Positions 1 through 37,282 of a stretch of 37,282 nt of DNA are shown here, one piece after another. Each line of letters starts with the position of its first letter. The first letter of the stretch is position 1. Below the pieces are notes generated by a model. It was not told the DNA's origin, did no database searches, and was given only the letters and a program-made list of their open reading frames with translations. The stretch comes from Candidatus Methylomirabilota bacterium (GTDB lineage Bacteria > Methylomirabilota > Methylomirabilia > Rokubacteriales > CSP1-6): positions 1 through 37,282 of the forward strand of contig DASYUQ010000033.1 in assembly GCA_036001065.1 (NCBI GenBank). Direction: 5' to 3'. The translations under genes and the position numbers were made by a program.

Positions 1-893
1 GGGCGGCGGGTGGTGGTGAGGGCCACGCCGGCGAGGACCAGCGTGCCTCCCACGATCTGCCACAGGCCGACCCGCTCGGCGAGCAGCGCCGTGGCCAGTA
101 CCACGCCGACGACGGGCTGCAGGTTCATGAAGATCGCCGACCGGCTGGGTCCCACCACCTGCACCGCCTTGTACCACCAGACGTGAGCGACGGCGCCGAG
201 CAGCCCCTGGTACAGCACCACCGACCACGCCAGGCCCGAGCCCAGGCGCGGAGGGGGGAAGAAGGGCGCGGTGGCGGCCATCGTCGGGATGATGAGGAGC
301 GTGCCCAGCACGTATGCGGCCGTCGTCGCCAGCGCCGGCGAATAGGCGGTCAGGACGCGCTTGCCGTACACGGTGTAGGCGCTCCATCCGATCAGCGACG
401 CGAGGTTGATGAAGTCCCCGGCCCGCAGCTCCTCGGGCCGGAGCGCCGTCAGCCGGCCGCTGGTGATGATCAGCAGCACGCCGAAGGCGGAGACCGCTAC
501 CCCGAGCCATTGGCCCGGCGCCAGCCGCTCGCCGAGGTACAGGCGCGCGGCGACGGCTACGATGACCGGCGTGGCGGCCTGCAGGATGACGGCGTTGGAC
601 GCGGTCGTGTAGTAGATCGCCAGGTAGCTGAACTGGGTCGAGCCCCAGATGCCGGCGATGGCCAGGATCATGAACGCGCCGACGGCGCCGGGCCCCAGTC
701 CGCGGACGGCGTCGGCCCCCGCGCGCGCCAGCAGCACGAGCAGGAACGCCGAGGCGATCGTGCAGCGGACGGCGGCGAGGAAGAAGGGCGGGAAATCCTG
801 GAGCGCGAGCTTCGCAGTCGCCGGATAGCTCCCCCAGAGCGTGACGATGAGGAGCAGCGCCAGATAGGCGCGCGTTTGACTGGGTCCGGACAC
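1..893 (-). CDS. EamA/DMT-superfamily transporter (C-terminus cut by window edge)
   Basis: I translated this from the minus strand: an uninterrupted frame of 297 codons running off the left edge. The N-terminus (MSGPSQTRAYLALLLIVTLW) leads into a membrane helix, and hydrophobic segments continue throughout. Two halves look like the paired EamA domains: the first holds the segment TASNAVILQAATPVIVAV, the second SRSAIFMNLQPVVGVVLA followed by LLAERVGLWQIVGGTLVLAG. These are typical of drug/metabolite exporters with about ten helices in the inner membrane. The substrate cannot be told. The start is GTG at 893-891, the first usable start after a stop; a TATCAT hexamer lies 6 nt upstream. It is divergent from the SRPBCC gene and only a few residues are probably missing, since the family is usually about 290-300 aa. 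Confidence 0.88.
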   Translation of the reverse strand, partial: MSGPSQTRAYLALLLIVTLWGSYPATAKLALQDFPPFFLAAVRCTIASAFLLVLLARAGADAVRGLGPGAVGAFMILAIAGIWGSTQFSYLAIYYTTASNAVILQAATPVIVAVAARLYLGERLAPGQWLGVAVSAFGVLLIITSGRLTALRPEELRAGDFINLASLIGWSAYTVYGKRVLTAYSPALATTAAYVLGTLLIIPTMAATAPFFPPPRLGSGLAWSVVLYQGLLGAVAHVWWYKAVQVVGPSRSAIFMNLQPVVGVVLATALLAERVGLWQIVGGTLVLAGVALTTTRR

Positions 894-905
894 CTGCCTA
901 TGATA
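876..905. promoter_or_regulatory. Symmetric bidirectional promoter between eamA-like and SRPBCC genes
   Basis: On the plus strand TTGACT (876-881) and TATGAT (899-904) are separated by 17 bp, close to the sigma-70 consensus, 12 nt before the ATG at 917. On the minus strand TATCAT (905-900) overlaps the same bases, because CTATGATAG is nearly palindromic, and ends 6 nt before the GTG at 893. One AT-rich site could therefore serve both genes. Neither gene has a clear Shine-Dalgarno sequence. No good -35 is seen for the minus direction. Confidence 0.55.
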
Positions 906-916
906 GCGCGCGCGTC

Positions 917-1387
917 ATGCCCGATTACATCCTCGAGTCGCGCGTGTGGCTGCCGAAGCCGCGCGCCGAGGTCTTCGCCTTCTTCGCCGAGCCCGCCAAC
1001 CTCGCCCTGATCACGCCGTCCTGGCTCGGCTTCCGTCTCCTCACGCCGGGGACGGCGATGGCCCGCTGGGCCATCCTGGAGTACCGGATCCGCTGGCTCG
1101 GTCTGCCGCTCTCCTGGCGGGCGTTCGTCCGCGAGTACGACCCGCCCGCCCGCTTCGTGGACGTGCAGGTCCGCGGACCGTACGACCGCTGGGAGCATCG
1201 TCATCTTTTTCTCGAAGAGCGTGGCGGCACCGGGGTGGAGGATCGTGTGACGTACCGGCTGCCGCTGGGATCGCTGGGGCGCGCTGCCCACGGACTGGTG
1301 GTCAGTCGCCAGCTCGCGGCGATCTGGGCGTACCGGCGACGGAAGATCGGCGAGCTGGTGGCGCCCGCGCTGGACGCCGCCCCGTGA
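917..1387 (+). CDS. SRPBCC (START/polyketide-cyclase-like) ligand-binding protein
   Basis: A 156-aa soluble protein. The opening DYILESRVWLPKPRAEVFAFF followed by AEPANLALITP is the standard first strand and helix of SRPBCC proteins, and FLEERGGTGVEDRVTYRLP matches a late strand, followed by a long C-terminal helix. Members of this fold bind hydrophobic ligands in a deep pocket; no catalytic residues can be named, so the function is unknown. The length is normal for the family. The stop overlaps the GTG start of the nfo gene by GTGA, so the two are probably cotranscribed and translationally coupled. Confidence 0.8.
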   Translation: MPDYILESRVWLPKPRAEVFAFFAEPANLALITPSWLGFRLLTPGTAMARWAILEYRIRWLGLPLSWRAFVREYDPPARFVDVQVRGPYDRWEHRHLFLEERGGTGVEDRVTYRLPLGSLGRAAHGLVVSRQLAAIWAYRRRKIGELVAPALDAAP

Positions 1388-2379
1388 CGAATCCTCGCGC
1401 TGGTTCGAGCGCCGGCCGTCGAGGCCCCGTCCGACGAGACGACCTGGGCGCGCACATGTCCATCGCCGGCGGCCTCTACCGCGCGCTGGAGCGCGGTCGC
1501 GAGGTCGGTTGCGGCACGGTGCAGATCTTCCTCAAGAACCAGCGCCAGTGGGCCGCCCCGCCGCTCAGGGACGAGGATGTGCGCGCCTTCGCGGCCGCCC
1601 GGCACCGGACCGGCATTCGTCCCGTCTTCGCCCACGGCAGCTACCTCATCAACCTGGCGGCGCCCGATCAGGCCCAGTGGGCGCAGGCGGTCGACGCCTT
1701 CGCCGACGAGCTGGAGCGAGGCGAGGCGCTGGGGCTCAGCTGCGTCGTCATCCACCCCGGCTCTCACATGGGGCGGGGGACTGCAGCCGGGCTGGCCCGC
1801 GTCGTCGCGGCCCTCGACGAGGTCACGCGCCGGACGGCGGGCTACCGCATCCGCATCGGGCTCGAGAACACGGCCGGCAGCGGCCACACGCTCGGGCGGA
1901 CGTTCGCCGAGCTGGGCGCGCTGCTGGCGGGGGCCGCGCGGCCCGAGCGGCTCGGCATCTGCATCGACACCTGTCACCTCTTCGCCGCCGGCTACGACAT
2001 CGGTCGAGACTCAGGCTACCAGGCAGCGATCACGGAGTGCGCCCGGACGGTCGGCCTGGACCGGATCCTCGCCTTCCACCTCAACGACGCGGGGGCTCCG
2101 CGCGGCTCCGGGCTCGACCGTCACCAGCACATCGGCGAGGGTTTTCTCGGCCGCGGCGCCTTCCGGCGGCTGCTCCAGGATCGGCGGTTCGCCCGGATTC
2201 CCAAGGTGCTGGAGACGCCCAAGGAGCCCGAGCCCCAGGCGGACCGCCGGAACCTCGCGCGGCTGCGCGCGCTCCGGGCTAGCGCGACGTCGTCACGCCC
2301 ACCCGCCGGCAGAGGAGCCGCACCGGGCACAGCGAGCAGCGGGGGGAAATGGGCGTGCAGACGTTCTGGCCGAAGCTGA
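1384..2379 (+). CDS. nfo: Endonuclease IV (AP endonuclease)
   Basis: Class II AP endonuclease that nicks DNA 5' of abasic sites in base-excision repair. The LGAHMSIAGG opening is diagnostic. All nine trinuclear-zinc ligand positions of the family can be traced: His in FAHGSY, His in VVIHPGSH, Glu in IGLENTAG, Asp and His in CIDTCHLF, His in LAFHLNDA, Asp and His in LDRHQHIGEG, and Glu in KVLETPK. I chose GTG 1384 because it overlaps the previous stop and no ATG/GTG lies nearer; this leaves about 20 extra N-terminal residues. The conserved domain ends near 2280, but the frame stays open to 2379, adding about 33 low-complexity residues antisense to nth. It is convergent with nth, another base-excision repair gene. 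Confidence 0.93.
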   Translation: MTNPRAGSSAGRRGPVRRDDLGAHMSIAGGLYRALERGREVGCGTVQIFLKNQRQWAAPPLRDEDVRAFAAARHRTGIRPVFAHGSYLINLAAPDQAQWAQAVDAFADELERGEALGLSCVVIHPGSHMGRGTAAGLARVVAALDEVTRRTAGYRIRIGLENTAGSGHTLGRTFAELGALLAGAARPERLGICIDTCHLFAAGYDIGRDSGYQAAITECARTVGLDRILAFHLNDAGAPRGSGLDRHQHIGEGFLGRGAFRRLLQDRRFARIPKVLETPKEPEPQADRRNLARLRALRASATSSRPPAGRGAAPGTASSGGKWACRRSGRS

Positions 2380-2926
2380 CGAGCAGATCGTTGTAGCCGA
2401 TCCAGTACCGGTGCGGGAGCTTCGCCCGCAGCGCCATCTCCGTCTTCTCGGGGGTCCGGGTCTTCACGTAGCCCAGCCGGTTCGAGATCCGATGGACGTG
2501 CGTGTCGACGCAGATCCCCGGTTTGCCGTAGCCCATGGTCACCACCAGGTTGGCGGTCTTCCGGCCCACCCCCTTGAGCGCCAGGAGCTCGTCGATCTCG
2601 TCGGGCACGCGCCCGCCGAAGCGCCCCAGGAGGTCGCGGCAGATCGCGCGGATGACGCGGGCCTTGGTGCGGTAGAAGCCGACGGGGTAGATGGCGCGCT
2701 CGATCCGCGCCGTCGTGAGACGGAGCATCGCCTCCGGGGTGTCGGCCAGGGCGAACAGCCGCTCGGCGGCGGGTCCCGTGGTCGTGTCCTGGGTGCGGAG
2801 CGACAGGATGCAGGCGATGAGGACGCGGAAGGGGTCGCGCGTCCGGTCGGCGACGAGGGCCAGCGCGGTCGGGTTCCAGCCGGGCTTGGTCCGCTCGAGC
2901 CGGCCGATGACCGCGCCGATCTTCAC
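2279..2926 (-). CDS. nth: Endonuclease III (DNA glycosylase/AP lyase)
   Basis: Bifunctional glycosylase for oxidised pyrimidines with beta-elimination lyase activity. A 215-aa product of normal length. The helix-hairpin-helix LLALKGVGRKTANLVV carries the catalytic Lys, the segment CVDTHVHRISNRLG the catalytic Asp, and the C-terminal CTPISPRCSLCPVRLLC has the C-x6-C-x2-C-x5-C spacing of the [4Fe-4S] cluster. The start is GTG 2926-2924, overlapping the upstream TPR-protein stop (GTGA); a longer upstream reading of this frame is only a shadow. Likely cotranscribed with the TPR gene from the promoter near 3690. Its 3' end overlaps the nfo reading frame on the other strand by 101 bp. Confidence 0.95.
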   Translation of the reverse strand: MKIGAVIGRLERTKPGWNPTALALVADRTRDPFRVLIACILSLRTQDTTTGPAAERLFALADTPEAMLRLTTARIERAIYPVGFYRTKARVIRAICRDLLGRFGGRVPDEIDELLALKGVGRKTANLVVTMGYGKPGICVDTHVHRISNRLGYVKTRTPEKTEMALRAKLPHRYWIGYNDLLVSFGQNVCTPISPRCSLCPVRLLCRRVGVTTSR

Positions 2927-3657
2927 CGCGTGTCCTTGATGGACTCGAGGAGCGCGCGGGCGCGGGGCAGGTCCTTGACGGTCCAGTCGGCGATGCTGGT
3001 GGGCGCCTTCTCGCCGATCACCCGCTCGAGCTCTCGGCGCGCCTCCGCGTGGCGACCCGTCGCGATCAGGAGGCGGGCCAAGTCGTTTCGGATGACGGTG
3101 AACCTGGGATCGACAGCCAGCCCCTTGCGGTAGTGCTCCTCCGCCTTCTTGCGGTCTCCGCCGAAGAGCGCGGGCACCTCGAAGAAGACGTTGCCGGCCA
3201 GCGCGTGCCCCCGGACCGAGCGCGGGTTGAGGCCGAAGATGATGTCCAGCTCCTCCCGGAGCGTGGGCAGGAGGAAGAGCGACCGCATGACGCCCTTCGT
3301 CTGACCCCAGCGTCCGGTGTTGATCGCGTACCACACGTGGGCTTCCTCGCTCCGGGGCGCCAGCTCCACGGCCCGCTGGGCCAGCTCGCGGCCGCGGGCG
3401 TAGGCGGCCAGCTTGTCGTCGCCGGTCGTGGCCCGGATGTCGCCGTAGAGGAAGTAGATACGGGAGAGCAGGGTCAGCGTCTCGGCCCGCCGCTCGCGCC
3501 CGAGCGCCTCCTCCAGGAGATCGCGGGCGCGGTCGATGCCGGCGGGGTCTTCGTGGTAGCGCGCGATCAGCGCGCGCCCCCCCTCCAGCGGTGTCTCCGC
3601 CGCGGCCGGCGTGGCCAGACAGAGCGCGAGGCCGAGCCCCGCGAGACGCTTGGACAT
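2923..3657 (-). CDS. Secreted TPR protein, TatT/RMD-like
   Basis: A 244-aa protein with a signal peptide (MSKRLAGLGLALCLATPAAA, cleavage expected after AAA). The rest is helical TPR-like: residues about 25-110 form an unusual array (LTLLSRIYFLYGD, GRELAQRAVELAP), and the segment DIIFGLNPRSVRGHALAGN followed by VFFEVP resembles the TatT component of TRAP transporters and the eukaryotic RMD proteins. A final TPR covers AEEHYRKGLAVDPRF and EARRELERVIGE. It presumably acts in the periplasm as a scaffold or binding protein; no TRAP transporter genes are near, so the TatT name is only a family resemblance. The gene has a TTGACA-17-TAGAGT promoter ending 8 nt before the ATG and no SD sequence. It lies directly upstream of nth. 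Confidence 0.8.
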   Translation of the reverse strand: MSKRLAGLGLALCLATPAAAETPLEGGRALIARYHEDPAGIDRARDLLEEALGRERRAETLTLLSRIYFLYGDIRATTGDDKLAAYARGRELAQRAVELAPRSEEAHVWYAINTGRWGQTKGVMRSLFLLPTLREELDIIFGLNPRSVRGHALAGNVFFEVPALFGGDRKKAEEHYRKGLAVDPRFTVIRNDLARLLIATGRHAEARRELERVIGEKAPTSIADWTVKDLPRARALLESIKDTR

Positions 3658-3665
3658 CGCCGCGC

Positions 3666-3694
3666 ACTCTACCGCCCGCTCTCAGGGGTGTCAA
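3666..3694 (-). promoter_or_regulatory. Promoter of the TPR-protein/nth unit
   Basis: On the minus strand, TTGACA (3694-3689), a 17-bp spacer and TAGAGT (3671-3666). Transcription would begin near 3659, giving an essentially leaderless message for the ATG at 3657. The -35 is the left half of a perfect 9-bp dyad (see 3686-3722). Confidence 0.6.
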
Positions 3695-3722
3695 TCGAGA
3701 GCGGCGGCCCGAGTTGACACCC
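3686..3722. repeat. Perfect 9-bp inverted repeat GGGTGTCAA...TTGACACCC
   Basis: GGGTGTCAA (3686-3694) and TTGACACCC (3714-3722) are exact reverse complements 19 bp apart. Each half contains a TTGACA -35 element pointing outwards, so the dyad may only reflect divergent promoters, or it may be an operator shared by both. Confidence 0.6.
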
Positions 3723-3742
3723 GCCCGCGCTTTGCCGATGCT
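3714..3742 (+). promoter_or_regulatory. Candidate promoter for the DUF4149 gene
   Basis: TTGACA (3714-3719), a 17-bp spacer and GATGCT (3737-3742). The -35 is perfect and the -10 weak (3 of 6). It would give a leader of about 100 nt before the ATG at 3852. Confidence 0.4.
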
Positions 3743-3851
3743 CGGCTCGTGCTGGCGGGCGGCGATCGGTCCTGGGCGGTGAACATCCTACGGTCTCCCG
3801 TCGACCTCGCAGGAGCGCGGGAGTACCAGGGATCACGATGACCCTGGACTC

Positions 3852-4307
3852 ATGAGAGCACTGGCGACGCTCGCCGTCGCCTGCGTGGCGGCGTGGCTGG
3901 GCGTCATGGCGTTCTTTTCCTTCGCCGCGGCGCCGCTCCTCTTCCGCACGATCGAGCGCGCGAGCGCGGGGCAGGTGATCGCCGCACTCCTGCCGCACTA
4001 TTACCGCTGGGGCATCACGCTTTGCGTCCTGGCACTGGTGGCCCTGCTGCCGCTGGCCCTGGGGACGCGCGGCGGGCACCGCCGCCATCTGGCGGCGGCC
4101 GGGCTGGCCGGGGCCATGGTCGCGCTCCTCACCTGGGCGCTCACGGTGACGCTGCCGTCCGCCGAAGACGCCCGCCGCGCGGGGGACGCCGCGCGCTTCG
4201 CCGCCACGCACCGGAGCGCCGTGCTTCTCAATCTCCTGACGATGCTCTGCGGGGCGGGCCTCGTCGCGCTCGAGGCGTTCACCCGGTCCGCCCGGGGGCA
4301 CGAATGA
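3852..4307 (+). CDS. DUF4149-type integral membrane protein
   Basis: A 151-aa protein with about four hydrophobic helices: LATLAVACVAAWLGVMAFFSF (residues 4-24), WGITLCVLALVALLPLAL, LAAAGLAGAMVALLTWALTV and a last one near the C-terminus (LLNLLTMLCGAGLVAL). A short hydrophilic stretch (residues about 103-120) containing ARRAGDAARFAATHR lies before the last helix. The pattern, with FFSFAAAPLLF after the first helix, matches the DUF4149/TMEM205-like family, whose function is not established. Its stop overlaps the convergent minus-strand gene by 29 bp. The start codon has no convincing SD. Confidence 0.75.
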   Translation: MRALATLAVACVAAWLGVMAFFSFAAAPLLFRTIERASAGQVIAALLPHYYRWGITLCVLALVALLPLALGTRGGHRRHLAAAGLAGAMVALLTWALTVTLPSAEDARRAGDAARFAATHRSAVLLNLLTMLCGAGLVALEAFTRSARGHE

Positions 4308-4758
4308 ACGCCATCAGCGCGGCCAGACGATCCGGAACTGCCTCCGCCGGCTCGTGGGCCAGCGCCTCGCAGGCAGCGAGGGCGAGCCAGGCCAGCGTGT
4401 CCGTGGGGATGTCGCTGCGCGCCGCCCTCATCTTCGCCGCGCGCTCCAGCACATCGCCGAGCGCCAGGCGCACCTGCTCCCGCGCCCACCCCAGCGCCAG
4501 CGCGCGCCCCTTTTCGCCGCCGCGACGCGACCCGCGCGGAGATCGCGTCTCGCGCGGCGGCTCGACGTAGCTCAGACGCGCCAGCGCTTCGCCGAGCGCC
4601 TCACCGGGCGCGCGGCCTCCGCGCGCGAGCGCCGCCAACTCGCGCGCCACGCGGAGCAGCCGCGCCTCCTCCGGACCGGGTGGTCCGCTCGGTCGGGCCG
4701 CGGCGGCGCGGGATGGAGGCGACGCACGCCGGGCCTTCCCGCCGCGCTTTGAAGCCAT
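4279..4758 (-). CDS. Uncharacterised 159-aa protein
   Basis: I do not recognise this protein. The first 30 residues are basic and Pro/Ala/Ser-rich (MASKRGGKARRASPPSRAA) and look disordered. The rest is predicted helical; residues about 85-159 (WAREQVRLALGDVLERA, LAWLALAACEALAHEP, PDRLAALMAFI) resemble the C-terminal ligand domain of TetR regulators, but no helix-turn-helix is visible. The long ORF with sensible amphipathic helices and a TATGGT -10 just upstream support it being real. It overlaps the DUF4149 gene at the 3' end. The family assignment is a guess. Confidence 0.55.
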   Translation of the reverse strand: MASKRGGKARRASPPSRAAAARPSGPPGPEEARLLRVARELAALARGGRAPGEALGEALARLSYVEPPRETRSPRGSRRGGEKGRALALGWAREQVRLALGDVLERAAKMRAARSDIPTDTLAWLALAACEALAHEPAEAVPDRLAALMAFIRAPGRTG

Positions 4759-4767
4759 GACCGCTCA

Positions 4768-4773
4768 ACCATA
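4768..4773 (-). promoter_or_regulatory. -10-like TATGGT before the 159-aa gene
   Basis: TATGGT on the minus strand ends 9 nt before the ATG at 4758. No clear -35 or SD is present. Listed because its placement matches the other short-leader promoters in the window. Confidence 0.3.
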
Positions 4774-4824
4774 GCAAGGGTCGACGCGCTCAGGTGGCAG
4801 TCGCCTTGCACCAGAAAGGAGCGT

Positions 4825-4838
4825 GGGGCCAAGCCCCC
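4825..4838. repeat. GGGGCCAAGCCCCC palindrome, copy 1
   Basis: A short GC hairpin (GGGG/CCCC arms around a CCAAG centre) in the leader of the secreted duplicated-domain protein. The same 14 bases recur at 34468-34481 at the end of xerC, so it may be a dispersed palindromic repeat. Confidence 0.5.
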
Positions 4839-4868
4839 AACGTCAGAGTTACAACAAGGAGGAATCCG

Positions 4869-5540
4869 ATGATTCGACGCATCAGCCTGACAGCGTGCGC
4901 GCTCGTTCTGGGGTTGACCCTGGCGGCGGGCGCCGACGAAGTCATCACCGGCACGGTTGTCCGCGTGGATGAGAACGCGGGAGTGATCGTGCTCGACGAC
5001 GCGCGGATGTACCGGGTCGCCGATGGCGACGCCGTGCTGGTAGACATCCGAACGATGGAACTGCGGGAGATCAAGCCCGGAGCGAGAGTGGTCATCCGCT
5101 CCGGCCAGCCGGTCGAGTACCGCGACGGTCAGTACGTCGTGATCACCCAGCCGGGCCTGGCTCCGTCGACCACCGCGACCATCGTGACTCCGCCGCCGCC
5201 ACCGGCGCCGATCGTCCTGACGGAGGGCGTCGTCACGGGGACGGTGTCGGGCGTGGACGCGCCGGCCAGCATGGTGGTTCTCAGCGACGGGCGCACGGTG
5301 CTGATCGGTCCGAAGACCGTCATCCTCGTCGATGGCCGGCCGGTCCATCTCACCGCGCTCGAGCCGGGCGCACGAGTGACCATCAGCGCGGCTAATCCGG
5401 TCGTCTACCGCAACGGCCGCTACGCCCTGCTCAACTCGGGCTTCAGGGATTCGGGGACCGGCAGCTCGCTGTCGTGGGACTCGAAGTGGGCCGGATACGA
5501 GGCGGACATCGATCACGGCGGTATGCAGATCCAGTCGTAG
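4869..5540 (+). CDS. Secreted protein with two DUF1344-like beta domains
   Basis: A 223-aa protein. The start ATG 4869 is fixed by the AAGGAGG SD just upstream and by the signal peptide that follows (MIRRISLTACALVLGLTLAA, cut before or near GADE). Mature residues about 27-93 and 117-183 are two copies of one small beta-rich domain: GTVVRVDENAGVIVLDD...VLVDIRTMELREIKPGARV and GTVSGVDAPASMVVLSD...ILVDGRPVHLTALEPGARV, each ending in PV(E/V)YR(D/N)G(Q/R)Y. A Pro-rich linker (TPPPPPAP) joins them. The fold resembles DUF1344/OB-like modules that bind or modulate in the periplasm; no function is known. Convergent with the efflux operon, with a long stem-loop between. Confidence 0.7.
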   Translation: MIRRISLTACALVLGLTLAAGADEVITGTVVRVDENAGVIVLDDARMYRVADGDAVLVDIRTMELREIKPGARVVIRSGQPVEYRDGQYVVITQPGLAPSTTATIVTPPPPPAPIVLTEGVVTGTVSGVDAPASMVVLSDGRTVLIGPKTVILVDGRPVHLTALEPGARVTISAANPVVYRNGRYALLNSGFRDSGTGSSLSWDSKWAGYEADIDHGGMQIQS

Positions 5541-5585
5541 TCGATGATCGCGCGTCCGCCCCGATCGAGGCATGACGCGTGAGGG

Positions 5586-5649
5586 ACGGGCCGGGGCAGG
5601 TTCTGCCGGCGAGTTGTTTTTCGAAGCCGGAGAGCCTGCTCCGGCCCGT
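5586..5649. terminator. Long inverted repeat between convergent genes
   Basis: ACGGGCCGGGGCAGG (5586-5600) pairs with CCTGCTCCGGCCCGT (5635-5649) with 14 of 15 positions complementary, enclosing a 34-nt loop that itself holds a CCGGC/GCCGG stem. It sits between the stop codons of two converging genes and could terminate transcription from both sides, although there is no U-tract after either arm; a T-rich run lies in the loop. Confidence 0.5.
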
Positions 5650-6877
5650 TACTCGTATCGCAGCGCCTCGATCGGGTCGAGCCGCGCGGCTTTGCGCGCG
5701 GGATAGAAGCCGAAGAAGATTCCGATCGTGGCAGCGAACCCGAAGGCCAGCGCGATGGCCTCGGGAGCGACCAGGGTGCGCCAGTCGGCGAGGTAGCTGA
5801 TGGCGCGGGAGCCGGCGAGCCCGAGCGCGATCCCGATCACGCCGCCGATCAGGGAGAGGGTGATGGCCTCGACCAGGAACTGCAGGAGGATGTCGCGCCC
5901 ACGGGCGCCGACGGCCATGCGCAGGCCGATCTCCCGCGTCCGCTCCGTGACCGACACGAGCATGATGTTCATGATGCCGATGCCGCCGACCAGTAGGGAC
6001 ACCGAGGCGATGGCGGCCAGCAGGTACGTCATGACCTTGGACGACTCCTCCTGGGTCTGGAGCACGTCGGCCAAGTTGCGCAGCCAGAAGTCGTCGTCCT
6101 GGTAGGGTTGCAGGCGGTGGCGCTGGCGGAGCAGCGCGCGGATCTGCTCTTCCGCCTCGACCATGTCCTCGCCAGGTCGGATCTTCACCGAAATGGAGCC
6201 GACCGCGCGGGGATTGGACGCAGGGGCGCCCAGCACCTTCTTCTTGGAGGTCGAGATCGGGATGAGGATGACGTCGTCCTGGTCCTGGCCCCACGAGCTC
6301 TGGCCCTTGCGGCTGAGCACGCCGACCGCGGTGAACGGCACCTTCTTGATGCGGATGATCTGGCCGAGCGGATCGGCGTCGCCGAAGAGGTTGAGCGCCG
6401 TCGTCTGCCCGAGCAGGGCGACTTTCGTGGCGCCCTCGACGTCCTCGGGCAGGACCGCCCGTCCCAGGACGACCGGCCAGTCGCGCGCTTCGAAGTAATC
6501 GGCGGTGACGCCCTGGACGATCGTGGACCAGTTGAGGTTGCCGTAGACGACCTGTGCCGACCCCCGGGTCGACGGCGCCGCGACCTGCACGGCGGGCACC
6601 TCGCGGGCGATGGCGGCGGCGTCCTCCTCGGTGATGGTGAGCTGGCTGCCCTGGCCGAGCCGCAGACCGCCCGAGGTGACGCTGCCCGAGAGGACGATGA
6701 TGAGGTTCGAACCCAGGCTCTGGATCTGCTCGGCCACGCGGGCCTGCGCGCCGGCGCCAACGCTGACCATGGCGATCACCGCGCCGACGCCGATGATGAT
6801 GCCGAGCATGGTGAGCGCGCTCCTCAGCTTGTTCACACGGAGCGCGCGCAGCGCGATCCGGGCGGACTGCAGGACGT

Positions 6878-6881
<4 letters not shown>
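5649..6881 (-). CDS. MacB-type ABC transporter permease
   Basis: A 410-aa inner-membrane protein. The N-terminus [20 protein letters not shown] followed by [18 protein letters not shown] is the MacB signature with the first membrane helix; residues about 45-270 form the periplasmic MacB_PCD domain, and the last 130 residues ([20 protein letters not shown], then [15 protein letters not shown] and [20 protein letters not shown]) are the three FtsX helices. In E. coli MacB the ATPase and permease are one chain; here they are separate genes overlapping by ATGA. With the adaptor and TolC genes upstream it should make a mechanotransmission-type tripartite exporter for peptides, siderophores, lipids or toxic compounds. 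Confidence 0.93.
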
Positions 6882-7615
<734 letters not shown>

Positions 7616-7616
7616 G

Positions 7617-9257
7617 TCAGAGCCTGAGCCGCGGACTGCCGCCGCCGGGGCGGCTGGGCGTCCCCGAGCTGCCGACGGCGCCGACGATCACTTCCTGGCC
7701 CTCTTTGAGGTCGCCCCTCAGGACCTCGGTCGCGGTGCCGTCGGTGATGCCGAGCGTGAGGGCGACCGCCTTCGGCTTGCCGTCGGGGCCCGGAACGAAG
7801 GCCCGCCCGGCGAGCCCGCTGCGCCCGTCGCCCGCGAGCTGCTCGTAGCGCGCGCGCTGCTCCGGGGTGAGGATCTCGCCGATCCTGACCCGCGTGGCCT
7901 CGCGGATCTGCTGAGCGCGCGCCTGGCGCTCCTCGGCCCCGAGCGAAGCCCCCGAGAGGGCGGCCATCTGCTGGCGGCCATCCTGAAGGATGGCGTCGAG
8001 CTTGGTCTGCTGATCGGCCGTGAGGCCGAGCCCCTTGACGAGACGCTCGCGCATCTGCTCGCCCGACTGCGGCCCCCCGCCGCTTCCCCGCGGCGGGGCC
8101 CCGCCCCCCGGCGCCGGCAGCCCGCCGGCCTCCGTGCCCGCCGGCCGGAACCGCAGCGCGGCGTTCGGGACCTTGAGGACGTTCGGCTTCTCCGCCACGA
8201 CCACCTTCACGTTGGCCGTCATGCCCGGCAGCAGTCGCCCCTCCGGATTGCCCACGGCGACGACCACGGTGTAGGTGACGACGTTCTGCACGATCTGCGC
8301 CGCCTTGCGGATCTGGACGACGCGTCCGCTGAAGGTGTCGCCGGGGAACGCATCGACCGTGAAGGTGGCCGGGCCATCCAGGTGAATCCGCCCGATGTCC
8401 GCTTCGTCGACGCTCGTCTCCACCTGCATCTTGGTGAGGTCCTGGGCGATCGTGAAGAGCACAGGCGCCTGCAGGCTGGCGGCGACCGTTTGCCCGACGT
8501 CGACCTGGCGCGAGACCACGACGCCGTCGACCGGGGCGCGGATCGTCGTATGGTCGAGGTCGACCTGGGCCTGGCGGAGCGCGGCCTCCTTCTGCTTGAC
8601 CTGGGCGCGCGCCGACTCCAGCTGGGCGTCGGCGACGCGGAGCTGCGCCTGGGCGGAGCCGACGCCCGCGGCGGCGGACTGCTCCTTCGCGCGGGCGGCG
8701 TCCAGGGTGGCCTCGGCCGAGTCGTACGCCGCCTGGGCCGAGTCCAAATCGCTCCGGGCGATCAGCTCACGCCGGGACAGCTCGCCCTTGCGGCCGAGAT
8801 CGCGCTTGGTGTCCACCACCGCGACCTGGGCCCGTGCTGTCTGCGCCCGGGCCTCGGCCTGGGCGGCGCGCGCGTTCTCGACGTCGGCCCGAGCCCGCTC
8901 GACCTGGGCCTGCTGGTTGACCACGGCCGCTCGGGCCGACTCCAACTCGGCGCGCGCCTGATTCACCTTGGCCTCGAACGTTTCGGGATCGATGCGCGCG
9001 ATGACCTGACCCTTGCGGACGACGGAATTGAAGTCGACCAGAAGCTCCTTGATCTGGCCGGAGACCTGGCTGCCCACCTGCACGGTGATCACCGCGTTGA
9101 GGTTGCCGGTGGCGGACACCGCAGCGGTCAGGGGCCCGCGCTCGATGCGGGCCAGCCGGTACTGCTGGGCGCTGCCCCGGCTCTGGACGTAGAAGTATCC
9201 CCAGACGCCGGTGGCGACGACCAGCACGACGAGCCCGAGCCAGAGGAGACGCTTCAT
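7617..9257 (-). CDS. MacA-like periplasmic adaptor with an inserted Spy/LTxxQ segment
   Basis: Membrane-fusion protein of a tripartite efflux pump, 546 aa against about 370-400 for usual MacA. An N-terminal helix ([19 protein letters not shown]) anchors it. A barrel-sandwich half ([19 protein letters not shown]) precedes a long Ala/Gln/Arg-rich coiled-coil hairpin (residues about 92-230), then [20 protein letters not shown] closes the lipoyl domain. The beta-barrel continues to [10 protein letters not shown] (about 365-373). A segment of about 110 residues (genomic about 7806-8138) follows: Gly/Pro linker, then [15 protein letters not shown]...[15 protein letters not shown], two LTxxQ-type motifs as in Spy/CpxP chaperones. 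The last domain ([15 protein letters not shown]) then resumes. ATG 9257 is preferred over the adjacent TTG 9260. No SD. Confidence 0.9.
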
Positions 9258-9305
9258 CAAATATAAGACGGCTGCAGCCGGGCCGTGTTTACTCCTACGT
9301 TCAGC

Positions 9306-10643
9306 TTACCGCCGTCCGCGGGCGCGATCGAGCCGGTAGAGCGCGATCCGGAAGTCGGCCAGGGCCTGCGTCTCGGTGTTCTGGGTCTGGGTCAGCGCGA
9401 GCTGGGCGTCGGTGAGCTCGAGGATGGTGCCCACGCCGGCATCGAACCGTCCCTGGGCCAGTCGGAAGTTCTCCTGGGCGGAGACCACCGCCGTCTGCGC
9501 GGCCTGGATCCGCTCCTGGGCCTCCTCCACCAAGATCTGCGCCTGCTCCAGCTCGCGCGAGAGGTCCAGCTCGGTGGCGCGCACCCGGGCGCGGGAGGCT
9601 TCGAGGTTGGCCTTGGCCTCACGGTACCGGGCGATGCGGCTCCCCCCGTCGAACAGCGACCAAGAGAGAGACAGCCCCAGCGTCCAGCTCTCGTTGAGGT
9701 CCGTCCGGGTGCCGCCGTAGGTGCCGCTGCCGCTGATGTCGGGGAAGAAGTTGCGGAAGGCCTGGCGCTCCGACGCCTCCGCCGCCTCCACCCGAAGCCT
9801 GGCCTGGCGGTACTCGGGTCGCTGGCGCAGCGCCTCGTCGCGGATCGCGATGCGGTCGAGCGTGACCAGCTCGTACACCAGGTTGTCCTGGACCTGCGTC
9901 GGCGTATCCACTTCGATGCCCATCGCCGTGTTCAGCGCCACCCGCGCCAAGCGCTCGGCGTTGCGGGCCCGGATGAGGTCGACGCGACTGTTAGCGACGT
10001 CCACCTCGGCGCGGGCCACGTCGGACTTGGGCCGGGTCCCGACCTCGAAGAAGCCCCGCGCCGATTTGAGGTTCAACTGGGCGCGGTCCACGGCCTGCTG
10101 GTTCACGCGGATGAGGCGCTGGGCGAAGAGTATGTTCGTGTACGCCTCCTTGACGGCCAGCGCGATGAGCTGACGCTGCAGCTCGATGTCCTCCAGCGCG
10201 ACGGCGGCGAGCTTCTTGGCGGCCTCGGTCGCGGCCATGTTCTTTCCGAAGTCGAAGAGAAGCTGGGAGAGGGCAACCTGAGCCAGGAGGGTGTCGCTCA
10301 TCTCACGGGAGACGAAGACCGGGGCGTTGAGTGTGGCCTGATTGTTGGAGAGAGTGACGCTCTGACTCTTCGTGGCGGTCACCGAGCCCGTGAGCTGGGG
10401 GAGCAGCGGCGCCAGCGCCTGGTCGACGCGGAAGCGGGCCGCCGCGTAGTCGAACAGGCGCGCCTGGATCTGGGGCTGGGACTCCAGCGCGATGGCCACC
10501 GCCTCGTCCAGCGTCAGCAACCGACCCGCGACCTGAGCCGGGGCGGGGGGACCGCCCGGCGTCTGCGCCTTCGCCGGAGCCGTCGGAGTGCAGAGCACGA
10601 GCGCGGCCCCGACCACGGCCGCGACGACGAAGGCCATCCTCAT
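9306..10643 (-). CDS. TolC-family outer-membrane efflux channel
   Basis: A 445-aa outer-membrane factor. ATG 10643 is chosen for its GGAGGAG SD seven bases upstream and the signal peptide MRMAFVVAAVVGAALVLCTP (cleavage near PAKAQ). The rest follows the TolC pattern of two repeated halves with long helices: LLTLDEAVAIALESQPQIQ begins each such protein, then LLFDFGKNMAATEAAKKLA, NQQAVDRAQLNLKSAR, and in the second half RPEYRQARLRVEAAEASER, WSLFDGGSRIARYREAKAN, and FDAGVGTILELTDAQLALTQ near the end. It supplies the outer-membrane exit for the MacA/MacB-like pump encoded just downstream; the gap to the adaptor gene is 48 bp. A longer upstream reading of this frame has no SD and I reject it. Confidence 0.93.
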   Translation of the reverse strand: MRMAFVVAAVVGAALVLCTPTAPAKAQTPGGPPAPAQVAGRLLTLDEAVAIALESQPQIQARLFDYAAARFRVDQALAPLLPQLTGSVTATKSQSVTLSNNQATLNAPVFVSREMSDTLLAQVALSQLLFDFGKNMAATEAAKKLAAVALEDIELQRQLIALAVKEAYTNILFAQRLIRVNQQAVDRAQLNLKSARGFFEVGTRPKSDVARAEVDVANSRVDLIRARNAERLARVALNTAMGIEVDTPTQVQDNLVYELVTLDRIAIRDEALRQRPEYRQARLRVEAAEASERQAFRNFFPDISGSGTYGGTRTDLNESWTLGLSLSWSLFDGGSRIARYREAKANLEASRARVRATELDLSRELEQAQILVEEAQERIQAAQTAVVSAQENFRLAQGRFDAGVGTILELTDAQLALTQTQNTETQALADFRIALYRLDRARGRR

Positions 10644-10786
10644 GCGGGCGCTCCTCCGACCGCGCTCGTGAACACGCGAGTCCGGGCGTGAGGATATCAC
10701 GGCGGCCGCGGGCGTCTCCGGGGGGCGGGGCCCACCGGGGGACAGACAGTGGATGAGCTGTGGATGGTTGGTGGACACCTTTTTTC

Positions 10787-10840
10787 TTGACGGACGCTAC
10801 ATTCTGCGTGCTAGATTTCGGACACCACAAGATATAGTTA
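10787..10840 (+). promoter_or_regulatory. nrdJ promoter region with two NrdR-like boxes
   Basis: Two 16-bp sites resemble the NrdR box acaCwAtATaTwgtgt: ACGCTACATTCTGCGT (10794-10809, 11 of 16) and CCACAAGATATAGTTA (10825-10840, 12 of 16; core CAAGATATAG). Their centres are 31 bp apart, the three-turn spacing usual for NrdR operators. A TTGACG -35 candidate (10787-10792) abuts the first box and a TGc-TAGATT-type -10 (about 10809-10817) or TATAGT (10833-10838) lies between or within them, so the ATP/dATP-sensing repressor NrdR would cover the promoter. The assignment is by pattern only. Confidence 0.6.
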
Positions 10841-10923
10841 TAGGAGGGGGTCTGCTCAGGGTCCGCCGGCAGGGTCAGCGGCGCGACCATTCCAGGGTGT
10901 TCGAGCGAAAGGAGGAAAGGAGC

Positions 10924-13900
10924 ATGCTGTCGGAAAGCCGCCCGGCGAAGGTCGGCAAGTGGACGGAACCCGCTCTCCGCGTACTCCGCGAGCGCTACCT
11001 CACGCGCAGGGATGGGGAGGTGGTCGAGACCCCGGAGGAGATGTGCTGGCGGGTGGCCCAGTCCATTGCCGCCGGTGAGGCGCGCTACGGGCGCAGCCCG
11101 GCGGCCGTGCGGGAGATCGCCGAGGCCTTCTACGACATGATGGTGGACGGCTACTTCCTGCCGAACTCTCCCACGCTCATGAACGCCGGAAAGGGCAACG
11201 GCCTGCAGTACTCCGCGTGTTACGTGCTCCCGGTCGGCGACTCGATGGAGGAGATCTTCGACTCGGTGAAGGCGGCGGCGATCATCCACAAGTGCCTTGT
11301 CGCCGACACCTGGGTCATGAGCAATGGGCTGACCCGTCTAAGCGAGGTCCCAGACGGCGCCCTGGTCATGACCGACGAGGGTCCCTTCCATGTCAGCGCG
11401 TGGCACGACAACGGCGAGCAGCCCGTCTTCGAGGTCCGGACGAACCGGGGCTACCGGATCGTCGGGACCGCCGAACACCGGTTGCTGGTCGTCGCTGACG
11501 ACGGTTCCTATGGCTGGCGGAAGATCGGCGAGCTCCGCGGAGGCGACTGGCTCGTCATGAAGCCAGGGCCCTGGATCTGCGGTGAGACGAAGCTCCCGGA
11601 GTTCGAATTCGCTCAGAAGCGGGGCGGAAACTGCACCAGCTTCAGAGCCACGGAATACCGCTTGCCCAGGGAGTTGACGCCCGCCCTGGCGGAACTCATC
11701 GGTCTCTACATCGGTGATGGCTCGAACCATCGCGACGGCATCCGCGTCACGGTCAGCCGGGAGTGTCCCGAGGTCGTCCGGAGGATCGAAGAGACCAGCT
11801 TCGCGCTGTTCGGCAAGCGGGCTTCGATCAGTTACGATGCCCGGAAGCACACGTTTGAAGTCGCAATCTTGAGTACCCAGATCAAGGCATGGTTCGACTT
11901 CCTTGGCGTGACGAAGGCCTCGGCCCGCGAGGCCCAGATCCCGCCGATCATCCTCCGGAGCACCGAAGAAGTGGCCTGTGCTTTCGTGCGTGGGCTCTTC
12001 ACGGCCGACGGATGTGTCCGCAAGAACGGCCACATCACTCTGACGACGATCTCACCGCGACTGGCCGAAGACCTTCAGAGCCTGTTGCTGGCCCTCGGCG
12101 TGCCGACGCACCTGCGCAAAGACGTCTGGGCCTCGGGCTATGAGGTCTACCAGGTCTCCGTCTGCACCAAGGCAGGATTCCGGATGTTCCGGCGGAAGAT
12201 CGGATTCATCGCTGGACGCAAAGCGGCACGCCTGGCGGCCGTCGATGAGGACGCGATCTTCGTGAAGGGTGAAACGATCCCGAATCAGCGGCGCAGACTC
12301 CGCACGTGGTATGACGGACTTCCGGCGGACCAGCGGCGGCAGGCAAAGAGGCTGTTCGACGACCTGCTCAATCGAGTCACAGCCCCCAGGGAACTGAGCC
12401 GGCAGCGGATTACGGCCGCCTTGAAGGGCTCGGGGCCATTCCCGTCGTTCTTCGAGGAGTTGGCGAAGGATGACTTCTTTTTCGTCCGCGTCACGGCGAT
12501 CCGTCCGGCCGGCATTCGTCGCGTCTACGATCTGACCGTTCCCGAGAAGCACGCTTATATCGCAAACGGGTTTGCGGCGCACAATAGCGGGGGGGGCACG
12601 GGCTTTGCGTTCTCTCGCCTGCGCCCGAAAGACGACATCGTCACCTCCACCGGTGGACGGGCCTCCGGGCCGGTGTCCTTCCTCCGCGTGTTCAACGGCG
12701 CGACGGAGGCCGTGAAGCAGGGCGGCACCCGTCGCGGCGCTAACATGGGGATCCTGAGGGTCGATCACCCCGACATCCTCGAGTTCATCGAGTGCAAGCT
12801 GGACGGGGGCATCACCAACTTCAACATCTCCGTCGCCGCCACCAACGCCTTCATGGAGGCCCTGGAGAAGGGCGAGGACTACGACCTCATCAACCCGCGC
12901 AACGGCAAGCCGATCGGGCGCCTCTCGGCCCCGGAGGTGTTCCGGCGCGTCGTCGCGGCCGCCTGGCGCACGGGCGATCCGGGCATGGTCTTCATCGACC
13001 GGATCAACGCCAGCCCGGCGAACCCCACGCCCGAGATCGGGATGATCGAGGCGACCAATCCCTGCGTCACGGGCGACACGCGGGTGGCCACGCCCGAAGG
13101 GTGGCGTCGAGCCGACGCCGTTCGCGCGGGCGGCCTCATCCTCACCGTCGACGGTCCTCGGCCTGTCGAGCGCGTGGAGATCAATCCGAATACTCCGATC
13201 TTCCGGGTCGACTTCTCGGACGGCGGCGGCCTTCGGGTCACCGCCAGCCATCAATTCCACGTCTACCGGCAGGGCGCCGGGTTCCTCCCGACCCGCCTGG
13301 ACCGGTGTCATGTCGGCGACGAGGTCCAGACGCTCCACGCCGGGGTGTTCGGGGCGGCCAAGATCCTGCGCATCGAAGCGGTCGGCGTCGCCACGACGTA
13401 CGACCTCTACGAGCCGGAAACAGACACGTGGATCACCGAGGGGTACATCTCCCGGGGGTGCGGGGAGCAACCGCTCCTGCCGAACGAGGCCTGCAACCTC
13501 GGCTCGCTCAACGTGTCGAAGTTCGCGCGGCGGGGAGCCGATGGGGAGTGGTCCGTCGACTGGGAGGAGATGGAGCGCGTCATCCGGCTGGCCGTCCGGT
13601 TCCTCGACGACGTCATCGAGATGAACCCGTACCCGCTGCCCGCGATCGATGCCACCGTGAAGGCCAACCGCCGCATCGGCCTGGGTATCATGGGCTGGGC
13701 CGACCTGCTCTTCATCCTCGGCATCCCGTACGACAGCCAGGAGGCGATCAACCTCGCCGAGCGCCTGATGTCGTTCGTGAAGGACAAGGCCCACGACCAG
13801 TCCGCCAAGCTGGCCGAGGAGCGCGGGCCCTTCCCGAACTGGGGAGACTCTATCTACCGGAACGTGGGGCCTATGCGGAACTCGACGGTCACCACGATCG

Positions 13901-14895
13901 CCCCCACCGGGACGATCTCGATGATCGCCGGCTGCTCGTCGGGCATCGAGCCGATCTTCGCGCTGGCCTTCGAGCATCGCGTCAAGCAGCCGGACGGGGA
14001 GCGCGTGCTGACGTTCGTCAACGAGACCTTCGAGTGGCTGGCCAAGGAGCAGGGGATCTACTCCGATGCGCTCATGCAGGAGATCGCGCACCGGGGCTCG
14101 CTGCACGGCATCCCGGGGCTGCCGGAGGACGCGGCGCGCGTGTTCAAGACCTCGCACGAGATCGGCTACGAGTGGCACGTGCGCCATCAGGCGGCCTTCC
14201 AGCGCTACACCGACAACGGCGTCAGCAAGACCATCAACCTGCCCAACAACGCCACCGAGGAAGACGTCGCCAGTGCCTATCGTCTGGCCTGGCAGCTCGG
14301 CTGCCTGGGCATCACCGTCTTCCGCGACGGCTGCAAGGGCGAGCAGGTCCTGAACGTCGGCATCAAGAAGGACAAGGCGGTCGCCCCCGCGTCGGCGGGT
14401 CCGGTCGTCATCAAGCCGCGGCCACACAGCCTGAGCGGCACGACGTACCGCACCGAGACGCCGATCGGCACGGCGTTCATCACCGTCAACGAAACTCCCG
14501 ACCGCGAGCCCTTCGAGGTCTTCGTCCAGGTAGGCAAAGCGGGCTCGGACACCATGGCGGTCGCCGAGGCTCTTGGACGGCTGATTTCGCTCGTTCTGAG
14601 GCTGCCTTCGCCGCTATCGGCTCAGCGACGGCTCGAAGAGGTCATCAGCCAGCTCAGCCGAATCGGAGGTGGCCAGCCGACTGGCTTCGGCCTTGCCAAG
14701 ATCCTGTCGCTCCCCGATGCGATCGCCCGCACCCTGGCCGAGCACATCGGCCAGCTCAAGCCCGCCAACGACTTCGCGGCGGCCGCGACGGGCCGGAAGA
14801 CCATCGGCGATCTCTGCAAGGAATGCGGCCAGGCGACCTTCATCTACGAGGAAGGTTGCAAGAAGTGCCTGTCGTGCGGGTTCAACGAGTGCTGA
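10924..14895 (+). CDS. nrdJ: B12-dependent (class II) ribonucleotide reductase with two inteins
   Basis: Adenosylcobalamin-dependent reductase that makes deoxyribonucleotides. The precursor is 1323 aa; removing two inteins (431 and 132 aa) leaves 760, normal for NrdJ. The start ATG 10924 follows an AAAGGAGG SD. Landmarks: NSPTLMNAG and LQYSACYVLPV (redox Cys99), SGGGTGFAFSRLRP, NPC^GEQPLLPNEACNLGS (thiyl-radical Cys846 and partner Cys857, 11 residues apart as in Thermotoga NrdJ), TIAPTGTISMIAGCSSGIEP, and a C-terminal Cys-rich zinc-like tail (CKECGQ...CKKCLSCGFNEC). Intein 1 interrupts HK^SGGGTG, intein 2 interrupts NP^CGEQ; both sites are in active-site loops. It is monocistronic between a NrdR-like operator and a strong hairpin. 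Enzyme function depends on both inteins leaving. Confidence 0.96.
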   Translation: MLSESRPAKVGKWTEPALRVLRERYLTRRDGEVVETPEEMCWRVAQSIAAGEARYGRSPAAVREIAEAFYDMMVDGYFLPNSPTLMNAGKGNGLQYSACYVLPVGDSMEEIFDSVKAAAIIHKCLVADTWVMSNGLTRLSEVPDGALVMTDEGPFHVSAWHDNGEQPVFEVRTNRGYRIVGTAEHRLLVVADDGSYGWRKIGELRGGDWLVMKPGPWICGETKLPEFEFAQKRGGNCTSFRATEYRLPRELTPALAELIGLYIGDGSNHRDGIRVTVSRECPEVVRRIEETSFALFGKRASISYDARKHTFEVAILSTQIKAWFDFLGVTKASAREAQIPPIILRSTEEVACAFVRGLFTADGCVRKNGHITLTTISPRLAEDLQSLLLALGVPTHLRKDVWASGYEVYQVSVCTKAGFRMFRRKIGFIAGRKAARLAAVDEDAIFVKGETIPNQRRRLRTWYDGLPADQRRQAKRLFDDLLNRVTAPRELSRQRITAALKGSGPFPSFFEELAKDDFFFVRVTAIRPAGIRRVYDLTVPEKHAYIANGFAAHNSGGGTGFAFSRLRPKDDIVTSTGGRASGPVSFLRVFNGATEAVKQGGTRRGANMGILRVDHPDILEFIECKLDGGITNFNISVAATNAFMEALEKGEDYDLINPRNGKPIGRLSAPEVFRRVVAAAWRTGDPGMVFIDRINASPANPTPEIGMIEATNPCVTGDTRVATPEGWRRADAVRAGGLILTVDGPRPVERVEINPNTPIFRVDFSDGGGLRVTASHQFHVYRQGAGFLPTRLDRCHVGDEVQTLHAGVFGAAKILRIEAVGVATTYDLYEPETDTWITEGYISRGCGEQPLLPNEACNLGSLNVSKFARRGADGEWSVDWEEMERVIRLAVRFLDDVIEMNPYPLPAIDATVKANRRIGLGIMGWADLLFILGIPYDSQEAINLAERLMSFVKDKAHDQSAKLAEERGPFPNWGDSIYRNVGPMRNSTVTTIAPTGTISMIAGCSSGIEPIFALAFEHRVKQPDGERVLTFVNETFEWLAKEQGIYSDALMQEIAHRGSLHGIPGLPEDAARVFKTSHEIGYEWHVRHQAAFQRYTDNGVSKTINLPNNATEEDVASAYRLAWQLGCLGITVFRDGCKGEQVLNVGIKKDKAVAPASAGPVVIKPRPHSLSGTTYRTETPIGTAFITVNETPDREPFEVFVQVGKAGSDTMAVAEALGRLISLVLRLPSPLSAQRRLEEVISQLSRIGGGQPTGFGLAKILSLPDAIARTLAEHIGQLKPANDFAAAATGRKTIGDLCKECGQATFIYEEGCKKCLSCGFNEC
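11293..12585 (+). mobile_element. Intein 1 of NrdJ, with LAGLIDADG homing endonuclease
   Basis: Precursor residues 124-554 (431 aa). Starts with Cys (CLVADTWVMS, block A), has block B GTAEHRLLVV with the T-x-x-H, and ends with block F VYDLTVPEKHAYIANGFAAHN: the His543, His553 and Asn554 needed for C-terminal cleavage are present, with Ser as +1 extein residue. Between the splicing blocks are two LAGLIDADG-type motifs, LIGLYIGDG (acidic residue D265) and FVRGLFTADG (D362), so the homing nuclease looks intact. It appears a standard class 1 intein, able to splice and to home. The codon/base texture looks a little less GC-rich than the flanking nrdJ by eye. Confidence 0.95.
13063..13458 (+). mobile_element. 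Intein 2 of NrdJ: mini-intein with atypical C-terminus
   Basis: Precursor residues 714-845 (132 aa), with no endonuclease. Block A (CVTGDTRVATPEGW) starts with Cys and block B (LRVTASHQFHVY) has T-x-x-H, so the N-terminal half is complete. The C-terminal half aligns as TTYDLYEPETDTWITEGYISRG: the block F His position is Trp, and the usual His-Asn end is Arg-Gly. The +1 residue is Cys846, the thiyl-radical cysteine of NrdJ. The boundaries are set by continuity of the NPCGEQPLLP motif. Without Asn cyclisation ordinary splicing should not complete; it may be decayed, use other chemistry, or be spliced in a way not predictable from sequence. Confidence 0.85.
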
Positions 14896-14907
14896 GGTGA
14901 CCGGCTC

Positions 14908-14930
14908 GGGGGGACCGCCGTGGTCCCCCC
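14908..14930 (+). terminator. Stem-loop after nrdJ
   Basis: GGGGGGACC (14908-14916) and GGTCCCCCC (14922-14930) form a perfect 9-bp stem with a 5-nt loop, 12 nt after the nrdJ stop. No T-run follows. A probable terminator or 3'-end stabilising hairpin. Confidence 0.65.
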
Positions 14931-14980
14931 GATTCGCCCCGCCGCCCGCGGGCGTCGGCCGGGGCCGCGATCGCGTCCGG

Positions 14981-14989
14981 TGCTACACT
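14981..14989 (+). promoter_or_regulatory. Extended -10 (TGC-TACACT) for the 97-aa gene
   Basis: TGCTACACT ends 6 nt before the ATG at 14996, with no SD sequence; the predicted transcription start falls on or near the A of ATG. No good -35 is seen. Confidence 0.45.
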
Positions 14990-14995
14990 ACCGTC

Positions 14996-15289
14996 ATGTT
15001 TTCCGGTGGTTCGTACGACGAGGTCGCGCGCTGGCTCTGGAATTTCCTCACGTCGCACGCCAAGCGCGAGCATCCGCGCTTCGAGGTGCTGCTGGACGCC
15101 GGTGACGAGCGGGAAGGCAAGTCGTACGGCGCCCGGCTGCGCCTGGGCGATCGTCTGTCGCCGGTGTTCGAGTTCGATTTCAAGGAAGTCGCCGACAACC
15201 GTGGCGGCCTGGCGTGGTGCCGGGCCATGGCCGAGCTGACCCGCACGCGCGCGCGCGAGATGCTCGGAGGCGTCGGCCAGCCATCCTGA
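14996..15289 (+). CDS. Uncharacterised 97-aa protein
   Basis: I do not recognise this small soluble protein. It starts MFSGGSYDEVARWLWNFLTS and has alternating strand/helix character: VARWLWNFLTSHAKREHP (helix), FEVLLDAGDE, YGARLRLGDRLSPVFEFDFK (strands), then a helix AWCRAMAELTRTRAREML. The start is ATG 14996, since it directly follows an extended -10 and the Met opens a compact domain. It lies between the nrdJ hairpin and the permease gene; its stop is close to or overlaps the permease start, so they are likely cotranscribed. No Cys pairs, signal peptide or membrane helix. Confidence 0.6.
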   Translation: MFSGGSYDEVARWLWNFLTSHAKREHPRFEVLLDAGDEREGKSYGARLRLGDRLSPVFEFDFKEVADNRGGLAWCRAMAELTRTRAREMLGGVGQPS

Positions 15290-16806
15290 CCCCGGCGCGC
15301 TGGATCCGCTCCGGCGACCTCAACGGCTTTCTCGGCCTCGCTCTCGACAACACGACGAACCTCGTCATCCTGGCGAGCCTGCTGATCGGCGTCTTCCAGT
15401 TCCCCAGCGATCTCGTCCTCTACCGCATGGTGCCCGGCACGGCGCTGGGCGTCCTGCTCGGGGACCTGGCCTACACCTGGTTCGCCGTCCGCCTCGCGCA
15501 GCGCTCCGGGCGCGACGACGTCACCGCGATGCCGTTCGGCATCGACACCCCCACGCTCTTCGCGATGGTCTTCGGCGTGCTGGGGCCGGTGAAGCTCGCC
15601 ACCGGCGATCCGTACCTGGCCTGGAAGGTCGGGATGGGGATCACCATCGCGATCGGCGCCGCTAAGACCGCGCTGGCGTTCGCGGGGGACTGGACGCGGC
15701 GAATCGTGCCGCGGGCGGCGTTGCTCGGCTCGATCGCCGGCGTCGCGGTGCTGCTCATCGCCTTCCTGCCCGCGCTGAAGATCTTTCGCGATCCGTTGGT
15801 CGGCCTCGTGGCCCTGGTGGTCCTGCTGCTGGCGCTCCTGGGCGGCGTCAGGATGCCGCTCGGCATGCCCGGCGCGCTGGCCGCTGTCCTCGCGGGGACC
15901 GGCATCTTCTGGCTGCGGGCGGCCCTGGGAGGCCCCGGCCCCGAGCACGCTCTGCCGACCACGGCGCTTCGCCTGGCGATTCCCTGGCCGACGCTGGCGT
16001 GGCTCGACGCGCTTCCCCAGATGCTGCCCTACCTCAGCATCGCGCTGCCCTTCGCGCTGGTGACGGTCATCGGAGGCATCGACAACACGGAATCCGCCGC
16101 GGCGGCCGGGGACGAGTACCGGACGCGCGACATCCTGCTCACCGAGGCCCTGGCCACCATCGCCGCCGGCGTCTGCGGGGGCGTCATCCAGAACACGCCC
16201 TACATCGGTCATCCTGCCTACAAGGCCATGGGCGCCCGCGGGGGCTACACGCTCGCCACCGGGCTCGTCATCGGCGTGGGGGCGGCGCTGGGCGCGCTCG
16301 GGTTCATCGTCCCGCTGCTCCCGGAGGCGGCGGTGGCGCCGATCCTCATCTTCATCGGCCTCGAGATCACGGCGCAGGCGTTCCTCGCCTCGCCGGATCG
16401 CCACGGGGCCGCGGTCGCGCTGACCTTCCTTCCCGTCGCCGCCGCCGTCGTGCTCATTCAGTCGGCAAGCTTGATCGGCGCGCTGGGCAAGACGCCGGTC
16501 GACCTCAGCGGCGAGGCCGGGGCCACCTGGCAGGCCCTACTGGTCCTGGGCAACGGGTTCATCCTGACGGCGCTGGTCTGGGGCTGGGCGCTGGTGTCGA
16601 TTCTCGACCGACGCCACGCCATGGCGGCCCTGCTCTTCGCGGCGGCCAGCCTGGCCACGATCTGCGGCGTCATCCACTCGCCACTCCCCAGCGGCGCGGT
16701 GTTCTGGCCGTGGGCCGCCCCGGCGCCGGTGACGGGCCAGGTGGCGGGCGCCTACGGCGTCGCCGCGGCCCTCAGCTGGCTGGCGGCGGCCAGGCATCAT
16801 CGGTAA
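15214..16806 (+). CDS. NCS2-like (xanthine/uracil permease family) membrane transporter
   Basis: About 500 aa with a dozen or more membrane helices. Motifs of the NCS2/AzgA fold are visible: DDVTAMPFGIDTPTLFAMVF in the first half, and VTVIGGIDNTESAAAAGDEY followed by GVIQNTPYIGHPAYKAMGAR in the second. These correspond to the substrate-site helices of nucleobase transporters, but the protein is diverged and the substrate is unknown. The real start is uncertain: homologous sequence begins about ILTPARWIRSGDLNGFLGL, whereas the nearest in-frame ATG/GTG codons are GTG 15214 and 15217 inside the previous gene. A CTG at 15286 overlapping the previous stop (CTGA) is another possibility. Confidence 0.78.
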   Translation: MVPGHGRADPHARARDARRRRPAILTPARWIRSGDLNGFLGLALDNTTNLVILASLLIGVFQFPSDLVLYRMVPGTALGVLLGDLAYTWFAVRLAQRSGRDDVTAMPFGIDTPTLFAMVFGVLGPVKLATGDPYLAWKVGMGITIAIGAAKTALAFAGDWTRRIVPRAALLGSIAGVAVLLIAFLPALKIFRDPLVGLVALVVLLLALLGGVRMPLGMPGALAAVLAGTGIFWLRAALGGPGPEHALPTTALRLAIPWPTLAWLDALPQMLPYLSIALPFALVTVIGGIDNTESAAAAGDEYRTRDILLTEALATIAAGVCGGVIQNTPYIGHPAYKAMGARGGYTLATGLVIGVGAALGALGFIVPLLPEAAVAPILIFIGLEITAQAFLASPDRHGAAVALTFLPVAAAVVLIQSASLIGALGKTPVDLSGEAGATWQALLVLGNGFILTALVWGWALVSILDRRHAMAALLFAAASLATICGVIHSPLPSGAVFWPWAAPAPVTGQVAGAYGVAAALSWLAAARHHR

Positions 16807-16849
16807 GATCGAGGCGACCGGCCCCACACCGGAGTCAAGGAGGAGGCGC

Positions 16850-17284
16850 ATGAACATCGCAACCGTGCTCGCCAGCAAGGGTGTCAAGGTCGTCACCGTC
16901 CAGCCTGAGCAGACGATCCGCGAGGCGCTGGCGCTTCTCGCCGAGCACAACATCGGCGCGCTCGTCGTCGTGGACGAGACACAGAAACCGGTGGGCATCG
17001 TTTCCGAGCGCGACATCGTGCGGGCCCTGGCGAAAACCGAGGCGGTCTTCCAGTGGTCGATCAGCCGGATCATGACCAAGGAGGTCATCATCGGGTCGCC
17101 CCAGGACGACCTGGCCGCCGCAGGGCACACGATGACCGAAAGGCGCATCCGCCACTTGCCCGTGATGGAACGCGGCAAGCTCGTGGGGATCGTGTCGATC
17201 GGCGACATCCTGAAGGTGCAGCGCGATCAGTACCAGGGGGAAGTCGACACCCTGCAGCTCCAGCTCCTCAAGGATCAGGCGTGA
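16850..17284 (+). CDS. CBS-pair protein
   Basis: A 144-aa stand-alone pair of CBS domains. First repeat: VKVVTVQPEQTIREALALLA, then IGALVVVDETQKPVGIVSER and DIVRAL. Second: MTKEVIIGSPQDDLAAAG, then RRIRHLPVMERGKLVGIVSI and GDILK. Such proteins bind adenine nucleotides and sense energy state. A GGAGGAGG-type SD stands before ATG 16850. The next gene, a flavin reductase, starts at the overlapping GTGA, so the CBS protein may act on it or simply be coexpressed. Length is typical. Confidence 0.92.
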   Translation: MNIATVLASKGVKVVTVQPEQTIREALALLAEHNIGALVVVDETQKPVGIVSERDIVRALAKTEAVFQWSISRIMTKEVIIGSPQDDLAAAGHTMTERRIRHLPVMERGKLVGIVSIGDILKVQRDQYQGEVDTLQLQLLKDQA

Positions 17285-18684
17285 GGGCACGCCTGGGGAC
17301 GGCGGATCGGCCCCTGCGCGTCGCCATCGTCGGAGCCGGACCCGCCGGGTACTACGCCGCCGATCATCTCCTCCGCCAGGAGGGACTGGTGATCGAGGTC
17401 GATCTGTTCGACCGCCTGCCGACGCCCTACGGCCTGGTGCGCCTGGGAGTGGCGCCCGACCACCAGAAGATCAAGAGCGTGACGGCCGTCTTCGACAAGG
17501 TCGCCGCCAACCCGCGGTTCAGGTTTTACGGGGGCGTGGAGCTCGGGCGGGACCTCACGGTCGATGACTTGCGCCGGCACTACCACCAGATCCTCTACTC
17601 CACGGGCGCCCAGACTGACCGGCGGATGGGCATCCCGGGTGAGGACCTGCGCGGCAGCTATCCCGCGACCGAGTTCGTCGCCTGGTACAACGGCCACCCC
17701 GATTACCGCGACTGCCAGTTCGACCTCTCCCACGCGCGCGCGGCGATCGTCGGCGTCGGCAACGTCGCGGTGGACGTCGCGCGGATTCTCTGCCGCACGC
17801 CGGAGGAGCTGGCCAAGACCGACATCGCCGACCACGCGCTGGAGGCGCTCAGGCAGAGCCGCCTCAAGGAGGTCTACCTGCTCGGTCGCCGCGGCCCCGC
17901 GCAGGCGGCCTTCACGAACCCGGAGATCAAGGAGCTCAGCGAGCTGCCCGGCGCCGACCTCATCGTACTGCCGGAGGAGGCCGAGCTCGACGTGCTGAGC
18001 CGCGCGGCCCTCGAGCGCAGCCAGGACCGGGCGACAATGAAGAAGGTGGAGATCCTCCAGGAGGCGGCGCGGCGCACGCCGACCGGCAAGCCCCGCCGCC
18101 TGATCCTGCGCTTCCTGGTGTCGCCGGTCGAGGTGATGGGCGACGAAGCCGGGCAGGTGGTGGAACTGCGCCTCGTTCGCAACCAGCTCTACGCCACCGA
18201 GACGGGGACCCTCCAGGCGAAACCCACCAACGAGTTCGAAGAGCTGCAGGTCGGCCTCGTCTTCCGCTCCGTCGGCTACAAGGGCGTGCCGCTCTCGGAG
18301 GTGCCGTTCAACGAGAGTTGGGGCGTGATCCTCAACGAAAAGGGACGCGTGCTCGACCCGGCCACGCGGCAGCCGCGGGTGGGCGAGTACACGGCGGGCT
18401 GGATCAAGCGCGGGCCCACGGGCGTCATCGGCACCAACAAGCCCGACGCGGCGGAGACCGTCGCCTGCATGATCGAAGACGCGGCCCAGGGCCAGGTGCT
18501 CCAGCCCGCCGAGCCCGATGCCGCAGCCGCCCAGCGGGTCGTCCGCGAGCGCCAGCCCCACATCGTCTCCTACGCCGACTGGCAGAAGCTGGACGCGCTG
18601 GAAGTCGCCCGGGGGCGGGCCGGGGGCCGGCCACGGGTCAAGTTCACGCGGGTCAAGGAGATGATGGCCGCGCTCGGGCGTTGA
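17281..18684 (+). CDS. Ferredoxin-NADP+ reductase, adrenodoxin-reductase type
   Basis: A 467-aa flavoprotein passing electrons between NADPH and ferredoxin. The FAD motif VAIVGAGPAGYYAADHLL is at about residues 14-31, followed by LFDRLPTPYGLVRLGVAPDH (with QKIK), characteristic of the FprA/adrenodoxin reductase family. The NADP motif is AAIVGVGNVAVDVARIL. Later RSVGYKGVPLSEVPF and GEYTAGWIKRGPTGVIGTNK also match; they contact FAD. GTG 17281 overlaps the CBS stop. I cannot tell its ferredoxin partner from the window. No Fe-S motifs or N-terminal fusion. Confidence 0.93.
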   Translation: MRARLGTADRPLRVAIVGAGPAGYYAADHLLRQEGLVIEVDLFDRLPTPYGLVRLGVAPDHQKIKSVTAVFDKVAANPRFRFYGGVELGRDLTVDDLRRHYHQILYSTGAQTDRRMGIPGEDLRGSYPATEFVAWYNGHPDYRDCQFDLSHARAAIVGVGNVAVDVARILCRTPEELAKTDIADHALEALRQSRLKEVYLLGRRGPAQAAFTNPEIKELSELPGADLIVLPEEAELDVLSRAALERSQDRATMKKVEILQEAARRTPTGKPRRLILRFLVSPVEVMGDEAGQVVELRLVRNQLYATETGTLQAKPTNEFEELQVGLVFRSVGYKGVPLSEVPFNESWGVILNEKGRVLDPATRQPRVGEYTAGWIKRGPTGVIGTNKPDAAETVACMIEDAAQGQVLQPAEPDAAAAQRVVRERQPHIVSYADWQKLDALEVARGRAGGRPRVKFTRVKEMMAALGR

Positions 18685-18692
18685 ACACCGCC

Positions 18693-18722
18693 TTGACCCC
18701 CTCCGTCCGACGAGTGTCTAAT
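18693..18722 (+). promoter_or_regulatory. Promoter of the cytochrome c gene
   Basis: TTGACC (18693-18698), 18-bp spacer, TCTAAT (18717-18722). The transcript has a leader of about 45 nt with a GGAGGAGG-type SD before ATG 18772, unlike the short-leader genes nearby. Confidence 0.5.
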
Positions 18723-18771
18723 GGGCCGGTACGATTGTGAACGTCATCACGATCCGATCGGAGGAGGCATC

Positions 18772-19170
18772 ATGAGCAGGTCCCGGAAATCACTGGCGGT
18801 CGCTCTGGCGGCCACGCTCGTCGCCGCCGCGAGCGCAGCCATCGTCTCGGCGCAGGGCGAATGGAAGGCTCCCGCCGAGGCCAAGAACGTCAAGAACCCC
18901 GTGAAGGGCGCCGGTAACGCCAAGAAGTCCGTCGAGACCAACTGCATCTCGTGCCATGGTGCCTCGGGCAAGGGCGACGGCCCCGCGGCCGTCGCGCTGC
19001 CTCCGCCCAAGCCGGCCGACTGGACCTCGGCGCGGGTCCAGAGCCAGACGGAGGGCGAGCTCTTTTGGAAGATTTCCAACGGGCGCGGCGCGATGCCCCC
19101 CTGGAAACACCTGCCGGAGAAGGAGCGCTGGGAGATCGTCAATTACATCCGCACACTGAAGGGCAAGTAG
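18772..19170 (+). CDS. Periplasmic monohaem cytochrome c
   Basis: A 132-aa secreted class I cytochrome c. A signal peptide covers about residues 1-27 (KSLAVALAATLVAAASAAIV, cleaved near SAQ). Haem is attached at CISCH (C58, C61, H62), with GASGKGDGP after it, and Met108 in GRGAMPPWKH is the likely sixth ligand. The C-terminal helix is WEIVNYIRTLKG. This resembles the small c-type subunits in oxidative or alcohol-dehydrogenase chains. The substrate partner is not in the window. The start has a strong SD (GGAGGAGG). Confidence 0.92.
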   Translation: MSRSRKSLAVALAATLVAAASAAIVSAQGEWKAPAEAKNVKNPVKGAGNAKKSVETNCISCHGASGKGDGPAAVALPPPKPADWTSARVQSQTEGELFWKISNGRGAMPPWKHLPEKERWEIVNYIRTLKGK

Positions 19171-19261
19171 TCAGCCCGACGCCCGCATCGACCCGCCCCA
19201 TCGGCGGCGGCTCCCCGTGCCCGTCGCCGGCGGGGCGTCCGTGTCTCCACCCTCGCCGGCC

Positions 19262-20200
19262 ATGACGCCGCGGCGACTGGCCAGCATCGACCTGGGCACC
19301 AACACCGTACGGCTGCTGGTCGTCGAGGTGGACGCGACGGGGCCGTGGCGCGTCATCGACCAGGACCAGCGCATCACCCGTCTGGGCGAGGGGCTGGCCG
19401 CCCGCGGCCGCCTGGGCGAGACGCCGATGGCCAGAACGGGCGCGGTCGTCGCCGAGTACGTCGACCGCGCGGTCCGCGCCGGCGCCAGCGAGACGCACAT
19501 CATCGCCACCAGCGCCGTGCGCGAGGCGGCCAACGGCCAGGAGTTCGCGGCGGCGGTCCAGCGTACGACCGGCCGGCCGGTGCAGGTGGTCAGCGGCCAG
19601 GACGAGGCCCGCCTCACGATCCGTGGCATTCTCAAAGGGCTGCGCTCGAGCGCGGGCCCGTTGCTCGCCTTCGACATCGGCGGAGGGAGCACGGAGTTCG
19701 TCCTGGCGCGCGATGGCCAGGTGGCGGCCGCGGTCAGCCTGAAGCTCGGCGTCGTCCCGCTGGCCGAACGCTATCCGTTCCCGAACCGCGTGGACCGGGA
19801 CCGCTACCGCGAGATGGAGGACGAGATTCGCCGTCAGCTCCTGGCCGAGCTGCCGCCGCCCATCCGCGCGCCCGGCGTGGGCCATGTGGTCGGCACCGCC
19901 GGGACCGTGACGACGCTGGGCGCCCTCGATCAGGGCCTCACCGAGTACGACGCGGAGCGCGTGCACGGCCACCGGCTGAGCCGGGGAGCTGTCGAGCGCC
20001 TGCGCGATCGGCTCGGGAGCCTCAGCCTGGCCGACCGAGCGGCGCTTCCGTGCCTCGAGCCCGGGCGCGCCGACCTCATCATTCCCGGCGTGGCCATCGT
20101 GCTGGCCACGCTGGAGGCCACCGGCGTCCCCGCCCTCGTCGTCAGCGACTGGGGGTTGCGGGAGGGTATCATGGCGGAAGCGATCGAAGCATGGCGATGA
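19262..20200 (+). CDS. Ppx/GppA phosphatase family protein
   Basis: A 312-aa member of the actin-like ATPase fold that hydrolyses exopolyphosphate or pppGpp. The first phosphate loop is SIDLGTNTVRLLV, the second FDIGGGSTEFVLAR, and ATSAVREAANGQEF and GTAGTVTTLGAL complete the pattern. The C-terminal HD domain of long Ppx enzymes is absent, as in short Ppx/GppA proteins; polyphosphate versus pppGpp cannot be decided. ATG 19262 gives a compact start (MTPRRLASIDLG); a GTG at 19217 is possible but adds 15 residues without character. The proline dehydrogenase gene follows after 28 bp. Confidence 0.9.
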   Translation: MTPRRLASIDLGTNTVRLLVVEVDATGPWRVIDQDQRITRLGEGLAARGRLGETPMARTGAVVAEYVDRAVRAGASETHIIATSAVREAANGQEFAAAVQRTTGRPVQVVSGQDEARLTIRGILKGLRSSAGPLLAFDIGGGSTEFVLARDGQVAAAVSLKLGVVPLAERYPFPNRVDRDRYREMEDEIRRQLLAELPPPIRAPGVGHVVGTAGTVTTLGALDQGLTEYDAERVHGHRLSRGAVERLRDRLGSLSLADRAALPCLEPGRADLIIPGVAIVLATLEATGVPALVVSDWGLREGIMAEAIEAWR

Positions 20201-20228
20201 TCGACCTCGTGCCTTCGCCCCCCGACGT

Positions 20229-21158
20229 ATGATCCTGCGCGCGTTGCTCCTCGCGCTGTCGACGCGACCCCGGATCGGCGAGTGGATGAATCGACTGCCG
20301 GTCACGCGACGCTTCGTACGTCGCTTCGTGGCGGGTACGTCCGCCGACGACGCGCTGGCCGTCATCGCCGACCTCAACGCCCGCGGCCTGCAGGGGGCGG
20401 TCACCTACCTCGGCGAAAATGTCCGCACGCCGGCCGAGGCCGAGCACGCCACCGAGGTCTACTTACAATTCCTCGACGAGATCAAGCGACGGAACCTCCT
20501 CGCGCTGCCGTCGCTCAAGCTCACCCATCTCGGTCTCGACCTCGGCGAGCCGGTGTGCCGGGCCAACCTGACCCGGGTGCTCGAGCGGGGGCGGGCGACG
20601 GGGACGCGGGTGTGGATCGACATGGAGTCGTCGGCCTACACCGAGCGCACGCTGGCTCTCTACGCCCGGCTCCGCCCGACCTATGCGAACTGCGCGTGCG
20701 TGGTGCAGGCCTATCTGCGGCGCACGCCCGCCGACGTCGAGCGACTCGTCGAGCTCGGCGCCACCGTCAGACTCTGCAAGGGCGCCTATCGCGAGCCGCG
20801 CGAGATCGCGTACCCCGACAAGCGCGATGTCGATCAAGCCTACGCGCGACTGATCGACCGGCTGCTGGCCCCCGACGCGCTGGGCCGGGGCGTCTATCCG
20901 GGCTTCGCGACGCACGACGAACGCCTGATCGCGGGCGTCCGCGACCGGGTCGCCGAGCGGCGCATCGGACCGGATCGCTTCGAGATCCAGATGCTCTACG
21001 GGATCCGTCCCGACCTCGGCGCCGCGCTGCGGGCCCAGGGGCTGGCCGTGCGAGTGCTGGTGCCGTTCGGTGAGGACTGGTACGGCTACTTCATGCGCCG
21101 ACTGGCGGAGCGTCCGGCCAATCTACTATTCCTGCTGCGCAATCTCGGGCGGGGCTGA
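20229..21158 (+). CDS. Proline dehydrogenase (monofunctional, FAD)
   Basis: A 309-aa PutB/PRODH-type enzyme oxidising proline to delta-1-pyrroline-5-carboxylate with FAD, passing electrons to quinone. Typical elements: GAVTYLGENVRTPAEAE, KLTHLGLDL, RVWIDMESSAYTERTLALY, RLCKGAYREPREIAYP, GFATHDERLI and FEIQMLYGIRPDL, then VPFGEDWYGYFMRRLAERPA. The barrel is the right length for stand-alone PRODH, with no P5C dehydrogenase fusion and no partner gene in the window. ATG 20229 begins 28 bp past the Ppx/GppA stop, probably in one unit. Confidence 0.95.
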   Translation: MILRALLLALSTRPRIGEWMNRLPVTRRFVRRFVAGTSADDALAVIADLNARGLQGAVTYLGENVRTPAEAEHATEVYLQFLDEIKRRNLLALPSLKLTHLGLDLGEPVCRANLTRVLERGRATGTRVWIDMESSAYTERTLALYARLRPTYANCACVVQAYLRRTPADVERLVELGATVRLCKGAYREPREIAYPDKRDVDQAYARLIDRLLAPDALGRGVYPGFATHDERLIAGVRDRVAERRIGPDRFEIQMLYGIRPDLGAALRAQGLAVRVLVPFGEDWYGYFMRRLAERPANLLFLLRNLGRG

Positions 21159-21170
21159 GGGGCGCCCATT

Positions 21171-21199
21171 TGACACCTGTCGAGCCGCCGTCTATGCTT
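21171..21199 (+). promoter_or_regulatory. Promoter of the HNH gene
   Basis: TTGACA (21171-21176), 17 bp, TATGCT (21194-21199), 11 nt before ATG 21211 with no SD. A near-consensus sigma-70-type site giving a leader of only a few nucleotides. Confidence 0.6.
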
Positions 21200-21210
21200 G
21201 ACGCACGATC

Positions 21211-21741
21211 ATGGATGAAATCGCGGTCCTGGTGCTGAACTACACCTACGAGCCGCTGCATTTCACCAACGCCCGCCGCGCCATCACGCTGCTCCTGGCC
21301 GGCAAGGCCGAAGCCGTGGAGGCGTCCCCTCGTGTCGTCCGCTCGCCGTCGGTGGCCTTTGCGCTGCCCGCGGTGATCCGTCTCGCCATCTACATCCGCA
21401 AGCCGTTCCTCGACCGGGTAGCGTTCAACAAGAAGAACATCCTCCGGCGGGACGGCTACACGTGCCAGTACTGCAACCGGCGGGGCGAGCGGCTGACCGT
21501 GGACCATGTCTTTCCGCGCTCGCGCGGCGGCGAGACGACGTGGACCAACGTGGTGGCCGCCTGCCTGCGCTGCAATCTCAAGAAAGGCAACCGCCTGCTC
21601 GAAGAGGCCGGCCTGCGCCTGCTGCGCGAGCCGGTGCACCCGAAGTTCGTCTTCTCGACGCACCTGCTCAAGCATCCCCACGCCCACTCGCTGCTGGACT
21701 CCTGGCGCAAGTACCTGATCGCCGTCCCGGCGCCGTCCTAA
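21211..21741 (+). CDS. HNH endonuclease family protein
   Basis: A 176-aa protein. The N-terminal half ([20 protein letters not shown], then [11 protein letters not shown]) is a conserved module of stand-alone HNH proteins. The nuclease motif is [20 protein letters not shown], then [20 protein letters not shown] and KKGN: two CxxC zinc pairs, the DHV(F/I)PRSRGG His and the Asn of WTNVV. It cuts or nicks DNA; its role is not known, though it is not part of any intron or restriction system here. It lies 17 bp upstream of uvrB, so it may share its message and be repair-linked. That link is inference from position. Confidence 0.9.
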
Positions 21742-21758
21742 GCGCCCGCCCGCGGGCA

Positions 21759-23741
21759 GTGTTCCGGCTAACGTCAGAGTACCCGCCTCGCGGCGATCAG
21801 CCGCGGGCCATCGCGCGCCTCATCGAGATGATCCGCGCCCGACGCCGCCACGTCGTCCTGCGGGGCGTGACGGGTTCCGGAAAGACCTACACCATGGCCA
21901 ACGTCATCGCGGAGGTGGGGCGACCGACGCTGGTGATCTCGCCGAACAAGACGCTGGCCGCCCAGCTCTTCAGCGAGTTCAAGGCCTTCTTCCCCGACAA
22001 CGCGGTCGAGTACTTCGTATCGTACTACGACTACTATCAGCCCGAGGCCTACATTCCCCAGAGCGACACCTACATCGAGAAGGACGCCCTCATCAACGAC
22101 GAGATCGACCGGATGCGCCACTCGGCGACGCGGTCCCTCATGGAGCGCCGGGACGTGATCGTGGTGGCGTCGGTGTCGTGTATCTACGGCATCGGCGCGC
22201 CCGAGACCTACCAGGAGATGCATCTGGCGCTGGGCCAGGGTGAGCGGATCGACCGCGACGAGATCATCCGGCGGCTCGTCAGCGTCCAGTACGAGCGCAA
22301 CGACTACGACTTCCACCGGGGCACCTTCCGCGTGCGGGGCGACATCGTCGAGGTGTTTCCCGCCAATGAGGAGACCTTCGCCCTCCGCATCGAGCTGTTC
22401 GGCGACGTCGTGGACGCCCTCCATCGCATCGATCCGCTCCGGGGGGCGGTGCTGGAGCGGCTGCCGGCCGTTGGCATCTATCCGGCCAGCCACTACGTGA
22501 CTCCGGCGGCCCAGCTCGAGCGCGCGCTGGGGACCATCCACGAGGAGCTGCAGGAGCGCCTGGCCTTCCTGCGGACACGCAACCGACTGCTGGAGGCGCA
22601 GCGTCTGGAGCAGCGCACGCTCTTCGACATCGAGATGCTGCGGGAGCTGGGGTACTGCCACGGCATCGAGAACTACTCGCGCCACCTGACCGGACGACGC
22701 CCCGGCGAGCCGCCGCCCGTGCTGATCGAGTATCTGCCCTCCGACGCCCTCATCATCGTCGACGAAAGCCACGTGGCCGTCCCTCAGCTCCGGGGGATGT
22801 ACTACGGCGATCGCTCCCGCAAGGAGGCGCTGGTCGAGTACGGGTTCCGCCTGCCGTCGGCGTTCGACAACCGGCCCCTGACCTTCGAGGAGTTCACGCG
22901 CCTGACCGGCCAGACGGTGTATGTCTCGGCGACGCCCGGGGCCTACGAGCTGGAGATGGCAGGGGACGCCGTGGCCGAGCAGGTCATCCGCCCCACCGGG
23001 CTCATGGACCCCAAGATCACGGTGCGCCCGGCCCGCGATCAGGTCGACGACCTCCTGCACGAGATCCGGGCCCACGCCGAGCGGAACGAGCGCGTGCTGG
23101 TCACCACGCTGACCAAGCGCATGGCCGAGGACCTCACCGAGTACTACCTGCAGGCGGGGCTGCGCGTCCGGTACTTGCACTCCGACATCGACACGCTCGA
23201 TCGGGTGGCGGTGATCCGCGACCTCCGGCTCGGGAAGTTCGACGCCCTCATCGGCATCAACCTGCTGCGCGAGGGGCTCGACATCCCCGAGGTCTCGCTG
23301 GTGGCCATCCTCGATGCCGACAAGGAGGGCTACCTCCGGTCGAAGACCTCGCTGATCCAGACGGCCGGGCGGACGGCCCGGAACGTCAACGGCGAGGTGA
23401 TCATGTACGCCGATCAGGTGACCGACTCCATGGCGGCCACGATCCGGGAGACGGAGCGGCGGCGGCAACTCCAGGCGGCCTACAATGTCGAGCACGGCAT
23501 CACCCCGGAGTCTATCCGCTCCTCGATACGGGAGCTGCTGCAGACGGTCTACGAGCGCGACTACTACACGGTCGAGGTGGAAGCGCCCGCCCAGGAGAGG
23601 TTCGAGTCGCCGGCCGCGCTCGAGCGGCGTATCGTCGAGCTGGAGACGCGGATGAAGGAGGCGGCGCGCCGGCTCGACTTCGAGCAGGCCACCGAGCTGC
23701 GCGACCGCGTCCGGGCCCTGAGGAAGCTGCAGACGGTCTGA
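21759..23741 (+). CDS. uvrB: UvrB, excision nuclease subunit B
   Basis: A 660-aa helicase-fold subunit that verifies damage and positions UvrC. The start GTG 21759 places [18 protein letters not shown] at the N-terminus, as in other UvrBs; the upstream part of the open frame overlaps the HNH gene and is a shadow. Walker A is [10 protein letters not shown] (residues about 36-45), the beta-hairpin is [20 protein letters not shown], then [20 protein letters not shown] and the helicase motifs [20 protein letters not shown] and [13 protein letters not shown] domain ([20 protein letters not shown]) at the C-terminus binds UvrC. No SD is seen. uvrC follows 29 bp on. Confidence 0.97.
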
Positions 23742-23758
23742 GGGCTCGCGGTCCTCGC

Positions 23759-23764
23759 TACAAT
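23759..23764 (+). promoter_or_regulatory. -10 TACAAT before uvrC
   Basis: TACAAT lies 6 nt before ATG 23771, in the 29-bp uvrB-uvrC gap, with no SD. The predicted start of transcription coincides with the ATG. The -35 is weak. Confidence 0.45.
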
Positions 23765-23770
23765 ACACCG

Positions 23771-25606
23771 ATGAAGCTGGAAGAGAAGCTCGCCACGCTG
23801 CCCGACCGCCCCGGGGTCTACCTCTACCGGGACGCCAAAGGGCAGGCGCTCTACGTCGGCAAGGCGGCGTCGCTCCGGGGCCGGGTCCGGTCGTACTTCC
23901 AGGAGTCGCGTCCGCGCGACGCCAAGACCGACGCGCTGGTGCGACAGATCGGCGACCTCGAGTACATCGTCACCGACAACGAGCTCGAGGCGCTGATGCT
24001 CGAGGCCAACCTGGTCCGCAAGCACCGGCCGCGCTACAACATCATCCTGCGCGACGACAAGCACTATCCGTTCCTCAAGCTCACGACCAACGAGGACTTC
24101 CCGCGGCTGCTGGTGGCCCGCCGGGTCCAGGACGACGGCGCCGTCTACTACGGGCCGTTCTATCCGGCGACGGCGATGCGCGAGACACTCCGGCTGGCGC
24201 GGCAGCTCTTCCCGCTCCGCACGTGCTCCATCAAGATCGACGGCCGCCTCGAGCGCCCCTGTATCCAGTACTACATCCATCGGTGCAACGCGCCCTGCAC
24301 CGGCTGGGAGACGCGGGAGGGCTATGCCCGGACCGTCCGCGACGTGCAGGCCTTCCTGGAGGGCAAGGACGAGGACCTGGTCGCGAAGCTGACCCGGGAG
24401 ATGGAGACCGCCGCGGCCGAGGAGAAGTTCGAGCGGGCGGCGGCGCTCCGCGACCAGATCCAGTCGCTCAACAAGGTCCGCGAGCGCCAGAAGATCATCT
24501 CGACGGACCTGGTGGACCAGGACGTCATCGGGGTCGTGCGGCAGGGCGGCGACGCGTGCGTGGAGCTGTTCTTCGTGCGCCAGGGCCGCCTGATGGGGCA
24601 GGAGGCCTTCTTCTTCGACCGGGTGGCCGGCTGGAAGGACGGCGAGGTCCTCTCGGCGTTCCTCCGGCAGTTCTACGGCAAGCACGTGACCCCCGCCTCC
24701 GAAATCTTAATATCCGAGGAGGTCCCGGAGGCCGAGTTGGTGGCGGAGTGGCTGAGCGGCCTCCGCAAGCGGCGGGTGCAGCTCCTGGTCCCCCAGCGCG
24801 GCGCCAAGCGGGAGTTCGTGGCGATGGCCGAGGCCAACGCAGCGATCGCGCTGCAGAATCACTTGCTGTCCCGCGAGAACCGGCAGCAGCTGATCGTCGA
24901 GGAGCTGCAGCGGGCGCTGACCCTGCCCGGCCTGCCCAACCGGATCGAGGGCTATGATGTCTCCTCCATCCAGGGCTCGGAGCAGGTGGGGGCGATGGTG
25001 GTGTGGGAAAATGGCGCGCTGAAGAAGGACGATTACAAGCGCTTCCGGATCAAGACCGTCGCCGGCGCGGACGATTTCGCCTCGCTCGAGGAGATGCTGC
25101 GGCGGCGGTTCTCGAAGTCGCTGGAGCAGGGCACGCCGCTGCCGGACCTGGTGCTGATCGACGGGGGCCGGGGCCAGCTCAACATCGGCCTGAACGTGCT
25201 GCAGGAGTTGGGGCTGGACTACATCCCGGTCGTGGCCCTGGCCAAGCAGCGGGAGGAAGTCTACCGGGGCGACAGCCTGGAGCCGCTGGTTCTCGACCCG
25301 ACCTCGCCCGCGCTGCACACGCTGCAGAAGATCCGTGACGAGGCGCACCGGTTCGCCATCAGCTACCACAAGAAGCTCCGGACGAAGCGGACGATCCAGT
25401 CGGTCCTCGACGCCATCCCGGGGGTCGGTCCGACCATCCGGACGAGCCTTCTGAAGACTTTGGGATCGGCCCGGCGCGTGAGAGAATCCACCGTCGCCGA
25501 GTTGGCTGGGGTGCCGAAGGTGACCCCCAAGCTGGCCCAGCGGATTTTCGACTACTTTCACCCGTCCGAGGCCGGCGCCGCCGACCCGGCGGGGAACCGG
25601 AACTGA
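23771..25606 (+). CDS. uvrC: UvrC, excision nuclease subunit C
   Basis: A 611-aa nuclease that makes both incisions. The GIY-YIG domain starts GVYLYRDAKGQALYVGKA with Glu79 in EALMLEANLV as the acidic residue. Cys152, 164, 172 and 176 (spacing C-x11-C-x7-C-x3-C) match the Fe-S ligands reported in E. coli UvrC. The UVR motif is KFERAAALRDQIQSL. The RNase H-like domain has GYDVSSIQGSEQVGAMVVWE and LVLIDGGRGQLN, and the two helix-hairpin-helix motifs close it (IPGVGPTIRTSLLKTLGS, AELAGVPKVTPKLAQRIF). Full length. ATG 23771 is supported by the N-terminal match. Confidence 0.97.
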   Translation: MKLEEKLATLPDRPGVYLYRDAKGQALYVGKAASLRGRVRSYFQESRPRDAKTDALVRQIGDLEYIVTDNELEALMLEANLVRKHRPRYNIILRDDKHYPFLKLTTNEDFPRLLVARRVQDDGAVYYGPFYPATAMRETLRLARQLFPLRTCSIKIDGRLERPCIQYYIHRCNAPCTGWETREGYARTVRDVQAFLEGKDEDLVAKLTREMETAAAEEKFERAAALRDQIQSLNKVRERQKIISTDLVDQDVIGVVRQGGDACVELFFVRQGRLMGQEAFFFDRVAGWKDGEVLSAFLRQFYGKHVTPASEILISEEVPEAELVAEWLSGLRKRRVQLLVPQRGAKREFVAMAEANAAIALQNHLLSRENRQQLIVEELQRALTLPGLPNRIEGYDVSSIQGSEQVGAMVVWENGALKKDDYKRFRIKTVAGADDFASLEEMLRRRFSKSLEQGTPLPDLVLIDGGRGQLNIGLNVLQELGLDYIPVVALAKQREEVYRGDSLEPLVLDPTSPALHTLQKIRDEAHRFAISYHKKLRTKRTIQSVLDAIPGVGPTIRTSLLKTLGSARRVRESTVAELAGVPKVTPKLAQRIFDYFHPSEAGAADPAGNRN

Positions 25607-25661
25607 ACGCCCAGCGTTCCGTTGACGAGCGCGGGCTTGGCTCGGGGGGAGGTGACAGCCG

Positions 25662-25925
25662 ATGAAGAAGCTCATGGCGTTGGTGGCAGTGGTGGTGGCG
25701 TTCGCATTCGTGAGCGTCGCCTCCGCCTCGGAGTGCCCGCTGCTGATCAAGCAGCTCAAGGACGGCGTGGCCAAGGTGTCGGACTCGAAGAAGAAGGCCG
25801 ACGTCGAGAAGATGATTGCCGAGGCCCAGAAGCTGCACGATACCGGCAAGCACGCGGAGTCGGTGAAGAAGGCCGACGAGGCAGCCAAGGCGGCCGGCAT
25901 CAAGCTCGAGCACAAGAAGATGTAG
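25662..25925 (+). CDS. Small secreted Lys/Ala-rich protein
   Basis: An 87-aa product with a signal peptide (MKKLMALVAVVVAFAFVSVA, cleaved near SAS) and a mature part of about 64 residues, one Cys (ECPLLIKQ) and an amphipathic helical character (DSKKKADVEKMIAEAQKLHD, HAESVKKADEAAKAAGI). The start has a GGGGGAGGT-type SD. I know of no function; a small helical periplasmic protein is all that can be said. It is followed by a strong stem-loop. Confidence 0.75.
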   Translation: MKKLMALVAVVVAFAFVSVASASECPLLIKQLKDGVAKVSDSKKKADVEKMIAEAQKLHDTGKHAESVKKADEAAKAAGIKLEHKKM

Positions 25926-25938
25926 TCATCGCCTCTGG

Positions 25939-25970
25939 ACCCGCGGCGCGTGACGACACGCGCCGCGGGT
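25939..25970 (+). terminator. Perfect 14-bp stem-loop after the small secreted protein gene
   Basis: ACCCGCGGCGCGTG (25939-25952), loop ACGA, CACGCGCCGCGGGT (25957-25970). It begins 13 nt after the stop. No T-tract follows, so it is a terminator-like hairpin rather than a textbook intrinsic terminator. Confidence 0.7.
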
Positions 25971-25976
25971 CATGCC

Positions 25977-26005
25977 TTGCCTCTGCTCGCTAAGTCTGGT
26001 AGAAA
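25977..26005 (+). promoter_or_regulatory. leuS promoter
   Basis: TTGCCT (25977-25982), 17 bp, extended TGg-TAGAAA (-10 at 26000-26005), 12 nt before ATG 26018; a CATAAT also abuts the start. No SD, so a leader of only a few bases is expected. Confidence 0.45.
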
Positions 26006-26017
26006 TCAAGCATAATC

Positions 26018-28504
26018 ATGTCCAGCGACCGCTACCCCGTCCGTGAGATCGAGGCCAAGTGGCAGCGGATCTGGGAGGAACGGAAGCAGTTTCGCGCCGC
26101 CGAGGATCCGAGCCGCCCGAAGTTCTATTGCCTCGAGATGTTTCCGTACCCGTCGGGGCGCATTCACATGGGTCACGTCCGCGTGTACGCCATCGGCGAT
26201 CTCCTGGCCCGCTACAAGCGGATGCGCGGCTTCAACGTGCTCCACCCGATGGGCTGGGACGCCTTCGGCCTGCCCGCCGAGAACGCGGCGATCGAGCACG
26301 GCGTGCATCCGGCCATCTGGACCTACGAGAACATCGACTCCATGCGCTCGCAGCTCAAGAGGCTGGGAACCTCCTACGACTGGGACCGCGAGGTGACCAC
26401 CTGCGACCCCGCCTACTACAAGTGGGAGCAGCTCATCTTCATCAAGATGTTCGAGCAGGGGCTCGCCTACCGCCGTCGCTCGGCTGTGAACTGGTGCCCC
26501 TCGTGCAAGACGGTGCTGGCCAACGAGCAGGTGGAGGCGGGCCGGTGCTGGCGGTGCGATTCGGAGGTGACGCTGCGCGAGATCGAGGGCTGGTTCTTCA
26601 AGATCACGGCCTACGCCGACGAGCTGCTCGCCTGGTGCGACCGGCTGCCGGGCTGGCCCGAGCGCGTGCTCACGATGCAGCGGCACTGGATCGGGCGGAG
26701 CGAGGGCGCGGAGTTCGACCTGCCCGTCGCGGGTCGGCCCGAGCTCAAGATCCGCGTCTTCACCACGCGCCCCGACACCGCCTTCGGTATGACCTACGCC
26801 GTGCTGGCCCCGGAGCATCCGCTGGTGGATCGGCTCGGCGCCGGCGAGGCCGAGCGGGCGACGGTGGCGGCCTTCCGGGCCGAGGTGGCGCGCCAGTCGG
26901 AGATCGAGCGGCTGGCGGTGGACCGGCCCAAGCGGGGCCTCCGGCTATCGGCGCGCGTGGTGAATCCCTTCAGCGGCGTCGAGATCCCGCTGTTCATCGC
27001 AGACTACGTCCTCATGGGCTACGGCACCGGCGCCGTCATGGCGGTGCCCGGCGAGGACCAGCGGGACTGGGACTTCGCCAAGCAGCACAACCTGCCCATC
27101 ATCGAGACCGTGGAGCGCCCCCCCGGCTGGGTCGGCGAGGCCTACCCGGGCGCCGGGATCAAGATCAACTCGGGCTTCCTCGACGGCCTGACGGTCGCCG
27201 AAGCCAAGCGCAGGGCGATCGACTGGCTGGTCCAGCGCGGCCTCGGGGAGGCGAAGGTGAACTACCGCCTGCGCGACTGGGGGATCAGCCGCCAGCGGTA
27301 CTGGGGCGCCCCCATTCCGATCCTCTACTGCGACGCCTGCGGCATGGTGCCGGAGAGGGAGGTGAACCTGCCGGTGGTGCTCCCGCGCGACGTCCAGATG
27401 AGCGGCAAAGGAGGCTCGCCGCTCGCCGATGTCGCCACCTTCGTCAACGCCCGCTGCCCGCGCTGCGGCGGCCGAGCCCGCCGCGAGACCGACACGATGG
27501 ACACCTTCGTCGAGTCGTCGTGGTACTTCCTGCGGTACTGCTCGCCCCGCTACGAAGGGGGAATGTTCGACCCCCAGGCCGCCGACTACTGGATGCCCGT
27601 CGACCAGTACATCGGCGGCATCGAGCACGCCGTCCTCCATCTCCTCTACGCGCGGTTCTACACCAAGGTGCTGCGCGACCTCGGGCTCACCAAGGTGGAC
27701 GAGCCGTTCACCGCGCTGCTGAGCCAGGGAATGGTCATCAAGGACGGCGCCAAGATGTCGAAGTCGAAGGGCAACATCGTGGATCCCGACGAGCAGGTGC
27801 GCAAGTATGGCGCGGACACCGCCCGCCTCTTCTCGCTCTTCGCGGCGCCGCCGGAGAAGGATCTCGACTGGAACGACCACGGCGTCGAGGGCGCGTTCCG
27901 CTTCCTCAACCGCGTGTGGCGCTTCGTCGCCGGGCATCTCGAGGAGTTGCGCCAGGCCGAGGGCCCGCGGGTGGCGCCGGTCTCCGAGGACGGCCGCACG
28001 TTCCGCCGCGCGATCCACGAGACCGTCAGGCGGGTGACCGACGATATCGAGCGCGATGTCCATTTCAATACGGCGGTGAGCGCGATCATGGAGCTGGTCA
28101 ACGCGCTCCAGACCTTCGAGCCGGCGCCGCCGGAGCGCGTCCCGCCGGGCGAGCGCACGGCGCTGCTCCGGGAGGCGGTGGAGGCGATGCTGCTCCTGCT
28201 CGCCCCCTTCTGCCCCCACATCGCCGAGGAGCTGTGGACCCGGCTCGGCCATAGCGAGAGCGTATTCGCGCGGCGGTGGCCGGAGCCCGATCCGGCCGCG
28301 CTTGAGCGAGACGAGGTCACCGTCGTGGTCCAGGTCGACGGCAAGGTGCGCAGCCGCCTGACCGTCGAGGCCGGTACGCCCGAGGCGGACGTTCAGCGCC
28401 GGGCGCTGGCGGACGACAAGGTCAAGGCCTGGCTCGCCGCCCGGCGGGTCGAGCGGGTCGTCGTCGTCCCCAACCGGCTCGTCAACATCGTCACCCGCTC
28501 ATGA
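26018..28504 (+). CDS. leuS: Leucyl-tRNA synthetase
   Basis: Class Ia synthetase charging tRNA-Leu, 828 aa. HIGH is HMGH (residues 50-53) in YPSGRIHMGHVRVYAIGDLL, the KMSKS loop is at 27752-27766, and WGISRQRYWGAPIPILYCDA begins a zinc knuckle. The editing domain CP1 lies between, with FTTRPDTAFGMTYAVLAPEH and GTGAVMAVPGEDQRDWDF; the Asp/Thr editing signatures are present. Normal length. The stop overlaps the lptE start by ATGA, so leuS, lptE and holA are probably one unit. No SD at the ATG. Confidence 0.98.
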   Translation: MSSDRYPVREIEAKWQRIWEERKQFRAAEDPSRPKFYCLEMFPYPSGRIHMGHVRVYAIGDLLARYKRMRGFNVLHPMGWDAFGLPAENAAIEHGVHPAIWTYENIDSMRSQLKRLGTSYDWDREVTTCDPAYYKWEQLIFIKMFEQGLAYRRRSAVNWCPSCKTVLANEQVEAGRCWRCDSEVTLREIEGWFFKITAYADELLAWCDRLPGWPERVLTMQRHWIGRSEGAEFDLPVAGRPELKIRVFTTRPDTAFGMTYAVLAPEHPLVDRLGAGEAERATVAAFRAEVARQSEIERLAVDRPKRGLRLSARVVNPFSGVEIPLFIADYVLMGYGTGAVMAVPGEDQRDWDFAKQHNLPIIETVERPPGWVGEAYPGAGIKINSGFLDGLTVAEAKRRAIDWLVQRGLGEAKVNYRLRDWGISRQRYWGAPIPILYCDACGMVPEREVNLPVVLPRDVQMSGKGGSPLADVATFVNARCPRCGGRARRETDTMDTFVESSWYFLRYCSPRYEGGMFDPQAADYWMPVDQYIGGIEHAVLHLLYARFYTKVLRDLGLTKVDEPFTALLSQGMVIKDGAKMSKSKGNIVDPDEQVRKYGADTARLFSLFAAPPEKDLDWNDHGVEGAFRFLNRVWRFVAGHLEELRQAEGPRVAPVSEDGRTFRRAIHETVRRVTDDIERDVHFNTAVSAIMELVNALQTFEPAPPERVPPGERTALLREAVEAMLLLLAPFCPHIAEELWTRLGHSESVFARRWPEPDPAALERDEVTVVVQVDGKVRSRLTVEAGTPEADVQRRALADDKVKAWLAARRVERVVVVPNRLVNIVTRS

Positions 28505-29025
28505 CTGACGGACCTCGCTACTGCGTCCCGGCGGTGCCCCTCCTCCTCGCGGCCGGTCTCCTGGTCGCCGGCTGCGGCTACACGCTCCGCGGCACGCTGC
28601 CGGCCCACATCAAAACCGTCGCGGTGCCGGTCTTCAAGAACCGCACCTCGGAGCCGGCCGTCGAAAACTCCATCACCCGCGCCATCGTCGAGGCCTTCTC
28701 GACGAATGGACGGCTGCGCGTGGTGAAGCCGGAGGAGGCGGACGCGATCCTGGAGGGCGAGATCACCGGGTACCAGGTGGACTCGGTGGCGTTCGATGCC
28801 AGCGCGAACGTCCGCCAGTACCGCCTCACGGTCACGATGAATCTCCGCTTCCGCGACGTGCGCGAGAACAAGGTCCTGTACGAGCGCAACGGGTACCAGG
28901 AACGCGCCGATTTCCGCGTGCCCGCCGCCGTCTCCGAGACGATCGTGCGCGAGGCGGCGGCGCTCCGCACGGCCGCGGTGGACATCGGACGCGCCGTGGT
29001 GAGCTCCACCGTCGAGCGCTTCTGA
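28501..29025 (+). CDS. lptE: LptE-like outer-membrane LPS-assembly lipoprotein
   Basis: A 174-aa lipoprotein with a lipobox LVAGC (Cys25), then GYTLRGTLPAHIKTVAVPVF, the standard start of LptE, which plugs the LptD barrel and helps insert lipopolysaccharide. KNRTSEPAVENSITRAIVEA and the strands after it fit. ATG 28501 overlaps leuS. Adjacent leuS-lptE-holA is the conserved order seen in many Gram-negatives, which strengthens the call. lptD is not in the window. Confidence 0.88.
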   Translation: MTDGPRYCVPAVPLLLAAGLLVAGCGYTLRGTLPAHIKTVAVPVFKNRTSEPAVENSITRAIVEAFSTNGRLRVVKPEEADAILEGEITGYQVDSVAFDASANVRQYRLTVTMNLRFRDVRENKVLYERNGYQERADFRVPAAVSETIVREAAALRTAAVDIGRAVVSSTVERF

Positions 29026-29045
29026 CCGGTCCCAGCGGCGACCTC

Positions 29046-30059
29046 GTGGACTACGCCGCCTTTCTCCGGAACGCCGAGCGCGGCCAGCTTCCCCCGGTCG
29101 CGCTCCTCCACGGCGCCGACCCGCAGCTCCTGGACGATGCGCTGGCCGTCGTCGCCCGCGCCCTGTTTCCGGACCCCTCCCTGGCCGTCTTCGACCGCGA
29201 CGCGTTCGACGCTCGCGAGGCGGAGGTCGAGGCGGTCGTCAACGCGGCGCTCACGCTGCCGGTGCAGGCCGCCCTGCGGTTGGTGGTGGTGCGCCACGCC
29301 CAGGCGCTGCCGCCGAGGGGCACCGAGACGCTGGCGCGCTACCTCGCCCGTCCCAACCCCGCGGCCGCGGTCCTCCTGCTCGCCGACGAGCCCCTGGGCG
29401 TCTCGCGCGACCGCCGGAGCCCGCATTGGCTGCTGGGCGTGCTGCCGGCGACCGCCGTCGTCGAGCTCCTGCCCCGGCGGGGTCGAGCGCTGGAGGAATG
29501 GCTGCGTCAGCGCGCGCTGGCCGAGGGCCTCAGCGTGAGCGAAGAGGCGGCCCGGCTGCTCGTGCAGTGGGTGGGGGAGGACAGCGCGGCGCTGCTCGGC
29601 GAGGCCCGCAAGGCGGCGCTGGCCGGAGGGAGCGACAACCGGGCGGTCGGCGTCACCGAGGTCACCGCCGTCGTCGGCGAGCACCGGGTCAGCGCCATCT
29701 TCGAGCTCACCCGGGCGATCGAGCGCCGCGAGGTCGGTCGGGCCCTGAAGACGCTCGAGCGGCTGCTCGCCAGCGAGGACGCGGTCTTCGTCCTGGCGGC
29801 CCTGACGCGCGACGTGCGGACGGCCTGGATGGCCCGCGCCTGGCGCGAGCGCGGCCAGTCGGTCGACCAGATCGCCCGCATGCTCCGCCGCCCGCCCGGG
29901 GCCGTCGAGGCGCTCGTCGCCGCGGCCACCGCGCAGCCGGCAGACGTCCTGGCGGGAAAGCTGATCCGCTGCTGGCGGGCCGAACAGCGCTTGAAGTCGG
30001 GCGGTGAGGCCCGGGCCGAGATGGCGGTGCTGGTGGCGGAGCTCTGTGGTGCGGGGTAG
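29046..30059 (+). CDS. holA: DNA polymerase III subunit delta
   Basis: A 337-aa clamp-loader subunit. VALLHGADPQLLDDALAVVA is the typical N-terminal segment; domains of the AAA-like fold and a helical collar follow (EARKAALAGGSDNRAVGVTE, then VTAVVGEHRVSAIFELTRAI, and WRAEQRLKSGGEARAEMAVL). Divergent family with few fixed residues, but the position after lptE agrees. The start GTG 29046 (MDYAAFLRNAERG) is assumed; the SD is weak. Confidence 0.9.
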   Translation: MDYAAFLRNAERGQLPPVALLHGADPQLLDDALAVVARALFPDPSLAVFDRDAFDAREAEVEAVVNAALTLPVQAALRLVVVRHAQALPPRGTETLARYLARPNPAAAVLLLADEPLGVSRDRRSPHWLLGVLPATAVVELLPRRGRALEEWLRQRALAEGLSVSEEAARLLVQWVGEDSAALLGEARKAALAGGSDNRAVGVTEVTAVVGEHRVSAIFELTRAIERREVGRALKTLERLLASEDAVFVLAALTRDVRTAWMARAWRERGQSVDQIARMLRRPPGAVEALVAAATAQPADVLAGKLIRCWRAEQRLKSGGEARAEMAVLVAELCGAG

Positions 30060-31401
30060 CGCGAGCCGGGCCGGGCCTGCCCAGGCCGGGCGATCCCCGG
30101 TGTTCCTGCTCGCCGCTCTGCTGGCCCTGGCGCCGCGGGTCGCCGCCGCCGAGCGTTGCGACGGGTGCCTCACGGCCGGCGCGGCGTCCGTCGCGCTCCG
30201 CATCCCGCGCGGCGCGCCCCTCGCCGGCTACGGGAGCTTTGCCCGGCGGCTCCCCGTTCCCGACCTGTTCGGACGCCACCCGCACGCTTTCTGGTTCAAG
30301 CCGAGCGAGGGGGAGCTGGACCCGCTGGGGGCCCGCGCCCTGGTCGTGGAAGGCGCCGGCGCCCGCCTGGCCTGGGTGTCCGCCGATCTGATCGCGGTCG
30401 ATCGCGCGTTCACGGCCCGGGTCGCCCAACGCCTCCGCGAGTCCGGCGTGCCGTCGGCGACGGTGATTCTCTCCGCTTCCCATACGCATTCGGGGCCTGG
30501 CGCGTTCTTCGATTCGGCGTTGCTGGGCGCACTCAGCGTCGACCGTCGCGACGAGGCGGTGCACGAAGCGCTCGTCGAGAGCGTCGTCGAGGCGATCCGC
30601 CGCGCCGACGCCCACAGGGTTGCCGCCCGCGTGGGCTCGGCCAGCGGCGCGGCGTCCGGGCTCACGACGGGCCGCCTCGGCCGTCCGGTCGACTCGGAGA
30701 TCGTGGTCGTGAAAATCCTGGCCGCGACGGGCGCGCCCATCGCCGCACTCTGGAACTTCGCGATCCACGGCACGATGCTCGGCCCTCGGAACCTCCGACT
30801 CTCGGGTGACGTCATGGGCGTGGCCACGCGCGAGCTGGAGCGCCGTCTCGGCGTCCCGACCCTGTTCGTGAACGGCGCCGTGGGCGACGTGAGCCCGCAG
30901 CGTCACGGCTCCACCGAGGCCCAGGCGGCAGGAAGGGAGCTGGCCGCCGCGGTTCGCGCCGTCTGGACCCACGCCCACGCTGGGCGGCACGGCGCGGTGG
31001 CCATCCGCACCGCACGCGTCGCCCTGCCGGCCCCGCATCTGTCGCTGCGGAACTGCGGCGGCGCCTGGATTCCCCGCTGGCTTACGGTTCCTCTCGGCCA
31101 GGCGCTACCGCGCGAGACCGAACTGGTCGGCGGGGCGCTCGGCGACGCCGCCTGGGTGGCGATTCCAGGGGAGCTCCAGTCGAGCCTCGGCCAAGCCATC
31201 AAGCGCAGTGTGCCGTCGACGTGGGGCCAGGCCTTCGTGGCGGGGGTGTCCAATGACTACCTGGGCTACTTCCTCACTGCCGCGGATTATGCGCGCGTGA
31301 CGTACGTCGCTTGCGCGAGCCTCTACGGGCCGGAGGCGGGCGAGACGCTCACGCGGGCCGCCAGCGAGCTGCTGGGCGGGCTGGTCGGGGAGGGCCGGTG
31401 A
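30049..31401 (+). CDS. Neutral-ceramidase-like exported protein
   Basis: About 450 aa with a signal peptide (SPVFLLAALLALAPRVAAAE). The N-terminal domain has LRIPRGAPLAGYGSFARRLP, ILSASHTHSGPGAFFDSALL (the HTHSGPG zinc/substrate loop), NFAIHGTMLG, FVNGAVGDVSP and, near the end, VSNDYLGYFLTAADYARVTY then ACASLYGP; these match the neutral/alkaline ceramidase family (Pfam-type, bacterial). A C-terminal Ig-like domain of full ceramidases is missing. It may act on an amide lipid or have been re-used; substrate unknown. GTG 30049 is chosen since GGAG is 7 nt upstream; it overlaps holA. Convergent with rpsT (2-bp gap). Confidence 0.85.
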   Translation: MRGSASRAGPAQAGRSPVFLLAALLALAPRVAAAERCDGCLTAGAASVALRIPRGAPLAGYGSFARRLPVPDLFGRHPHAFWFKPSEGELDPLGARALVVEGAGARLAWVSADLIAVDRAFTARVAQRLRESGVPSATVILSASHTHSGPGAFFDSALLGALSVDRRDEAVHEALVESVVEAIRRADAHRVAARVGSASGAASGLTTGRLGRPVDSEIVVVKILAATGAPIAALWNFAIHGTMLGPRNLRLSGDVMGVATRELERRLGVPTLFVNGAVGDVSPQRHGSTEAQAAGRELAAAVRAVWTHAHAGRHGAVAIRTARVALPAPHLSLRNCGGAWIPRWLTVPLGQALPRETELVGGALGDAAWVAIPGELQSSLGQAIKRSVPSTWGQAFVAGVSNDYLGYFLTAADYARVTYVACASLYGPEAGETLTRAASELLGGLVGEGR

Positions 31402-31403
31402 GC

Positions 31404-31664
31404 TTACACGCGGGCGGCGAGGCGACGGGCGAGCGCGGACTTCTTGCGGGCGGCGGTGTTGGGGTGAACGACACCCTTGGTGACCGCCTTGTCGAGGGCG
31501 CGGATGGCCTCGAGCGCCGCCGCCCGCCCGTCCGCGGCACCCGCGGTGAGCGCCGTACGGGCGGACTTCACGGCGGTGCGGACCTTGGAGCGGACCATGC
31601 GGTTGCGCGCGCGGCGCTTCTCGTTCTGACGCATCCGCTTGATTGCCGATTTTATGTTCGCCAA
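31404..31664 (-). CDS. rpsT: 30S ribosomal protein S20
   Basis: An 86-aa basic protein. The start is TTG 31664-31662, giving (M)ANIKSAIKRMRQNEKRRARN, the usual S20 N-terminus, with AAGGAGG seven bases upstream. An ATG at 31682 in the same frame lies partly in the SD and would add six spurious residues. The rest (KVRTAVKSARTAL..., VHPNTAARKKSALARRLA) fits. S20 binds 16S rRNA. Weak-start (TTG) use is a known feature of autoregulated rpsT. Divergent from murJ, 92 bp away. Confidence 0.96.
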   Translation of the reverse strand: MANIKSAIKRMRQNEKRRARNRMVRSKVRTAVKSARTALTAGAADGRAAALEAIRALDKAVTKGVVHPNTAARKKSALARRLAARV

Positions 31665-31756
31665 CGGAACGCCTCCTTGCACGATCGGGTTCGCGTCGAA
31701 TTCTGCCGCAACCGCCGGCGAATTGCCAGCGGAATCCCGGCGGGGCCCGGGGCGGC

Positions 31757-33316
31757 ATGACCGTCGAGCGTCAGGTCGTTGCAGCCCTCGGCAGCATCGG
31801 TACCGCTACGCTGGGCAGCCGTGTCCTCGGCTTCGTCCGCGACATGATCGTCGCGCTGACCTTCGGCGCCGGGCCGGTCACGGACGCCTTCTTCGTCGCC
31901 TTCCGCATCCCCAACATGCTGCGCCGGTTGCTGGCCGAGGGGGCACTGTCGACTGCGATCGTGCCGGTGTTCAGCGAGTACTGCGCGACCCGGACCCCGG
32001 CCGAGTTCTCGAGAATGCTGCGGGCGGTGATCGCCGGCGCCCTCCTCGCGCTCGGCGCCACCACGCTCCTCGGCATCGCGGCGGCGCCGGGGATCCTCCG
32101 CGTGATCGCCCCCGGGTTCGCCAGCGACCCCGGGCAGATGGCGCTGGCGGTGTTCCTCACGCGCGTGATGTTCCCGTACCTCTTGCTGGTCGGCCTGGCG
32201 GCGCTGGCCATGGGAGCCCTCAACGCGCACGGGCGCTTCTTCGCCGCCGCCCTCGGCCCCGCCGTGCTGAATCTGGGCATGATCGGCGCGGTGCTGACCC
32301 TGGCCACGCGCATCGAGCCTCCCATCCTCGCCCTGGCCCTGGGCCTGCTCGCCGGCGGGGTCGGCCAGTTCCTGGTACAGGTCCCGAGCCTGCGCCGCTG
32401 CGGCTTGCTCGTCAGCCCCTCGGCGGAGCTGAACCATCCCGCGCTGGGGCGCGTCGTCCGGCTGCTGCTGCCCGCGGTGTTCGGTCTGGCGGCGGTGCAG
32501 GTCACCGTGTTCGTGAACACGCTCCTGGCCTCCCTGCTGCCGGCGGGCAGCATCTCGTTCCTGAACTACGCGGACCGGGTGATGGAGTTCCCGCTCGGCG
32601 TGTTCGGCATCGCGCTGGCCTCCGCGTCGCTCCCGGCCATGGCGCGGCAGGCGGCGGCCGGGGACACGCGTGGAGTCGCCGCGACGCTCAACTTCACCCT
32701 GAGGCTCGGCTTCTACATCGCCGTCCCCGCCACCGTCGGGCTCGTCATCCTCCGCACGCCGATCATTCGCGTGCTCTTCGAGCGGGGCCAGTTCGGACCC
32801 ACCGACACGCTGGCCACGGCCCAGGCGCTGGCCTGGTACGCGGTAGGACTGGTCGGGTTCTCCGGCGCCCGCATCGCCGCCCAGGCCTTCTACGCCGTCG
32901 GCGAGGCGGGCACCGCCGTCAGACTGGGGCTGCTCTCGGTCGCCGCCAACGTGCTGGCCGCGCTCGTGCTGATGGGACCGCTCGCCCATGGCGGGCTGGC
33001 GCTCGCGTCATCGATCGGCGCCTATGTCAACGTGGTCCTCCTGCTGTGGGTCGCGCGCCGCCGCTTCGGTGGGCTCGGCGGCCGCGCACTCCTGGAGAGC
33101 CTGGCGCGCACGCTTCTGGCCTCCACGCCGCTGGCGGCGTGGTGCGCGCTCTGGCTCTGGGTGTGGCCGCGGGGCGGGAGCGGCTGGCTCGACGCCGCCT
33201 GGCTGGCGCTGGGGGTTGGCATGGGCGCGGTGATCTTCCTGGGCACCAGTCGCGTCCTGGCCACGCCCGAGTACCGCGCGCTCCGGGGAACCTTGCCGTT
33301 CCGGGGACCGCGTTGA
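31757..33316 (+). CDS. murJ: MurJ, lipid II flippase (MviN family)
   Basis: A 519-aa polytopic inner-membrane protein flipping lipid II for peptidoglycan. SIGTATLGSRVLGFVRDMIV, then ALTFGAGPVTDAFFVAFRIP and NMLRRLLAEGALSTAIVPVF is the MurJ signature with the Arg in RIPNMLRRLL; about 14 helices follow, including LNYADRVMEFPLGVFGIALA and FERGQF. ATG 31757 is the first with the conserved reading; the upstream ORF part lies in the rpsT gap. The stop precedes the xerC -10 box by 0 bp. Confidence 0.96.
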   Translation: MTVERQVVAALGSIGTATLGSRVLGFVRDMIVALTFGAGPVTDAFFVAFRIPNMLRRLLAEGALSTAIVPVFSEYCATRTPAEFSRMLRAVIAGALLALGATTLLGIAAAPGILRVIAPGFASDPGQMALAVFLTRVMFPYLLLVGLAALAMGALNAHGRFFAAALGPAVLNLGMIGAVLTLATRIEPPILALALGLLAGGVGQFLVQVPSLRRCGLLVSPSAELNHPALGRVVRLLLPAVFGLAAVQVTVFVNTLLASLLPAGSISFLNYADRVMEFPLGVFGIALASASLPAMARQAAAGDTRGVAATLNFTLRLGFYIAVPATVGLVILRTPIIRVLFERGQFGPTDTLATAQALAWYAVGLVGFSGARIAAQAFYAVGEAGTAVRLGLLSVAANVLAALVLMGPLAHGGLALASSIGAYVNVVLLLWVARRRFGGLGGRALLESLARTLLASTPLAAWCALWLWVWPRGGSGWLDAAWLALGVGMGAVIFLGTSRVLATPEYRALRGTLPFRGPR

Positions 33317-33322
33317 TATAAT
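33293..33322 (+). promoter_or_regulatory. xerC promoter with perfect TATAAT
   Basis: TTGCCG (33293-33298), 18 bp, TATAAT (33317-33322). The -35 lies inside murJ and the -10 follows the murJ stop directly. GTG 33328 starts 5 nt later, so the mRNA is expected to begin at the start codon; no SD exists. Confidence 0.6.
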
Positions 33323-33327
33323 CCGCT

Positions 33328-34494
33328 GTGCCCATTCCGTTCAGCCCGCGCCGCAGGTTGCGCGAGCGCCGGAGGCCGGCAGCCAGCCGCCGGCCCGAGT
33401 CCGGAAGGGATCCCGTCGTCGAATTCCTCGAGGTTCTCCAGGCCGAGCGCAGCGCCTCCCCGCACACGCTGGCCGCCTACCGCCGCGACCTGCAGGACTT
33501 CCTCGGCTTCCTTGAGGGCCGGGGGCGCAGGCTGGCCGCCGCGCGCGCCGACGACGTCGTGACCTACGTGGAGCGGCTCCGCGCCAACGGCCTCAAGCCA
33601 GCGAGCATCGCCCGGCGACTGTCGGCGCTCCGCGGGTTCATCCGCCACCTCCTGCGCGAAGGCGCGCTGCGCCGGGACCCGACCGAGCACATCGAGCTTC
33701 CCCGCGGATCCCGACCGTTGCCCCACACGCTCTCGCCCCGGGCGGCGGCGTCGCTGGTCGAAAGCCCAGATGTGACGGGGGTCCGCGGCCTCCGTGACCG
33801 GGCGCTCCTGGAGCTGCTCTACGCCACCGGAATGCGGGCGTCCGAGTGCCTCGGTCTGCGCCTGGAAGACGTCAACCTGACCGCCGGCTATGCGGTCTGC
33901 ACGGGCAAGGGACGCAAGCAGCGCCTGGTGCCGCTCGGCGCCGAAGCGGTGACGTGGCTCCAGCGCTACCTCGCCGCGGCGCGCCCACTCGCCACGCGCC
34001 GGCGTGACTGCGGGCGCCTGTTCGTCAACCCGCGGGGCAGCCCGCTCTCGCGACAGTCGCTGTGGACGATCGTCCGCCGGGCCGCCGCCGCCGCCGGGCT
34101 GCGATACTGCGTCTCTCCCCATGTCCTGCGCCACTCCTTCGCCAGCCACCTCCTCGAGAACGGCGCCGACCTCCGATCGGTGCAGGTGATGCTCGGGCAC
34201 GCCGACATCGCGACGACGCAGATCTACACCCACCTGCCGTCTGCCACCGTGCGGCGGATGTACGACAGGTTTCACCCGAGAGCCGAGATGATCCCCGGCT
34301 CAGGTGACGCGGTTCGAGCGCCCGCTCTGCCGGCGCCACCTTTGGGGAGGTTCGGAGGGGGCCGTGAGGCCCTCTCTGACTATGGATCCGGAGGGGGCCG
34401 TGAGACCTCCTCCAACTACGGATCCGAAGGGGGCCGCCAGGCCACCTCCAACCCTGGATTCGGCAGGGGGGCCAAGCCCCCTTCCGAGCGATGA
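33328..34494 (+). CDS. xerC: Tyrosine recombinase XerC/XerD type with repeat-derived tail
   Basis: A 388-aa integrase that resolves chromosome dimers at dif with a partner. The SAM-like core-binding domain (VEFLEVLQAERSASPHTLAA) precedes the catalytic domain: R170 in TGMRASE, K194 region TGKGRKQR, H265 and R268 in SPHVLRHSFASHLL, H291 in LGHADI, Y300 in TTQIYTHL. The recombinase proper ends near residue 322; residues 325-388 are a Gly/Arg/Ser-rich tail encoded by the 36-bp repeats. GTG 33328 is the start just after TATAAT. XerC or XerD cannot be settled. Overlaps the next gene by ATGA. Confidence 0.9.
   Translation: MPIPFSPRRRLRERRRPAASRRPESGRDPVVEFLEVLQAERSASPHTLAAYRRDLQDFLGFLEGRGRRLAAARADDVVTYVERLRANGLKPASIARRLSALRGFIRHLLREGALRRDPTEHIELPRGSRPLPHTLSPRAAASLVESPDVTGVRGLRDRALLELLYATGMRASECLGLRLEDVNLTAGYAVCTGKGRKQRLVPLGAEAVTWLQRYLAAARPLATRRRDCGRLFVNPRGSPLSRQSLWTIVRRAAAAAGLRYCVSPHVLRHSFASHLLENGADLRSVQVMLGHADIATTQIYTHLPSATVRRMYDRFHPRAEMIPGSGDAVRAPALPAPPLGRFGGGREALSDYGSGGGRETSSNYGSEGGRQATSNPGFGRGAKPPSER
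34351..34470 (+). repeat. 36-bp imperfect tandem repeat, three units plus a fragment
   Basis: Units at 34351-34386, 34387-34422 and 34423-34458, then a partial from 34459. Each encodes 12 residues: FGGGREALSDYG, SGGGRETSSNYG, SEGGRQATSNPG. Each unit holds a GC-rich stem (e.g. GAGGGGGCC/GGCCCTCTC around GTGA in unit 1, one mismatch), so the RNA would form a row of hairpins at the end of xerC. Confidence 0.8.
34468..34481. repeat. GGGGCCAAGCCCCC palindrome, copy 2
   Basis: Same 14 bases as at 4825-4838, here immediately after the 36-bp repeats and still inside the xerC frame (GAKPP). With flanks it forms a 6-7-bp hairpin. Confidence 0.5.
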
Positions 34495-36221
34495 GGATGG
34501 CGAAGCGGGCGCACGTCTATCCCCAAGTTGATCCAGGCGCGGAGGGGCTCGTCAACATGGCCATCGCGCGGGTGCCGGCAGGAGCCCGGGTGGCCGACGC
34601 GCTCAAGGTCGCTCGCGCCCGCAACGCCGGCGTGGTGACTCCGGGCGGCACCACGTGGGTGCTGCGAGAGGACCTCGCGCGGGGCGCACGCCTCAGCCTG
34701 GAGGATCTGCCCGCCGCGGCCCTGGCTCGGCCGTTGCCCTCCGTCGAGGCTGGCCAGACCGAGGTCAGGGTGCGGCGCCTGCTCGCCGCGGGCGCCGCCC
34801 TGGTCATCGTGCGTGATCGCCGGGGCCCCGTGGGCGCGGTGGCGCCGGCGCCCGGCCGCCCCGATGTCGGTGCGGCCCTCGGCCCCCGCTTTGCTCGGCG
34901 CCTGTCCGAGGCGACGCGGGAGGCGCTGGTGGCGATCGGCCGCCTCGCAGTCGCGCACGGGATGCGCACCTTCCTGGCCGGGGGCACCGTTCGCGACGCG
35001 ATTCGTGAGCCCGCGACCGACCCCGGCGGCCTGGGCAGCGGCGGCGATATCGACATCGTCGTCGAGGGCGACGGGCTGGCCCTGGCGCGGGCGCTCGCCG
35101 GCGTGCTCGGCGTCCCGACCACCGGCGCGCTCGTCGAGCACGTCCGCTTCCTCACCGCGTCACTCACCGTGCCCGCGGTCGGGCGCATCGACATCGCCAC
35201 GGCCCGATCGGAACGCTACGAAACGCGCGGGGCGCTGCCGCGCGTGATGCCATCCACCATCGGCCAGGATCTCGCCCGGCGCGACTTCGCGATCAACGCA
35301 ATGGCGGTCGGGCTCGCGTCTGGCACCTTCGAGCTGCTCGATCCTTTCGGCGGCCGGAGCGACCTGGCCCGGCGGCGACTGCGCGTCTTGCACCCGCTCT
35401 CGTTCGTAGAAGATCCCACGCGCATCTTCCGGGCGGCGCGCTACGCCGCGCGCCTGGGTTTCTCGCCCGACGGCTGGACCTCGAGGGCTCAGGCGCTGGC
35501 GCTGAGCCTGGCGCCGTACCCGGCGCTCTCGGGGCAACGCATCGCGGCCGAGCTGGAGCTGATCCTCGGCGATGCCCACCCCGACGTAGCGCTGCGCCGT
35601 CTCGGAAGGGTGGGGGCCTTTCGCCTGCTCGACGCGCGGTATCGCTTCCGGCCGACGACGGCCGCCCGCGTGAGCGTGCTGGGGGCGGCACTGGACTGGG
35701 CCGGCCGCCACGGCCTGCGCGTAGCCCCGCTCGAGCTGGGAGCGCTGGCCGTGCTGGGCGATCAGCCGCGCGAGGTCGCCATGAGCGCACTGATACGGCT
35801 CGGCCTGAGCGGCGAGCCCCTGGCGCGCGCGGCGCGCGCGCTCGACGGCGCCCCCGCCCTGACCCGGCGGCTGGCCGCAGCCACCCGTCCCAGCGAGCGC
35901 GCCCGGTCGCTGTGGGATCGGGCCGACCTGGAGCTCGCCTGGCTCTGGCTGAGCGACGAGCCCCCCCTGCGCGCGGCGATCGAGTGGTTCGTGGCGCGGG
36001 CGCGGGGCGTGCGGCCCGCGCTGGGTGGGGCCGACATCGTCGCGCTCGGGGTGGAGCGCGGGGGTGACGTCGCGCGCGTGCTGGCGGCGTTGCGGGACGC
36101 CCGGCTGGACGGAACGATCAACGACCGGGACGGGGAAGCAGCGTCTGTGCGAGACTGGATCGACGGAGGCATGACCGATCAGAAAGGAGGGATGGGTTGG
36201 CTCCGAAATTCATCTTCGTGA
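34491..36221 (+). CDS. CCA-adding/poly(A) polymerase-family nucleotidyltransferase with N-terminal CBS-like region
   Basis: A 576-aa class II nucleotidyltransferase. Catalytic motif G164G165...R168D169 with D186 and D188 in [10 protein letters not shown], then [11 protein letters not shown] and [20 protein letters not shown], which position tRNA or RNA and ATP/CTP. Residues about 20-125 look like a degenerate CBS pair ([40 protein letters not shown]). This arrangement is seen in CBS-type CCA/PAP proteins. Whether it adds CCA or poly(A) is not decidable by eye. ATG 34491 overlaps the xerC stop (ATGA). The last residues overlap pyrG and may be dispensable. Confidence 0.85.
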
Positions 36222-37282
36222 CCGGTGGCGTCGTGTCGTCGCTGGGCAAAGGGCTGGCGGCCGCCTCGATCGGGGCGCTCCTGGAGGCCCGCGGCTACCG
36301 CGTGACGCTTCAGAAGATGGACCCCTACATCAACATCGACGCGGGAACGATGAGCCCCTATCAACACGGCGAGGTCTTCGTCACCGACGACGGCGGCGAG
36401 ACCGATCTGGATCTCGGCCACTACGAGCGGTTCACTTCGGTGCGGGTCAGCCGGGACCACAACGTCACCACGGGCAAGGTGTATTTCTCGGTGATTCAGA
36501 AGGAGCGCCGCGGCGACTATCTGGGCCGCACCGTGCAGGTGATCCCTCACATCACCGACGAGATCAAGGCCTCCATCCGCGGGATCGCCGCCGACGTCGA
36601 CGTCGTCATCGTGGAGGTCGGGGGCACCGTGGGCGACATCGAGAGCCTGCCCTTCCTGGAAGCCATCCGGCAGCTCAAGAAGGACGTCGGGAAGGACAAC
36701 GTCATCTACATCCACCTGACGCTGGTGCCGTTCATGCAGGCGGCCCAGGAGCTGAAGACGAAGGCGACCCAGCACTCGGTGAAGGAACTGCGGGCCATCG
36801 GGATCCAGCCGGACGTCCTGCTCTGCCGCACCGATCGCTATCTGCCCCCGGGCATCAAATCCAAGATCGCGCTCTTCTGCGACGTCGAGGAAGAGGCCGT
36901 CATCACCGCCAAGGACGTCGATACCGTCTACGAGGTGCCGCTCGTCTTTCACCGGGAGGGGCTGGACGCCATCATCGTCAAGCTCCTCGGGCTCGACCCG
37001 CGCCCCAGCGATCTCCGGCGCTGGGAGGACGTGGTGAAGCGGGTGAAATCGCCCCGCGCCACCACGCGCATCGCGGTGGTCGGCAAGTACATCGACCTGA
37101 AGGACTCCTACAAAAGCCTGGTCGAGGCGCTCGCCCACGGCGGCATCGCCAACGAGGCCCGGGTGGAGGTCGCCTGGGTGGACGCCGAGCAGATCGAGCG
37201 GGACGGCCCGGCCACGCACTTCGCGGACATCCACGGCATCCTGGTGCCCGGCGGCTTCGGCGACCGGGGCATCGAGGGCAAG
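36197..37282 (+). CDS. pyrG: CTP synthase (C-terminus cut by window edge)
   Basis: I read this frame directly; 362 codons are present of about 540. Glutamine-dependent CTP synthase makes CTP from UTP. The start is TTG 36197, giving (M)[20 protein letters not shown], six bases after AAAGGAGG; the nearby ATG 36192 is in the upstream gene's frame. Next come [20 protein letters not shown] and [40 protein letters not shown], and [20 protein letters not shown]. The glutaminase domain starts with [18 protein letters not shown] and the window ends at [13 protein letters not shown], before its catalytic Cys. It overlaps the end of the upstream gene by 25 bp. Confidence 0.97.

Follow-up and report, generated by a model that had tools for sequence, protein, structure and literature searches.

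MacA, the periplasmic adaptor of the MacAB–TolC pump of E. coli, is a hexamer. The LTXXQ superfamily includes chaperones, such as Spy, as well as signal sensors, such as CpxP and CnrX, and in the cnr metal-response system the genes are laid out in the order sigma factor, anti-sigma factor, LTXXQ-type sensor and pump. MacAB transports substrates that have already reached the periplasm, peptides among them (PMC5985334), and the membrane-proximal (MP) domains of adaptors have been proposed to act in substrate presentation (PMC4446572). Spy, a four-helix dimer, uses a positively charged cradle to hold unfolded proteins (PMC8144458). A binding protein fused to an adaptor has a precedent in SilB, which carries a C-terminal CusF-type chaperone domain (PMC4446572). 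The adaptor-borne LTXXQ domain analysed here gives a direct, testable lead both to what MacB-family pumps naturally export and to the route by which periplasmic substrates reach them.

The adaptor gene and its operon

The window, by which we mean the whole stretch of 37,282 nucleotides analysed, comes from a soil bacterium of the Rokubacteriales and contains an operon-like run of four genes on the minus strand:

9306 to 10778, minus strand: TolC-family outer-membrane channel, the first gene of the operon (TIGR01844, E = 1.2e-46)
7617 to 9257, minus strand: MacA-like periplasmic adaptor, 546 amino acids (TIGR01730 and PRK11578 profiles; Foldseek matches to MacA)
6878 to 7615, minus strand: MacB-type ATPase, a separate gene (N-terminal part of PRK10535 MacB, E = 8e-76)
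5649 to 6881, minus strand: MacB-type permease, a separate gene (C-terminal part of PRK10535 MacB, E = 8e-87)

The adaptor starts with an ATG at 9257, immediately preceded by an in-frame TTG. It scored 175.5 bits against the TIGR01730 RND_mfp profile (cut-off 94.9) and 161.7 bits against PRK11578 MacA; the latter score is under the equivalog cut-off of 342 (NF008606), and we therefore refer to the protein as MacA-like and do not claim that it is a MacA orthologue. The AlphaFold2 model of the whole adaptor had a mean pLDDT of 90.6, and its top Foldseek matches were the MacA structures 9qgy, 5nik and 3fpp (best E = 5e-29). Consistent with membership of the adaptor family, hairpin, lipoyl, barrel and MP domains were all present in the model and its matches, and MacB genes and a TolC-type channel are encoded alongside in the window. 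The channel scored 159.6 bits against TIGR01844, under the cut-off of 225. A scan for promoters and terminators found none.

Two other genes were recorded in the window. A plus-strand gene at 4794-5540, which converges on the permease gene, encodes a small protein with a sub-threshold DUF1344 match and two halves that are alike (ITGTVVRVDENAGVIVLDD / VTGTVSGVDAPASMVVLSD). Also on the plus strand, 10753-14895 encodes the large subunit of a ribonucleotide reductase, split by an intein in which Pfam identifies a LAGLIDADG domain; farther on we noted by eye an apparent second intein-like stretch of about 130 amino acids, CVTGDTRVATPEGW ... WITEGYISRG before CGEQPLLP, which lacks the usual C-terminal His-Asn.

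Position and family of the inserted domain

Alignment of the adaptor to insert-less relatives revealed extra residues that start after ALRFRP (residues 367-372) and end before residue 486. The coordinates given in the preliminary description, 7806-8138, were correct and correspond to adaptor residues 374-484 on the minus strand. The parts of the insert and the segment that follows it are:

7806 to 8138, minus strand: whole insert, linker plus LTXXQ domain, residues 374-484, with the start at about 373 (alignment to insert-less relatives; PF07813 match)
8064 to 8138, minus strand: Gly/Pro-rich linker, residues 374-398 (pLDDT below 50 at 384-394; length and sequence vary among relatives)
7830 to 8063, minus strand: four-helix LTXXQ domain, residues 399-476 (AlphaFold2 helices, pLDDT about 93-97)
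8010 to 8024, minus strand: first LTxxQ motif, LTADQ, residues 412-416 (L and Q invariant in 29 inserts and 23 stand-alone LTXXQ proteins)
7857 to 7871, minus strand: second LTxxQ motif, LTPEQ, residues 463-467 (L and Q invariant in the same 29 inserts and 23 stand-alone proteins)
7620 to 7814, minus strand: C-terminal strands, apparently of the MP domain (residues 482-528), and tail (AlphaFold2 strands; weak alignment to MacA 331-365)

In the AlphaFold2 model, a disordered linker (384-394) precedes helices at 399-410, 414-436, 441-462 and 465-476, and C-terminal strands follow at 482-489, 495-505, 509-515 and 522-528; the insert modelled alone had a pLDDT of 83. Aligned to E. coli MacA, the adaptor can be followed as far as MacA residue 315 and again, weakly, from 331, and the insertion site is the loop that matches MacA residues of about 316-330. 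The strands flanking the insert, 347-364 and 482-528, both appear in the model to belong to the MP domain. Together with the break in the MacA alignment, this places the insert inside the MP domain, slightly off from the position between the beta-barrel and the MP domain proposed originally. The same loop is variable in other phyla, where the alignment contained mostly Gly/Pro-rich or unrelated sequence.

We found that the insert alone matches the Pfam LTXXQ family (PF07813) with E = 2.9e-7 and 31.6 bits (cut-off 24.3), and with 33.1 bits when trimmed to 90 amino acids. In a scan of the whole protein the same match scored 16.8 bits, under the cut-off, so routine annotation would miss the domain. 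All 29 homologous inserts matched PF07813 at E <= 0.1, and a search of 177,635 PDB sequences with the insert profile returned E. coli Spy first (1.2e-6), with CpxP lower down (E = 3). Profile-profile comparison of the inserts with the phylum's stand-alone LTXXQ proteins gave E = 2.5e-12. Seven columns are invariant in the insert alignment (n = 29) and six in that of the stand-alone proteins (n = 23), in both cases including the L and Q of both motifs; the two LTxxQ motifs form the conserved core of the inserted domain. Foldseek searches with the model of the isolated domain returned STV, CnrX and Spy on top, weakly and with no E below 0.09, so the structure supports the LTXXQ family without proving membership. 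These results confirm that the insert consists of the linker and a helical domain of 80 residues of the LTXXQ (Spy/CpxP/CnrX) superfamily. The earlier reading, a MacA-type adaptor with an LTxxQ module, was therefore upheld: the Pfam cut-off is passed, Spy is the top PDB match, both motifs are conserved, and the similarity to Spy/LTXXQ profiles, whose absence would have counted against it, was found.

One could suppose that a Gln/Arg-rich helical stretch resembles the LTxxQ motif by chance, given the low-complexity Gly/Pro/Ala flanks and the full-length PF07813 score under the cut-off. This explanation is hardly credible and was rejected: 29 of 29 inserts match, Spy comes first in the PDB, none of ten composition-preserving shuffles of the insert matched LTXXQ, the profile-profile E value is 2.5e-12 and stand-alone homologues occur in operons of the same type. 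We also considered that the domain binds metal, like CnrX, ZraP or the CusF-type domain of SilB, and feeds a metal exporter. Weak matches to Metal_resist (PF13801) and CnrX as a structural neighbour speak for such a role, but the 29 inserts total no Cys and five His, a count that speaks against a CnrX-type metal site of several His, and the pump is of the MacB type rather than a heavy-metal RND pump. Because of this residue count in particular, we regard a metal role as very unlikely.

Fused and separate LTXXQ domains in pump operons

Most adaptors of the Rokubacteriales retain the domain, with about 64% amino acid identity. Among orthologues, differences at the three codon positions were 0.228, 0.211 and 0.424 in the insert, compared with 0.160, 0.124 and 0.363 in the adaptor core. 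The insert is therefore less constrained than the core, yet plainly coding, with an excess of third-position change that fits selection. Among 95 genomes of the phylum, insert-bearing adaptors were common in the window's family and were found in two further families of the order, and some genomes that have one also hold insert-less paralogues. Beyond the phylum, the insert profile matched in 30 of 385 sampled Alphaproteobacteria genomes, 24 of the matches being in reading frames of at least 505 amino acids. Nineteen of 20 such loci that we read encode MacA-like adaptors, nearly all followed by MacB genes on the contig. The recommended survey of other adaptors thus found the insertion to be widespread in the Rokubacteriales and present in several Alphaproteobacteria. 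The twentieth locus (L283) encodes a different type of adaptor, which carries an LTxxQ-like stretch at its C terminus (6953-8809, minus strand; LNLDPGQQQ ... ILRPEQKAK), apparently a separate, independent fusion. The profile also matched in 98 of 297 Acidobacteriota genomes, nearly always in short stand-alone proteins; at two loci of this phylum (L298 and L299), stand-alone LTXXQ genes adjoin pairs of MacB-like permease genes.

The adaptor tree requires at least ten changes. In a quick search, one side of it (SH-aLRT 94) took up most insert-bearing rows from the Rokubacteriales and Alphaproteobacteria, a pattern that agrees with a single gain, several losses and transfer from phylum to phylum; the tree of the domain itself has too few columns to settle a single versus a multiple origin. 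In two adaptors (L027 and L152), the loop between ALRFRP and GRVW holds a shortened remnant, KLSEDHAKKL, which agrees with deletion of part of the domain. Some adaptors of the same group have lost the domain, and it is therefore not essential for a working pump.

Losses of this kind, probably several, also speak for a structural spacer or oligomerisation module, in which an antiparallel helical domain steadies the adaptor hexamer or widens its entrance. LTXXQ proteins such as Spy dimerise through coiled coils (PMC8144458), and the loop accepts many unrelated insertions in other phyla. Against this, the LTxxQ motif residues are invariant, a spacer has no need to look like a partner protein encoded in the operon, and adaptors of this group that lack the insert still occur with unchanged partners. 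We therefore consider a purely structural role improbable.

Such a partner is found in many insert-less relatives, in which a separate LTXXQ gene heads the same pump operon, usually preceded by two genes, one for an ECF sigma factor and one for a short anti-sigma factor of zinc-finger-like type; the arrangement resembles a CnrHYX cassette, but with an ABC pump. An LTXXQ gene ahead of an adaptor that has no insert occurs in four of the phylum's families (the L199, L186 and L196 groups, and the window's own family with L144, L147 and L153), in Aminicenantes (L055, L056 and L065) and in one Acidobacteriota genome (L050/L306). The operons in which LTXXQ genes come before MacA- and MacB-type genes, mostly with the sigma and anti-sigma genes in front, are L144, L147, L153, L155, L157-L160, L162, L184-L188, L190-L192, L196-L200, L203, L055, L056, L065 and L306. 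Two tandem LTXXQ genes occur in L162, L197 and L198, and in three genomes (L199, L200 and L203) 4 bp separate the LTXXQ and adaptor genes. The sigma domains were clear by Pfam; the anti-sigma genes are named from their zinc-finger-like N terminus and gene order, the Pfam zf-HC2 match being marginal in one and absent in another.

We next compared insert and cassette across a set of loci from which near-copies, and those with little sequence upstream, had been dropped. None of 40 insert-bearing operons had the cassette, compared with 18 of 45 insert-less ones (the remaining 27 had neither). Neither the window's operon nor any other checkable insert-bearing locus of the phylum has the cassette upstream; an insert-bearing alphaproteobacterial locus (L280) has an ECF sigma gene upstream and no LTXXQ gene. 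A test of exclusion corrected for kinship had only five usable pairs and no power. Because the events share ancestry, we report the exclusion as a raw, descriptive count, and the pattern rests on few independent events. From this distribution we conclude that the domain is a partner of the pump operon, either separate or fused. Since adaptors of other phyla have no insert, a separate protein that was later fused would be the simpler order. The three loci of the window's own family, L144, L147 and L153, sit inside the insert-bearing part of the tree, lack the insert and have a longer, Spy-like LTXXQ gene instead; here the fused domain was apparently lost and a separate one took its place.

Proposed role and comparison with known systems

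One possible explanation, which we hold to be about evenly balanced between right and wrong, is that the LTXXQ domain was once a separate periplasmic partner of the pump and now sits in the MP loop of the adaptor, binding polypeptide or amphipathic ligands for the pump. A separate periplasmic LTXXQ protein would have worked with a MacAB–TolC-type pump and then been built into the MP-domain loop. Up to six copies of the domain would be tethered there, close to where the MacB-type permease opens to the periplasm; they would bind periplasmic polypeptides or amphipathic ligands and either hand them to the pump or promote pump activity on binding. In relatives, the separate LTXXQ protein probably responds to ligands of the same kind, which would release the ECF sigma factor and switch the pump on. 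Hand-over of ligands fits the use by MacB of substrates already in the periplasm. The presence of the LTXXQ partner in related operons suggests that periplasmic protein sensing or holding is part of the pump's job, and the original proposal that the pump handles or senses misfolded peptides is plausible from the sequences. At about 80 amino acids, however, the domain is short and may not form the dimeric cradle of Spy, whose PDB construct has 138, and the net charge of the domain is only about +2, whereas the binding face of Spy is strongly positive (PMC8144458).

Because stand-alone relatives lie in sigma/anti-sigma cassettes, sensing is indicated at least as much as chaperoning. The strongest rival is accordingly a role in sensing alone, since these relatives are placed like CnrX: a domain of CnrX/CpxP-like descent would report the envelope state or a ligand to the pump, by gating or by stimulating its ATPase, and carry no substrate. 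The cnr-like layout of the sigma, anti-sigma, LTXXQ and pump operons and the many CnrX entries among the Foldseek neighbours agree with this alternative, but the cassette is kept in none of the 40 non-redundant insert-bearing operons, so the regulatory partner was not retained beside the fusion. We regard a sensing-only role as possible though unlikely. We would put forward with similar reserve, as a rather doubtful combination of both ideas, that a CnrX/CpxP-like polypeptide sensor, once the inducer of the pump through an ECF sigma/anti-sigma pair, was absorbed into the adaptor and now itself binds those periplasmic polypeptides and delivers them for export. If this were true, the pump would be an exporter for periplasmic protein quality control.

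The domain matters because it is conserved and operon-linked, belongs to a family that binds or senses polypeptides and is carried on an adaptor beside the permease. The operons with sigma, anti-sigma, LTXXQ and MacAB genes in several phyla suggest a widespread ABC-pump counterpart of the cnr layout. We found no description of an LTXXQ fusion to an adaptor, or of sigma/LTXXQ/MacAB operons, in the open-access literature, which is not proof of absence. The association with the cassette and the repeated fusion are a more interesting result than the insert itself. Overall, the interpretation that we started from was supported in part: it stood as to the LTxxQ module in a MacA-type adaptor, to which the separate-gene partner in related operons and the L283 fusion lend support, and changed as to the insertion site, which is within the MP domain.

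Compared with MacA of E. coli (3fpp, 5nik and 9qgy), the window's adaptor has the same domain order and predicted membrane anchor, and hairpin, lipoyl, barrel and MP domains and partner genes in common, but differs in about 110 extra residues in the loop at MacA 316-330 and in a MacB that is split into two genes. The insert shares with Spy and CpxP (PF07813) a profile match, four helices and a pair of LTxxQ motifs that follow each other in the same order; it is shorter, has a smaller gap between the motifs and is part of a pump adaptor rather than a free dimer. As in SilB, the adaptor of a tripartite pump has been joined to a periplasmic binding protein that is also known in free form, although the SilB domain is a CusF-type beta-barrel at the C terminus that serves metal cargo and an RND pump, whereas the domain described here is internal. 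The stand-alone relatives most resemble CnrX, encoded with CnrH and CnrY in Cupriavidus: they too are short, have an N-terminal hydrophobic segment and come after ECF sigma and anti-sigma genes and before an exporter. By contrast, the insert lacks Cys and has hardly any His, the window has no cassette, and the exporter beside these LTXXQ genes is a MacB-type ABC pump.

Follow-up and report, generated by a model that had tools for sequence, protein, structure and literature searches.

Gly-ended mini-inteins before the radical cysteine of class II ribonucleotide reductase as probable members of an intein clade that splices without asparagine cyclisation

Introduction

How does an intein that ends in glycine leave the protein that it interrupts? 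The question is raised by a ribonucleotide reductase gene of a Candidatus Methylomirabilota bacterium (GenBank assembly GCA_036001065.1, contig DASYUQ010000033.1, positions 1 to 37,282; this whole stretch of 37,282 nucleotides is referred to here as the window). In section 6 of PMC4031507 the last cleavage of splicing proceeds by cyclisation of an Asn, Gln or Asp residue, and roles in Asn cyclisation are assigned to the F:13 His, the G:6 His and the G:7 Asn. Both histidines are dispensable in some inteins, and Asp and Gln can substitute for the terminal Asn, as the same section describes; Gly in the place of the terminal Asn, and the joint replacement of all three residues, are absent from that section. 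A search of the open-licence literature found no description of Gly-ended or Asn-free inteins, including any from Rokubacteria or from NrdJ and other ribonucleotide reductases (RNRs), and such a description may exist elsewhere.

The nrdJ gene and its two inteins

The features on which the argument depends all lie on the forward strand of the window and are given below, with the evidence for each in brackets; in the text a slash within a sequence marks a splice junction.

10753..14895, + strand: nrdJ frame, encoding a class II (vitamin B12-dependent) ribonucleotide reductase and two inteins (open reading frame; NF006417; Ribonuc_red_lgC)
11293..12585, + strand: first intein, 431 aa, LAGLIDADG (above cut-off for Intein_splicing and LAGLIDADG_3)
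13063..13458, + strand: Gly-ended mini-intein, 132 aa, between NrdJ ATNP and CGEQPLLP (conserved end; predicted Hint fold)
13063..13065, + strand: Cys1, block A nucleophile (invariant in the 20 rows of alignment A2)
13240..13251, + strand: block B T60-x-x-H63 (all 20 rows of alignment A2 have this Thr and His)
13402..13404, + strand: Asp114, F:4 (invariant in 29 distinct ends)
13423..13425, + strand: Asp121, F:13 His slot (invariant in 29 distinct ends; column in common with His)
13429..13431, + strand: Trp123 (invariant in 29 distinct ends)
13450..13458, + strand: Ser130-Arg131-Gly132 (invariant in 11 Rokubacterial rows)
13459..13461, + strand: Cys+1 (CGE follows at 35 of 35 loci)

The frame is open throughout 10753-14895 and reaches 983 bits with NF006417, above the cut-off of that model; its true start is uncertain because a second in-frame Met lies at 10924. 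The first intein ends AAHN/S and provides an ordinary HN-ended comparator within the same gene. The second insert is scored weakly by family models, with Hint_2, Intein_splicing and intein_Nterm all below their cut-offs. It had been placed at 13063-13458 by the original prediction, and these borders are exact: the codon at 13063 is Cys1, 13456-13458 is Gly132 and 13459 begins Cys+1. The insert ends in DTWITEGYISRG, is flanked by EATNP on the N-extein side and by CGEQPLLPNEACNLG on the C-extein side, and reads TYDLYEPETDTWITEGYISRG/C at the Gly132-Cys+1 junction. The Cys+1 is what we take to be the radical cysteine of NrdJ, the carrier of the thiyl radical. Since the insert splits NP from CGEQPLLP just before this residue, unspliced NrdJ should be inactive.

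The block A Cys and the block B T-x-x-H that had been predicted are present, and the C-terminal His-Asn is missing as described, Arg standing where the penultimate His would be and Gly where the terminal Asn would be. One assignment had to be corrected: Trp had been put in the block F His slot, which in fact holds an invariant Asp. An ungapped comparison of the end of the first intein (VYDLTVPEKHAYIANGFAAHN) with that of the mini-intein (TYDLYEPETDTWITEGYISRG) brings the F:13 His opposite Asp, the G:6 His opposite Arg and the G:7 Asn opposite Gly, and a MAFFT alignment with HN-ended inteins likewise places the His column at Asp121; the column of Trp123 commonly holds Phe or Tyr in HN-ended inteins. 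An HMM alignment to Mxe GyrA has a one-residue gap at the F:13 region, so the equivalence of Asp121 with F:13 rests on the ungapped and MAFFT comparisons. By alignment, then, the three residues of Asn cyclisation have been exchanged together, for Asp, for Arg or Gln, and for Gly.

Relatives and conservation of the end

The Gly end was read at 35 loci in total, comprising 11 Rokubacteria, 2 Chloroflexota and 22 viral contigs, which reduce to 29 distinct ends over the last 24 residues. Invariant across these 29 are Asp(-19), which is F:4, Asp(-12), Trp(-10), Gly(-6) and Gly(-1), with Arg (25) or Gln (4) at -2 and Ser (21), Gln (7) or His (1) at -3. This table alone is no test of conservation, because most of its loci were collected by patterns asking for parts of the end (D-x-W, G and G/C). 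Five viral loci (L113, L114, L115, L116 and L120) form a Gly-ended subgroup with a block F Cys at -16 (YDLxC).

Searches that were not keyed to the end bear on conservation more directly. When the whole insert was used as the query, 44 of 148 related genomes gave matches, of which 13 were long and the others short and confined to the N-terminal half of the insert; the same 13 were recovered when 95 genomes of the phylum were searched with a profile. All 11 full-length Rokubacterial matches, the window included, end SRG/CGEQPLLP, with S130, R131 and G132 invariant throughout, and the ten others are 69 to 96% identical to the window insert. One further long match (G057) is ended by its contig end, and in another (G020, locus L015) an in-frame gap removes the last 21 residues of the intein together with the radical Cys. 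In G022 (L005/L035) an in-frame gap takes away the end of a further intein, the one that follows NEAC, along with CNLGS. Both gaps lie near intein ends and resume at (S)LNVSK; they could have arisen when alleles with and without the intein were assembled together, or could reflect a true loss. In G039 (L013/L042) a further nrdJ intein after NEAC, starting CFAPETRI and ending THSLIAEGMIVHN/CNLGS, has an ordinary HN end and sits directly downstream of the Gly-ended intein in the same gene.

The spread of these relatives was followed with a pair of patterns drawn from the C-terminal half, which in genome contigs of 84,980 species returned 10 relatives (9 Rokubacteria and 1 Anaerolineae). A pattern search of 400 genomes of the phylum of that Anaerolineae gave 2, the same genome and one more, and 388 genomes around G000, the genome of the window, gave 11 Rokubacteria and two chance matches (L204 and L205). 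Like these two, L121 was rejected as a chance pattern match that is not NrdJ. Viral contigs scanned with alignment A1 gave no confirmed relative. Using tblastn, intein identity was at most 31.1% among the matches listed, both in phages (searched with three members) and in plasmids (one member), these being the best 40 of 44 and the best 15 of 20 in two of the searches; these figures concern identity, not C-terminal ends, and a member in a named phage or plasmid may exist. One match that was fetched (L112) is a class Ib-type reductase frame whose visible inteins end in HN and GN.

For viral contigs an end-blind scan was made with an alignment (A3) of 14 long members lacking their last 30 residues and with patterns drawn from block A and the endonuclease. 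Among its 47 loci, 17 had E values of 1e-28 or below, and every one of these ends Gly/Cys. Eleven of the 17 are themselves rows of A3 and three (L225, L228 and L229) were already known, so the new evidence amounts to three contigs (L216, L218 and L227), all of them Gly-ended. The other 30 loci were weaker, with E from 5e-15 to 2e-4. No Gly/Cys end occurred among the 26 of them that were read (L236, L237, L247 and L259 were left out), of which 13 end in Asn and 13 have no end in the stretch that was read. Eleven of the Asn ends are TGN/C, from viral RNR inteins (L230-L235, L240-L242, L248 and L250) that retain the terminal Asn and have Gly where the penultimate His would stand.

A frameshift or sequencing error hiding His-Asn, and a lone damaged copy among HN-ended homologs, had both been envisaged as ways in which the prediction might fail, and both are excluded by the reading of the same end at 35 loci. 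Searches of the kind that had been proposed, for inserts ending S-R-G before CGEQP with an alignment of blocks F and G, yielded the 11 Rokubacterial SRG ends and a conserved set of Asp, Arg or Gln, and Gly, and the conservation of the end on which a new intein type had been made to depend is found. Two other ways of preserving conventional chemistry were considered and rejected. A shifted junction, with another residue cyclising, is out: -2 is Arg in 25 of the 29 distinct ends, and no conserved Asn, Gln or Asp near the end would leave a clean NP-CGEQ. A class 3-like branch on an internal Cys fails as well, Cys82 being invariant in the 11 Rokubacterial rows and not in others, and the -16 Cys occurring in 5 of the 29 distinct ends.

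HN-ended inteins that share the insertion site

The NrdJ NP/C site before the radical cysteine appears as an insertion hot spot in viral contigs (L065-L110). A control scan for HN/CGEQP-L returned 47 viral stretches, 41 of which have an upstream NPC start (one, L067, is doubtful), and this site yielded 30 distinct HN-ended inteins, 123 to 372 aa in length. In a tree of 21 Gly-ended and these 30 HN-ended inteins, each set collected by its ends and the sample covering these two endings alone, the two were separated with support of 100/100 after removal of the last two columns, and a tree of the N-terminal part separated them at 99/98. The HN-ended viral inteins thus have the NrdJ NP/C site, Cys1 and Cys+1 in common with the Gly-ended ones, and differ in their HN end and their separate group in the tree. 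LAGLIDADG_3 scored above cut-off in all 14 long Gly-ended members tested, of 21 long ones, so that the Gly-ended clade has mobile-type members; its mini-inteins are L063 (149 aa) and the Rokubacterial ones.

Predicted structure

An AlphaFold2 model built on 20 members has a pLDDT of 90.6 and predicts an ordinary Hint fold for the mini-intein. Its best structural matches are inteins, among them Ssp DnaB (1mi8; Z 20.8, 1.6 A over 131 residues), gp41-1 (Z 20.2 and 20.6) and NrdJ-1 (Z 20.2). Model residue 137, which is Gly132, closes the alignments with gp41-1 (chain residue 125) and Mtu RecA (residue 440), presumably the terminal Asn of each.

Selection and the need for removal

Among nine Rokubacterial members (36 pairs) pN/pS is 0.067 in the last 22 codons against 0.298 in codons 1-100, with pS of 0.74 and 0.64, respectively, and the C-terminal Ser, Arg and Gly are written with differing codons across Rokubacterial members. 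The 28-residue N-extein has a pN/pS of 0.103, and the 12-residue C-extein shows zero amino acid changes. An uninterrupted TNPCGEQP site is present in 44 of the 95 phylum genomes and in 0 of the 13 carriers; the insert is in frame at a conserved site, and insert-free alleles occur in relatives.

In G000 (estimated 100% complete and 1.63% contaminated) a single gene matches PF02867 and none matches PF13597, leaving the inteinated nrdJ as the sole ribonucleotide reductase detected. A second complete NrdJ gene was likewise not seen in seven other full-length carriers, G001, G047, G038, G021, G017, G035 and G028 (75 to 97% complete), G038 having a short fragment of another NrdJ gene. In G022, G039 and G043 there is a second NrdJ that reads NPCGEVPLLP and has no insert, and the inserted copy is therefore not proven essential in these three.

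These data weigh on the proposal, one of three originally offered, that the insert is a decayed relic in which splicing has been lost. A lone loss of HN would look alike, and two related metagenome-assembled genes, those of G020 and G022 among the 13 long-match carriers, look broken near the site. Against this reading stand the conservation of the end at 35 loci, in one clade that spans bacteria and viruses, the strongest constraint falling on the end itself, and the position of the gene as the only reductase detected in G000, and we regard a relic as extremely unlikely.

How the Gly-ended intein may leave its host

Since relatives in bacteria and in viruses keep this ending, Gly-ended inteins probably exit the host protein by a different chemical route, and of the original options it is other C-terminal chemistry that sequence comparison supports best. 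It is quite likely, on these grounds, that the mini-intein is removed by Asn-independent splicing, and likely, with the predicted fold also considered, that it is a working member of a distinct intein clade that splices without Asn cyclisation.

The usual first two steps may be expected, because Cys1, T-x-x-H, the F:4 Asp and Cys+1 are intact: an N-S acyl shift at Cys1 would be followed, as in class 1, by transfer of the N-extein to Cys+1. An acyl shift after Pro, the residue at position -1 of the N-extein, would be out of the ordinary; HN-ended inteins also occupy the NP/C site with Pro at this position. For the third step we tentatively favour, by analogy, a thiol-mediated acyl transfer that would open the Gly132-Cys+1 amide, the thiol being either that of the freed Cys1 or that of Cys+1 itself through an N-to-S shift. 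Gly132 would offer an unhindered carbonyl, with Asp121 and Arg/Gln131 at the positions of the two catalytic class 1 histidines. By accepting the N-extein, the freed amine of Cys+1 would then restore native NP-CGEQ; the Gly thioester would either hydrolyse or close on the amine of Cys1 to yield a circular intein. In peptides a Gly-Cys amide is opened by the neighbouring thiol through N-to-S acyl transfer under thiol, acid and heat, according to PMC3277902, and PMC4016753 describes a protein with an N-terminal Cys and a C-terminal Gly-Cys that was circularised by N-to-S transfer. Cys1, Gly(-1) and Cys+1 in a Hint active site would supply the groups for the same exchange; as the precedent chemistry required heat, acid or thiol, the intein would need to provide strong catalysis. 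Carried to its end, thiol-mediated acyl transfer would exchange two peptide bonds, and a fourth mechanistic class, in which Pro/Cys1 and Gly/Cys+1 undergo thiol-mediated transpeptidation without Asn cyclisation and the intein is freed as a closed circle, is conceivable and somewhat doubtful.

The main rival, which we hold to be rather unlikely, is hydrolysis: after the class 1 branched intermediate, water activated by Asp121 would cut Gly132-Cys+1, with Arg/Gln131 as oxyanion stabiliser, and the intein would leave as a linear chain with a Gly carboxylate. The invariance of Asp(-12) and the Arg or Gln at -2 across the 29 distinct ends, at the places of the two histidines, agree with such a role, whereas hydrolysis gives no special reason for an invariant Gly, and amide hydrolysis by an Asp-activated water with neither a metal nor a second acid would be, to our knowledge, new for the Hint fold. 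Less likely again are a host protease and plain cleavage. A protease or other host factor could cut Gly132-Cys+1 once the N-extein had moved to Cys+1, ligation following by an S-to-N shift, and its recognition residue could be Arg(-2), which 25 of the 29 distinct ends have. The same factor would be needed across Rokubacteria, Chloroflexota and 22 viral contigs, and four distinct ends have Gln instead of Arg; cleavage by the host protein, the third of the original options, is hard to reconcile with a single ending found both in two bacterial phyla and in many viral contigs, and is improbable.

There is also the chance, which we consider very slight, that the element only cleaves, either at its N-terminal junction, in the manner of type B BIL domains, or at both junctions without ligation, the enzyme being two-chain or regulated by cleavage. 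Type B BILs do lack the C-terminal intein motif. The break would in this case fall at the radical cysteine loop, and the site, the extein residues and Cys+1 match a mobile splicing element. Thiol-mediated transfer at Gly-Cys is the last step tentatively preferred here.

Relation to known inteins

The closest comparison is with class 1 inteins (Ssp DnaB, gp41-1, Mxe GyrA, Mtu RecA and NrdJ-1), with which the predicted Hint fold is held in common at Z of 19 to 21, as are Cys1, T-x-x-H, the F:4 Asp and Cys+1 in the 20 rows of A2. Gly-ended inteins have the Cys or Ser at position 1, the T-x-x-H and the +1 nucleophile by which class 1 is recognised, whereas all 29 distinct ends carry Gly at the place of the C-terminal Asn, Gln or Asp, and the penultimate and F:13 histidines, common in class 1 and not universal, are Arg or Gln and Asp. 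Other inteins lack a terminal Asn: Pab and Mma Pol II and CIV RNR end in Gln or Asp, which can still cyclise according to PMC4031507, in contrast to Gly, which has no side chain with which to do so. Class 2, defined by Ala1, does not accommodate an invariant Cys1, nor does class 3, defined by an F:4 Cys and a Trp-Cys-Thr set, accommodate an F:4 Asp present in 29 of 29 distinct ends. Type B BIL domains have the intein motifs except the C-terminal one, and the Gly-ended inteins likewise have no HN; the BILs occur in variable, non-conserved proteins without a +1 nucleophile, whereas the Gly-ended inteins occupy one exact RNR site, with Cys+1 at 35 of 35 loci.

Implications

If this clade has replaced the whole cyclisation set, it would represent a second solution to the last step of protein splicing. 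Whether an intein must end in a cyclisable residue is directly testable with a protein of 132 residues. If the mini-intein works, it would be a ligation tool with a C-terminal step unlike that of all current tools, and it might also provide circular protein from a natural source.
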